From contig JACZJN010000184.1 of NCBI GenBank assembly GCA_014860565.1, positions 1 to 38,109 of the forward strand: DNA of 38,109 bases, given 5' to 3'. Source of the DNA: Bacteroidota bacterium. GTDB lineage: Bacteria > Bacteroidota > Ignavibacteria > SZUA-365. A program made the position numbers and the translations under genes. Positions 1-38,109 of this stretch are shown in pieces. How positions within the stretch are numbered: the stretch's first letter is position 1; each line of letters begins with the position of its first letter. The notes under the pieces are model-generated. The model searched no databases. It saw only the letters and a program-made list of their open reading frames with translations, and was not told where the DNA came from.

Positions 1-406
1 CTGACGGACCGTATTCGATTTCGTCCATGAGTTTCTTCATGAGAACGATGCCGAGTCCACCGTGGCGGAGTTTCCTGAAGTATTCGGTCATATCCGGCGC
101 GGTGTATTTGCTGCTGTCGAAAGAGATGCCGCTGTCCAGAATTTCCACCACGAATTTTTTTGCGTCGTTGGGGCCAAGCTGCATACTGAGGCGAATTTCA
201 ATGACACCATCGGGATTGTAGCGATATGCGTGCTTGATGATGTTCGTGCAGGCTTCGTCGATCGCCAGTTCGATTTTCCCCACATCCCCCTCTCCGAACC
301 CGTAATGCCTCGCGGCGTCGGAGACGAATGTCCTCATGTCTGCCAGGAGCTCGGTTTTGCTCTGGATCTGCAGGATCTGAGTGGTATGTGTCGTTTTGTT
401 TGCCAC
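1..406 (-). CDS. Anti-sigma factor / serine kinase of the RsbW-SpoIIAB type (HATPase fold), partial at 3' end
   Basis: About 135 residues are visible before the reading frame leaves the window at base 1. The Bergerat ATP-binding signature is present: an N-box (EACTNIIKHAY), a G1 box (DSGISFD) and a G2 box (HGGLGIVLMKKL). In partner-switching systems such kinases bind a sigma factor or output protein and phosphorylate a STAS antagonist. The likely start is a GTG at 404-406, because an in-frame TAA lies two codons upstream; no strong ribosome binding site is seen. It lies 40 nt downstream of the STAS gene and is preceded by a PP2C phosphatase gene on the same strand, so kinase, antagonist and phosphatase are together. 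The family call is firm. The target sigma factor or effector is not visible. Confidence 0.85.
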   Translation of the reverse strand, partial: MANKTTHTTQILQIQSKTELLADMRTFVSDAARHYGFGEGDVGKIELAIDEACTNIIKHAYRYNPDGVIEIRLSMQLGPNDAKKFVVEILDSGISFDSSKYTAPDMTEYFRKLRHGGLGIVLMKKLMDEIEYGPS

Positions 407-446
407 GGGTTATCGCATATCAGGAACTGTTGCCCTTCCGGGAAGC

Positions 447-812
447 TTACGAAGGATTTTCGGATTTGTTCAGAAATTTGCCGATCGCCTCCTCTTCATC
501 CTTGAAAATTTCGTACAACATCGGAAAGCCGAGAAGATCGAACACGTTGTACACTCTCGTGGACATGTTACTCAGCTTGATATCCCCATCGTTTTTACGG
601 ACATCCTCAATAAACTGCATCAGGACTCCCAGACCGGCGCTGCTGATGTAGGAGAGGTCGCTGAAATTGACAACAATATTATACCGGGCCTCGCTCAGAT
701 GCTTCTGAAAGGCCTTTTCCAGTTCCGGGGCGGTGTGGGCATCAAGATAGCCCTTCAGCTCCAAGATGGAAACGGTATCCTGTTGTCGGACACCTACCGA
801 AAATTCACTCAT
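447..812 (-). CDS. STAS-domain anti-sigma factor antagonist (SpoIIAA/RsbV type)
   Basis: A 121-residue single STAS domain. The conserved phosphoacceptor loop reads DLSYISSAGLGVL at residues 52-64, with Ser57/Ser58 at the site that SpoIIAB/RsbW-type kinases phosphorylate. In this family the unphosphorylated form sequesters the anti-sigma kinase. The gene lies between the PP2C phosphatase (58 nt upstream) and the HATPase kinase (40 nt downstream) on the same strand, giving a complete partner-switching cassette. The 15-20 residues after the core are charged and probably form the last helix and a tail. Family assignment is confident; the physiological input and output are not shown by the sequence. 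Confidence 0.9.
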   Translation of the reverse strand: MSEFSVGVRQQDTVSILELKGYLDAHTAPELEKAFQKHLSEARYNIVVNFSDLSYISSAGLGVLMQFIEDVRKNDGDIKLSNMSTRVYNVFDLLGFPMLYEIFKDEEEAIGKFLNKSENPS

Positions 813-870
813 ACCTGGCTCCTCAATTCCGGATTAATCGCAATTCAAATTAATCGATTCTTCATGACAA

Positions 871-2994
871 TCAAACTCCGCCGCGCCATCGCAGGATGAG
901 AATGGTAAGATCGTCCTCGGCTTCCTCCCGGGTGCTGTGTGCGTGCACGTTTGTCAGGATGGCTTCCAGGATCTCCGCGGCTGGCTTGTTCGCCGCCATA
1001 GTCACGGTTTCAGCAAGGCGGTGGTACTGGAATTCCTCATCATCGGGGTTGCGGGCTTCGGTCACGCCATCGGTATACATGACGACAATGTCGTCGGCCT
1101 CGAGCTGAAGCGATTCCTCGCACAGGGAGTGTGCAAAACGCTCCGACGCATCGAGCCCCAGTGCCATGCCTTCGGGCTGGAGGAAGTGCGCCTCGCCGCC
1201 GCGAACGTGGAGGAGGGGACAATGTCCCGCACGGGAAAACGCGAGTCCACCGCTGCCCGTATCGAGCACGGCATAGAGCAGACTGATGAACGATTTGCGC
1301 TCCATACTGTTGCAGAGGGGACCGTTCATTCGGATCAGAATATCCCTTGTCGAGGCGCTGTTGCCGCCGAGCGACTGGAAGATGCCTTTGACCTGTGCCA
1401 TGTACAGGGCCGCGGACACTCCTTTGCCCGACACGTCTCCGACGACGAAGCCGAGATGCGTATCGTCGAGAGGGAGGACATCGTAATAATCACCCCCCAC
1501 CTCATAGGCGGGGATGGAACGCGCGGCGATCTCGAATCGGGGTGAAGACGGAAGGACCTGCGGAAGCAGGCTGCGCTGCATCTGCTGTGCCACGAACAAT
1601 TCCTGCTCCATGCGCTCCTTCACGATGGACTCACGGATGAGTGTGCTGTTTTCAATTGCCACGGAAACCATATCCGCGAATGCGGTGAGTACGAGCACGG
1701 CGTCCTTGTCGAAGGCATACGCTTCCTTCTTTGTCACGCAGAGCAGGCCGATTATCTCGCCATGGCTGCTGAGCGGAACCATCGCCAGCGTGCCGATGCC
1801 CTTGAGCGCACGTGTTGCAGCATCGAGGCGGCGGTCGGAGGTGAAGTCCTGAACCAGAACGGGACGCGCTGCATCGAGTGCAAGCTGCTGCAGCGCATGT
1901 CCCTCGGAAGTACGGAGCCGCGACACATCGATTTCCGAAATATTTTTCAGCGAATTGCGAACGATGGTGATTCGCTCTTGACTGTGCTCGCTTCGCTTGG
2001 CCTTGCCATTGGTCGGCATCAGCTCCAGCCATGCCCCATCAGCTTCACTCACTTCGAGTGCGAGATGTGTAGTGGTAGCCATGAGTTCGTCAAAATCGAA
2101 CACTTGTGTGATGAGCCGGCTGAGATTCTGCAGTGTCGAGATCTCCATTTTCTTCCGATCGAATTCCTTCGCGGTCGGAAGATGGAGGAGCGTACTGGCA
2201 AACCCGATGCCCATGTAGACGGTACCGAAATGAAATGAAAGCGTTACGAAAGCATAGAGCATCGGGTGGTATGCGCGGAGTCCGTCATGCAGCGTCTCCC
2301 CGTCGTTCACATAGATCGACAGGATGATGAAGAACAGGAAGCCAAACAGTGAGAGCAGCAGATTGAGCAGCTTTTCGCGACGCGTCAGCACGAGTATCCA
2401 GGAGAAATGGAAGGCATTTACGAGAATCCCAACGAAGGTGAACCCGTACGCTACGACGGCAAGTGTATCGAGAGATTTCATCCCGAAGCCATTCGGGCTC
2501 GACAAATACTCGATGAGGATAAAGCAGGCCGCGGTCGCGACGAAAAACAGATAATTGCGCCGCGTGTTTTTACGCCGCTTGATGAAGACGAGTCGGGAGA
2601 GAGAAACGAAAACGACTACCGCGCTGATACCGCCGACGGTGGCAATGATGATCGTCGTGACCAGTACGGAGAATGAGCCGGGTGCGATCAGTCCGCTGGT
2701 GGAGGTGTATTTTGTGGATATGGAAAGTTGGATGACGCCGATCAGCAACAAAAAGACCGCTCCCGCGACAACCGTTCGTCCGATCAGCTGCATCGGTTGC
2801 TGGTCATCGCTCATGGATGCGCGCGCGTAGTAGAGTCCGCCTCCGCCGAATGCAATTAGCACGAGCAGCGTGTGAAAGAGGTCTCCCTCCAGCGCTCCGG
2901 ATGCGGTCAGGGCCCGCTGAATAAAGACGTACACGAAATCCAGCAGGAGAGCGGCTGCAGCGACAAAAAAAAGTATACGCTGTCGTAGTTTCAT
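871..2994 (-). CDS. Membrane GAF-SpoIIE/PP2C-type serine phosphatase (RsbU/RsbP-like)
   Basis: A protein of about 707 residues. The N-terminal half has roughly eight hydrophobic segments starting right after the initiator (KLRQRILFFVAAAALLLDF), then a GAF domain around residues 290-450, a short coiled linker (AQQMQRSLLP, typical of the start of SpoIIE-like domains) and a C-terminal PP2C/SpoIIE domain. Metal-binding acidic motifs are visible: GGDYYDV, GDVSGKG, YTDGVTEA and DDLTILIL. It should dephosphorylate the STAS antagonist encoded directly downstream. I chose ATG 2992-2994 because the first membrane segment follows at once; a TTG at 3040-3042 would add 16 weakly conserved-looking residues. 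The membrane part suggests sensing of an envelope or lipid signal, which is inference. Confidence 0.88.
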   Translation of the reverse strand: MKLRQRILFFVAAAALLLDFVYVFIQRALTASGALEGDLFHTLLVLIAFGGGGLYYARASMSDDQQPMQLIGRTVVAGAVFLLLIGVIQLSISTKYTSTSGLIAPGSFSVLVTTIIIATVGGISAVVVFVSLSRLVFIKRRKNTRRNYLFFVATAACFILIEYLSSPNGFGMKSLDTLAVVAYGFTFVGILVNAFHFSWILVLTRREKLLNLLLSLFGFLFFIILSIYVNDGETLHDGLRAYHPMLYAFVTLSFHFGTVYMGIGFASTLLHLPTAKEFDRKKMEISTLQNLSRLITQVFDFDELMATTTHLALEVSEADGAWLELMPTNGKAKRSEHSQERITIVRNSLKNISEIDVSRLRTSEGHALQQLALDAARPVLVQDFTSDRRLDAATRALKGIGTLAMVPLSSHGEIIGLLCVTKKEAYAFDKDAVLVLTAFADMVSVAIENSTLIRESIVKERMEQELFVAQQMQRSLLPQVLPSSPRFEIAARSIPAYEVGGDYYDVLPLDDTHLGFVVGDVSGKGVSAALYMAQVKGIFQSLGGNSASTRDILIRMNGPLCNSMERKSFISLLYAVLDTGSGGLAFSRAGHCPLLHVRGGEAHFLQPEGMALGLDASERFAHSLCEESLQLEADDIVVMYTDGVTEARNPDDEEFQYHRLAETVTMAANKPAAEILEAILTNVHAHSTREEAEDDLTILILRWRGGV

Positions 2995-3217
2995 AGGCGA
3001 TGGAAGTGCTTGGCAAGCAGGGCTTTCTGAAATCAGACACAAAATTCCTTATACGGAACGAAGAAGCTCTGGTTGCAGCGTTAATATAGCCAAAGCACGC
3101 CTCGAAGCGAAGGGAGCGGGCGCTTTTCACCCCCTTTCCCCCCGCCGGACGCGGACAGAGTTGGATGCGCATGCGGATGTTTGCTATTTTATCTGATTAC
3201 CAAAAAACAGACTTGCT

Positions 3218-4258
3218 GTGACAAGCCCCCTGCTCGAAGTCGAAAATCTGAAAAAGCTGTTCCCCATGCGCGGAGGAATGTTGCGGACCTCGCTGCAGCA
3301 CGTGCGAGCAGTGAACGGAGTCAGCTTCAGCATCAGCAAGGGGGAGGTGCTCGGACTGGTCGGTGAATCGGGCTGCGGGAAAAGTACGCTCGGACGCGTA
3401 CTGCTTCAGCTGATGCCGCCGACTGACGGAAAAGTTTTTTTTCAGAACGAGGACATCACCCGCATCAGCAAGCGGGACCTCCGCATTCTGCGGAAAAAAA
3501 TGCAGATGGTGTTTCAGGATCCGTACTCCTCACTGAATCCGCGCATGACGGTGGGCTCCGCATTGAATGAAGTACTGCACGTCCACAATATCGTATCACG
3601 CGGCGAGGCGGCTGAACGGATCAGCAGTCTGCTGCGGATGGTCGGTCTCAACGATTTCCACGCGCGGCGCTATCCTCATGAGTTCAGCAGCGGACAGCGG
3701 CAGCGGATCGGCATCGCACGGGCGTTGGCGGTCGAACCGCTTTTCCTTGTGTGCGATGAACCGGTATCCGCACTCGACGTTTCGATTCAGGCGCAGATTC
3801 TGAACCTGCTTGCCGACCTTCGTCAGGCACTCGACCTGACCTATCTCTTCATTTCGCATGACCTCTCCGTTGTCCGCCACATATCCGACCGCATCGCCGT
3901 GATGTATCTCGGCTCCCTTGTTGAACTCGGCCCCGTCGAGAAGGTGATCACTTCACCGAGACATCCCTATACGCGCGCGCTGCTTGCATCCGCGCCGGTC
4001 GCGAATCCGGATCACGTTAGCGTTCACCCGCCGCTGGGGTCCGACGTCCCCAGCCCGGTCAATATTCCGTCTGGATGCACTTTCCACACCCGATGTTCCG
4101 AGGCGTTTGCCGACTGCCGGCACGTTGTTCCACACATGGCATTGGTAGGCAAAGGACATCAGGTGAGCTGTCTCAAATACGCCGAGTCCTGGCCTTCCGG
4201 GACTCCCCTTACAGAGATCAACCAACATATTCCGCATTACGAGACCAGCGATGATTGA
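3218..4258 (+). CDS. Oligopeptide/dipeptide ABC transporter ATP-binding protein (OppF/DppF family)
   Basis: A 346-residue ATPase. It shows a Walker A (GESGCGKST, residues 49-57), the ABC signature SSGQRQRIGIARAL, Walker B with catalytic Glu (LFLVCDEPVSALD), the switch His (FISHDLSV), and the family-specific C-terminal region (HPYTRALLASAP and GCTFHTRC) of OppD/OppF proteins. It would energise import of peptides or related solutes, or act in a related export complex. The start is a GTG at 3218-3220. No permease or binding protein gene is adjacent, so it is an orphan ATPase here and its transporter partners must lie elsewhere. It overlaps the following Memo gene by 8 nt, which suggests coupled translation. 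Confidence 0.9.
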   Translation: MTSPLLEVENLKKLFPMRGGMLRTSLQHVRAVNGVSFSISKGEVLGLVGESGCGKSTLGRVLLQLMPPTDGKVFFQNEDITRISKRDLRILRKKMQMVFQDPYSSLNPRMTVGSALNEVLHVHNIVSRGEAAERISSLLRMVGLNDFHARRYPHEFSSGQRQRIGIARALAVEPLFLVCDEPVSALDVSIQAQILNLLADLRQALDLTYLFISHDLSVVRHISDRIAVMYLGSLVELGPVEKVITSPRHPYTRALLASAPVANPDHVSVHPPLGSDVPSPVNIPSGCTFHTRCSEAFADCRHVVPHMALVGKGHQVSCLKYAESWPSGTPLTEINQHIPHYETSDD

Positions 4259-5501
4259 CGTTTTCAGTTCCATGACGGAACCGATTCCTTCGCTGCGGCA
4301 CGACCTCGAGTTGCTGCCGATTCAGGAGGACGGTGAAGATCTGCTGCTGCTCCGCGACCCTGCGGGGTATGCGGAAGAAATGCTGGTGTTCAGACCGGCC
4401 GCCATGGCGCTGCTGCAGTTTTTTGACGGGAGCAGGAGCATCAGCGCGTTATTGGATGCGATCCAGGAGGAGACGGGGGTCCGCATCGATGGCGAACAGA
4501 TTCTCTCCATCGTGCAATCTCTCGACCGCTTCTGTTTCCTTTCCAACGAGAGAAGCAGGGAGCGGCAGGGAGAAAAGGATGCGGCGTGGCAGGCGCAGGA
4601 AAATCGTCCCGCAGCGCACGCAGGGGCATCGTATCCCGACGATCCCGAAGAGCTGGCGGACTTCCTGCAGGAACTGTTCGACGCCGACAGCAGCGCTGTC
4701 GGGGACGGCACCCTACTTGGCGTGATCACGCCGCATATCGACCTGCAGATCGGTCCGCAGGTGTACGTGCCCGCGTTTCGTCAGCTCGAACATGCGGATG
4801 TCGACACGGTCGTCATCCTCGGTACCAGCCATTATTCGTACGAGGACCTTTTCATCCTGACGGAAAAGGATTTCGTCACTCCGCTTGGGACGCTTCCCAC
4901 GGACCGCGAATTCGTACGCATGCTGCGCGCCGAAAGCGGCGATCTTTTCACGCACCGCGATGTGGCGCACCGGCAGGAGCATTCTATCGAGTTCCCGGTG
5001 GTCTTCCTTCAGCATCTGTTCGGCAACAGCCGTGTGCGCATTGTCCCCATCCTCTGCACGTCTTTCGAGGAATTTCTCGTCGAAGGAACGCGCGCCCTGG
5101 CGGATGAAAAATATGCGGCGTTTCTGAAAGCGTTCCGCTCAACGGTGCAGAAGCTGGGCCGGAAGGTGACCTTCGTGCTGAGCGTGGACTGGTCGCACAT
5201 CGGACGGAAATTCGGTGACGATTTCGACGCCGCGGATCTGCTCGACGACGTACGCGAATCAGACCATGCGCAATTCACGGCGTTGGAAGCCTGCGATTAC
5301 GATCAGTTTTTCCATCTGCTGCGTGAATCGAAGAATGCCTCGAAAATCGACGGATTCGCATGCATCACCACCTTTTTCGATCTGGTGAAGCCGCGGCGGG
5401 GCGTTCTGCTCGATTATCAGCAATGGCATGAGGAGGAACGCGCATCGGCCGTCTCCTTTGCCAGCATGGCCTTTTTCTCCGATGAGGATGAAACTCCGTG
5501 A
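4251..5501 (+). CDS. Memo-family protein (AmmeMemoRadiSam system protein B) with an extra N-terminal PqqD-like domain
   Basis: A 416-residue protein. From about residue 120 it matches the Memo fold: the opening motif AGASYPDDPEELADFL, PHIDLQIGP with His162, GTSHYSY with His194, HRQEHSIEFPV around 240-250, and VDWSHIGRKFGDDF. The two histidines correspond to metal or active-site histidines of human MEMO1. The first 115 or so residues are additional and look like a small winged-helix PqqD-like module (acidic start, then LLLRDPAGY, FFDGSRSISALLDAIQEE and a final helix), followed by a charged linker. Memo proteins are related to extradiol dioxygenases, and many bacterial ones are co-encoded with AMMECR1 and radical SAM partners, which are not adjacent here. 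It overlaps tatD by 4 nt. Biochemical function is unknown; the N-terminal domain call is tentative. Confidence 0.85.
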   Translation: MIDVFSSMTEPIPSLRHDLELLPIQEDGEDLLLLRDPAGYAEEMLVFRPAAMALLQFFDGSRSISALLDAIQEETGVRIDGEQILSIVQSLDRFCFLSNERSRERQGEKDAAWQAQENRPAAHAGASYPDDPEELADFLQELFDADSSAVGDGTLLGVITPHIDLQIGPQVYVPAFRQLEHADVDTVVILGTSHYSYEDLFILTEKDFVTPLGTLPTDREFVRMLRAESGDLFTHRDVAHRQEHSIEFPVVFLQHLFGNSRVRIVPILCTSFEEFLVEGTRALADEKYAAFLKAFRSTVQKLGRKVTFVLSVDWSHIGRKFGDDFDAADLLDDVRESDHAQFTALEACDYDQFFHLLRESKNASKIDGFACITTFFDLVKPRRGVLLDYQQWHEEERASAVSFASMAFFSDEDETP

Positions 5502-6304
5502 GCATACACTGCGACAACTACATCGATACCCATTGCCATCTGTACTGGGAAGATTTTCATGATGATCTCAGCCGCGTCATCGACCGTGCCCGCGCGGCGG
5601 GTGTGACGCGCATGATCATACCGGCCACCGACGTGGCATCATTCCGGCAGGCGAGCGCCATCGCCGCGCGCCATGCGGACGTGTATCTCGCCGTCGGCAT
5701 TCACCCGCATGAAGCGGGGAAGATGCCGTATGATTTCGCCGACGAACTGCGGCAGCTCGCTCGGCATGCGAAGGTGGTGGCCATCGGAGAGATCGGGCTT
5801 GATTACTACTACGATTTCTGCACTCCCGCGGAACAGCAGCGCGTGCTGCACGAGCAGCTCTCCATAGCCCGTGAACACGGCTTGCCGGTAATCCTGCATA
5901 ACCGCGAATCCGACGACGATCTTCTTGCGATCGTGCGCGAGCATCAGGATGGCTCACTCAAGGGACAGTTCCACTGCTTCAGTTCCGACACGCGCTATGC
6001 CCAGGCCGTGCTCGATGCCGGATTTCACATTTCGTTCACCGGGAACGTCACGTTCAAGAAAAGTACGCTCGATCCGGTGCTCTCGTATGTTCCGGACGAT
6101 CGCCTGTTGATCGAAACCGACGCTCCGTTCATGACTCCGGTGCCGTATCGCGGGAAGCGGAACGAGCCCGCCTTTCTCCCGATGATCGCACGGCGCTTTG
6201 CGGCGACACGGCATCAGTCCGTCTCATATATTTCCCGCATCACGACCCGCAATGCGGTCGCACTGTATCAACTCGAAAGGAATCCCAGCAATGAACGCAA
6301 CTGA
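5498..6304 (+). CDS. tatD: TatD family metal-dependent hydrolase (DNase)
   Basis: A 268-residue TIM-barrel hydrolase. Metal-ligand motifs are in their usual order: THCH (His12, His14), EIGLDYYYD (Glu98), ILHNRES (His134), FHCFSS (His159) and IETDAPF (Asp208). TatD enzymes are Mg-dependent 3'-5' exonucleases implicated in DNA repair and oxidative damage; some related proteins act on D-aminoacyl-tRNA. The start is the GTG at 5498-5500, which overlaps the Memo stop codon as GTGA, so translation is probably coupled. The gene overlaps the lptB start by 14 nt. Length and motifs are complete and it should be active. Confidence 0.93.
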   Translation: MSIHCDNYIDTHCHLYWEDFHDDLSRVIDRARAAGVTRMIIPATDVASFRQASAIAARHADVYLAVGIHPHEAGKMPYDFADELRQLARHAKVVAIGEIGLDYYYDFCTPAEQQRVLHEQLSIAREHGLPVILHNRESDDDLLAIVREHQDGSLKGQFHCFSSDTRYAQAVLDAGFHISFTGNVTFKKSTLDPVLSYVPDDRLLIETDAPFMTPVPYRGKRNEPAFLPMIARRFAATRHQSVSYISRITTRNAVALYQLERNPSNERN

Positions 6305-7094
6305 CGCCACCATGTCGACGGCGGAACCGCTGCAGTTTTCGCCGCTTGAAAAGCGCAGCGGCAACCGCATCCTGCGCTCGGAGGAACTGAAGAAAAGGTA
6401 CAAGAAGCGCTATGTCGTCAAGGGCGCGAGCGTTTCGGTGCAGCAGGGTGAAATCGTGGGACTGCTCGGTCCGAACGGCGCCGGAAAGACGACGACGTTT
6501 TACATGATCACCGGAATGATCAGGCCGACCGCGGGCAAGGTGTTCATCGACGACAAGGACATCACGCGCCTGCCGATGTACAAACGCTCGCGGCTGGGCA
6601 TCGGCTACCTTCCACAGGAAGCTTCGGTGTTTCGTCAACTGACGGTGGAGGAAAATCTGCTTGCGACGCTCGAAGTGATGGGACTCGATCGGAAGCAGAG
6701 AAAGCTGCGGGCGGAAGAACTGCTCAGCGATTTCAACATCGAGAACATCAGGGGCAGCAAGGGCTACATGCTCTCCGGCGGTGAGCGCCGCCGCACGGAA
6801 ATCGCGCGCGCGCTGACGACCAATCCGAGCTTCATCCTTCTCGACGAACCCTTTGCGGGCGTGGATCCTATCGCGGTGGAGGACATCATGCGCATCGTCA
6901 CGGCATTGAAAGAGCGCAATATCGGTGTGCTCATCACGGATCACAACGTGCATGAGACACTGTCGATCGTCGACCGCGCCTACCTTCTGTTCGACGGCAA
7001 CATTCTGATGGAAGGGGATTCGGAGAAGCTGGCCAACGATGAAGAGGCACGCAAAATGTACCTCGGCGAGAGCTTCCGGCTGGATCGCTACTGA
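6291..7094 (+). CDS. lptB: LPS export ABC transporter ATP-binding protein LptB
   Basis: A 267-residue ATPase with Walker A GPNGAGKTT (60-68), signature LSGGERRR, Walker B ILLDEPFAGVDP and the LptB-typical switch region ITDHNVHETLSIVDRAYLL. LptB powers extraction of lipopolysaccharide from the inner membrane by LptFG. The reading frame is open further upstream, but the ATG at 6291 is preceded by an AAAGGA ribosome binding site about 10 nt away, and the protein then begins with a roughly 27-residue tail before the ABC core (LRSEELKKRYKKRYVVKG). The start lies inside the end of tatD. Its presence implies an LPS-bearing outer membrane. LptF/G/C/A genes are not in the window. Confidence 0.93.
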   Translation: MNATDATMSTAEPLQFSPLEKRSGNRILRSEELKKRYKKRYVVKGASVSVQQGEIVGLLGPNGAGKTTTFYMITGMIRPTAGKVFIDDKDITRLPMYKRSRLGIGYLPQEASVFRQLTVEENLLATLEVMGLDRKQRKLRAEELLSDFNIENIRGSKGYMLSGGERRRTEIARALTTNPSFILLDEPFAGVDPIAVEDIMRIVTALKERNIGVLITDHNVHETLSIVDRAYLLFDGNILMEGDSEKLANDEEARKMYLGESFRLDRY

Positions 7095-7266
7095 GAATGC
7101 GGTAATAGCGAGGGAGGCACTCGCCGGGAACAGGACCGAGGCGGAATAGAAAACAGAACGAGAAACAGTGCATTGCGATCGTGCCACGATCCGGCGCGTG
7201 AACCAATCCCCCCCGGGCGGTGTTTCGTATGCTGTATCCCTTTCACTCGCATCATACGACTGTCCC

Positions 7267-7650
7267 ATGCTTGCATATACAAAAACCACCGAAGGTCTGA
7301 CGGTTACCGTTCAGAGTTATTTTCTCGAAGACCGGTCCGATGTCATGAAACGGAATTTCTTTTTCGTCTATTACATCAGTATCGAGAATCACGGACCGGC
7401 ACCGGTCAAGCTGCTGCGTCGGCACTGGTACATCCATGACGCCGCTGCGCAGGATTACGAGGTCGAGGGAGAAGGCGTGGTCGGCGAGCAGCCCATGGTC
7501 AAGCCGGGAATGACCTACCATTACAACAGTTTCTGTGTGCTGAAGTCCTTCGAAGGATCGATGGAGGGAACGTACTCCATGCAGCGTGAGGACGGAAGCA
7601 CGTTCGAAGCCGAGATTCCCCGCTTCTTCCTCAAGGCCCGTCTGAATTAG
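7267..7650 (+). CDS. apaG: ApaG family protein (DUF525)
   Basis: A 127-residue protein matching the all-beta ApaG fold: YFLEDRSDVMKRNFFFVYYISIENHG, LLRRHWYI, VVGEQPMVKPGMTYHYNSF and GSMEGTYSM. ApaG occurs widely in bacteria, is linked in enterobacteria with apaH and ksgA, and resembles the C-terminal domain of some F-box proteins; its biochemical role is unclear, although diphosphate-compound binding has been proposed. I start at ATG 7267, where conservation begins, rather than at upstream in-frame codons. It stands 172 nt after lptB and ends just before a hairpin shared with clpC, so it is convergent with clpC. Confidence 0.9.
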   Translation: MLAYTKTTEGLTVTVQSYFLEDRSDVMKRNFFFVYYISIENHGPAPVKLLRRHWYIHDAAAQDYEVEGEGVVGEQPMVKPGMTYHYNSFCVLKSFEGSMEGTYSMQREDGSTFEAEIPRFFLKARLN

Positions 7651-7681
7651 ACATCGCTCCAGTTTCCGTCGTGGAATAAAA

Positions 7682-7710
7682 AAAAAGTGGCACGTGAATG
7701 CCACTTTTTC
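7682..7710. terminator. Bidirectional intrinsic terminator between apaG and clpC
   Basis: A perfect 11-bp inverted repeat (AAAAAGTGGCA, 6-nt loop, TGCCACTTTTT) is flanked by an A run on the left and a T run on the right. Read on either strand it gives a GC-containing stem followed by U residues. It lies between the stops of the convergent genes apaG and clpC, so it can end both transcripts. Confidence 0.88.
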
Positions 7711-7731
7711 CATTTCAGGAGAACCAGACTT

Positions 7732-10293
7732 CTAGACGCTGTCGCCTTCGCCCTGATCCACGGTCGTGTGTTCCTCGGCCGGTCCCTTGTCCTCCCCGTC
7801 GGCGGAGCCGGAAGCGGGATTGAAGGTGAAGGCATCCTTGTCCTCGTTCATTTCGACCTGGATGCGGCTGCCTTCCGGGAAACGGCCTTTGAGGATTTCT
7901 TCCGCGAGCGGATCCTCGACAAAATTCTGCAGCGCACGACGCAGGGGACGTGCACCGTAATTGGGATCGAAGCCCTTTTCGGCGAGAAAGTCCTTCGCAG
8001 CGTCGCTGAATTCCAGCGAAAGGCCCATGTGGCCGAGGCGCTTGAACAGCTTTTTCGTGGAAATGTCGATGATTACCTTGATGTGTTCCTTCGTCAGCGC
8101 GTGGAACACGATGCTCTCGTCGATGCGATTGAGGAACTCGGGATTGAACAACTTCTTGAGAGATTCCTCAAGGGTCTTTTTCATGTCGCGGTAGGCGTTT
8201 TTCTCTTCCGGTTTCTCACCGAAACCGAATACGACTCCGTCCTGCTTGATATCGCGTGCGCCGATATTCGATGTCATGATCAGAATGGTATTCTTGAAAT
8301 CCACTCGCCGGCCGAGTCCATCGGTGATGATGCCGTCGTCGAGCACCTGGAGGAGGATGTTGAACACGTCGGGGTGCGCTTTCTCGATTTCATCGAGCAG
8401 CACGACCGAATACGGTTTACGGCGAATTTTCTCGGTGAGCTGTCCGCCCTCTTCGTAGCCGACATAGCCCGGAGGCGCGCCGACGAGACGGGAGACGGAG
8501 AATTTCTCCATGTACTCGCTCATATCGATGCGCACGAGTGCGTCCTCGGAGTCGAAGAGATAGCGTGCGAGCACCTTGGCGAGCTCGGTTTTTCCGACAC
8601 CGGTCGGACCGAGGAAAATGAACGACCCGATCGGGCGGGAGGGATCCTTGAGTCCTGCGCGCGTGCGGCGAATTGCTCGCACCAGCTTCTCGATGGCTTC
8701 GTCCTGGCCGATGATCTCATCCTTGAGTTCGTCGCCCATTTTGAGCAGCTTCTGCGATTCCGACTGCGCGATGCGATTGACGGGAATGCCGGTCATCATC
8801 GACACCACGTCGGAAATCACGTTGTCATCTACTTCGTGGACAATGGACTGCGACTCGGTTTCCCAGATGCGCTTGGCTTCATCGAGTTCGTGCAGCAGCT
8901 TCTTCTCGATGTCGCGCAGCCGCGCGGCTTCCTCGAAATTCTGGTTGCGCACGACCTGGTTTTTCTCGCTCTTGATCTTCTCGATGTCTTCTTCCAGCTC
9001 GACGATGTTCTTGGGCACGACGATATTTTCGAGATGCACCCGTGCGCCGGATTCGTCGAGCACGTCGATGGCCTTGTCGGGAAGGAAGCGGTCGGTGATG
9101 TAGCGATCACTCAGACGCACGCATTCCTGAATGGCCTTGTCGGTGTAGCGCACGTTGTGATGCTCTTCGTACTTCGTTTTTATGTTTTCCAGAATCTGTA
9201 TGGTTTCATCCACGCTGGTGGGATCGACCATGATCTTCTGGAAGCGGCGGTCGAGCGCGCCGTCTTTTTCGATATTCTGACGGTACTCGTCGAGAGTGGT
9301 CGCGCCGATGCACTGGATGTCGCCGCGCGCGAGTGCGGGCTTGAACATGTTGGAGGCGTCGAGCGAACCCGAGGCACCGCCGGCACCGACGATGGTGTGG
9401 AGTTCGTCGATGAAAAGAATGATGTCGCGGGCTTTTTCCAGCTCGTTCATCACGGCTTTCATACGCTCTTCGAACTGTCCGCGGTATTTCGTGCCCGCGA
9501 CCAGCGCTGCGAGGTCAAGGGTGACGACACGTTTGTTGTGAAGCACACGCGAGACTTTCTTCTGGATGATGCGCAGTGCGAGTCCCTCGGCGATGGCAGT
9601 CTTGCCGACGCCCGGCTCGCCGATGAGCACGGGATTGTTTTTCTTGCGTCGCGAAAGTACCTGCGCCACACGCTCGATTTCCTTCTCGCGGCCGACGATG
9701 GGGTCGAGCTTGTCGTCGAGCGCCATTTTCGTCAGATCGCGCCCGAAATTGTCGAGCACGGGTGTTTTGACGCGCTCGGCGCGTTTCTCGGCGGCGCTGC
9801 TGGCTTCGCCGCGCTCGGGTCCGCGACCCGGTTCGTTGGGCGAAGGCGTCGAGGGTTTGCCGCTGATGATGTTGTCGAGTTCATTGCGCACGAGGTCGTA
9901 CTGCACGTTGAACTGGTTGAGAATCTGTGCGGCGATGTTGTCGTCGTCACGAAGCAGCGACAGGAGCAGATGCTCGGTGCCGATCACCTCGGACTTGTAG
10001 AGCTTGGCTTCGAGGTAGGTGATTTTCAGCACCTTCTCCGCCTGCTTCGTCAGCGGGATGTTGCCGATCGTGATCGTGCCTCCCGACGAACGGACGGTGT
10101 CCTCAATGCTCTTTTTCACCTGGTAGAGATCGCAGCCGAGGTTGCGCAGGATCTTTACGGCGATCCCCTCTCCCTCGCGGATGATGCCCAGGAGCAAATG
10201 TTCGGTGCCGATGTAGTCATGGCCGAGGCGAAGCGCTTCTTCGCGGCTCAGGCGGATGACTTCCTGCACTCTGTTTGAAAAGTTACCTTCCAT
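7732..10293 (-). CDS. clpC: ATP-dependent Clp protease ATP-binding subunit ClpC
   Basis: An 853-residue HSP100 protein: duplicated Clp-N repeats (about 1-145), AAA+ domain 1 with Walker A GEPGVGKT (225-232) and IILFIDELH, a middle region carrying a UVR motif ([18 protein letters not shown]) characteristic of ClpC, AAA+ domain 2 with GPTGVGKT and [15 protein letters not shown], and a C-terminal D2-small domain ([20 protein letters not shown]). ClpC unfolds substrates and feeds them to ClpP, whose gene begins at 37664. The acidic C-terminal tail after residue about 820 looks disordered. The gene is apparently transcribed from its own promoter in the 183-nt gap after mlaE. Confidence 0.97.
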
Positions 10294-10378
10294 TGTATTT
10301 CCAGCTTGTATCTGTCAGAATCCAATTCGCCTCTCGGCGATCGGCGCGTCCTTTGAACTTCGCATATTCAACTAACTA

Positions 10379-10409
10379 CAAAATTATAGATCGCAGAGTT
10401 CCCTTCAAG
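10379..10409 (-). promoter_or_regulatory. Candidate Bacteroidota-type promoter of clpC
   Basis: On the minus strand CTTG (10409-10406) is followed after 19 nt by TAATTTTG (10386-10379). This matches the spacing and the TAnnTTTG -7 element known for Bacteroidota primary sigma factors, with one change in the -33 TTTG. It lies about 85 nt before the clpC start. No experimental start site is known. Confidence 0.5.
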
Positions 10410-10476
10410 ATAGCGCCCTTCTGCCCGGCGATCAAGGCGAAGGGGAGTCCCCAACAGTCGCGCTTCCATGGGAGTA

Positions 10477-11247
10477 TCAGAAGATGATCAGCCAGAGTGC
10501 GTAATCGAGAATCAGAATCATTGCGGATGAGAGCACGAAAGAGCGGATGGTGGCGAGTCCCACGCCTTCCGCGCCGCCGCTGGTCTTGAAACCGATATGG
10601 CAGCCGAGAATGGCAGTGACGCCTCCGAACGCGATGGATTTGATAATGCCGGAAACAATGTCCTTTGTTTCAAAGAATCGCTCGACGCTGCCGAAAAACA
10701 CCTGTGATGTGAGGCCGAGGAAAAAGTTCGAAACCAGGAACGCGCCAATCAGTGCGATGCTGTTCGCAAATACGACGAGCACCGGCATCATGAGAACGGC
10801 ACCGAGGAAGCGCGGCATGGCGAGATAGCGCACAGGATCGATCGCCATGCTCTCGAGGGCGTCTATCTGTTCGGTGACTTTCATCGTGCCGATTTCCGCC
10901 GCGATGGATGCACCGACGCGTCCCGCGATGACAATCGCCGTGAGTACCGGTCCCAGCTCGATGAAGATCGCGCGACTCACCGCGCCCCCGATCAGCGAAA
11001 AGCTGATCATGCCCTGGAATTGGTACGCGGCCTGCCAGGCCGATACCATGCCGGTGAAGAGTCCGATGATCAGCACGAGCGGAAGCGACCCGACGCCGAT
11101 ATGCGCCATCTGCTCGAGCACGAGCCGGCGGTCGCGGAAAAGCCGATGCATGCTGCGGAAGATCTTCAGCTGCAGCACGCTGACCTGTCCGATCTCCGTG
11201 AAAAAACGAATCGTGCGGCGGCCGAGTATGTCGAGTCCGAGAGTCAT
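10477..11247 (-). CDS. mlaE: MlaE-family ABC transporter permease (lipid asymmetry / YrbE type)
   Basis: A 256-residue integral membrane protein with the MlaE fold: an N-terminal interface helix (LFRDRRLVLEQMAHIGVGSLPLVLIIGLFTGMV is the start of the first membrane unit), the conserved block RVGASIAAEIGTMKVTEQIDALESM with PVRYLAMPR, and a C-terminal NSIALIGAFLV and GCHIGF region. MlaE forms the core of transporters moving phospholipids or other hydrophobic molecules between membranes with MlaF ATPase and MCE-domain partners. Neither mlaF nor an MCE gene is next to it; downstream lies clpC. The heptamer repeat tract sits immediately upstream of its start. Confidence 0.92.
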   Translation of the reverse strand: MTLGLDILGRRTIRFFTEIGQVSVLQLKIFRSMHRLFRDRRLVLEQMAHIGVGSLPLVLIIGLFTGMVSAWQAAYQFQGMISFSLIGGAVSRAIFIELGPVLTAIVIAGRVGASIAAEIGTMKVTEQIDALESMAIDPVRYLAMPRFLGAVLMMPVLVVFANSIALIGAFLVSNFFLGLTSQVFFGSVERFFETKDIVSGIIKSIAFGGVTAILGCHIGFKTSGGAEGVGLATIRSFVLSSAMILILDYALWLIIF

Positions 11248-11284
11248 CCTCCCAAATTACGGAATATTCGGGAATATCAGGACG

Positions 11285-11440
11285 TTGGCTTTTGGCTTTT
11301 GGCTTTTGGCTTTTGGCTTTTGGCTGTTGGCTGTTGGCTGTTGGCTTTTGGCTGTTGGCTTTTGGCTGTTGGCAGTTGGCCGTTGGCTTTTGGCTTTTGG
11401 CTGTTGGCCAAGGTCCAATAGCCAATAGCCAATAGCCAAT
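11285..11440. repeat. Heptanucleotide tandem repeat tract that switches strand polarity
   Basis: Eighteen in-phase 7-nt units run from 11285 to 11410, mostly TTGGCTT or TTGGCTG, the last being TTGGCCA. After a 4-nt spacer (AGGT) the units continue as CCAATAG three times plus CCAAT (11415-11440), which is the same TTGG core read from the other strand. The tract fills most of the 208-nt gap between the radical SAM stop and the mlaE start. The TTGGCCAA centre and the opposed GCCAA/TTGGC units could fold into hairpins. Frames through it encode low-complexity peptides only (for example LLAFGFW repeats), so it is treated as non-coding. Confidence 0.95.
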
Positions 11441-11455
11441 GTCGCAGCGCGACGC

Positions 11456-12469
11456 TCACCGATAGATGCGCAGTCCCTCGGTGCAGTTGCTGCAGATGGG
11501 GATGTTTCGCCGGCCGGTGAGGACGCGGTTGCGAAAGGCGTGATACTCCGGCGATTGCCACACGTCGTCGAAGCTGCGTCCGTTGATGGTACCGAGCGGA
11601 TATTCCGCATCCTTGTCGAAGCAGCAGGGCACGACAACGCCGTCCCAGGTGATGACGCTGCGCTCCCAGAGACGCACGCAGCGGTTGTGCTGCGTGTTCT
11701 TCGTCCGCAGTGCGCCGTCGACGATGCGATACCGGCTGTAGCGTTCATCGCGCGGGAGAAAACGCTCGGCGCCTTCTATCGAATACACCTGCATCGTCTT
11801 CAGTGCGACGTAGGCGCGATGTTTCCGGGCGAGGGCGCGGAGCTCCGGAAGTTGCTCCTCGTTCTGCCGCGTGACCAGCAGCTGCAGCGACAGCTCTGTG
11901 CGTGCACGGCGGCCGAGTGTGCGGCGGGCAGTGTCGAGATGTCCGAGTGCCTCGTGCACTTTCGCAAGAGAACCGCCGACGCGGTATTCCTCGTACACTT
12001 CCTGCGTCATCCCGTCGATGGAAAGGATGAGGCGGTCGAGTCCCGCGCGCAGCAGCGCGTCCACGACTGCGCGCCGCAGGAAATGGGCGTTGGTGCTGAT
12101 GGAAACATACATGCGCTTCGCGTGCGCGTATGCGATCATGTCGACGAGCTGGTTGTTGATGAACGGCTCGCCCTGGAAAAAGAGTTGAAGGTAGAAAACT
12201 TCTTTATGCACGCTGTCGACGATGGACCGGAAGCGGTCGAGGTCCATCATGCCGAGCGGACGCACCATCGTGCCGTTGCCGGAGGGACATTCCGGACATT
12301 TGAGATTGCAGCGATTGGTCGGCTCGATCGTCAGGGTGTAGGGACGCCCCCATACAAGGCTGCGTCCGCGGCGTATCGAGATCTGGTAGGAAAGCCCGAC
12401 CAGAACAAGGTTCCAGACGCGGCGGAAAGAGAGGCAGCGGGAGAGGTTGCGGAGTGTCCGCAGAGTCAT
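11456..12469 (-). CDS. Radical SAM enzyme with SPASM-type C-terminal cluster
   Basis: A 337-residue protein. The radical SAM cluster motif is CNLKCPEC (Cys54, Cys58, Cys61), preceded by the beta strand LTIEPTNR. Further family motifs are FFQGEPFIN (GGEP position), ISTNAHFL and LILSIDGM. A C-terminal SPASM-like region holds CVRLW, VVPCCFDKD and CSNCTEG, giving cysteines for an additional Fe-S cluster. The substrate is unknown; SPASM proteins modify peptides, sugars or lipids. The start codon shares one base with the upstream methyltransferase stop (TAATG), and the run upstream includes a glycosyltransferase and a flippase-like protein, so a role in making a surface glycan or lipid is plausible but inferred. 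Confidence 0.88.
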   Translation of the reverse strand: MTLRTLRNLSRCLSFRRVWNLVLVGLSYQISIRRGRSLVWGRPYTLTIEPTNRCNLKCPECPSGNGTMVRPLGMMDLDRFRSIVDSVHKEVFYLQLFFQGEPFINNQLVDMIAYAHAKRMYVSISTNAHFLRRAVVDALLRAGLDRLILSIDGMTQEVYEEYRVGGSLAKVHEALGHLDTARRTLGRRARTELSLQLLVTRQNEEQLPELRALARKHRAYVALKTMQVYSIEGAERFLPRDERYSRYRIVDGALRTKNTQHNRCVRLWERSVITWDGVVVPCCFDKDAEYPLGTINGRSFDDVWQSPEYHAFRNRVLTGRRNIPICSNCTEGLRIYR

Positions 12470-13302
12470 TACAAATCCTTTCTGCAGATCAGGTACCAGG
12501 CAGGATTGATCCAGGAGTTGAAGAAGCCCGGTTCATCGCTGACGAGGCGCAAGACAAGATTTTTCAGACCGCTGCGCCGCAGCAGACGGATCGTGCGCAG
12601 GTGTCCGTCGGACCAGACCAGCGATTCAGGTCTGTCAAACAGCCGCAGCGCGGTCGCATGGTTGATGAAGGAGGCTTGCAGGCCGCTGGCGTGAAGCAGT
12701 CCCGTCAATTCCGCGAAGCTGAGCAGCTGCGCGAGATCTTCGCGCGCCGCATCGGCTGGACGTTTTTTCCGCAGCATCGCGCGCAGCTCGTCGCGCCGCT
12801 TCAGGCTCGCAAGCGGGAGTCCGAAATGCGGGTCGGAAATAATGTTCGTCAGCGCATTGCGGTTCGGCGTGCTCATGTACAGCAGTCCCTGCGGAGTGAG
12901 AACGCGGGAAATTTCCATGAGCACCTCGGCGGGCGACGCCACGTGTTCGAGCACATCCTGCAGCACGATCGCATCGAACGATGCATCGGGGTAGGGAAGC
13001 GACGTGAGATCCGTCATCGCGGTTTCGACATCGGGGAGGCTCTCGTTCAATGCGTCGAGGCGATCGGCGTTGCAGTCCACGGCGATCACATCTGCGCCGC
13101 GGGCATGGAGCGCCGCGCTTGTGCCGCCGACGCCGCAGCCGGCGTCGAGCACGACGGCGCCCTTCAGATCCATGAATGATTCAAGCGCGTCACACACGGC
13201 ATCCCCGCGCAGGCGGGCATGATCGATGGCGCGCTGCCAGCGTTCGTAGTTGGGGTGCGCCGTATCCAGCGCGAATGTCGATTCGAAAGTTGTCTCGGTC
13301 AC
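12469..13302 (-). CDS. Class I SAM-dependent methyltransferase
   Basis: A 277-residue protein with motif I VLDAGCGVGG (51-60), acidic post-I VIAVDCNADRL, and the post-motif LQDVLEHVASPAEVLMEISRVL found in UbiE/UbiG-like methyltransferases, followed by GLLYMSTPN. The last 100 residues are less conserved and include a basic stretch. The GTG start at 13300-13302 is 3 nt after the glycosyltransferase stop, and the gene overlaps the radical SAM gene by one base, so it is part of a coupled operon. The methyl acceptor cannot be told from sequence. Confidence 0.88.
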   Translation of the reverse strand: MTETTFESTFALDTAHPNYERWQRAIDHARLRGDAVCDALESFMDLKGAVVLDAGCGVGGTSAALHARGADVIAVDCNADRLDALNESLPDVETAMTDLTSLPYPDASFDAIVLQDVLEHVASPAEVLMEISRVLTPQGLLYMSTPNRNALTNIISDPHFGLPLASLKRRDELRAMLRKKRPADAAREDLAQLLSFAELTGLLHASGLQASFINHATALRLFDRPESLVWSDGHLRTIRLLRRSGLKNLVLRLVSDEPGFFNSWINPAWYLICRKDL

Positions 13303-13305
13303 GGT

Positions 13306-14415
13306 TTACCAGCGGGGCGGTTTCACATACGACGTTACACCGGTCAGGGCTGAAAAGAAAATATGGAATCCTTCCGAGAACGCAAGGCGAATTCTTGCAT
13401 TATCGCCTTCCATCCAGCGGAATGCATAGGCGAGAAAACCCGTGTCGTACCAGAGTTTCCACAGCCACATCAGCAGGGGCAGCACGCGTTCGGGACCCGG
13501 CATGAGCACCGTGAGCGCGACGACGGCCAGCGGAGTAAGGGTCTCACTGAGAACGAATGCGGCAAGAAAAGATGCGCCACGGCCGCGGTACGCAGAGGAT
13601 ACGCGGTAGTGGCGGAGCTTCTGTCTTAGAAGATCCTTCCACCCCGTGGGTGCTGCGGAAAGCACCATCGCATCCTGACGCGTGCAGACGCCAACGGATG
13701 CGCCGTGCTTCAGCATCCGCTGCAGCAGGAGGTCGTCGTCGCCGCCGAGATGCGCATACAGCGTCGGGAGTCCTCCACAGCGCTCGTACATCGTGCGTGT
13801 GAATCCCCAGCTGCGTCCGCTTGCCATGTATGGAATGCCGAATGCGGCGGCGGAAATGCTCAGCGCCATGGTTCTGCGCGATTCGAACGCGGCGAAACGA
13901 GATGCGCCGTCGTCGCCCGCCGTCAGAGGCGCGAGCCCGATCACCGTTTCGACATCGTCCGAAAACGCAGCGGTCATGCTGCGAATCCATGCGGGACGCG
14001 GCAGGCAATCGGCATCGGTGAGTAGCAGCAGGTCGTTCCGTGCCACCGCGATGCCCTGATGCAGCGCCCATTTTTTCGGAGAAACACCGTCGGGTGTTTC
14101 GTCGATGCGCAGGATGCGTATCGGGAGGTCGGATCCCATCCCCTGCGCGATGTCCGATGTCCCGTCATCCGAGCGATCGTCCACAAGAATGATTTCGAAA
14201 AGATCGCGGGGATAATCCTGTTCGTTCAGCGCCGCGAGGAGCCGCGGCAGCACGGCTGCTTCGTTGTGCGCGGCGATTATCACTGATACCGGCCGCGGTT
14301 CCCTGCGCGCCGGAGGCGTGCGTAGCGCGCGCATCCATCCACTGTACACGAGCACGAAAAACAGCGAACTGACGACGGCACAGACGATTGCTACGGCCTG
14401 CAGGACGATGATCAT
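13306..14415 (-). CDS. Family 2 glycosyltransferase, membrane-associated
   Basis: A 369-residue GT-A enzyme. An N-terminal membrane helix (residues 1-27) is followed by the catalytic domain: PVSVIIAAHNE, ILVDDRSDDGT (Asp79/Asp80), the nucleotide-sugar metal site TDADCLP (134-136), GGDDDLL (226-228) with the probable base, and a degenerate QxxRW-like QKLRHYR at 265-271. Two or more membrane segments follow (FLAAFVLSETLTPLAVVALTV and the last 70 residues). This layout is that of processive or lipid-linked GT2 enzymes. It overlaps gatB as ATGA and precedes a methyltransferase by 3 nt. Sugar and acceptor are unknown. Confidence 0.9.
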   Translation of the reverse strand: MIIVLQAVAIVCAVVSSLFFVLVYSGWMRALRTPPARREPRPVSVIIAAHNEAAVLPRLLAALNEQDYPRDLFEIILVDDRSDDGTSDIAQGMGSDLPIRILRIDETPDGVSPKKWALHQGIAVARNDLLLLTDADCLPRPAWIRSMTAAFSDDVETVIGLAPLTAGDDGASRFAAFESRRTMALSISAAAFGIPYMASGRSWGFTRTMYERCGGLPTLYAHLGGDDDLLLQRMLKHGASVGVCTRQDAMVLSAAPTGWKDLLRQKLRHYRVSSAYRGRGASFLAAFVLSETLTPLAVVALTVLMPGPERVLPLLMWLWKLWYDTGFLAYAFRWMEGDNARIRLAFSEGFHIFFSALTGVTSYVKPPRW

Positions 14416-15944
14416 GGGGAATCTCCTTCGCCGGCGCGAGCAGAGCGCTCACTACCTTCCTGTTCGCTTCGCCGCGCGGTCGCTTCCTTCATCTCTTGGT
14501 CCCCCGCGCCCGCCAGGAGATCTCGAAGAATGGCACTGCTGCGCCGCGGATCGGCTTTTCCCTGGCTCTGTTCCATCATGCGCTGAATGAAAAAACCGAG
14601 AAGCCCCTGTTTCCCGTTTTGAAAGGCGTGGACTTCCGCGGGATGTGCTTCAAGAATGTCCTCGGCCAGCGCGCGAAGGGTCGTTTCATCCGATACCTGC
14701 AGCAGACCGAGTTCGGCGATCAACGCATCGGCGTCCTGCGACGACCCGCACATGTTTTCGAACACCAGCTTCGCGGCGCTGTGGCTGATGCTGCCGTCGT
14801 CGATCCGCTCGAGCAGATGCGCCAGACGCGCAGCGTCGACGGGGATCGTCCCGCACGCCTGATTCTTCATCGCGGCCAGCAGTTCTCCGTTGATCCAATG
14901 GACGGCGGACTTCGTCAATGCGGCTCTTCGATCGGCAGGGAGGCAGCGCAGGAGTTCTTCGAAGAAGTCCACCATCATGCGATCAGCGGTGAGCACGTCC
15001 GCATCGTAATGGCTGAGTCCGTGCTCTTGCACGAGTCTTTCGGCTCGGGCCAGCGGCAGTTCCGGAAGTGTGGCGACGACGGATTCGATTTCCTCCGTCG
15101 TGATGACGAGTTCGGGCAGATCCAGGTCGTCGACGTAATGATAATCCGCGGCGCTTTCCTTGCCGCGCATGATGCTGCCGGCGTTGGCATTCTCGTCCCA
15201 GAGCAAAGTGACCGCTTCAACGGTCCCCCCCGACGCGAGCACGGTGCGCTGGCGGTCGATTTCCCAATGCAGTGCGTGCTCGATATGACGGAAGGAATTG
15301 AGATTCTTGATCTCCGTTCGCTGGCCGGGGGCGTTTGCCGTATCGCGTAACGATACGTTCGCGTCGCAGCGGAGCGACGCGTGCTCCATGCTGCCGTCAC
15401 AGATGCCGATGTACATCAGCATGCGCCGCAGTTCCTGCAGGAATGCCACGGCTGCTTCGGGCGATATGAATACGGGGTAGGTTACGATTTCCAGCAGCGG
15501 CGTGCCGCAGCGATTGTCGTCCGCACGAGCGTCCGTTTCCGTATGGATGAGCTTCCCGGCATCCTCCTCGAGATGAATGCGCTGTATTGCAGCATGGGCG
15601 ATGTTTCCGTCGGGCATTCGGAATCGCAGCGCTCCGCCGGTACCGATCGGTCGGTCGTACTGGGTGATCTGGTAGCCCTTCGGAAGGTCGGGATAGAAAT
15701 AATGTTTACGTGCAAAGCGGGAGTCGGGGTGCAGGGTGCAGCCGAGTGCTGTTCCCGCGCGAATGGCCATGCGCACGGCTTCCGCATTGAGCACGGGAAG
15801 TGCGCCCGGGTGTCCGAGACATTCCGGGCACGTGCGGGAATTCGGCGCATCGTCACCCGTGGTCGCACATGCGCAGAACAGCTTGCTCCGCGTCAGGAGC
15901 TGCGCGTGGATTTCCAGTCCTATGACGGGGGAGTATTCCATCAT
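14412..15944 (-). CDS. gatB: Aspartyl/glutamyl-tRNA amidotransferase subunit B
   Basis: A 510-residue GatB: YSPVIGLEIHAQL start, zinc-site cysteines FCAC and CPECLGHPGALP, HYFYPDLPKGYQITQYD, HLEEDAGKLIH, RCGTPLLEIVT, SLRCDANVSLR and EIKNLNSFRH, then the helical and YqeY-like tail (KLVFENM, GLLGFFIQRMM). With GatA and GatC it converts Glu-tRNA(Gln) or Asp-tRNA(Asn) to the amidated form. The frame is open far upstream, but homology begins at ATG 15944, which overlaps the flippase stop as ATGA; the 480 or so codons upstream of it are the flippase gene read in the wrong frame. The last 25 residues are charged and probably disordered. Confidence 0.96.
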   Translation of the reverse strand: MMEYSPVIGLEIHAQLLTRSKLFCACATTGDDAPNSRTCPECLGHPGALPVLNAEAVRMAIRAGTALGCTLHPDSRFARKHYFYPDLPKGYQITQYDRPIGTGGALRFRMPDGNIAHAAIQRIHLEEDAGKLIHTETDARADDNRCGTPLLEIVTYPVFISPEAAVAFLQELRRMLMYIGICDGSMEHASLRCDANVSLRDTANAPGQRTEIKNLNSFRHIEHALHWEIDRQRTVLASGGTVEAVTLLWDENANAGSIMRGKESAADYHYVDDLDLPELVITTEEIESVVATLPELPLARAERLVQEHGLSHYDADVLTADRMMVDFFEELLRCLPADRRAALTKSAVHWINGELLAAMKNQACGTIPVDAARLAHLLERIDDGSISHSAAKLVFENMCGSSQDADALIAELGLLQVSDETTLRALAEDILEAHPAEVHAFQNGKQGLLGFFIQRMMEQSQGKADPRRSSAILRDLLAGAGDQEMKEATARRSEQEGSERSARAGEGDSP

Positions 15945-17266
15945 TTCACCCGCGTCTCCCGCACCGCGCGCAGCATCGGGGGCGTGAGCCAGGCGTTTGC
16001 GGCGAGACGTCCGGCCATCAGGGCGATAGCCGCGGCGACCGCACCCACCGCATCGAAGACGAGGATCGCGACCGCAAGCGTGATGATGATCACGCTGACT
16101 TCCAGCACGGTTGCCAGCGTCACGGGGCCGGTGCGTTTCGTCGCCACGAGCACGGAACGCTGGAAGGAGAGCAGCACCGACGTCCCGGGCATCAGCACCA
16201 GCAGCTGCGCTGGAAGTATCGCGAAAGCGGCGAGCAGGGGAGAAAGCCCTGAAAGATCGAGAAACCAGAAATCCGCGAGCGGCGTCATCGCGATGCACGC
16301 GAGCCCCGCGACGGCGGCGACGCCGAGTCCCACGGCAAAATTCCGGACGACGCGAAAATGTTCCATATGCCTGCCGAAACGGGCGATGGCAACTTCCTGA
16401 TACGACAATCCGAAGCTGCGGAAGAGGAACACCAGGGAGGTCACCACGGGCATCACGGCGAGGGATTCGAGCGGCATGCGCGATTGACCGAGAAAGAACG
16501 TGACCATCGGCTGCACGCCGAGTGCGAGGATCGACGTCATGGCGAGGGGATAGTAAAAAGAGAAAATCGAGCGATAGCTCATGGCGGCGGTCGGATCGTC
16601 TGCTCCATGCAGGAGACGGTGGATGGTCCTCCGCACCATGAGGCGACTCGCCACCGCTTCGATGGTCACGCCGGCGGCGAGCGCGGCTCCTCCCACGGCG
16701 GCACCCGGGAGATCGGTCAAGGTGGCGGCGAGGACCGCCGTTCCCGACATCGAAACAAGCCGTATGATGGTGCCGTAGGCAATGCGGCGGGTGAGGTTGT
16801 GACGGATGAGGAGTCCCTGGTAGAATCTCCGGAATCCGATTGCGGCTGGCCATGGCAGCAGCAGCGCCGTCGCCAGATGCGTCAGCCGTTCGACTTCGTC
16901 CGGGAGGCCGATCAGGTCGCTGGCAATAAACGAGAATACCGGGGGTATGATCACTATCAGCATGATGACGGTGATGCCGCCGTTGAGCATCAGGGTGAAA
17001 TTGCGCAGGCGGAGGTAGGAGGTCCGATCCGAAACAAGCGCGGTGGACGCGCTCATCATCATGATGATGGGCGATTCGACCAGGAGCGCAAAGGAAAAGG
17101 CCACACCGTAGGCGGCGAGATTGAATTTCGGATCCGCCAAGCGCGCGATGACCGCCGCGAGGAAGGGTCCTTCGACGGACATCATCAGCCAGGTCGCCAG
17201 CATGGGGAGCCAGAATACCAGCAGTGTCCGTGTGGTCACGGAGCGATGTTCGGATGCGTGGGGCAT
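15941..17266 (-). CDS. MATE/MOP-superfamily membrane protein (flippase or exporter)
   Basis: A 441-residue polytopic protein with about twelve hydrophobic segments arranged as in MATE/MVF-type (MOP superfamily) transporters. Segments include TLLVFWLPMLATWLMM, LAAYGVAFSFALLVESPIIMMM, a loop with RFYQGLLIRHNLTRR, and FLFRSFGLSYQEVAIARFGRH near the middle. The acidic ARLADPKFNLAAYG motif in helix 2 recalls MATE proteins. It may move a lipid-linked molecule or a drug; no substrate can be assigned. The start at ATG 17266 lies inside the end of a 93-codon ORF, and the stop overlaps gatB. A truncated paralogue sits at 19821-20144, 69 of 77 residues identical at the N terminus. Confidence 0.82.
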   Translation of the reverse strand: MPHASEHRSVTTRTLLVFWLPMLATWLMMSVEGPFLAAVIARLADPKFNLAAYGVAFSFALLVESPIIMMMSASTALVSDRTSYLRLRNFTLMLNGGITVIMLIVIIPPVFSFIASDLIGLPDEVERLTHLATALLLPWPAAIGFRRFYQGLLIRHNLTRRIAYGTIIRLVSMSGTAVLAATLTDLPGAAVGGAALAAGVTIEAVASRLMVRRTIHRLLHGADDPTAAMSYRSIFSFYYPLAMTSILALGVQPMVTFFLGQSRMPLESLAVMPVVTSLVFLFRSFGLSYQEVAIARFGRHMEHFRVVRNFAVGLGVAAVAGLACIAMTPLADFWFLDLSGLSPLLAAFAILPAQLLVLMPGTSVLLSFQRSVLVATKRTGPVTLATVLEVSVIIITLAVAILVFDAVGAVAAAIALMAGRLAANAWLTPPMLRAVRETRVK

Positions 17267-17517
17267 TGGTTGAATTCCAGCACCGCGACCACCTGGTCGA
17301 ACCTGCCGTCGGCACGGACGAGTCCCATGGTCCCGGCGAAAATCTTCGGTCCGGTGACGATGCGGCGCGGGTGTCCACGTTCAATCGCACTTTCGTCGTC
17401 GAGAAACATCGGCGGATGCAGGTCCGCGTTATCGAGAAAGGTGTCGAGTTTCGCCGTGTTGACGGTGCGCCGCGGCGTCACGGTGTACAATCCGGTATGG
17501 AGGGATTCAAAATACAT
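17236..17517 (-). CDS. Small hypothetical protein upstream of the flippase gene
   Basis: A 93-codon ORF beginning at ATG 17517 (MYFESLHTGLYTV) and overlapping the flippase start by 31 nt. It has no signal peptide or membrane segment and I do not recognise a family. The composition looks like a folded cytosolic protein, with motifs RRIVTGPKIFAGTM and RFDQVVAVLEF. It is GC-rich at third positions like the operon behind it, which favours a real gene. The ribosome binding site is weak. It has no counterpart in front of the truncated flippase copy at 20144. Confidence 0.5.
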   Translation of the reverse strand: MYFESLHTGLYTVTPRRTVNTAKLDTFLDNADLHPPMFLDDESAIERGHPRRIVTGPKIFAGTMGLVRADGRFDQVVAVLEFNQCPTHPNIAP

Positions 17518-17574
17518 ATTCGTAAACTACAGGCCCATGCAGCCGGAATCAACCGCCCGATATTGAGTATCGTA

Positions 17575-17595
17575 CAGTGTTCAGTGTACAGTGCA
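17575..17595. repeat. Three heptamer units CAGTGTN
   Basis: CAGTG recurs at 17575, 17582 and 17589 with an exact 7-nt period (CAGTGTT, CAGTGTA, CAGTGCA). It is short, but it has the same unit length as the longer TTGGCTN tract at 11285. Confidence 0.6.
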
Positions 17596-17690
17596 GAACA
17601 GTATCACCACACCCGGTACACATCGGAGGAGCGAAGATGTTATGAGACGCCAACAACAGCAAACAAGGCATTAATTTATGACCCATAAAT

Positions 17691-17702
17691 GGGGGGGGGG
17701 GG
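17691..17702. repeat. Homopolymeric tract of 12 G
   Basis: Twelve consecutive G residues lie one base before a TTGACA -35 box. Tracts of this length are prone to slipped-strand mispairing, and next to a promoter they are a known route to phase-variable transcription in other bacteria. Length variation here is not shown. Confidence 0.9.
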
Positions 17703-17703
17703 C

Positions 17704-17732
17704 TTGACATCGTGCAAGAGCATCCCCATATT
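17704..17732 (+). promoter_or_regulatory. Sigma70-like promoter of the MauE/T9SS/Cys-rich cassette
   Basis: TTGACA (17704-17709), 17-nt spacer, CATATT (17727-17732). The spacing is optimal and the -35 perfect. The G tract abuts the -35 box and a 16-bp palindrome starts within the -10 box. The first gene starts 113 nt downstream. Confidence 0.55.
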
Positions 17733-17743
17733 GCATGCAATAT
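17728..17743. promoter_or_regulatory. 16-bp perfect palindrome overlapping the -10 box
   Basis: ATATTGCATGCAATAT is self-complementary over all 16 bases. It covers five of the six bases of the proposed -10 element and extends into the likely start site, the position of a repressor operator. The binding protein is unknown and no regulator gene is adjacent. Confidence 0.5.
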
Positions 17744-17845
17744 TTCATTAAAGATAAAAATGTCCATTTATACGGCTTTGCGAGACCAAAAGAGGTCCGC
17801 ACATATGTATTTCGCGTGTTCATGTTGAAATCGAGGATTTGATTG

Positions 17846-18352
17846 ATGAGACGAATGCAGGAGAGTGCATCATGCTGGGCTATTTGGCGCAGGGGCGGAC
17901 AAAATGATATCGGCAGCGGGAGATCCGTACTCGGATCAGCGCACTACTATCACAATATTGTCCGAGCTATTTGTGGGGTGATATTTGTTGCAAGTGGCGT
18001 ATTGAAAGTGATTTCACCAATTGATTACTTTGCAGCCATCGCATCGCTCGTGCAGGTATATCCGGCTGATGCAATCATTGCCGTGCTTGTCCCCGTTCTA
18101 GAAATGTACTTTGGTTTTTGCTTGCTTTTAAACAGAAACGTAAAGGGTACTTCCATAATCTTGCTTGTTGGAATATTAGCCGTCAATTTGTTCGTCTTGT
18201 TCGTGAATCCTCAGGGTGTCCGGAGTTGCGGTTGCTTTGGTGATTTCGTCCCACTGCCGCTGGATTACACTTTTTACCTGAAAAACATCATACTGAGCAC
18301 GATGCTCATCGTAACGTATCAAAGTGCGAAATCAGCAGATTTATATAGATAA
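17846..18352 (+). CDS. MauE/DoxX-like membrane protein with a CxC motif
   Basis: A 168-residue protein starting at ATG 17846, 8 nt after GAGGA. A short basic N terminus is followed by four hydrophobic segments (AICGVIFVASGVLKVISP; YPADAIIAVLVPVLEMYFGFCLLL; TSIILLVGILAVNLFVLFV; NIILSTMLIVTY). Between the third and fourth lies SCGCFGDF with Cys128 and Cys130. The GVLKVISPIDYF entry and the CGCFG loop are typical of MauE/DoxX-like proteins, which are tied to thiol or disulfide chemistry at the membrane. It is first in a three-gene cassette whose last product is a six-cysteine secreted peptide, so a role in its redox maturation is a reasonable inference. The gene is AT-richer than its surroundings. 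Confidence 0.8.
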   Translation: MRRMQESASCWAIWRRGGQNDIGSGRSVLGSAHYYHNIVRAICGVIFVASGVLKVISPIDYFAAIASLVQVYPADAIIAVLVPVLEMYFGFCLLLNRNVKGTSIILLVGILAVNLFVLFVNPQGVRSCGCFGDFVPLPLDYTFYLKNIILSTMLIVTYQSAKSADLYR

Positions 18353-18394
18353 TCGTCGTGACATGTTGTAAAGGAGTAATCTGGAGGTGTCGAA

Positions 18395-19453
18395 ATGTCG
18401 GGTAATGATGCTGAAACCTTGGTAAATCGTGGACAAAAAAAACGCGCGCTCTCACCGATTGTCTCGACCGTTATCACGCTGGCTGTGTTGACAATCGTGT
18501 TGATGGCTACGAATGGACAGAAGGTCTGGAGTGACGTGTTTACGCGGACGCGAACTATCGATCGGCTGTATGATTATCGAGAGATTGCGGCCGTCTATGA
18601 TAGTGTCGATATTAAGCTCACCTATGGTGAAATGTTCTTCATCAACGATGAAGACAGTAGCCATATATACGCTGAATCTGTCTATGATAGCACGTGGTAC
18701 TGCGACTCAAAAGCGAACGTGAATAATAAACTAACGTGGAAAGCCTTCCCGTGCAATAACAACACAGTCATATCAATATGGAAGGCCGCCTCGTTCTGTG
18801 TGGCGGATACGAATTTTACAAATCTGTGCTTCCCCGACACCGTCTCATGGGTTCTTCGCCTGTATGATGCCAGCAGCGGTTTCGTATTGGCAACACTAGA
18901 TAGCACCGTTCTTTTTCGGACGATGACTGGACGTGATTTCCCGGAGGCCTATGGATTCCAGTCGAGTGATGTTTGGGAACATGATTCCTGGAGAATCGGA
19001 GATGTGGTCCCGGGAAATGTTGATTCCGTTTATTTGAAGGCGGAAGTGGATGCATTTGCGGGTAATGATAGTGATTTCTTTCTCTCGGATTCATTTACAA
19101 TAAACGCGAAGTTCTCTGATGATGCCGGCTTTTCAAAGGCTAGGGAAACGCCGACGAATAGTAGCGTAATCAACAGCTTGGTGTTCACAATCGATGCGTA
19201 CCCAAATCCTGTTTCGTCTGGGAAACAGTTGAATGTTCGTTTCAAAGCTGATCAAGACTTTTCTGGACGCCTCTGTTTGATTAACACTTTAGGCCAAGTT
19301 CTTCATACATTTAAGTCCGGTCGGATTGAGAAGAATACGTATTCCTACTCGTATTCGCTTGAACGATCTCTGCCTAGTGGCTCGTACTGGATCATCTTGG
19401 CAAGCAGGGCAAACGAAATAGTGGACAAGACCGAAGTAATACTAGTCAAGTAG
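18395..19453 (+). CDS. Hypothetical exported protein with C-terminal T9SS type A sorting domain
   Basis: A 352-residue protein with a strong GGAGG ribosome binding site 7 nt before ATG 18395. After a basic start, residues 21-40 (LSPIVSTVITLAVLTIVLMA) form a hydrophobic export signal or anchor. The middle has no recognised domain, is rich in Asp, Ser and aromatic residues and carries several cysteines. From about residue 268 it shows a T9SS type A sorting domain: AYPNPVSSG, GRLCLINTLGQVLH and LPSGSYWIIL. It should therefore cross the outer membrane through the type IX system. It follows the MauE-like gene by 42 nt and precedes the Cys-rich gene by 15 nt. Function unknown. Confidence 0.8.
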   Translation: MSGNDAETLVNRGQKKRALSPIVSTVITLAVLTIVLMATNGQKVWSDVFTRTRTIDRLYDYREIAAVYDSVDIKLTYGEMFFINDEDSSHIYAESVYDSTWYCDSKANVNNKLTWKAFPCNNNTVISIWKAASFCVADTNFTNLCFPDTVSWVLRLYDASSGFVLATLDSTVLFRTMTGRDFPEAYGFQSSDVWEHDSWRIGDVVPGNVDSVYLKAEVDAFAGNDSDFFLSDSFTINAKFSDDAGFSKARETPTNSSVINSLVFTIDAYPNPVSSGKQLNVRFKADQDFSGRLCLINTLGQVLHTFKSGRIEKNTYSYSYSLERSLPSGSYWIILASRANEIVDKTEVILVK

Positions 19454-19468
19454 CATATAGGGTGTGTC

Positions 19469-19759
19469 ATGAAAAGATTAACGTATCTCGCGTTTGGGTT
19501 GATTATTGCCAGCCAAGCTGTTCTTCTCACTATTGCGACCGTCTCGGATTCAATTGCAGGTACGCCGGGGACTCAAACTGCCCCGATGAAGGGTGGATGC
19601 CCAGCATGGTATGGCCCTGTAAGATATGATTGCCACCCAGATGATTGTCCACCTATTGGGCCTTTCAAAGATTCTAAATGCTCAGTTACTGGGTTACGTA
19701 AATACACAATCTGCGGTGAAGAAAAAAAGTGTATTACGCCGACGGATTCTTGGCGCTAA
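19469..19759 (+). CDS. Small secreted six-cysteine protein
   Basis: A 96-residue protein. A signal peptide (KRLTYLAFGLIIASQAVLLTI, probable cleavage near residue 30) precedes a mature part of about 65 residues with six cysteines (44, 55, 60, 71, 82, 88), consistent with up to three disulfides. Motifs such as DCHPDDCPPIGPF are not familiar to me. Its 15-nt spacing from the T9SS-tailed gene suggests one operon with that gene and the MauE-like gene. It could be a secreted effector, bacteriocin-like peptide or surface component; none of these can be shown. No homologous family can be named with confidence. Confidence 0.7.
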   Translation: MKRLTYLAFGLIIASQAVLLTIATVSDSIAGTPGTQTAPMKGGCPAWYGPVRYDCHPDDCPPIGPFKDSKCSVTGLRKYTICGEEKKCITPTDSWR

Positions 19760-19788
19760 TATAGTAGCTTCTGTCGTCACAGTTGGGG

Positions 19789-19820
19789 CAGCAGGTTCAT
19801 TAATAGAAATGAACCTGCTG
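19789..19820 (+). terminator. Strong hairpin at the end of the accessory cassette
   Basis: A perfect 13-bp inverted repeat (CAGCAGGTTCATT and its complement) with a 6-nt loop lies 30 nt after the Cys-rich gene. The following bases are TTATAC rather than a clean T run, so it is a plausible but imperfect intrinsic terminator. It also covers the end of the truncated flippase frame on the minus strand. Confidence 0.55.
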
Positions 19821-20144
19821 TTATACATTCAGCAGACTGACGTAAGAACAGTGCTGTCCAGGACGTTTGAGATTGTATAGGTAATTGAGAGTCTTGAAGA
19901 AGATCTCGATCTGCAGCGCGGTGGACGCGCTCATCATCATGATGATCGGGGCCTCGACCATCAGGGCGAAGGAGAATGCCACGCCGTATGCCGCGAGATT
20001 GAACTTCGGATCCGCAAGGCGTGCGATCACTGCCGCGAGAAAGAGTCCCTCGATCCACATCATCAGCCAGGTCGCCAGCAACGGCAGCCAGAAGACGAGC
20101 AGCGTCCGTGTCGTCACGGTGCTATGTTCGGATGCGTGGGGCAT
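19821..20144 (-). pseudogene. Truncated N-terminal copy of the MATE-like flippase gene
   Basis: From ATG 20144 the frame encodes 77 residues aligned without gaps to the start of the intact flippase at 17266, 69 of them identical (MPHASEH through SASTAL). At base 19914 the similarity stops abruptly, and 30 unrelated codons follow to a stop at 19821. About 360 residues of the family are missing, so the product cannot be a transporter. The copy shows synonymous and conservative changes from the intact gene, so it looks like an older tandem paralogue that was cut when the accessory DNA between 17518 and 19913 arrived or when its tail was deleted. The 5' flank differs from that of the intact gene. 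Confidence 0.85.
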
Positions 20145-20197
20145 GACGGTTTTCGGGAAACGGGCAATGATTCGTTGCTTAGGATACAACAGGCAGT

Positions 20198-20323
20198 CTA
20201 GCATTTCGCGCCGCGTTTTCCAAGCATGCGACCAGTATACAACGTTTTGCGCGTCTCATTCGCGAAGTGTGCGATCGCCATGCGGGAAGCCCGTCGTGTC
20301 TGCGGCGTCGTCTTGCTTTTCAT
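20198..20323 (-). CDS. Possible 41-residue basic small protein
   Basis: A short ORF starting at ATG 20323 behind GGGAGTGAT, a reasonable ribosome binding site, and ending 53 nt before the truncated flippase start. The product (MKSKTTPQTRRASRMAIAH at its start) is basic with no signal peptide. It might be a small gene or the leader part of the broken flippase locus. No family recognised; support is only the ribosome binding site and GC-rich codons. Confidence 0.28.
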   Translation of the reverse strand: MKSKTTPQTRRASRMAIAHFANETRKTLYTGRMLGKRGAKC

Positions 20324-20377
20324 ATCACTCCCGGAGTAACATAGCGGCAAGAAACCATCGTTGAAGGAGCGTGGATA

Positions 20378-20782
20378 ATGACTTCCCAGGAAAGACACAT
20401 CACATTGACACAACAGCTCTACGCGGCGTTTGCCTCCCGGGATATTCCCGGCGTGCTCGCCCTGCTCGCGGAAGACGTTGTATGGGGTGAACCCGATAAT
20501 CCCTTCAATCCCGCCGGAGGCACACGGTACGGCCACACAGGTTTCATGGAGTGGGTGGAAATCGGGAAAAATGCCGAGGAAATCCTGCTTCTCGAACCCG
20601 CGAAGATGCTCACCGATGCCGACACTGTCGGCGTGGTTGGACACATGAAGTGCCGCGCCCTTCGGACGGGAAAAATCTACGAATCGGACTTCGTGCACCT
20701 CGTGACATTCCGTGATGGAAAAGTGAAAAGCTTCCAGGAGTTTTTCGACACATATATCGCCGGGGAAGCTTTCCGGGAATAG
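20378..20782 (+). CDS. SnoaL-like / NTF2-fold protein
   Basis: A 134-residue protein with an AAGGAG ribosome binding site 8 nt before the start. It has the usual layout of SnoaL or ketosteroid isomerase-like proteins: an N-terminal helix (LTQQLYAAFASRDIPGVLALLAEDVVW), a loop with NPFNPAGG, and C-terminal strands ending SDFVHLVTFRDGKVKSFQEFFDTY. Such folds bind small hydrophobic ligands as isomerases, cyclases or non-enzymatic domains, and residues alone do not identify the reaction. It stands alone on the plus strand, convergent with the DUF2164 gene and divergent from the flippase remnant. Confidence 0.85.
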   Translation: MTSQERHITLTQQLYAAFASRDIPGVLALLAEDVVWGEPDNPFNPAGGTRYGHTGFMEWVEIGKNAEEILLLEPAKMLTDADTVGVVGHMKCRALRTGKIYESDFVHLVTFRDGKVKSFQEFFDTYIAGEAFRE

Positions 20783-20949
20783 TCGCAGCGGAGGGGATGC
20801 TTTCGGGGAATCGTGGTCAACGGCGTAGCTTCCTTACGAAACAATCGCCTCTGAGGCTCACCGGGGCGCATTCCCCAACACGCGGGAGGCACCTGCGAAT
20901 GATCGCGGATGCGATACCCACGCGAGTTCCTGAGTGCTGTATGTTACGT

Positions 20950-21240
20950 TCACGGTCCAGGCTTCCGTCGCACCGTGCGAGCGCTGCCCGGTTTCATTTC
21001 CCAGTAGGTCAGCGCCTCCTGGAAACAGATTCCCGGCAAATCTTCGGCGCGCGCGGCGAAGTACTGGCGCGCATCTTCGATACCCCTGTTATACGCCAGC
21101 GGGGAGATTTCCTTCATGATGTAATCGAGCAGAAGGGCGGCCTGCAGGTCGTTCAGTTCGTGCTCGAAATGTTCATCGAAGTAGCGTTGGAGCGATGCGA
21201 CGATTGCAGTCTTCTGCTCCGGTGATATTGTATCCTGCAT
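20950..21240 (-). CDS. DUF2164 family protein
   Basis: A 96-residue protein matching DUF2164: an N-terminal helix with SPEQKTAIVASLQRYFDEHF, the core LNDLQAALLLDYIMKEISPLAYNRGIEDARQYF, then a short tail that is longer and more basic than usual (SARTVRRKPGP). The family is small, soluble and uncharacterised. It starts 40 nt after the feoB permease stop on the same strand, so it may be the last gene of the feo transcription unit, though DUF2164 is not known to act in iron uptake. Confidence 0.8.
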   Translation of the reverse strand: MQDTISPEQKTAIVASLQRYFDEHFEHELNDLQAALLLDYIMKEISPLAYNRGIEDARQYFAARAEDLPGICFQEALTYWEMKPGSARTVRRKPGP

Positions 21241-21280
21241 CAGTGCTCATGCTTCTGTTGCGTTGAAGAGGGATTGCGGA

Positions 21281-22714
21281 TTACAGTCCGAAGAGGTGCC
21301 ACAGCTGCGTGACGACAAACGTCGTGGCGACGCCCATAACCACAGGGAGAAGTGCGGATACGGTCGTCCATTTCAGGCTGCCGGTTTCACGGTATATCGT
21401 GTACAGTGTCGTGCTGCAGGGATTATGCAGCAGACTGAACAGCATCAGGTTGATGGCTGTCAGTAGCGTCCACCCCCCGGCATGCAGGAGGGTGAGAACG
21501 TCGGCGTTGGACTGCAGTTCGAACATCACGCCCGCGCCGTCTCCGACGCCTGTCACGCCTGCCACCAGTACCGTCAGCATGAGGATGGTGGGAATGACGA
21601 TCTCGTTCGCGGGGATTGCAAGAATGTACGCGACGAGGATCACGCCGTTGAGACCGATGAAAAGTCCGACGGGATCGAGCCAGTGAATCAGATATTCCGC
21701 GATGCTGACGCCCCCGAACTGGATGTTCGCGGAAAGCCAGATCGCCGCGCCGGCGGGAAGCGCGAACTTGATGGCACGCCAGAGCACGATGCCCGTCCGG
21801 TCGATGATGGAAGTGTAAATCGTGCGCCAGATGCGCGGGGGACGATAGGGAGGGAGTTCCAGGCTGTATGCGCTGGCCTCGCCGCGCAGGACGGTGCGGG
21901 AGAGAGACCAGGACGTGACAAACGTGAGCAGCACGCCGAGCAGGGCGATCCCGACCACGGCGAACGCGGAAATCAATCCGGCGAGCTCAGCCGGTGCGAG
22001 GGCACCGATGAATATCGTGGCAAGCAATATCTGCGTCGGCCAGCGGCCGTTGCACAGGGCGAAGTTGTTGGTGATGATCGCGATGAGTCTTTCACGCGGA
22101 CTGTCGATGATGCGTGTCGCGACGACACCGGCGGCGTTGCAGCCGAATCCCATCGTCATGGTCAGCGCCTGCTTGCCGTGCGCGCCGGCGCGATGGAAGA
22201 GTGCATCAAGGTTGAATGCCACGCGCGGGAGATAGCCGAAATCCTCGAGCAGCGTGAACAGCGGGAAGAAGATCGCCATCGGGGGGAGCATGACGCTCAC
22301 CACCCACGCGGTGGCGAGATACATGCCGTCGATCAGCAGACCGTCGAGCCACCACCAGAGTCCGATCGAAGCCGCCGCATGTTTGAGCATGGGCTGGATG
22401 GTGTCGATAAGCAATCCCGAAAGCAGGGCGGAGGGCACGTTCGCGCCGCTGATCGTTAGCCAGAACACCAGCGTCAGAAGCAGCAGCATGAGCGGGAAGC
22501 CCCAGATGCGACTGGTGATAATGCGGTCAAGCGTACGGTCGAATCCGCGTGCGGCAGCGTGATCGGGCCGCGAGACCACACGGTCGGAAATCCGCGCCGC
22601 CTCCGCATACAGCGATTCGGTCAACTGGTCGTGCAAATCGCCGCCCATGTCCCAGCGCAGTTTCTGTGCTTCGGCGACGATATCCGCTGCGGAGTTTCTG
22701 ACTTTCTGGGTCAT
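21281..22714 (-). CDS. feoB: FeoB permease half, encoded as a separate protein
   Basis: A 477-residue membrane protein equal to the C-terminal transport domain of FeoB, with two Gate-type halves. After about 60 soluble residues (TDR-like start, then [22 protein letters not shown]) come the pore motifs [21 protein letters not shown] and [11 protein letters not shown], and later PANEIVIPT and [17 protein letters not shown]. This GFGCNAAGV form is a FeoB subgroup distinct from the E. coli type. The start ATG at 22714 overlaps the GTPase stop as ATGA and has its own GGGGAG ribosome binding site 8 nt upstream, so the split looks genuine and not a frameshift. A longer open frame extends upstream but is the GTPase gene read out of frame. 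Confidence 0.93.
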
Positions 22715-23505
22715 GTGCGCATCTCCCCGAGTTCCCCGTTGAGCAACGCCTCGGTGATCGCGGCGTCTCCGTCGAGGAGACGAAGGGCGACCCATTCCGC
22801 GTTGGGCAGATCGGGCATGGACCGCTCGATCATTTCCGTCAGGCGGGAGAGGGAGGAACGCAGTTGCGGGGATTGGTAGCTGACACGGTATGGTTTGGAG
22901 CGGACGTTTGAGGCGGCGACTTCCCCGATCACTCCCAGCAGTTCGGGAATGCCCTCGTTCTGTCGTGCGCTCATCGGGACGACAGGCATACCGAGGTCGC
23001 GTGCCAGCCGTCTGTCGTCGATGTGCATTCCTTTCCTCTTTGCCTCGTCCATCAGATTCAGACACAGCACGGCGCGCTCGGTGATCTGGCTGACCTGCAG
23101 GGCGAGATTCAGATTCCGCTCGAGCCTGGTGGCGTCCACGACGACAAGCGTCACATCCGGCTGACCGAAGAGAATGAAATCCCGCGCGACGAGTTCGTCC
23201 TCGCTGGTGGCGAGCAGGGAATACGTCCCCGGAAGATCCACAAGCTTGTAGCGCAGTCCCGCGTATTCGAATCCGCCCTCCATTCGCGTCACGGTTTTTC
23301 CGGGCCAGTTCCCGGTGTGCTGCCGCAAACCCGTCAGCGAGTTGAACACGGTACTTTTGCCGGTGTTCGGATTGCCCGCGAGTGCGACGACGTAGTCGAA
23401 GTTTTTCATGTCCACTCCCAGCCGTTTCAACGCGCTGGCGTCGTGCATCGGACAGGTGGCGCAGGCATCGGAGGGAGGTTGTACGATCGGCTCTTGTTTT
23501 TTCAT
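22711..23505 (-). CDS. feoB: FeoB GTPase half, encoded as a separate protein
   Basis: A 264-residue protein holding only the FeoB G domain and the guanine-dissociation-inhibitor helical region. G motifs are complete: GNPNTGKST (G1), GNWPGKTVT (G2), DLPGTYSL (G3), NLMD (G4) and SARQNEG (G5). Before the G domain is a roughly 35-residue extension with ACATCPMHD, a possible metal-binding CxxC. In normal FeoB this domain is fused to the permease and controls ferrous iron transport. Here it ends at GELGEMRT and the permease begins in an overlapping ATGA. The pair should reassemble at the membrane. It lies 21 nt after the tethered DtxR-FeoA gene. Confidence 0.93.
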
Positions 23506-23526
23506 ATCATCGTTTTATCTGAGTAC

Positions 23527-24597
23527 TCAGGATTCGTTGTTCGACTCGATGACGTTTGACGTTCCGGGTCCGTTGTCGTCGGCAGGCGGCTCGACGAGAA
23601 TGAGATCCGCCTGTTTGCGGCGCAGGGCGATGAGCGAACCGCGAATGTCATAGGCCACGGGATCTCCTCCGGGGCTGCGCAGTTCCGCGCTGATGTCCGT
23701 ACCGGGCAGCAGCCCGAGATCGAGCAGCCGACGGCGTTCGCTGCCGCGCAGACGCTGGGAGAGGCTGATGACGCGCGCATGCTGTCCCGGCTGCAATGAT
23801 GAGAGTGTGACGCCGTGTTCCGGCACGGCATGTTCGTCCTCACGCAGGTCGGCGACCACCGTGACGTTTTCTGCCGCACGGTAGGAGAGGCGTACTTCAC
23901 GTCCTTCGCAGCTGAGACGCACATGCTGATCGTCAGCGTGCAGAACGCGCACGTACTGACCGCTGGCGAGTCCGGCGGCCACCAGTTCCGCGTACAGCGC
24001 TTCCGGTTCGTCCTCCACGTGCACGATACGCACGAGTTGACCGGGTACCAGCCCCGCGAGCGCGTGGCTGTTTTCATGGTACGTGACAAAGCCATCCTGC
24101 GCGGGTATCGGATCGCCATGCGGGTCGTGCGTGGGATTCCCCAGTTTCCGCGCCAGTCCGGCGATATCCTGTTCGGTCAGGTCGTGCTCGCGTTCATCAG
24201 CGTATCGATGCCACTCCTGTTCTCCGTAGCCCGTTTCCTCGGCGAGATAGCGTTCGTACAGACGGTGCGCGCGCATGATGCGCAAGGCGTACGTTTGCCC
24301 CGCACTCGTAAGCTGAAGATCGGCCTCGAGCATGCCATGCGCTTCGAGGTCCTGCGTGACGTCCCGCAGTTCATGTTCATCGATGCGTAATGCGCGGAGA
24401 AGCTGCTCCTTCGGCAATGGTGAGGCACTGAGCCGGCTTTCGAGCAGATGTTTCAGGAGGTCCTCGCGCAGGACGCGCGCCTTGAATTCACGGTTGCGCC
24501 GCAGTACGCGCAGGAAGCCGCGGCCGTAGTGCCAGCCGGCGATGAGTGAGAGAGCAAGCAGGAAAAATACCAGGAGGTTAAGCAGCGGTGTGGACAT
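23527..24597 (-). CDS. Membrane-tethered DtxR-like protein fused to FeoA-type domains
   Basis: A 356-residue protein. Residues 5-25 are one hydrophobic helix (LLNLLVFFLLALSLIAGWHYG) followed by an arginine-rich cytoplasmic side. A winged-helix region (about 45-100) and DtxR dimerisation domain (100-165, ending GNPTHDPHGDPIP) follow. The metal ligands of DtxR/MntR are nearly all kept: His111, Glu115, His130, Glu137 and His138, with Asp134 where DtxR has Cys102. Two SH3-like FeoA domains come next (about 175-250 and 262-336, the second with LLDLGLLPGT). ATG 24597 follows a perfect AAGGAGG. It overlaps the dtxR gene by 20 nt and precedes feoB. It could be a metal sensor controlling FeoB at the membrane, or a tethered regulator; both are inference. 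Confidence 0.87.
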   Translation of the reverse strand: MSTPLLNLLVFFLLALSLIAGWHYGRGFLRVLRRNREFKARVLREDLLKHLLESRLSASPLPKEQLLRALRIDEHELRDVTQDLEAHGMLEADLQLTSAGQTYALRIMRAHRLYERYLAEETGYGEQEWHRYADEREHDLTEQDIAGLARKLGNPTHDPHGDPIPAQDGFVTYHENSHALAGLVPGQLVRIVHVEDEPEALYAELVAAGLASGQYVRVLHADDQHVRLSCEGREVRLSYRAAENVTVVADLREDEHAVPEHGVTLSSLQPGQHARVISLSQRLRGSERRRLLDLGLLPGTDISAELRSPGGDPVAYDIRGSLIALRRKQADLILVEPPADDNGPGTSNVIESNNES

Positions 24598-25264
24598 GCC
24601 GTACCTCCTTTTCCACGAAGACCTGTTGTGCGACGCTCGGTCCGAGCACCACTTTCCCACGCACTCCGTGAATACGCAGGGTCATGTTCTGGTCGAATGG
24701 GGAGCGCTCCTTCACCGTGAGGCGTTTCCCGGGTACCAGCCGGTTTTTTTCGAGATAGCGCAGTAGTGCCGCATCGCTGTCGCTGACGCGCTCGATCATC
24801 GCGACGTCGCCCGGCTGCAATTCCGCGAGGGAAAGCGCCTTTTCGTCCGGCATGTGCAGGTTGCGATCCGGGATGGGGTCGCCATGCGGATCATGCGTGG
24901 GATTGCCCAGCAGTTCCGCGATCCGTGCTTCGAACTCCTCGGAAATGACATGCTCCATACGGCAGGCCTCATCGTGCACGCGGTCCCACGAATACCCGAG
25001 CGTGCGATACAGGAACGTTTCTATCAGGCGGTGGTTTCGAATGACCTTCAGTGCCCAGCGGGTTCCCGCCTCCGTCAGAGATGCGCCATCGCGTTTCTTG
25101 TAAAGGATGAGCGGGGGATCGCTGCCCGCGAGCTTCTGCAGGTACCCCGTAACCGAGGCCTGGGAAATCCCCAGTCGGTCGGCGATATCCTTTGTCCCGG
25201 CGCGGTCCTGCTGCTGGGTCAGGTTGAAAATGGTTTTAAGATAGTCTTCTGTCGCCACATTCAT
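24578..25264 (-). CDS. DtxR/MntR-family metal-dependent transcriptional repressor
   Basis: A 228-residue regulator: winged helix (TKDIADRLGISQASVTGYLQKL), dimerisation and metal domain, then a C-terminal SH3/FeoA-like domain (LSLAELQPGDVAMIERV). Metal ligands are complete: Asp7 (as in MntR), His78, Glu82, His97, Cys101, Glu104 and His105. The mix of an MntR-like Asp7 and a DtxR-like Cys101 leaves the metal (iron or manganese) open. I start at ATG 25264, where family similarity starts (MNVATEDYLKTIF); an in-frame GTG at 25286-25288 would add eight residues and lies in the operator. First gene of the feo operon; a DtxR-type operator overlaps its promoter, so it probably represses itself and the uptake genes. 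Confidence 0.92.
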   Translation of the reverse strand: MNVATEDYLKTIFNLTQQQDRAGTKDIADRLGISQASVTGYLQKLAGSDPPLILYKKRDGASLTEAGTRWALKVIRNHRLIETFLYRTLGYSWDRVHDEACRMEHVISEEFEARIAELLGNPTHDPHGDPIPDRNLHMPDEKALSLAELQPGDVAMIERVSDSDAALLRYLEKNRLVPGKRLTVKERSPFDQNMTLRIHGVRGKVVLGPSVAQQVFVEKEVRHVHTAA

Positions 25265-25287
25265 GCGGGGCACCACGATTTTGAACA

Positions 25288-25314
25288 CCTAAAAAGGAAA
25301 TTAGGCATCCCTAA
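25288..25314 (-). promoter_or_regulatory. DtxR-type operator of the feo operon
   Basis: Two nested inverted repeats of the half-site TTAGG/CCTAA: TTAGG (25301-25305), 4-nt gap, CCTAA (25310-25314); and CCTAA (25288-25292), 8-nt gap, the same TTAGG. These half-sites match those of DtxR/IdeR/MntR-family boxes. The first pair lies in the spacer between the -10 and -35 boxes, so binding should block transcription. Confidence 0.75.
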
Positions 25315-25326
25315 GTAGAAAGTCAA
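25298..25326 (-). promoter_or_regulatory. Promoter of the feo operon
   Basis: On the minus strand TTGACT (25326-25321), a 17-nt spacer and TAATTT (25303-25298) form a good sigma70-like promoter, about 34 nt before the dtxR start codon. The TTAGG/CCTAA operator is embedded in it. Confidence 0.65.
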
Positions 25327-25531
25327 GCGAAAAATCCGGCCGGAATCCGTCGCGTCGAGATTGCCTCGGCGACAGCTGCGCAGCTGCCATGGAATGCTCC
25401 ACGGACGATGAGCGGAATCGACAATGGCTTCGTGGAGGGTTATTTTGGTGTCTGTAACAAAACTGAATGTGAGGTGTTGCTATGCTGAAACGTGCACGGA
25501 AGGTGTTACGATATTCGGGTTGGAGACAATA

Positions 25532-28500
25532 ATGTATCGTAGGCTGCTTCTTTCGATTCAGATGTGTGTTGTCTGCTGTTTTCTTATACACAGTTCATGG
25601 GCAACAGGAAACCCGAAAATTGAGGGGATACCGTCGCCGCGGCTGTTTGCAAGGAATATCGGGTCATGGGATAACAGGGTGCTCGCTGCCAGCATCGGCT
25701 TTGGGGGCACCATTTCTTTTGGAAAGAGCGGGTACCTTGTTGCAGCAGATGCGAATCATTCCCTCAAGGAGAGTGGATCGGCTCAACCTTGGCCGGGATT
25801 GCGCTTCATCGATGGTAATCAAGGGGCGCGTATCGTGCTGGTTGAGGATGCCAACGCGCCATTGAGATATTATAGTGGAGCGCACAATCCTTCGCAGGTG
25901 AAAGGTCAGAAGCAGTACAGAGTCCTGACATATCGCGATGCATGGGTCGGCGTGGATATCGAAATCAGAGGTACGACGTCCTCAATGCAGCATACCGTTA
26001 CAATCGATCCCACACGCGCCCCTGAGGCTGTCCGACTTCGTTTCGACAATGTTGCCGTCGAACAGTTGCAGCTACGGTGTACGGCGAAGGAGCAGGTATA
26101 CGCCGTGCAGGAATCGGGTGGTGGGGTGGAAGTCGTACTCTTTCCCGTTGCGGCGCCGACCGCGTTTACCGTCAGTATTGGATTTAATTTCTATTGGGGT
26201 GGTACTGGGGCTGAGAGTGAGATGGGGAATCAACTGCAGCTTGACCGACGTGGTGATCTTCACCTGACCGGTACGACGAGAGCCCCGGATTTCCCGTTCA
26301 GTCCTTCGTCACAGGCAGACTGTTTGCAGTATTTCCTTCGTTTCTCACCGGATGGGATACAACTTTACTACAGCAGTTTTTTTCATGGTTGCAGTTTTGA
26401 GAATGCCATCGGGTTGGGAGCGGATTCCGAGAACCGCATGTTCGCAGTACTGCGTGACGCAAACTATGCGGAGGTGCTCACTCCTGATGCACAGTATCGG
26501 AGTCGGATTGGACAAGCAACTGGAGCGGCGATGCTGCTGCTGGACACCACGGGGGCGCTCGTGTATGGTTCGGCCTTGCCCGAGGGATCCCGAGGCACTG
26601 ATTCTACGTTTTTTCCTCTTGATGCCAGATTGGACCGGGACGGGAACGCGTATATCATGGCGCTGATCAACTATAATCCGGCCTGTCTCACTCCGGATGC
26701 CATGTCCCCCGTAGGGATCGGAGGCTGGGACGGACTCCTGATGAAATTCGATGCGCATACGCATCGGCTGACATACGCCACCTGCCTCGGAACCGCGGCG
26801 GATGACCACTTCGAGTGCTTCGCCGTCGATGGCTGCGGTGGCGTTGCCTACCTGAGTTCCCGTTACGACAGCACGGTATTGCGTGAAGATTCCGTGACAA
26901 CCGGCTGTTACGTCTTCGATGTTGTCCGGCTCACCGCGGACTGCCGTCACTACCTGTTTCAACGCGAACTGATCGGCTGGGGAGACCATGATTTGAGACC
27001 CGGTTCTGGTTTGGAGCTCCGTTTCCATAGCAGGAGAATGGAATTCGATGCTGATGACAACCTGTATTTCGCAGCTACCACACGGGATAATCGCTTCCCG
27101 GTCGTCAGGGGGCTCCCTGTGTTCGCATCATCTCAAAACTCGAAAGTCGTCGCCGCGAAGCTCTCACGAAAAGGAGAGATTCTCTATTCAACGTATTATT
27201 CCGGCAATGATCAAATGTGGGTGTATGCTCTCACCGTTGACAATTGCGGTACCATGATGTTGAGCGGATGGGTCGGGTGGCTGGCTACACCCGCTCCGTA
27301 TGGACTCCCGATGGTCAATCCGGTTTCCGTCAGCGGGAACCGCTACCTCGCGGTGTTCGATACGCGTTCAGGAACGCTGGAATTCAGCACGCTGCTCGGA
27401 TTCATGGACTGGCACTGGGGCGGGGGCCTGGTGCTCAGCGATTCCGCGCTGTACACGGTGGCGCATTCCCATCCAACGCTCGCCGATATTCCCCTTACAG
27501 CCGGCATGCATCCACACTCGGGCGGAACCCATCAAATGGACCCCATGATCACGCGACTGGATATGCCGCAGCTATGTGGGAAGGAGCGCTACCCGCAGCC
27601 TCGGCCTGACATCGCGCAGCTTGTCACGACGCTGCATTGCACGGATACGATTCGCATCGACCTTCGGCGGAGGAAGATTTCCCCTCCCCTCATCCATGTC
27701 AGCGCCTCGATATCGAACACCAGCCTGCTCCATCTCGCGGACTCCTTCGACCTTCATCTCGGCCTGTCGCACCCGCTGCAGCGAGGGGCCGGATCCTCTC
27801 CGTTCAGCGCGCGTCTCGGGAGTCCGGCGCCGATGGACAGTGTACTGCTCGACTGGTATCTCGAAACGAGCCTTGACGCCATCGCGCCTGCCGGCACCGT
27901 GCGTGTCACCTTGACCGGGAACTCGGGCGGAAGCTGTCCTGTCCCTATCGATTACAGCGTCGACATTCCGGTGAAATACATCGACGATCCTGATGGCGAA
28001 ATCAGCTGCTCAATATTCGTCACTCCACAGCTTGCCGTGAAAACCGACAGAACGCGACTGCAGCATGACACTTTGCTTGTCTCCCTGCAAATCCGCAACC
28101 GGTTCCCTGCTCCGGCCCCGCTCGCCTCGGCTTCCCTGAACTGGCCGCGCGATGTGGGACTCACACTGATCGAGCCGCTGGATTCCGTGCAGGTCCCCCC
28201 TCTCGTCCCCGCATATGGCGAGGTGACGCTACGATGGAAATTCAGTGTCACTTCCTGGCCCTTCGGGAGGCCGCTGAAGTTTTCAGCGGTCATTGTCGAT
28301 ACGTTTGGAATAGAAATGTCCTCCTGTTCATGGGAGGGCGATATCCCCGGAACACCAGGCAGCATATGCATCCTCACGCTTCCGGATCGAGTGAGCTACC
28401 GGGCGGACGACAGCACATCACAGCCCTATCCCGTCATCGCGGAGCTCACAATTGAAAATCCCTGTGATTCAATCAGGCCATATACCGATATCCGGCTCGA

Positions 28501-30436
28501 TTTATCCCGTGCATTGCATCTCCGGCTGCTTCCTGGAGAATCACCGCGCAAGAGTGATACGACGATTGCGGAACGGACGTCGTGTAGCTTCACATGGAAT
28601 CTGCGTGTTTATCCTCCTCCTCGCGAGAGCGGTGTGGAGGAGGTCACGGTGCGATATCGCACAAACGCAGACACCGTGGGGCACGAATGTACTGCCATCC
28701 TGCGTCTCCAGCTTCTCTCCGCAGCGTTGAGCTGTGAACTGGACGGACCGGATTCGCTGCACATCGATGTGGGGCAGGGAACGTACGTGTCGGATACGGT
28801 GGTGGTTGTCAGCACCATACGCAATTCAGGTGTGCTCCCGCAGCCGATGGGAGCTGTCCGTTTGGAATGTGATCCACTCAATGGTGTCATTTTCCTTGAT
28901 TCCGCCGTGAAGTCCCTTCCGCGGATTGATCCCGGGAGGGAGGCCCAGGCGCAGTGGAGGTTGCAGTTCCCCCGCCTGCCATTCACGCAGATGTTCACCT
29001 TCACAGCGGTTGCAGAGGCTGCTGATGGAGGTTCTCTCACAACATGTCTGCATCGGATATACGCCCAGGCGTTCCCGCTGACGTGCCAGGTCTCGAGTGT
29101 GGATTCGGTGCACTACAACGCAGTGACAGGGAGCTTCGACCCTGTATCGTTGGTGGTGACCGCGCGTTTCGAGAACCGGAGCGACACCGCGCTGACGAAC
29201 CTCGGTGCAGTCCTGGATACCTCTCTGCTTCAGCGAGTTCATCTTCTGGATCCTTCCCGGACCGAACAGATCCTGGCGAACCTACCGGGCGGACAGATAT
29301 GGGAGGTTTCATGGCTACTGGAACCAACCTTGGGAGAACAGGCGATTGAGGAACGCGTACGGGTGCGATTCCATGCAGCGGAGATTGCATCCACGACGCT
29401 TTGTGAAGCAGTGGTCTGGATCGATGGTGAAGAGCGTCTGGTAGGTCTGCATTGTGCAACCGACGGACACGACACGCTGTACGCGGATGGATACTACGAG
29501 CGGTTTATCCCGGATCCGCTGCATGTGTCCTACACCGTGACCAATACCGGGACCGTGCCACTCACTGGCTGCGAGGCAGCGATTATACTTCCCGCTGAGC
29601 TCGTTCTTGCCACTGCGGACAGCATACAAAGCTTCACCGCACCGGAGTATGGCAACCAAACAGGCGGTCCGGTAACGGAAGGGACACTGCTCCCGGGCGC
29701 CTCTTGCACACGTTGGTGGCTTATCTCACCGACGAAAGCCCTCACGCGTCAGGATCCCCTGGAACTCCGCTGGAGCTGGGTGAGCGATGAGCAGGGAAGC
29801 GGTCCAGGCTGCAGCCGTACACTGTGGATCAATCCGGATGTGCCACCGAGCATCGTGCTCACGCCATTGCATCTGCATTTTGAAGCGGAGAAGGGCGGAC
29901 CGCTCCCGACCGAACAGAATGTCCAACTCTGGACAGGTGGCGGAGTCTCGATGCCCTGGACTGCCCAGCCATCCGAGTGGTGGCTCGACGCGCGACCGGC
30001 GGGTGGTAGTCAGTCCACACAGATCGCGATGCAGCCGAACAGCACGATGCTCGATGTCGGTGCGCATGGCGCGAATCTACAGTTCACCACAACGCCGACG
30101 GACCGCCTTGTGGAAGTGACGTATGTCATCCGCAAGAGCACAGGCATCAGCGAGCCACAGGCGCCGGGAACGTTTACCCTCGACGCTTGGCCGCAGCCGG
30201 TGTCGGCGGGAGGGCGGCTGAGCATTCGCATTGATGGATCAGCAGGGGAGGACTACTGCATGACATTGTACGACCTGCTAGGACGTAAGCATGCGGAACT
30301 GCTGACGAATGCAGGAAAGAATGTGACTATCGATGCAGATGCATCGCAGTTGACACCCGGCGTGTATCTCCTCCGCGCCGTCTCTGCGAACGGCGCACAG
30401 GCGACACGGATGATCTCGGTGACGGGAGGACGCTGA
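25532..30436 (+). CDS. Very large T9SS-secreted protein with beta-propeller and tandem Ig-like repeats
   Basis: A 1634-residue protein. ATG 25532 follows GGAG and starts a signal peptide (YRRLLLSIQMCVVCCFLIHSSWA). Residues to about 690 resemble SBBP-type beta-propeller proteins (repeats such as LTGTTRAPDFPF, LDRDGNAYIMALINYNP and LTVDNCGTMMLSGWV). Then come about six repeats of roughly 115-128 residues, each opening with a Cys and an acidic beta strand (near residues 698, 826, 943, 1066, 1183 and 1305), Ig or CARDB-like. Next is a BACON-like domain (SIVLTPLHLHFEAEKGGPLP) and a T9SS type A sorting domain in the last 85 residues (LDAWPQPVSAGG, LYDLLGRKH, LTPGVYLLRA). Likely a cell-surface or released adhesin-like protein. 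It is monocistronic and divergent from the feo operon. Confidence 0.85.
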   Translation: MYRRLLLSIQMCVVCCFLIHSSWATGNPKIEGIPSPRLFARNIGSWDNRVLAASIGFGGTISFGKSGYLVAADANHSLKESGSAQPWPGLRFIDGNQGARIVLVEDANAPLRYYSGAHNPSQVKGQKQYRVLTYRDAWVGVDIEIRGTTSSMQHTVTIDPTRAPEAVRLRFDNVAVEQLQLRCTAKEQVYAVQESGGGVEVVLFPVAAPTAFTVSIGFNFYWGGTGAESEMGNQLQLDRRGDLHLTGTTRAPDFPFSPSSQADCLQYFLRFSPDGIQLYYSSFFHGCSFENAIGLGADSENRMFAVLRDANYAEVLTPDAQYRSRIGQATGAAMLLLDTTGALVYGSALPEGSRGTDSTFFPLDARLDRDGNAYIMALINYNPACLTPDAMSPVGIGGWDGLLMKFDAHTHRLTYATCLGTAADDHFECFAVDGCGGVAYLSSRYDSTVLREDSVTTGCYVFDVVRLTADCRHYLFQRELIGWGDHDLRPGSGLELRFHSRRMEFDADDNLYFAATTRDNRFPVVRGLPVFASSQNSKVVAAKLSRKGEILYSTYYSGNDQMWVYALTVDNCGTMMLSGWVGWLATPAPYGLPMVNPVSVSGNRYLAVFDTRSGTLEFSTLLGFMDWHWGGGLVLSDSALYTVAHSHPTLADIPLTAGMHPHSGGTHQMDPMITRLDMPQLCGKERYPQPRPDIAQLVTTLHCTDTIRIDLRRRKISPPLIHVSASISNTSLLHLADSFDLHLGLSHPLQRGAGSSPFSARLGSPAPMDSVLLDWYLETSLDAIAPAGTVRVTLTGNSGGSCPVPIDYSVDIPVKYIDDPDGEISCSIFVTPQLAVKTDRTRLQHDTLLVSLQIRNRFPAPAPLASASLNWPRDVGLTLIEPLDSVQVPPLVPAYGEVTLRWKFSVTSWPFGRPLKFSAVIVDTFGIEMSSCSWEGDIPGTPGSICILTLPDRVSYRADDSTSQPYPVIAELTIENPCDSIRPYTDIRLDLSRALHLRLLPGESPRKSDTTIAERTSCSFTWNLRVYPPPRESGVEEVTVRYRTNADTVGHECTAILRLQLLSAALSCELDGPDSLHIDVGQGTYVSDTVVVVSTIRNSGVLPQPMGAVRLECDPLNGVIFLDSAVKSLPRIDPGREAQAQWRLQFPRLPFTQMFTFTAVAEAADGGSLTTCLHRIYAQAFPLTCQVSSVDSVHYNAVTGSFDPVSLVVTARFENRSDTALTNLGAVLDTSLLQRVHLLDPSRTEQILANLPGGQIWEVSWLLEPTLGEQAIEERVRVRFHAAEIASTTLCEAVVWIDGEERLVGLHCATDGHDTLYADGYYERFIPDPLHVSYTVTNTGTVPLTGCEAAIILPAELVLATADSIQSFTAPEYGNQTGGPVTEGTLLPGASCTRWWLISPTKALTRQDPLELRWSWVSDEQGSGPGCSRTLWINPDVPPSIVLTPLHLHFEAEKGGPLPTEQNVQLWTGGGVSMPWTAQPSEWWLDARPAGGSQSTQIAMQPNSTMLDVGAHGANLQFTTTPTDRLVEVTYVIRKSTGISEPQAPGTFTLDAWPQPVSAGGRLSIRIDGSAGEDYCMTLYDLLGRKHAELLTNAGKNVTIDADASQLTPGVYLLRAVSANGAQATRMISVTGGR

Positions 30437-30699
30437 GTGTGGAGGATGCGATGACAGATGTTCTGATCTCCTTTTTGTCCCCACCCAAAATCCCCGTTTT
30501 TCACCTTGATTCGTCTGATCGGATTAACAGGATTCAGGCGAGTTATCAAGCGCGCTAGACAAAAAATCTCGCGTGTTTGAAGCGGTGACTCACGATTGGA
30601 TGCAGTCAAATCCGGTCTGCAATTGCACCGGGATTGCAGTCAGATCGCCCACCAGCGTGTCGCTGAAAACGATTGCCACAAAACGAGTTACTGGTATTC

Positions 30700-30852
30700 G
30701 CGAATGTGGCGAAATTGGCATACGCGCGAGACTTCAGATGTAGCGCGTTTTTTGCGTTTAACAAATTATTTCAAGCACTTACGCTGAAATTTGTCTCGGG
30801 AATCGCTCTGATTTCCGGAGAACTTGACTAATAGGGAGCAGGTTAGGCAATA
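30700..30852 (+). repeat. tRNA-Leu-derived repeat, copy 1
   Basis: The first 40 or so bases follow the 5' half of tRNA-Leu (acceptor 5' strand, D-arm, part of the anticodon arm) with a few changes. The remaining 110 or so bases are unrelated to the tRNA but match copy 2 at 32464. The two 153-nt copies align without gaps, with 134 identical positions by eye. The tRNA 3' half is absent, so no tRNA can form. Confidence 0.85.
30722..30753 (+). terminator. Terminator-like hairpin in tRNA-derived repeat copy 1
   Basis: ACGCGC (30722-30727) can pair with GCGCGT (30743-30748), followed by a T run to 30753. The left arm is part of the tRNA-derived half and the right arm is the sequence that replaces the tRNA 3' half. 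Confidence 0.55.
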
Positions 30853-30896
30853 CCTCAGAGATAGTGCTGCCCCTGGGAATACTCAAAATCATCGCG

Positions 30897-30984
30897 AACC
30901 TTTCAATTGGCCGCACGCAAACCTTTCAAATGGACGAGATGTAAACTTGCATCTAGCCGGGTATTAACCTTTCATTTCGCCGCA
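30897..30984. repeat. Three copies of a 19-nt repeat AACCTTTCAnnnnGnCGCA
   Basis: Copies at 30897-30915, 30920-30938 and 30966-30984 share AACCTTTCA and, in two of three, a CCGCA end. A fourth copy is at 35971-35989 upstream of the intact tRNA-Leu. They lie 45-130 nt before the AAA_14 start. They might be protein-binding sites or a decayed repeat element. Confidence 0.7.
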
Positions 30985-31028
30985 TAATTTCGTATCTATT
31001 GTCATTACTTCACAACGGATGACAGGCC

Positions 31029-32270
31029 GTGAAGCTTCTGGATCGATTCGCGACGACGAAAGTGCACGAGGCGCTGCTGGACACGCCCGTGGTGCTGCTG
31101 CATGGTCCGCGGCAGTGCGGCAAGAGTACGCTTGCCCGCATGATCGTCTCGGAAAAGAACTACTCGTATTTCACATTCGATGACGAAGTGCAGCGTGAAG
31201 CCGCGCAGAATGATCCAACAGGCTTCATCCTGAATCTTCCGGAGTATGTCATCATCGATGAGGTGCAGCGCGTACCTGAGATTTTTTTTCCGTTAAAGTC
31301 CGAAATAGATCGCAATCGCGTCCCTGGAAGGTTTGTCCTCACCGGTTCAACCAATATCCTACTGCTTCCTACGCTGTCCGACTCTCTGGCCGGACGCATG
31401 GAAATCCTACGTTTGCATCCGTTTTCGCAAGATGAAATTCTGGGCAAACCTTCGCGATTTCTGGACCGTGTATTTCAGGCAGACTTTCGCTCAGGCACGG
31501 GTGGGGAACGTCTCGGCACAAATCTCGCCGAGCGCATCGTGTCTGGAGGCTTTCCTGCTGCAATCGATCGTCCGTCATACCATCGCAGGCAAGCCTGGTA
31601 TAGGGATTATATAGAAACGATTGTTCAGCGAGATGTGCGTGCGCTGGCAAGAATCAGTTCCCTGGATGCGTTACCTCGTTTGCTGCGCCTGGCAGCAGGG
31701 CAGACGGCGCATCTTGTCAACATTTCGGAAATGGCCAGTGCTTTCCATTTGAGCAGGCCCACGATACAGGACTATGTGACATTATTGGAGCGGATATTTC
31801 TCCTCGAACACCTATCCCCCTGGCATACGAATCGTTTGAGCAGATTGATCAAATCACCGAAACTCCATATGACGGACACCGGCCTTGCGTCCGCACTCCT
31901 TGGTGCGACTGTCGAGACCCTGAGTCGTGACCGTGCACTGTATGGGCAGATGCTCGAGACTTTTGTATTCCAGGAACTGAGAAAGCAGGCCAGCTGGTAT
32001 GACGTCCCCATCGGATTCAACCACTTCCGTACCAAGGACGGCGTGGAGGTAGATCTTGTGTTGGAGGGAGGACATTCCACTCTGGTCGGCATCGAAGTGA
32101 AATCCGCCGCGTCGGTCTCTGCACGGGATTTCCGCGCTTTGAAAAAACTGCAGTCCGCATCGGGTGACCGTTTTGCCGCCGGCATCGTCCTGTATGATGG
32201 TGAGCATATCGCACCGTTCGGGGAAAAACTGTATGCAGTGCCGCTGCGGATGCTTTGGGAGATGGAATAA
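31029..32270 (+). CDS. AAA_14/DUF4143 family ATPase (COG1373 type)
   Basis: A 413-residue protein. Walker A GPRQCGKST (26-34), Walker B YVIIDEVQRVP (Asp77, Glu78), a sensor-like FVLTGSTN, and AGRMEILRLHPFS are standard for COG1373 ATPases. After a winged-helix segment (ISEMASAFHLSRPTIQDYVTLLE) comes the C-terminal DUF4143 region with GVEVDLVLE and GIEVKSA (about 338-357), which resembles a PD-(D/E)XK nuclease core. Role unknown; the family is common in mobile and variable regions. GTG start at 31029. It stands alone, flanked on both sides by tRNA-Leu-derived repeats, which suggests it arrived as a cassette. Confidence 0.9.
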   Translation: MKLLDRFATTKVHEALLDTPVVLLHGPRQCGKSTLARMIVSEKNYSYFTFDDEVQREAAQNDPTGFILNLPEYVIIDEVQRVPEIFFPLKSEIDRNRVPGRFVLTGSTNILLLPTLSDSLAGRMEILRLHPFSQDEILGKPSRFLDRVFQADFRSGTGGERLGTNLAERIVSGGFPAAIDRPSYHRRQAWYRDYIETIVQRDVRALARISSLDALPRLLRLAAGQTAHLVNISEMASAFHLSRPTIQDYVTLLERIFLLEHLSPWHTNRLSRLIKSPKLHMTDTGLASALLGATVETLSRDRALYGQMLETFVFQELRKQASWYDVPIGFNHFRTKDGVEVDLVLEGGHSTLVGIEVKSAASVSARDFRALKKLQSASGDRFAAGIVLYDGEHIAPFGEKLYAVPLRMLWEME

Positions 32271-32463
32271 AACAATCACGAAACAAGGTGCCGATATGGC
32301 GACGCGTGACGAGCGAATGTTGCAGGCAGACGCCGGAAATACTTTCATTCAGGCAAGGCCTCGGCACTAGTATTCAACTTTTCGTCCCCCACCCGAAAAT
32401 CCCGTATTTTAATATGATTCACCCGATCCGTCCCGCTCGAAGCGGCGACGGAGGCGCAGCTAC

Positions 32464-32616
32464 GCGAATGTGGCGAAATTGGCATACGCGCTAGACTTAG
32501 GATGTAGCGCGTTTTTTGTTTTTATCGAATAATTTCAAGCTCTTACGCCGGAATCTGTCTCGGGAATCGGCCTGATTTCCGGAGAACTTGACTAAAAGGG
32601 CGTTGGTTAGTCAATA
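32464..32616 (+). repeat. tRNA-Leu-derived repeat, copy 2
   Basis: The first 40 nt are identical to the 5' end of the intact tRNA-Leu at 36138, through the anticodon loop. Sequence then diverges into TAGCGCG and a T run, and continues into about 100 nt shared with copy 1. Upstream, 32379-32437 matches the tRNA-Leu promoter region (36054-36113) almost exactly, including TATTTTAA. A transcript from there would be about 100 nt long and carry a tRNA half. Confidence 0.88.
32486..32517 (+). terminator. Intrinsic terminator inside tRNA-derived repeat copy 2
   Basis: A perfect 8-bp stem, ACGCGCTA (32486-32493) with TAGCGCGT (32505-32512), 11-nt loop, then T residues to 32517. The left arm and loop are tRNA-Leu D-arm to anticodon sequence; the right arm replaces the normal 3' half. 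Confidence 0.7.
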
Positions 32617-32705
32617 TGAACGTTCACGGCAAGCAGTAGCGCGTAACCTGCGCAGCATTTGTGTTGTCATCTTGCGAAGTATGCTACCACGGAGTGTATC
32701 GAAAC

Positions 32706-34328
32706 ATGTCGTATCTGGACAAATTCACCGGTGATTGGAATTCCGCCCAAGCCAGGCATTTGCTTCGAAGAACGACCTTCGGCCCACCGCAGGGTGCCGT
32801 GGAACACAGCGTGCAAATCGGTCTGGACGGCACGCTCGATACGCTGTTCTCCGCCGGAAACGTCCCCGATCCCCCGCTGAAGTATCACCCCGATGGCTCG
32901 GGTTCGAATGCGCTTGATGATCCCGGTGCGAAACAGGGCGAAACCTGGGTCAATGCCGACCCCTTCCCCAATGTCAATCCGCCCATGCTGCGCAATCGTA
33001 TCATTCGCGCACGCAGCAAGTCGCTTTACGCGTGGACCATCCTGCAGATGCACAAGGCGGGAATCTCCATTCGAGAAAAGCTTATTCTCTTCTGGCACAA
33101 TCATTTCGTGATCACATCCGTGATTCCGCAGCGGGAATACATCTATCACATGCTGCTGCGTTCTCATGCGCTGGGGAATTTCCGGCAGTTGACGAAGGAC
33201 ATCACCATTGATACCGGCATGCTGTTGTACTTGAGCGGGGCAGAGAATATCAATGCGGCGCCGAATGAGAATTACTCGCGTGAGTTGCTGGAGCTCTTTA
33301 CTGTCGGGAAAGGTCCGCTCATCGGTCCCGGGGATTATACGAACTATACCGAGACAGATGTCATCGAGATAGCCAAGGTACTGACGGGCTGGAGAGTGCC
33401 CCGTGTCTCCGACCCGGATACGCTCATTGCGTCCTTCGACAGCCGCCTGCATGCGAATGGGGACAAACATCTGTCGAAACACTTCGCGGACGCCGTGATC
33501 GCTGAAAACGGTGAGAATGAATACAAGGATATCATCGATGTGATTTTTCAGCAGGATGCATGCTCGCGCTTCATCATGCGCAAGCTGTATCGCTGGTTCG
33601 TCCATTCGGACCTCACACCTGAGGTGGAACAGCATATCATCGAACCGCTTGCGCAGCAGGTCCGTGCGGATGAGTATGACATTGCTCCTGCATTGAGAAT
33701 GCTGCTGTCTTCCGCGCACTTTTTCCAGTCGACAGCCTGCATGATCAAGAATCCGCTCGACCTGTTGCTCTCCGCCACGCGGGCGCTCGGAACGGAACCA
33801 CCGAAGAACGGGGTGCAGCAGGAATACGAGCACGCCTATGACCTGTACGCCATGGCCTCTGAACTCGAACAGGCGATGTTCAATCATCCTGACGTCGCAG
33901 GATGGAAAGCTTACTACCAGGAACCGGGCCTGGACCGCATGTGGCTCAACAATCTGCTGCTCCCGAAAAGGCATGAACTTTGCCGGGCCGTCGTTGAGGG
34001 AGGGACGGTAACCATCGATGGCGACGACTACAGGATTCCGGCAATGGTACCCGTGTTGGAACTGGCGGCGGGTATCCCGGGCGCCGCAGACATCAGCGCT
34101 CTCGTGACGGGACTGGCGGAGCGGATGTTCAACTATCCGATATCGAGCACACAGCTGACGGCACTGAAGGACATCGTGCTGCAGGGATTGCCCGACTATG
34201 AATGGGCGGACGAGTACGGTGCGTACCTCGCCGATCCGGCCAACGATGCGCTGCGTGTTCCCGTGGAAAACAAGCTTCGCAGCCTGCTCTCCGTCATGAT
34301 GGGTATGTCAGAATTCCAGGTGATGTGA
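32706..34328 (+). CDS. DUF1800 family protein
   Basis: A 540-residue protein beginning MSYLDKFTGDWNSAQARHLLRRTTFGP, the standard DUF1800 opening. Other family motifs are KLILFWHNHFV, LLYLSGAENINAAPNENYSRELLELFTVG (the NENYARELMELHTLG region), VLTGWRV, KHFADAVI and KLYRWFVH. No clear signal peptide is seen, although many relatives have one. The family is uncharacterised but is regularly encoded next to DUF1501, as here with a 2-nt gap. I start at ATG 32706; the in-frame codons before it are not conserved. It probably works with the DUF1501 protein in the envelope or outside the cell. Confidence 0.9.
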   Translation: MSYLDKFTGDWNSAQARHLLRRTTFGPPQGAVEHSVQIGLDGTLDTLFSAGNVPDPPLKYHPDGSGSNALDDPGAKQGETWVNADPFPNVNPPMLRNRIIRARSKSLYAWTILQMHKAGISIREKLILFWHNHFVITSVIPQREYIYHMLLRSHALGNFRQLTKDITIDTGMLLYLSGAENINAAPNENYSRELLELFTVGKGPLIGPGDYTNYTETDVIEIAKVLTGWRVPRVSDPDTLIASFDSRLHANGDKHLSKHFADAVIAENGENEYKDIIDVIFQQDACSRFIMRKLYRWFVHSDLTPEVEQHIIEPLAQQVRADEYDIAPALRMLLSSAHFFQSTACMIKNPLDLLLSATRALGTEPPKNGVQQEYEHAYDLYAMASELEQAMFNHPDVAGWKAYYQEPGLDRMWLNNLLLPKRHELCRAVVEGGTVTIDGDDYRIPAMVPVLELAAGIPGAADISALVTGLAERMFNYPISSTQLTALKDIVLQGLPDYEWADEYGAYLADPANDALRVPVENKLRSLLSVMMGMSEFQVM

Positions 34329-34330
34329 AT

Positions 34331-35920
34331 ATGGACAGCAAGTGCAGCATTTCTCGTAGGGATTTTTTACGGCTGACATCATTCGCGTCGGTCCCGCTTC
34401 TGCTCGGCCGCTTCCCACTTTCCATCCACGGCGCGCCGCGCATATCGGCGAGCATGACAGAGAGCGACAGGGTGCTCGTGCTCGTGCAGCTGCAGGGGGG
34501 CAATGACGGACTCAACACCCTTATCGATCTCAATCAGTACTCCGCCCTGCAGGCCGTTCGCGGAAATCTGCTCATACCGGAACAACGTGTGCTTGATCTC
34601 GAACACGACGGTTTCGGCTTTCATCCGTCCATGACCGAAATGAAAGAGATGTGGGAGCGCGGCACGCTCGGGATGATTCAAAACGTCGGGTACCCGGATC
34701 AGAACCGCTCACATTTTCGCTCCACCGATATATGGAACAGCGGTTCTGCCGCGGACGAGTATCTCAGGACCGGCTGGATGGGCCGGTATTACGACCGGGA
34801 CTTCGCCGGCTATCCCGCCGGTTATCCCACGCCCGGACAGCCGCATCCCTTTGCGCTCACGATGGGAAAGAGCGTCTCGGAAACCTGCCAGGGTGCGACG
34901 GCCAATTACTCGCTTGCTCTGGAGGATCCTTTCAACCCGGGAATGGCCCTTGTCGGAGCGCAGGGCGACATCCCCGCGGACTGCTACGGGGATGTGCTGA
35001 CCTTCGTCAACGACACGGTCAGGCAGACCAACGCGTACGCCGAAGCGATTCGTCAAGCAGCGGAGGCGGGGAACAACCTCTCCACGAAATACAGGGAGGC
35101 CGGGGACACCGCGCTCGCCACTGCACTCAAGCATGTGGCGCGACTGATCTCAGGGGGATTGCAGACGCGGCTCTACATCGTCCAGCACGGGGGATTCGAC
35201 ACGCATGACAACCAGGTGGTAGCAGGAGCGACGGATACGGGCAAACATGCAGAACTGCTGCTGGAGCTCTCTGATGCCATCGCGGCTTTCCAGGACGATG
35301 TTGAACTGCTGGGCCTCAGCGGACGCGTGCTCGGGTTGACGTATTCTGAATTCGGTCGCCGCATCCGCTCCAACGCTGGTCTCGGCACCGACCACGGGAC
35401 GGCAGCCCCTCATTTTCTTTTCGGCTCCTGCGCGAAAAAGCAGATTCTTGGTGACGCACCCGAAGTCGATGCACAGGCAGGCATAGAAGACGGCGTGCCG
35501 ATGCAGTACGACTTCCGCAACATGTTCGGAACCCTGCTGCATCAATGGCTCGGCGCGAGCGCGGGAGAAGTATCGAGCCTGCTGCTGTCGAGCTATGCAC
35601 CGCTGCCGATCATCCGTGAAAGCTGTGTCAGTGCAGCGGACGTCCGTCAGCAGCGCGAGGTCGCCGTCGGCGAGTTCCACCTCTACCCCAATCCTGCCCG
35701 CGATTATGTTAGCGTGAATGTCACGGGAAGCGGGGAGCAAATCACCCTGCGCCTGTTTGATGGACTCGGCTCCATCGTGCGTGAGGTCGCCTCACACAGG
35801 TTTGCACCCGGTCAGCATAGCCTGAAGCTCCCGCTCCTTGGCCTTCCGGTAGGGACATATTACCTGCACTATGAGTCCATGGGACGCACGCGAAGCCGCA
35901 GGTTCACCAAGATTCGCTGA
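34331..35920 (+). CDS. DUF1501 family protein with Tat signal and T9SS sorting domain
   Basis: A 529-residue protein. The N terminus carries a twin-arginine motif (SISRRDFLRL, Arg9/Arg10) and a hydrophobic stretch, so export in folded form by Tat is expected. The core shows DUF1501 motifs: VLVQLQGGNDGLNTLI, HPSMTEMKEMWERG, GYPDQNRSHFRS, QHGGFDTHDNQ and LTYSEFGRRI with DHGTAAPHF, related to the alkaline phosphatase/sulfatase superfamily. The last 80 residues form a T9SS type A sorting domain (FHLYPNPARDYV, FDGLGSIVRE and LPVGTYYLHYE). The long open frame upstream overlaps DUF1800 and is not coding; ATG 34331 is 2 nt after that stop. Substrate unknown. Confidence 0.92.
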   Translation: MDSKCSISRRDFLRLTSFASVPLLLGRFPLSIHGAPRISASMTESDRVLVLVQLQGGNDGLNTLIDLNQYSALQAVRGNLLIPEQRVLDLEHDGFGFHPSMTEMKEMWERGTLGMIQNVGYPDQNRSHFRSTDIWNSGSAADEYLRTGWMGRYYDRDFAGYPAGYPTPGQPHPFALTMGKSVSETCQGATANYSLALEDPFNPGMALVGAQGDIPADCYGDVLTFVNDTVRQTNAYAEAIRQAAEAGNNLSTKYREAGDTALATALKHVARLISGGLQTRLYIVQHGGFDTHDNQVVAGATDTGKHAELLLELSDAIAAFQDDVELLGLSGRVLGLTYSEFGRRIRSNAGLGTDHGTAAPHFLFGSCAKKQILGDAPEVDAQAGIEDGVPMQYDFRNMFGTLLHQWLGASAGEVSSLLLSSYAPLPIIRESCVSAADVRQQREVAVGEFHLYPNPARDYVSVNVTGSGEQITLRLFDGLGSIVREVASHRFAPGQHSLKLPLLGLPVGTYYLHYESMGRTRSRRFTKIR

Positions 35921-35970
35921 TTGCCGGAAAGGTGTTGGGCGCAGCGCAACGATGCAATCTGACGTGTAAT

Positions 35971-35989
35971 AACCTTTCATTCGGTCGCA
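35971..35989. repeat. Fourth AACCTTTCA-type 19-nt repeat
   Basis: It matches the three copies upstream of the AAA_14 gene (AACCTTTCATTCGGTCGCA). It lies 85 nt before the tRNA-Leu promoter and 50 nt after the DUF1501 stop. Confidence 0.65.
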
Positions 35990-36055
35990 GATTCGTGTGT
36001 GGTAATCCACATCCGGGAACGTCCTTCGCAGGAACGCAATGACTGAATGAGCATT

Positions 36056-36087
36056 TTTGTCCCCCACCCGAAAATCCCGTATTTTAA
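36056..36087 (+). promoter_or_regulatory. Bacteroidota-type promoter of tRNA-Leu
   Basis: TTTG (36056-36059), 20-nt spacer, TATTTTAA (36080-36087), close to the TTTG-N19-21-TAnnTTTG pattern. It lies about 50 nt before the tRNA 5' end. The same block is copied near 32379 (TTTG changed to TTCG) and partly at 30472. Confidence 0.55.
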
Positions 36088-36137
36088 TATGATTCACCCG
36101 ATCCGTCCCGCTCGCGCGGCAACGGAGGCGGCGTTGC

Positions 36138-36221
36138 GCGAATGTGGCGAAATTGGCATACGCGCTAGACTTAGGATCTAGTGGGCTTAGTCCCGTGGGG
36201 GTTCGAGTCCCCCCATTCGCA
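36138..36221 (+). tRNA. tRNA-Leu, anticodon UAG
   Basis: An 84-nt cloverleaf with acceptor GCGAATG pairing with CATTCGC, a D-arm, an anticodon stem CTAGA/TCTAG around loop CTTAGGA with anticodon TAG (36172-36174), a long variable arm as expected for leucine (class II), a T-arm GGGGGTTCGAGTCCCCC and discriminator A at 36221. CCA is not encoded. It reads CUA and, by wobble, other CUN codons. The 5' half has two partial copies at 30700 and 32464. Confidence 0.97.
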
Positions 36222-36256
36222 CGAGTTTCATTATCACCTTACACAGAGGATCCATC

Positions 36257-37651
<1,395 letters not shown>

Positions 37652-37663
37652 AAGGATCCGAAC

Positions 37664-38109
37664 ATGGCAGATAATCCGTTCGATTTCAACAGCAAGAGCA
37701 TTCCGCCGTATGACCAGCTGGTTCCCGTCGTCGTCGAGCAGACCGGCCGCGGAGAGCGGAGCTGGGATATCTTCTCCCGCCTTCTCCGCGAACGCATCGT
37801 GTTTCTCGGCACGGCGATCGATGATCACATCGCAAGCCTGATCGTCGCACAGTTGCTTTTTCTTGAGTCCGAGGACCCGGAAAAGGATATCTATCTCTAC
37901 ATCAACAGTCCGGGCGGCAGCGTTTCGGCGGGACTCGCGATCTACGACACGATGCAGTACATACGCTCCGACGTCTCCACGATCTGTATCGGCATGGCTG
38001 CGAGCATGGGCGCGATTCTCCTTGCCGGCGGCGCCGCGAAGAAGCGCATCACGCTTCCGCATTCCCGCATCATGATCCATCAGCCGATGGGCGGGACGCA
38101 GGGACAGGC
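37664..38109 (+). CDS. clpP: ATP-dependent Clp protease proteolytic subunit ClpP, partial at 3' end
   Basis: 148 residues are visible before the window ends. The active-site serine is in GMAASMGA (Ser114) and the histidine in [11 protein letters not shown] (His139); the catalytic Asp lies beyond the end. [24 protein letters not shown] is the standard handle region. An AAAAGGAT ribosome binding site stands a few bases before ATG 37664. ClpP forms the peptidase chamber served by ClpX and by the ClpC encoded at 7732-10293. Its position after tig is the usual one, and clpX would be expected next. Confidence 0.96.

What the first reader, a model, noticed from the sequence alone, without database searches (positions are those of the whole stretch)
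17846..19759. Accessory cassette: MauE-like redox membrane protein, T9SS-tailed protein and a six-cysteine secreted peptide
Three co-directional genes with good ribosome binding sites are more AT-rich than the neighbours and end in a 13-bp hairpin. A thiol-type membrane protein (CGC loop) next to a disulfide-rich exported peptide suggests oxidative maturation, and the T9SS-tailed protein suggests surface display or a partner. I do not know a described system with this make-up; it could be a peptide toxin, signal or adhesion unit.
Basis: partly seen in the sequence, partly recalled or inferred. Interest (0 to 1): 0.68.

Follow-up and report, generated by a model that had tools for sequence, protein, structure and literature searches.

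The report
T9SS-tailed protein paired with cysteine-rich miniprotein
A short block of foreign-looking DNA carries a secreted surface-type protein and a small disulfide-type exported protein whose pairing recurs in distant relatives and appears undescribed, while the third gene, a redox membrane protein, is a one-off neighbour.

Summary
The three genes are real: a MauE-family membrane protein (17846-18352), P2, a 352-aa exported protein with a weak T9SS-type tail (18395-19453), and P3, a 96-aa exported six-Cys protein (19469-19759), at 43-48% G+C amid about 61%. The MauE/P2/P3 triplet does not recur; MauE sits beside P2 only here. The P2+P3 pair does recur: by a fixed rule an exported Cys-rich ORF follows 17 of 52 P2-family genes (11 of 38, then 6 of 14 new), against 0 of 28 generic T9SS-tailed genes and 0 of 85 other large genes. 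A P3-first search found 8 places, all with P2 upstream. P2 and P3 diverge together (Mantel r 0.86, n=11); one P3 pair has dN/dS 0.09. Apart from the P2 tail, neither matches a known family. The window's own P3 has no sequence relative; it belongs by position and architecture only. The cassette came in on foreign DNA that displaced the native start of a MATE gene. A G12 tract abuts its best promoter, which hints at phase variation. Most likely: an exported P2/P3 partner pair acting at or outside the cell surface. Function is inferred, not shown.

The parts
17691..17702 (+). G12 homopolymer, one base before the -35-like hexamer
   Evidence: 0.017 runs of 12 or more expected in the window
17704..17732 (+). 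best sigma-70-like site of the cassette: TTGACA-17-CATATT, 10 of 12
   Evidence: promoter-like sites in the region are not more frequent than in shuffles (6 against 4.8 +/- 2.4)
17846..18352 (+). MauE-family membrane protein, 168 aa, CGCFG motif, no C-terminal extra domain
   Evidence: Pfam MauE 3.8e-13; CGCFG shared with housekeeping copies at 13 loci, 12 distinct places
18395..19453 (+). P2: exported 352-aa protein, new core domain (about residues 56-250), 5 Cys, T9SS-type tail below the curated cut-off
19469..19759 (+). P3: 96-aa exported protein with six Cys
   Evidence: pairing
19789..19820 (.). perfect 13-bp hairpin with 6-nt loop after P3
15941..17266 (-). intact MATE-type transporter gene; its first 230 bp appear to have come in with the cassette
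   Evidence: the MATE name rests on the weak PF01554 match of the repeated 5' end (E 0.021)
19915..20144 (-). displaced native 5' end of the MATE-type gene (direct repeat, 85% identical); its upstream flank matches the nearest relative

Best explanation
P2 and P3 form a two-gene exported unit found in this class of Bacteroidota. P2 passes the inner membrane by Sec and, through its C-terminal domain, is sent by the type IX system to the cell surface or medium. P3 is exported by Sec, folds as a disulfide-rich miniprotein and works with P2 as its partner; I think P3 is either carried out on P2 or is the variable effector end of the complex, in contact with other cells or surfaces. In this genome the pair arrived with a stand-alone MauE-type protein that probably helps make its disulfides, on foreign DNA that recombined into the start of a MATE-type gene. 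Expression may be switched by slippage of a G12 tract at the promoter. Shown by computation: the genes, the recurrent pairing, purifying selection on one P3 pair, co-divergence, and the import. Inferred: type IX export of P2, disulfides, physical partnership, MauE's role, phase switching and the outward role.
For: P2-family core in 9 of 16 genomes of the order, 20 places, and 17 of 395 sampled genomes of the phylum, all same class; the two P2 groups match profile to profile at 95.5%, E 1.5e-8. Exported Cys-rich ORF downstream: 11 of 38 and 6 of 14 new places, against 0 of 28 and 0 of 85; Fisher p 0.0016 and 7.5e-8 on the 11 of 38 alone. P3-first search: 8 of 8 places have P2 upstream, 2 of them outside the training set. 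dN/dS 0.09 for P3 and 0.10 for P2 in the same pair of loci. Mantel r 0.86, p 0.0002, and 0.65, p 0.0008, without a near-duplicate; CxC, C and C-x5-C kept in 11 of 11 P3s. Pairs sit alone among unrelated genes.
Against: Two thirds of P2-family genes show no P3 by the rule (35 of 52), including the relative with the highest core identity to the window P2 (L060, 38%). The tail of the window P2 is below both curated cut-offs. The window P3 does not match the P3 profile (hhalign probability 0.1%). P3 carries no T9SS tail, so its passage over the outer membrane is unproven. Structure models were too poor to use (pLDDT 37 and 47). Co-divergence also reflects shared species history. MauE next to P2 is a single case.
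Confidence: 0.45

Rival explanations
1. P3 is a secreted antibacterial toxin or bacteriocin-like miniprotein and P2 is its carrier, anchor or immunity partner.
For: Diverse Cys-rich cargo beside a more conserved partner, sporadic distribution in 17 of 395 genomes, isolated insertion at different sites and tandem copies, low G+C, G tracts upstream, several frame-split P3 copies.
Against: No toxin, bacteriocin or defence family hit. No separate immunity-like gene recurs beside the pairs in the maps. P3 evolves under strong constraint in the one pair measurable. No activity data.
Confidence: 0.25
2. P2/P3 is a structural or adhesive surface complex; P3 is a stabilising cap or subunit of P2.
For: T9SS-type tail of P2, co-divergence, abundance of T9SS-tailed proteins in these genomes.
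Against: P3 is absent beside many P2 relatives.
Confidence: 0.25
3. The MauE gene works as a dedicated oxidoreductase for P3/P2 disulfides, like MauE for methylamine dehydrogenase. (This may hold together with any of the other readings.)
For: Same strand, 42-nt gap to P2, canonical CGCFG motif; six Cys in P3 and five in P2; MauE is described as speculated to form disulfides and also occurs in candidate peptide clusters (passages of PMC7794033).
Against: Not linked to P2 in any other locus checked; the genome already has a longer housekeeping copy.
Confidence: 0.35
4. Copper-binding RiPP (bufferin/captophorin-like): Cys-rich exported peptide plus a DoxX/MauE membrane protein.
For: Weak HvfX hit (E 0.054); DoxX co-occurs with such peptides (passages of PMC12668002).
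Against: HvfX score 13.7 against a cut-off of 80; P3 has no DUF2282 match; none of the flanking proteins scanned (MATE-type, SnoaL, DUF2164) is an MNIO/DUF692 enzyme.
Confidence: 0.03
5. The window P3 is a chance ORF or an unrelated gene and only P2 (with MauE) is meaningful here.
For: No sequence relative; weak ribosome site.
Against: Signal-type N-terminus, six Cys, 16-nt gap to P2, the same arrangement as in relatives; controls 0 of 113. Loose six-Cys spacing found in 0.18% of shuffles, though that pattern was set after seeing the data.
Confidence: 0.1

Closest known systems
MauE (PF07291) / BT_3928-type redox membrane proteins
   Same: Pfam match over the cut-off; CGCFG motif
   Different: Stand-alone 168-aa protein without the C-terminal part of the housekeeping copies; partner genes differ
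T9SS type A cargo (TIGR04183 / PF18962)
   Same: Exported, weak tail match
   Different: Score below curated cut-offs; core domain matches no family; paired with a Cys-rich protein
NVEALA-type Bacteroidota peptides (recalled; no paper found)
   Same: Short exported Cys-containing protein beside another exported protein
   Different: No Pfam or NCBIfam match to that family; different leader and lineage
Bufferins/captophorins with DoxX (HvfX)
   Same: Small Cys-rich exported peptide with a DoxX/MauE-like membrane protein
   Different: No MNIO enzyme among the flanking proteins scanned, no DUF2282, HvfX score far below the cut-off

Membership tests
MauE (PF07291) | Pfam score over the gathering cut-off | tested here: met
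   50.3 bits against 27
MauE (PF07291) | Cys motif of the membrane domain (CGCFG) | tested here: met
   SCGCFG present; CGCFG at all 13 housekeeping loci shown, 12 distinct places
MauE (PF07291) | role in disulfide formation of an exported partner | not testable with these tools
   needs experiment
T9SS cargo (TIGR04183/PF18962) | curated score for the sorting domain | tested here: inconclusive
   22.1 against 23 and 24.3 against 27 bits
T9SS cargo (TIGR04183/PF18962) | Sec export signal | tested here: met
   hydrophobic segment 19-37 after KKR, by hydropathy only; possible cleavage before Gln as in the Q-rule paper (passages of PMC5837995)
T9SS cargo (TIGR04183/PF18962) | organism uses T9SS cargo widely | tested here: met
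   150 TIGR04183 matches in G000, the scoring limit; the secretion machinery itself was not searched
P3 profile from class relatives (A4) | profile match | tested here: not met
   hhalign probability 0.1%
P2 family (this work) | core profile match | tested here: met
   the window P2 seeds the family; best relative E 1.6e-18 in a protein search; A5-A2 95.5%
Bufferin/captophorin RiPP | DUF2282-type precursor and MNIO enzyme next to it | tested here: not met
   no Pfam hit for P3; MATE-type, SnoaL and DUF2164 neighbours scanned
NVEALA peptides | Pfam/NCBIfam match | tested here: not met
   no hit for P3
Anti-phage defence | PADLOC model match | tested here: not met
   0 families for 7 proteins

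The most novel reading that the evidence does not exclude
P2 is a dedicated type IX carrier that takes a Cys-rich passenger lacking its own sorting tail over the outer membrane. Lineages diversify passengers on the same carrier, the pair moves between genomes as a unit, its expression is phase-variable through promoter G tracts, and in the window it has captured its own disulfide-forming MauE protein.
Probability: 0.15. Interest if true: 0.82.

Novelty: new variant of a known kind. Interest (0 to 1): 0.55.

Why it matters
It defines an apparently unnamed two-gene exported module in uncultured Bacteroidota, with testable predictions: interaction, type IX export, disulfides, switching. If P3 rides on P2, it would be a case of the type IX system exporting a tail-less protein through a dedicated partner, and a source of diverse natural disulfide-rich miniproteins.

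Tried and rejected
Tried without result: P3 alone in genome contigs (88 pattern matches, none confirmed) and in 12 genomes of the family (only the window copy is significant; next best 0.0037); P2 in viral contigs and plasmids; P2 profile and P3 against PDB sequences; PHROGs and PADLOC; the literature searches listed below. Single-sequence structure models of P2 and P3 were too poor for a fold search, so none was run. I did not send alignments with relatives for structure prediction, because the stated rule admits only window proteins and loci from other tools than the one that gave me the relatives.

Rejected: MauE/P2/P3 as a recurring triplet. Window P3 as a sequence relative of the A4 P3 family. 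P2 beside MATE in G006 as the same insertion: there a truncated P2 lies about 2.9 kb from MATE with other genes between, which may be coincidence.

Literature searches: MauE/cysteine-rich/disulfide/Bacteroidetes (0 papers); Kapabacteria/type IX/cysteine-rich (4 listed, none relevant by title and abstract start); NVEALA; bufferin/DoxX/cysteine; MauE/methylamine dehydrogenase/disulfide; type IX/phase variation/homopolymeric; type IX/Ignavibacteria/small secreted/cysteine. Of the papers I read only the passages shown. None of the listings describes this pair; most subscription papers are not held.

Full report
What is there. The cassette holds three ORFs on the + strand: a MauE-family membrane protein (17846-18352), P2 (18395-19453) and P3 (19469-19759). 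G+C is 0.43-0.48 against about 0.60-0.63 on both sides. Pfam calls the first MauE (3.8e-13, over the cut-off). The P2 tail scores just below both curated T9SS cut-offs, and P3 hits nothing. The first gene has the CGCFG motif of the longer housekeeping copies shown at 13 loci (12 distinct places), but lacks their C-terminal part, which I take for thioredoxin-like from recall. A perfect 13-bp hairpin follows P3 (19789-19820), without a clear T run; the terminator scan did not list it.

Where it lies. The window is one contig of a 4.75-Mb assembly. The nearest named relatives by its MATE-type protein are Bacteroidetes MAG SZUA-365 (85%), then SH-MAG12, SH-MAG111 and uncultured Ignavibacteria MAGs, so I treat it as an Ignavibacteria-like Bacteroidota without formal placement.

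How it arrived. The first 230 bp of the MATE-type gene are repeated on the far side of the cassette (17037-17266 and 19915-20144, 85%). Against the nearest relative, similarity runs past the start codon only in the far copy (to 20228), while in the intact gene it stops at 17269. The far copy is 84.1% identical to that relative over the 5' coding part and 54.7% in the flank; the intact gene's figures are 81.1% and 35.2%, the latter at background level. I infer that the far copy is the native gene start, and that the cassette came in with a foreign MATE 5' end. The region upstream of MATE varies among relatives; in one (L116) the DUF2164 gene lies near MATE without a cassette.

P2 has relatives. 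A protein search of 12 genomes of the family found P2 relatives in 3 genomes besides its own. A profile of six cores found 20 places in 9 of 16 genomes of the order. A profile of 16 cores found matches in 17 of 395 sampled genomes of the phylum, all in the same class. Seven of those loci are other T9SS-type proteins, mostly long, that I kept apart. A profile of the class group found matches in 17 of 391 genomes, and it matches the window group at 95.5% probability, E 1.5e-8 over 164 columns. Apart from the tail, P2 proteins match nothing convincing in Pfam, NCBIfam, PHROGs, PADLOC or PDB sequences (the best PHROGs hit has E 0.025).

The Cys-rich neighbour recurs. Reading downstream of P2 relatives showed short exported Cys-rich ORFs in several families. 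I then fixed a rule: start within -60 to +150 nt of the P2 stop, 60-230 aa, a hydrophobic N-terminal stretch, at least 5 Cys after it. It was met by 13 of 40 P2 loci with enough DNA (6 of 16 in the order, 7 of 24 in the class). Without two loci that had been found through P3 it is 11 of 38. Two P2 loci at contig ends (L036, L062) were left out. Controls: 0 of 28 generic TIGR04183 loci (30 drawn, 2 short of DNA), 0 of 85 other ORFs of 250 aa or more, and 0 of 6 of the set kept apart. Fisher p is 0.0016 against the first control and 7.5e-8 against the first two. The rule was set after I had seen the first loci. A second set found later gave 6 of 18 (21 loci, 3 short of DNA); four of the 18 were places seen before (L297, L303, L310, L315), so it is 6 of 14 new places. 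Together 17 of 52. By eye, L032 and some frame-split copies are missed by the rule. The relative with the highest core identity to the window P2 (L060, 38%) has no P3.

The link holds in both directions. A P3 profile of six sequences searched in 391 genomes gave 8 places in 6 genomes, and all 8 have a P2-family ORF directly upstream. Six were in the training set; the two others (L220, L222) are also paired. P3 is a real gene: between two paralogous pairs of one genome dN/dS is 0.09 for P3 and 0.10 for P2. Over 11 pairs, P2 and P3 identities go together (Mantel r 0.864, p 0.0002; without a near-duplicate r 0.648, p 0.0008), and CxC, C and C-x5-C are kept in 11 of 11 P3s. Shared species history adds to this correlation, although four pairs are paralogues in one genome. 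Pairs sit alone between unrelated genes, and one locus holds P2-P2-P3-P2.

The window P3 belongs by position, not by sequence. It has no relative at E below 0.001, and no match to the P3 profile (probability 0.1%). A loose six-Cys spacing pattern, set after seeing the data, fits it and 0.18% of its shuffles, but fits none of six other P3s of the order.

MauE is a one-off. Fifteen of 16 genomes of the order have a MauE copy over the cut-off, but only the window has one beside P2, and 84 other held loci with P2-profile matches (some overlapping) have none.

A possible switch. A G12 tract (17691-17702) lies one base before TTGACA-17-CATATT, the best promoter-like site; 0.017 such runs are expected in the window. 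Upstream of 40 P2 loci (34,986 bases) there are 4 runs of 8 or more (window 12, L033 9, L090 8, L103 10), all G on the coding strand, against 12 in 1,041,755 background bases, which would give about 0.4. G runs of 9 or more also occur elsewhere in all 8 genomes checked. This was noticed after the fact and is a lead only.

Reading. The best working model is a surface or secreted partner complex with P3 as its variable disulfide-rich part. Export by type IX, disulfides, binding and the outward role are inferences. Single-sequence structure models were not usable.

Noticed in passing
window 17037-17266 and 19915-20144: Direct repeat of the MATE-type gene's 5' end on both sides of the cassette; the far copy carries the native flank, so the cassette seems to have come in with a foreign gene start.
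   Followed up: yes
window 17691-17702: G12 homopolymer one base before the -35-like hexamer of the cassette; G runs also lie upstream of P2 relatives in L033, L090, L103 and L104.
   Followed up: partly
L253 3785-8802: Tandem array of three P2-family genes and one P3 in one genome (G120), which also has further separate pairs.
   Followed up: partly
L088, L303 (same place as L085), L304, L064: P3-like genes that read in two frames, so several copies look frameshifted (assembly error, decay or switching).
   Followed up: no
G000, G006, G007, G227: At least 150 T9SS-tail matches per genome (the scoring limit), a very large type IX cargo set.
   Followed up: no
L035 6713-7924: A truncated P2 relative without tail or P3 lies about 2.9 kb from the MATE-type gene in another genus (G006).
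   Followed up: partly

What the first reader, a model, noticed from the sequence alone, without database searches (positions are those of the whole stretch)
23527..24597. Membrane-tethered DtxR-like protein fused to two FeoA domains, with an MntR-like metal site
One protein joins a single N-terminal membrane helix, a winged helix, a DtxR dimerisation domain that keeps five of six metal ligands (Cys102 position is Asp134) and two SH3/FeoA modules. It lies between a normal DtxR repressor gene and feoB. FeoA normally contacts FeoB, so this looks like a metal sensor placed at the membrane that could gate FeoB according to cytosolic metal, in place of or in addition to DNA control. Domain content is read from the sequence; the regulatory role is inference.
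Basis: partly seen in the sequence, partly recalled or inferred. Interest (0 to 1): 0.78.

Follow-up and report, generated by a model that had tools for sequence, protein, structure and literature searches.

The report
Membrane-anchored metal sensor carrying FeoA
Many bacteria from at least ten phyla fuse a metal sensor, usually a DNA-binding repressor, to a membrane anchor and to FeoA, the small partner of a metal importer of the FeoB family, which suggests (untested) that these cells let the sensor act on the importer itself as well as on its gene.

Summary
Window 24597→23527 (minus strand) encodes a 356-aa protein: N-terminal TM helix, winged helix, DtxR metal/dimerisation domain, DtxR-type SH3 and a true FeoA domain. 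It lies between a soluble dtxR and a FeoB split into two genes. It is a conserved, apparently undescribed family: 69 members gathered, at least 10 phyla, TM segment in all, near-invariant metal ligands, and a FeoB gene directly downstream wherever the contig continues. Across 345 genomes it occurs only with one FeoB clade (37/42 against 0/303). Four genomes of that clade have a plain FeoA in exactly its slot, so it is that FeoB's FeoA with a tethered sensor attached. Its soluble paralogue keeps the DNA-binding signature (42/42) and a unique operator before the operon; the tethered protein lost it (3/65) and has an acidic winged helix. Best explanation: a membrane-anchored Mn(II)/Fe(II) sensor that regulates FeoB post-translationally through FeoA, a second feedback layer beside the repressor. 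Gating and metal identity are inferred; Mn is favoured. Closest known: soluble PgMntR (twin FeoA, beside Mn transporter FeoB2) and Chlamydia YtgC–YtgR. A deep Chloroflexota/Bryobacteraceae subclade keeps a less degenerate winged helix, so DNA binding may survive there.

The parts
23527..24597 (-). TM-DtxR-FeoA gene (356 aa), membrane-anchored metal sensor fused to FeoA
   Evidence: ORF and ribosome site; Pfam; AF2 pLDDT 93; 69 homologues
24532..24588 (-). Transmembrane helix (about residues 4-22), N-out/C-in by the positive-inside rule; one continuous helix 4-56 with alpha1 of the winged helix
24301..24468 (-). Winged helix (residues 44-99): alpha1 carries conserved E45/D46/K49; recognition helix and wing divergent and acidic
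24103..24300 (-). Metal-binding and dimerisation domain (residues 100-165) with H111, E115, H130, D134, E137, H138 and DPHGDPIP
23854..24060 (-). DtxR-type SH3 domain (FeoA-like 1, residues 180-248) with invariant H193-V-E195-D196-E197-P198
23584..23811 (-). C-terminal true FeoA domain (residues 263-338), replaced by a stand-alone FeoA in four sister loci
24578..25264 (-). Soluble DtxR/MntR-type repressor gene (ATG 25264, or GTG 25288), overlapping the TM-DtxR-FeoA gene by 20 bp; the only PF01325 match in the genome
25301..25314 (-). Operator-like palindrome TTAGGGATGCCTAA; the only exact TTAGGN4CCTAA in the 4.75 Mb genome
22711..23505 (-). feoB part 1: GTPase domain as a separate 264-aa protein
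21281..22714 (-). feoB part 2: transporter domain (477 aa; ATGA overlap with part 1), CNGRWPT motif

Best explanation
The protein is the FeoA subunit of a distinct FeoB-family importer to which a membrane-anchored, DtxR-derived metal sensor has been fused. SHOWN: the architecture, its conservation, co-occurrence with one FeoB clade, replacement by a plain FeoA at the same position, near-invariance of the ligands, loss of the DtxR DNA-binding signature in the window's lineage, and an operator before the adjacent soluble repressor. INFERRED: (1) cytosolic metal, probably Mn(II) and possibly Fe(II), binds the DtxR-type site made by alpha1 (D46), the dimerisation domain and the SH3 domain; (2) because alpha1 runs straight into the TM helix and the SH3 domain leads into FeoA, metal binding moves the anchor and the SH3/FeoA arm together; (3) this changes how FeoA holds the FeoB GTPase, most simply shutting import when cytosolic metal is sufficient (feedback inhibition). 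The soluble DtxR represses the whole operon through the TTAGGN4CCTAA box, so one metal signal acts at two levels: slow on transcription, fast on the transporter.
For: Every homologue found by the sensor alone has FeoB directly downstream unless the contig ends. In 345 genomes the FeoB clade is in 42 and the sensor in 37 of those and in none of 303 others. Four exceptions have a small FeoA frame (85-125 aa) matching only the sensor's C-terminal domain, in its exact slot, with a soluble DtxR next door. TM helix with positive-inside flank 65/65; ligands 62-65 of 65. Paired with the soluble DtxR of the same loci, the metal domain is slightly more conserved (63 vs 59% identity), while the recognition helix (31 vs 48%) and wing (29 vs 47%) are less so and the winged helix is acidic (-4.1 vs +1.1; Wilcoxon p=2e-7); PF01325 in 3/65 against 42/42. 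Operator in 28/42 loci within 100 bp of dtxR, shuffled mean 0.04. AF2: helix 4-56 unbroken. FeoA stabilises GTP-bound FeoB in B. fragilis (PMC8980893). Mn bias: best structural and NCBIfam matches are Mn regulators, E/D at the Cys102 position, Nramp in 11/42 genomes with the clade against 208/303 without (not corrected for phylogeny); the twin-FeoA relative PgMntR sits beside a Mn-transporting FeoB (PMC4805248).
Against: No direct evidence of metal binding, of contact with FeoB or of gating; no complex could be modelled. In Chloroflexota/Bryobacteraceae members without a neighbouring dtxR the winged helix is neutral or positive, and one of 24 such loci (L050) has the operator before the sensor gene, so DNA binding may persist there. 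At least four genomes do without the fusion. The sign of regulation is a guess.
Confidence: 0.62

Rival explanations
1. Membrane-tethered transcriptional repressor: the protein binds DNA while anchored, or is cleaved to free a soluble DtxR-FeoA repressor, like Chlamydia YtgC-YtgR.
For: YtgR is released from an ABC permease and represses DNA (PMC5599777); similar permease-DtxR fusions occur in genomes of the same class. PgMntR with twin FeoA binds DNA (PMC4805248). Some deep members keep a neutral or positive winged helix and one has an operator before the sensor gene.
Against: In the window's lineage the recognition helix and wing are unconserved and acidic and PF01325 is lost (3/65 vs 42/42) while the soluble paralogue keeps both and owns the operator. 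The linker is predicted as part of an unbroken helix with no conserved motif seen. The C-terminal FeoA swaps with a plain FeoA.
Confidence: 0.16
2. Anchored FeoA only: the DtxR part is a metal-stabilised dimerisation scaffold that brings FeoA to the split FeoB; no signal is sensed.
For: FeoB is split in 54 of 70 loci, so an anchor could help hold GTPase and transporter together; dimerisation domain and FeoA are among the best-conserved domains.
Against: A mere scaffold need not keep a complete set of metal ligands including the SH3 ones; 16 fused-FeoB loci have the same protein and four split loci do without it.
Confidence: 0.15
3. Metal acceptor or buffer: the sensor takes the ion leaving FeoB and hands it on, rather than regulating.
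For: Position beside the importer and a possibly multi-ion site (the relative PgMntR binds three Mn per monomer, PMC4805248).
Against: DtxR/MntR-type sites are sensor sites in the known members (general knowledge); the FeoA fusion points to the GTPase.
Confidence: 0.07

Closest known systems
PgMntR (PG1044) of Porphyromonas gingivalis, operon with Mn transporter FeoB2
   Same: Winged helix + DtxR metal domain + two FeoA-like domains beside a FeoB; the published predicted ligands D19, H85, E89, H104, E111, H112, D132, H134, H166, D169, E170 correspond to D46, H111, E115, H130, E137, H138, D158, H160, H193, D196, E197 here (numbers from PMC4805248; register by near-constant offset, no alignment run).
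   Different: PgMntR is soluble, starts about 27 residues later without room for the TM helix, has Cys108 where this family has Glu/Asp, and binds its promoter DNA.
YtgC-YtgR permease-repressor fusion of Chlamydia trachomatis
   Same: DtxR-type sensor joined to the membrane part of a metal-uptake system (PMC5599777).
   Different: Fused to an ABC permease, no FeoA, cleaved to a DNA-binding repressor.
FeoA-FeoB fusion of Bacteroides fragilis
   Same: FeoA held covalently in the FeoB system; FeoA stabilises GTP-bound FeoB (PMC8980893).
   Different: FeoA is fused to FeoB itself and there is no metal sensor.
FeoC
   Same: Accessory of FeoB that acts post-translationally (PMC10710835) and is a winged-helix protein (general knowledge); one of 65 winged helices here gives a weak FeoC match.
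   Different: FeoC is small, soluble and controls FeoB stability; no DtxR metal site.
ModC regulatory domain (transinhibition by molybdate) in Methanosarcina acetivorans
   Same: Substrate-sensing domain coupled to the importer to stop transport (PMC10710835).
   Different: Different transporter, fold and metal.

Membership tests
DtxR/MntR metalloregulators | PF02742 metal-binding/dimerisation domain with the DtxR ligand set | tested here: met
   PF02742 in 65/65; H79/E83/H98/E105/H106 equivalents 65/65, D at MntR Asp8 62/65, E/D at Cys102 64/65
DtxR/MntR metalloregulators | N-terminal DNA-binding domain PF01325 with conserved recognition helix | tested here: not met
   PF01325 in 3/65 and not in the window protein against 42/42 soluble paralogues; recognition helix and wing divergent and acidic
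DtxR/MntR metalloregulators | Soluble repressor binding an operator | not testable with these tools
   A TM helix is present in all members, which argues against solubility; DNA binding needs EMSA/ChIP
FeoA | FeoA fold and Pfam match | tested here: met
   PF04023 at 263-337; 7r7b Z 14.3, rmsd 1.5
FeoA | Encoded next to its FeoB | tested here: met
   FeoB directly downstream in all loci where the contig continues; plain FeoA in the same slot in four loci
FeoA | Small stand-alone cytosolic protein | tested here: not met
   Fused behind TM-DtxR in 69 loci
FeoA | Binds FeoB GTPase | not testable with these tools
   No complex modelling or assay available
PgMntR-type twin-FeoA regulators | Two C-terminal FeoA-like domains after a DtxR core | tested here: met
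PgMntR-type twin-FeoA regulators | Soluble, no TM helix | tested here: not met
   TM helix 65/65
Meo (Mn-transporting FeoB) | FeoB falls in the clade of P. gingivalis FeoB2 | not tested
Meo (Mn-transporting FeoB) | Transports Mn(II) | not testable with these tools
   Only indirect: Mn-type regulators, fewer Nramp genes
YtgC-YtgR fusions | DtxR domain fused to an ABC permease | tested here: not met
   Single TM helix only; permease fusions found separately in L011, L013, L015, L027

The most novel reading that the evidence does not exclude
A widespread, undescribed class of FeoB importers (Mn or Fe) is switched off directly by a membrane-anchored DtxR-derived sensor fused to FeoA, so that a repressor fold has moved from DNA to the transporter, and a soluble repressor and a tethered sensor read the same metal at two levels.
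Probability: 0.5. Interest if true: 0.86.

Novelty: new variant of a known kind. Interest (0 to 1): 0.72.

Why it matters
What FeoA does and how FeoB is regulated are open questions in bacterial metal uptake. Here nature has attached a metal sensor to FeoA, in at least ten phyla, which gives a clean handle: mutate the metal site or swap the fusion for a plain FeoA, as some relatives do naturally, and measure uptake. If right, it is a transport counterpart of a classic gene repressor, and it marks a FeoB clade that is probably not the ordinary iron importer but falls under ferrous-iron family models.

Tried and rejected
Annotation or start-codon artefact: rejected, the TM segment is in all homologues and the ribosome site fits. 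Signal peptide: unlikely, no positive n-region and K/R follow the helix. Split FeoB as a frameshift: rejected, 54 of 70 loci are split. FeoA-only loci as one ancestral lineage: the FeoB tree needs two changes, but the backbone is poorly resolved and the root is unsure, so direction is not settled. The canonical feoA region of the same genome has no TTAGGN4CCTAA box (best 4 mismatches). Full-text searches found no paper describing a TM-DtxR-FeoA protein, but the library lacks most subscription journals. Searches for permease-DtxR fusion papers by those words found nothing; the Chlamydia review turned up in another search. NCBIfam has no model for the family: matches lie far below the curated cut-offs. 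A PgMntR sequence was not retrieved, so its relation rests on published residue numbers.

Full report
WHAT IS THERE. The finding lies on the minus strand. ORF 24597→23527 encodes 356 aa with a good ribosome site (AAGGAGGT) before the ATG. The operon reads: soluble dtxR (25264 or 25288→24578), the finding's gene (overlapping it by 20 bp), feoB GTPase part (23505→22711) and feoB transporter part (22714→21281, ATGA overlap). So FeoB is split. The genome also has a conventional feoA-feoB pair on another contig.

DOMAINS. Pfam gives PF02742 (97-165) and PF04023 (263-337), with a weaker PF04023 stretch over the first SH3 module. The AF2 model built with 65 family members has mean pLDDT 93. Residues 38-250 match Mn-dependent DtxR-family repressors (5zr6, Z 20.6; DR2539, Z 19.6) and 263-338 match B. 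fragilis FeoA (7r7b, Z 14.3, rmsd 1.5). Helix 4-56 is unbroken: the TM helix runs directly into alpha1 of the winged helix, which carries Asp46, the equivalent of MntR Asp8.

A FAMILY. A protein search of GTDB genomes found 29 loci in Calditrichota, Latescibacterota, Planctomycetota, Acidobacteriota, Chloroflexota, Bacteroidota, Ignavibacteria, Verrucomicrobiota, Gemmatimonadota, Nitrospinota and one Bacillota bin; whole-genome searches added close relatives and class/phylum members. The 69 open frames gathered all have a hydrophobic N-terminal segment. In the 65 aligned, K/R counts average 0.08 before and 5.9 after the helix, in the same sense in 65/65, so N-out with the sensor in the cytosol. 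The TM sequence itself is poorly conserved (about 25% identity), so the hydrophobic anchor, not a sequence, is selected.

METAL SITE. In 65 sequences H111, E115, H130, E137, H138, H193, E195, D196 and E197 are invariant, D46 is 62/65 and position 134 is E (53), D (11) or H (1). These are the DtxR/MntR ligand positions plus an SH3-domain cluster. The predicted ligands of P. gingivalis PgMntR (PMC4805248) fall on the same residues with a near-constant offset, except Cys108, which is Glu/Asp here. PgMntR binds Mn tightly, has twin FeoA domains and sits beside the Mn transporter FeoB2, but it is soluble and binds DNA.

THE PARTNER. Wherever the contig continues, FeoB follows directly. A survey of 345 genomes of the phylum with the FeoB transporter half gave a sharply separated clade in 42 genomes; the sensor is in 37 of these and in none of the other 303. 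Of the five without it, one contig ends too early; the other four (L125, L127, L128, L130) have a small FeoA frame (85-125 aa) that matches only the sensor's C-terminal FeoA domain, in exactly its place, and a soluble DtxR next door. On the FeoB tree these four fall in two places, though its backbone is weak. The simplest reading is that the sensor is this FeoB's FeoA with a TM-DtxR module added (or lost in these four).

DNA BINDING APPEARS LOST IN THIS LINEAGE. In 42 loci that have both proteins, the metal domain is slightly more conserved in the tethered one (63 vs 59% identity) but the recognition helix (31 vs 48%) and wing (29 vs 47%) are much less so; bootstrap intervals exclude zero. Net charge of the winged helix is -4.1 against +1.1 (36 of 42 pairs lower, 4 equal; p=2e-7). 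PF01325 is found in 3/65 tethered proteins and 42/42 soluble ones. Caveat: members without a neighbouring dtxR average -1.6, and a deep Chloroflexota/Bryobacteraceae subclade is neutral or positive, with an operator before the sensor gene in L050.

TRANSCRIPTION HAS ITS OWN REGULATOR. TTAGGGATGCCTAA lies 50 bp before the soluble dtxR ATG and is the only exact TTAGGN4CCTAA in the 4.75 Mb genome. TTA[AG]GN4C[CT]TAA occurs within 100 bp upstream of dtxR in 28 of 42 loci; shuffles average 0.04. The soluble DtxR is the only PF01325 match in this genome. So the tethered protein is not needed as the operon's repressor. That the soluble DtxR binds this box is inferred from family knowledge, not shown.

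HOW IT MOST LIKELY WORKS. Shown: architecture, conservation, co-occurrence, FeoA replacement, ligand conservation, divergence of the DNA-binding domain, operator-like box. Inferred: metal bound between alpha1, the dimerisation domain and the SH3 domain moves the anchor and the FeoA arm, changing FeoA's hold on the FeoB GTPase; feedback inhibition is the most economical sign. FeoA is reported to stabilise GTP-bound FeoB (PMC8980893), and coupling a substrate-sensing domain to an importer has precedent in ModC (PMC10710835).

WHICH METAL. Mn is favoured: best structural and NCBIfam matches are Mn regulators; Glu/Asp at the Cys102 position, and Glu in 36/42 soluble partners (Cys in the window's); the FeoB clade carries CNGRWPT rather than the CSARLP or CSAQ motifs of other FeoB proteins in these genomes; many of its genomes also have a conventional FeoB; Nramp is present in 11/42 genomes with the clade and 208/303 without (uncorrected for phylogeny). 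A 'Meo' family of Mn-transporting FeoB proteins has been proposed (PMC8749426). Whether this clade belongs to it was not tested. Fe is not excluded.

NOVELTY. Each part is known; the combination of membrane anchor, DtxR sensor and FeoA, tied to one FeoB clade, was not found in the literature searched and has no family model. PgMntR and YtgC-YtgR are the nearest precedents. I rate it a new variant of a known kind.

Noticed in passing
window 25301-25314: Perfect DtxR-type palindrome before dtxR, unique in the whole genome: the soluble repressor seems to have essentially one exact target, its own operon.
   Followed up: yes
window 21281-23505: FeoB split into a separate GTPase and transporter with an ATGA overlap; split in 54 of 70 loci of this clade and fused in 16, scattered on the tree.
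   Followed up: partly
L011, L013, L015, L027: Metal ABC permease fused to a DtxR-type sensor with the same ligand motifs (YtgC-YtgR-like) in genomes of the same class; could be tested for the same loss of DNA binding.
   Followed up: partly
G020:C61, G030:C4 and others: Nramp open frames of about 620-690 aa, far longer than the usual 420-460, some next to a DtxR gene; the extension was not examined.
   Followed up: no
L048-L058 (Bryobacteraceae, Chloroflexota): Deep subclade of the family with a neutral or basic winged helix and no neighbouring dtxR; possibly still DNA-binding.
   Followed up: partly
window 25424-30436 (+): 1670-aa repeat protein divergent from dtxR, with a C-terminal segment that looks like a secretion sorting domain.
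   Followed up: no

Follow-up and report, generated by a model that had tools for sequence, protein, structure and literature searches.

Probable traces of successive insertion at the anticodon loop of tRNA-Leu(UAG): tandem integrase-free cassettes in a Bacteroidota family

Why would a bacterial genome carry, ahead of an intact tRNA gene, two displaced copies of that gene's 5' half, one on either side of an ATPase gene? The question is raised by a stretch of 38,109 nucleotides from a Bacteroidota bacterium (contig JACZJN010000184.1 of assembly GCA_014860565.1; hereafter the window), for which a sequence-only reading had offered two answers, namely a family of tRNA-mimic small RNAs or the scars of repeated insertion at the tRNA locus. 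Our analysis favors the scars. More specifically, we assign a probability of about 0.87 to the proposal that two cassettes entered the tRNA-Leu(UAG) anticodon loop in succession through site-specific recombination. The case is built from sequence comparisons, i.e., the break points and their flanks, the cassette boundaries held in common, the match to a rebuilt empty site, the distribution in the family, the cassettes shared between genomes and the order of decay.

All features of the array lie on the + strand. The two near-identical elements beginning with the tRNA-Leu(UAG) 5' half, as first described, are borne out as a 154-nt repeat (30699-30852 and 32463-32616) of 88% identity, copy 1 retrieving copy 2 with an E-value of ~1e-49 in a search of the whole genome. 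Before the break, the displaced half of copy 1 (30700..30738) agrees with the intact tRNA-Leu(UAG) (36138..36222, from the tRNA annotation) at 36/39 nt and that of copy 2 (32464..32502) at 39/39 nt; the earlier claim that the first 40 nt of copy 2 equal the tRNA stands too, the match reaching nt 40 when the letters are read by eye. Both copies then leave the tRNA sequence at the 3' edge of the anticodon loop, which comprises nt 33-39 because the anticodon starts at nt 35. For these two copies the break was judged on the letters, as BLAST continues to nt 44 via a chance match. The segment that follows, here termed X (X1, 30739..30852, the shared end of cassette A; X2, 32503..32616, that of cassette B; both from the repeat comparison), comprises ~114 nt common to both copies and ends in the inverted repeat TTGACTAA - 11 nt - TTAGTCAA (32588-32614 in X2). 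The whole-genome search, with three real places in total, all of them inside the window, located X at no further site of this genome.

Each half is preceded by a promoter block. That upstream of copy 1 (30472-30520) is a 76% match and opens a long leader (30472..30699 together) with 69-77% identity to the leader of the intact tRNA-Leu in the related genomes G003, G005, G008 and G009 (G000 being the genome of the window). The right end of cassette A (32379..32463) consists of a promoter block with a short leader, as does the right end of cassette B (36054..36137, by sequence match), which now precedes the intact tRNA. Copy 2 does keep the tRNA promoter block, as had been proposed, with 98% identity over 61 nt between 32379-32439 and 36054-36114.

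Read from left to right, the locus comprises a DUF7948 gene, a promoter block with the long leader, half 1, X1, an AAA_14/DUF4143 gene, a promoter block with a short leader, half 2, X2, a DUF1800 and a DUF1501 gene, a promoter block with a short leader, the intact tRNA-Leu and tig. From their position, we take the genes beside tRNA-Leu to be tig and clpP. This layout resolves into two complete tandem units, cassette A (1,764 bp) and cassette B (3,674 bp), each made up of X, cargo, promoter and tRNA 5' half; their terminal promoter-and-half stretches are 93% identical over 129 nt. The cargo of cassette A is an AAA_14/DUF4143 ATPase (31029..32270; Pfam) that, by its match to the PADLOC model PDC-S01 (E 4e-168), is a candidate phage-defence protein; PDC-S01 is itself a predicted defence type, and most PDCs are described as awaiting experimental validation (PMC12988326). 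Cassette B carries a DUF1800 protein (32661..34328; Pfam) and a DUF1501 protein with a C-terminal sorting domain (34202..35920; Pfam, NCBIfam). Directly 5' of the first promoter block lies the DUF7948 gene (25424..30436, 1670 aa; Pfam), possibly the cargo of a third, older cassette, the left end of which was not found. The last ~1 kb of its DNA matches both the 3' ends of DUF7948 genes located just 5' of the promoter block in the tRNA-Arg cassettes of G008 and a relict 5' of tRNA-Leu in G005.

Across the window and its relatives, most cassettes have a single gene or a single operon as cargo, drawn from AAA_14/DUF4143, DUF1800 with DUF1501, BNR/sortilin-type proteins, a two-component system with an RND exporter, DUF7948 giants and AbiEi/AbiEii; no transfer family was seen in the subset of cargo frames searched. 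Some further repeats were recorded in the window. The motif AACCTTTCA with a GCCGCA-like tail recurs three times at 30893-30984 and, by eye, once more at ~35971 near the right end of cassette B, these being possible binding sites. Elsewhere, there is a direct repeat of 230 nt with 85% identity (17037-17266 and 19915-20144) and a tandem array of a TTGGCTN-type heptamer (11271-11443).

If the array arose by insertion, removal of the cassettes should restore a recognizable tRNA locus. We rebuilt such an empty site by script, fusing the sequence that ends at the copy 1 break with the 3' portion of the intact tRNA gene. Across its junction, the rebuilt site aligns without interruption, at 74-80% identity, to the tRNA-Leu loci of G003, G005, G008 and G009. 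With copy 1 left unjoined, the alignment to these four relatives stops at about the break, and the present tRNA region aligns with them mainly within the tRNA itself. Hence, the leader before copy 1 is the counterpart of the leader of the intact tRNA in the relatives, with 5.4 kb now intervening. G005 has the same modules in another order, viz., AAA_14, a relict X, the 3' end of a DUF7948 gene, the long leader and the tRNA; for this reason the long leader may be cassette-borne as well. The promoter block is peculiar to these loci: a pattern allowing ≤3 mismatches gives 12 matches in 6/12 family genomes, and by coordinates every one of the 12 precedes tRNA-Leu(UAG), tRNA-Arg(UCU) or one of their displaced halves, which ties it to these two tRNAs and rules out a general tRNA promoter of the clade.

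The same arrangement recurs well beyond the window. We searched 61 genomes by similarity to tRNA-Leu(UAG) and tRNA-Arg(UCU) only, reading the matches outside the family in part; the family itself comprises 12 genomes, mostly fragmented MAGs. Displaced 5' halves with a non-tRNA continuation are present in at least 7/12 family genomes, with 16 pieces read (a further match in G009, at a contig end, was left out of these). They lie at tRNA-Leu in G000 (2), G007 (3) and G008 (2), and at tRNA-Arg(UCU) in G008 (5, on three contigs) and in G005, G001, G002 and G003 (1 each). All 16 are 5' halves, and no displaced 3' half of either tRNA was encountered in the loci scanned. The break falls at nt 39 or 40 in 14 of them, at 37 in a piece on contig C24 of G008 and at 43 in the G003 piece, so that all 16 break points, at either tRNA, fall on or close to the 3' boundary of the anticodon loop. 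Further, at least four different X ends, some unrelated in sequence, adjoin the same halves. The presence of copies in relatives, where they behave as remnants of attachment sites, rules out the one-off duplication that the sequence-only reading had expected should no relative carry them. In G001, a segment of 253 nt (upstream flank and tRNA 5' part) is 98.8% identical on two contigs (L041 and L090), one of which runs into a displaced half and X and the other into an intact tRNA-Arg; either the flank is duplicated within the cassette or occupied and empty alleles are combined in the MAG.

These observations are accommodated by a simple scheme, which thereby upholds the earlier suggestion of repeated insertion at the tRNA locus. 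Each cassette would consist of X, cargo and a tRNA promoter with a tRNA 5' half. Upon insertion, the incoming promoter and 5' half would join the 3' half of the host, and the tRNA would remain whole on account of this joining; in the window, the 5' half of the intact tRNA would thus be cassette-borne and its 3' half host-borne, as read from the annotation and the loci of the relatives. The previous promoter and 5' half would be displaced upstream to abut the X end of the newcomer, and repeated insertion would generate a stack of displaced halves, the older ones farther from the tRNA. If the newcomer always adjoins the intact tRNA, the far halves should therefore be older, and far halves are indeed more decayed than near ones in 3/4 arrays. 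Identities to the intact 5' half over 39 nt run, from far to near, 36 and 39 in the window; 35, 38 and 39 in G007; and 36, 37, 39, 39 and 39 at tRNA-Arg of G008, given an assumed order of contigs C4 and C24. The tRNA-Leu array of G008 (38 and 38) has no trend.

Could such arrays instead have been built by segmental duplication, or by homologous recombination between tandem promoter-tRNA stretches, without any site-specific integration? The terminal stretches of cassettes A and B are similar enough to recombine, the order of modules differs between the window and G005, and two DUF7948 genes of G008 (L042, 405-5531, and L082, 5772-10961) are 88% identical over their last 1,242 nt, with proteins that are only 40% identical, suggesting, at the sequence level, recombination between cassette ends. 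However, these processes leave unexplained the constant break in the anticodon loop, the involvement of two tRNAs, the four or more X ends and the absence of displaced 3' halves in the scanned loci. We therefore regard them as an improbable origin of the arrays, though they may act secondarily on arrays that already exist.

The alternative of a functional family of tRNA-mimic small RNAs would have a ~100-nt RNA, bearing the tRNA 5' half and ending at the hairpin, regulate the use of tRNA-Leu or a downstream gene. In its favor, copy 2 keeps both the promoter block and a hairpin with a T run, and the non-coding X is 80-89% identical between genera whose tig DNA is 68-77% identical. The hairpin of the original proposal is real in copy 2, where the segment after the break pairs with the preceding sequence (-17.3 kcal/mol, z -1.9); for copy 1, the predicted fold is no more stable than those of shuffled versions (-13.8 kcal/mol, z -0.1). 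Its interpretation as an intrinsic terminator fares less well: a terminator scan lists neither copy, its loop limit of 8 excluding the 11-nt loop, and by eye a stem with a T run is present in 3/7 Leu copies and 0/4 of the Arg copies folded. Against the RNA interpretation as a whole, the hairpin is thus missing from most copies, halves farther from the intact tRNA are more decayed in 3/4 arrays, unrelated X ends adjoin the same halves, Rfam has no match besides the tRNA, and the conservation of X is equally explicable by constraint on a recombination site or by recent exchange. We accordingly consider such a family highly improbable; a short RNA from the promoter of copy 2 is possible as a by-product, as is a terminator effect on the orphaned promoter. 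Under the insertion scheme, the hairpin would be mainly the core dyad of the attachment site and at most secondarily a terminator, because the stem of the anticodon arm already forms a dyad about a loop of 7 nt. A dyad around the core is described as the usual layout for tyrosine integrases (PMC8371274). An origin from a phage or plasmid finds no support: among 72,556 plasmid and 50,697 phage records, none matches a 158-nt query over ≥80% of its length, the matches listed being to the tRNA part, and viral contigs yield 0 matches to the junction pattern.

Which enzyme would insert these cassettes? We infer a tyrosine recombinase, and since the cassettes carry no integrase, they would have been moved in trans or together with a neighbour; an excised circular form was not observed. 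A profile search found a tyrosine recombinase domain in 0/11 complete cassettes; PF00589 has nine matches in G000, none of them on the window contig, and no match inside the arrays of G005, G007 and G008. G001, which has a displaced tRNA-Arg half, holds three tyrosine recombinase matches in its whole genome. On the 5' side of the tRNA, an integrase domain lies 0.6 kb from tRNA-Arg in G003, in a frame whose end resembles a transposase remnant by eye, and an integrase piece containing a stop codon lies 1.1 kb from tRNA-Leu in G004; the ends beside these remnants differ from the X of the window. The G003 integrase was rejected as the enzyme of the whole family, being present in 1/61 genomes. The usual arrangement, with the integrase 3' of the tRNA gene, is seen for four integrases of G000, next to tRNA-Arg(CCT) and three tRNA-Ser genes, in contrast to the 5'-side cassettes. 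G000 also encodes, besides XerC and XerD, a third Xer-like recombinase (L058, G000:C204:7486-7959), and matches with similar scores (74-82 bits) occur in 6/6 relatives searched. Such a resident protein is a conceivable trans-acting enzyme, no more.

Short repeats common to both sides of the core exceed shuffled sequences in 5/8 comparisons, the observed count being reached by 2 (G005), 2 (G008) and 0 (G003) shuffles at tRNA-Arg, by 5 at tRNA-Leu of G008 and by 2 for G004-G007, each of 300. By analogy, these may resemble arm-type integrase sites. For the window's own cassettes, arm-type repeats were rejected as not above chance (173 and 118 of 300 shuffles reaching the count), and the third cassette of G007 taken alone is likewise not above shuffles (240 of 300).

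Cassettes of the same kind are also shared between genera. G007, a member of another genus, has a cassette that agrees with cassette B at both ends and in its cargo, with 80% identity over the half and X, 78.4% over 3,165 nt of cargo and 76% over the promoter and half, as against 70% for the adjoining tRNA-tig-clpP core region. In G004 and G007, again of different genera, 8,581 bp upstream of the same tRNA-Leu are 96.4% identical, with tig proteins at 50%; in G007 this block encodes a P-type ATPase, an HlyD-type and an AcrB-type protein. The exporter/P-type ATPase block of 8.6 kb is situated on contig C59 of G004 and C1 of G007 (L046, L121, L038, L039). At tRNA-Arg, G005 and G008 share 3,241 bp at 91.7%, with tig at 76%. 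With tig as the main yardstick, these gaps in sequence identity between cargo and core point to probable transfer. An observation that speaks against transfer is that the AAA_14 protein of the window is 79% identical to that of G005, hardly above tig at 74%.

Integron cassettes are small, lack a recombinase of their own, are stacked at one site with the newest nearest to it, and carry toxin-antitoxin or defence cargo. The arrays described here are alike in being small recombinase-free units stacked at one site, newest nearest, with defence-type cargo; they differ in that the platform is a tRNA gene and the cassettes carry a tRNA promoter and half. An integron integrase beside the arrays was not found: neither the contig of the window nor the arrays contain a tyrosine recombinase. 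It is tempting, though we rate it as rather unlikely, to extend this parallel to a tRNA-based form of cassette capture, in which cassettes devoid of an integrase would accumulate in this family at the anticodon loops of two tRNAs, tRNA-Leu and tRNA-Arg; every arrival would supply a new promoter and 5' half, and the recombinase would come in trans from a resident Xer-like protein or a helper element.

Among known tRNA-targeted elements, several offer partial parallels. The Islander survey is described as containing 159 islands with a 5' fragment among 3,919, as well as four tandems of three or more, with an integrase required per island (PMC4383910). As in those islands, an intact tRNA lies at one end here, with a displaced 5' fragment of the same orientation upstream and attachment in the anticodon loop; those islands each have an integrase, whereas the present cassettes have none inside them and form stacks of three in G007 and G008. 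In Dehalococcoides, 15 ssrA islands without integration modules are discussed as CIMEs (PMC3146451). The likeness extends to tandem cargo units between copies of the attachment site, the lack of an integration module and the presence of an integrase in some neighbours or relatives; the cited account has a serine recombinase and 3'-end repeats, in contrast to the exchanged 5' half and tRNA promoter here. As our arrays keep att-like ends, have no tyrosine recombinase domain and have no transfer family among the cargo genes searched, they work like CIMEs. The archaeal pTN3-like integrases have an attachment site in the tRNA 5' half, and an element-borne promoter drives the restored tRNA, a situation described as seldom seen in bacteria (PMC8371274). 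Both traits recur here; the archaeal elements contain the integrase that the cassettes lack. Tycheposons, as described in a secondary source (PMC10872708), are tRNA-bounded cargo elements of 4-200 kbp with a tyrosine recombinase; the window cassettes resemble them as cargo-carrying elements bounded by a tRNA gene but measure 1.8 and 3.7 kb and have no tyrosine recombinase. No description of a system of the present kind appears in the literature searched, which comprised titles, the beginnings of abstracts and passages, with subscription papers mostly outside it. Combining a 5'-side position, the anticodon loop, the lack of an integrase, tandem stacking and two tRNAs, the arrays are a variant of tRNA-targeted islands.

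For this poorly studied group of Bacteroidota, the analysis provides precise boundaries for small cargo units and indicates that such units pass between genera at a fixed address. Island finders that demand an integrase per island would miss cassettes of this type. Their insertion would replace the 5' half of a tRNA gene together with its promoter, a mode of integration rarely documented in bacteria, and the PDC-S01 defence candidate and the AbiE pairs sit on the same kind of cassette.
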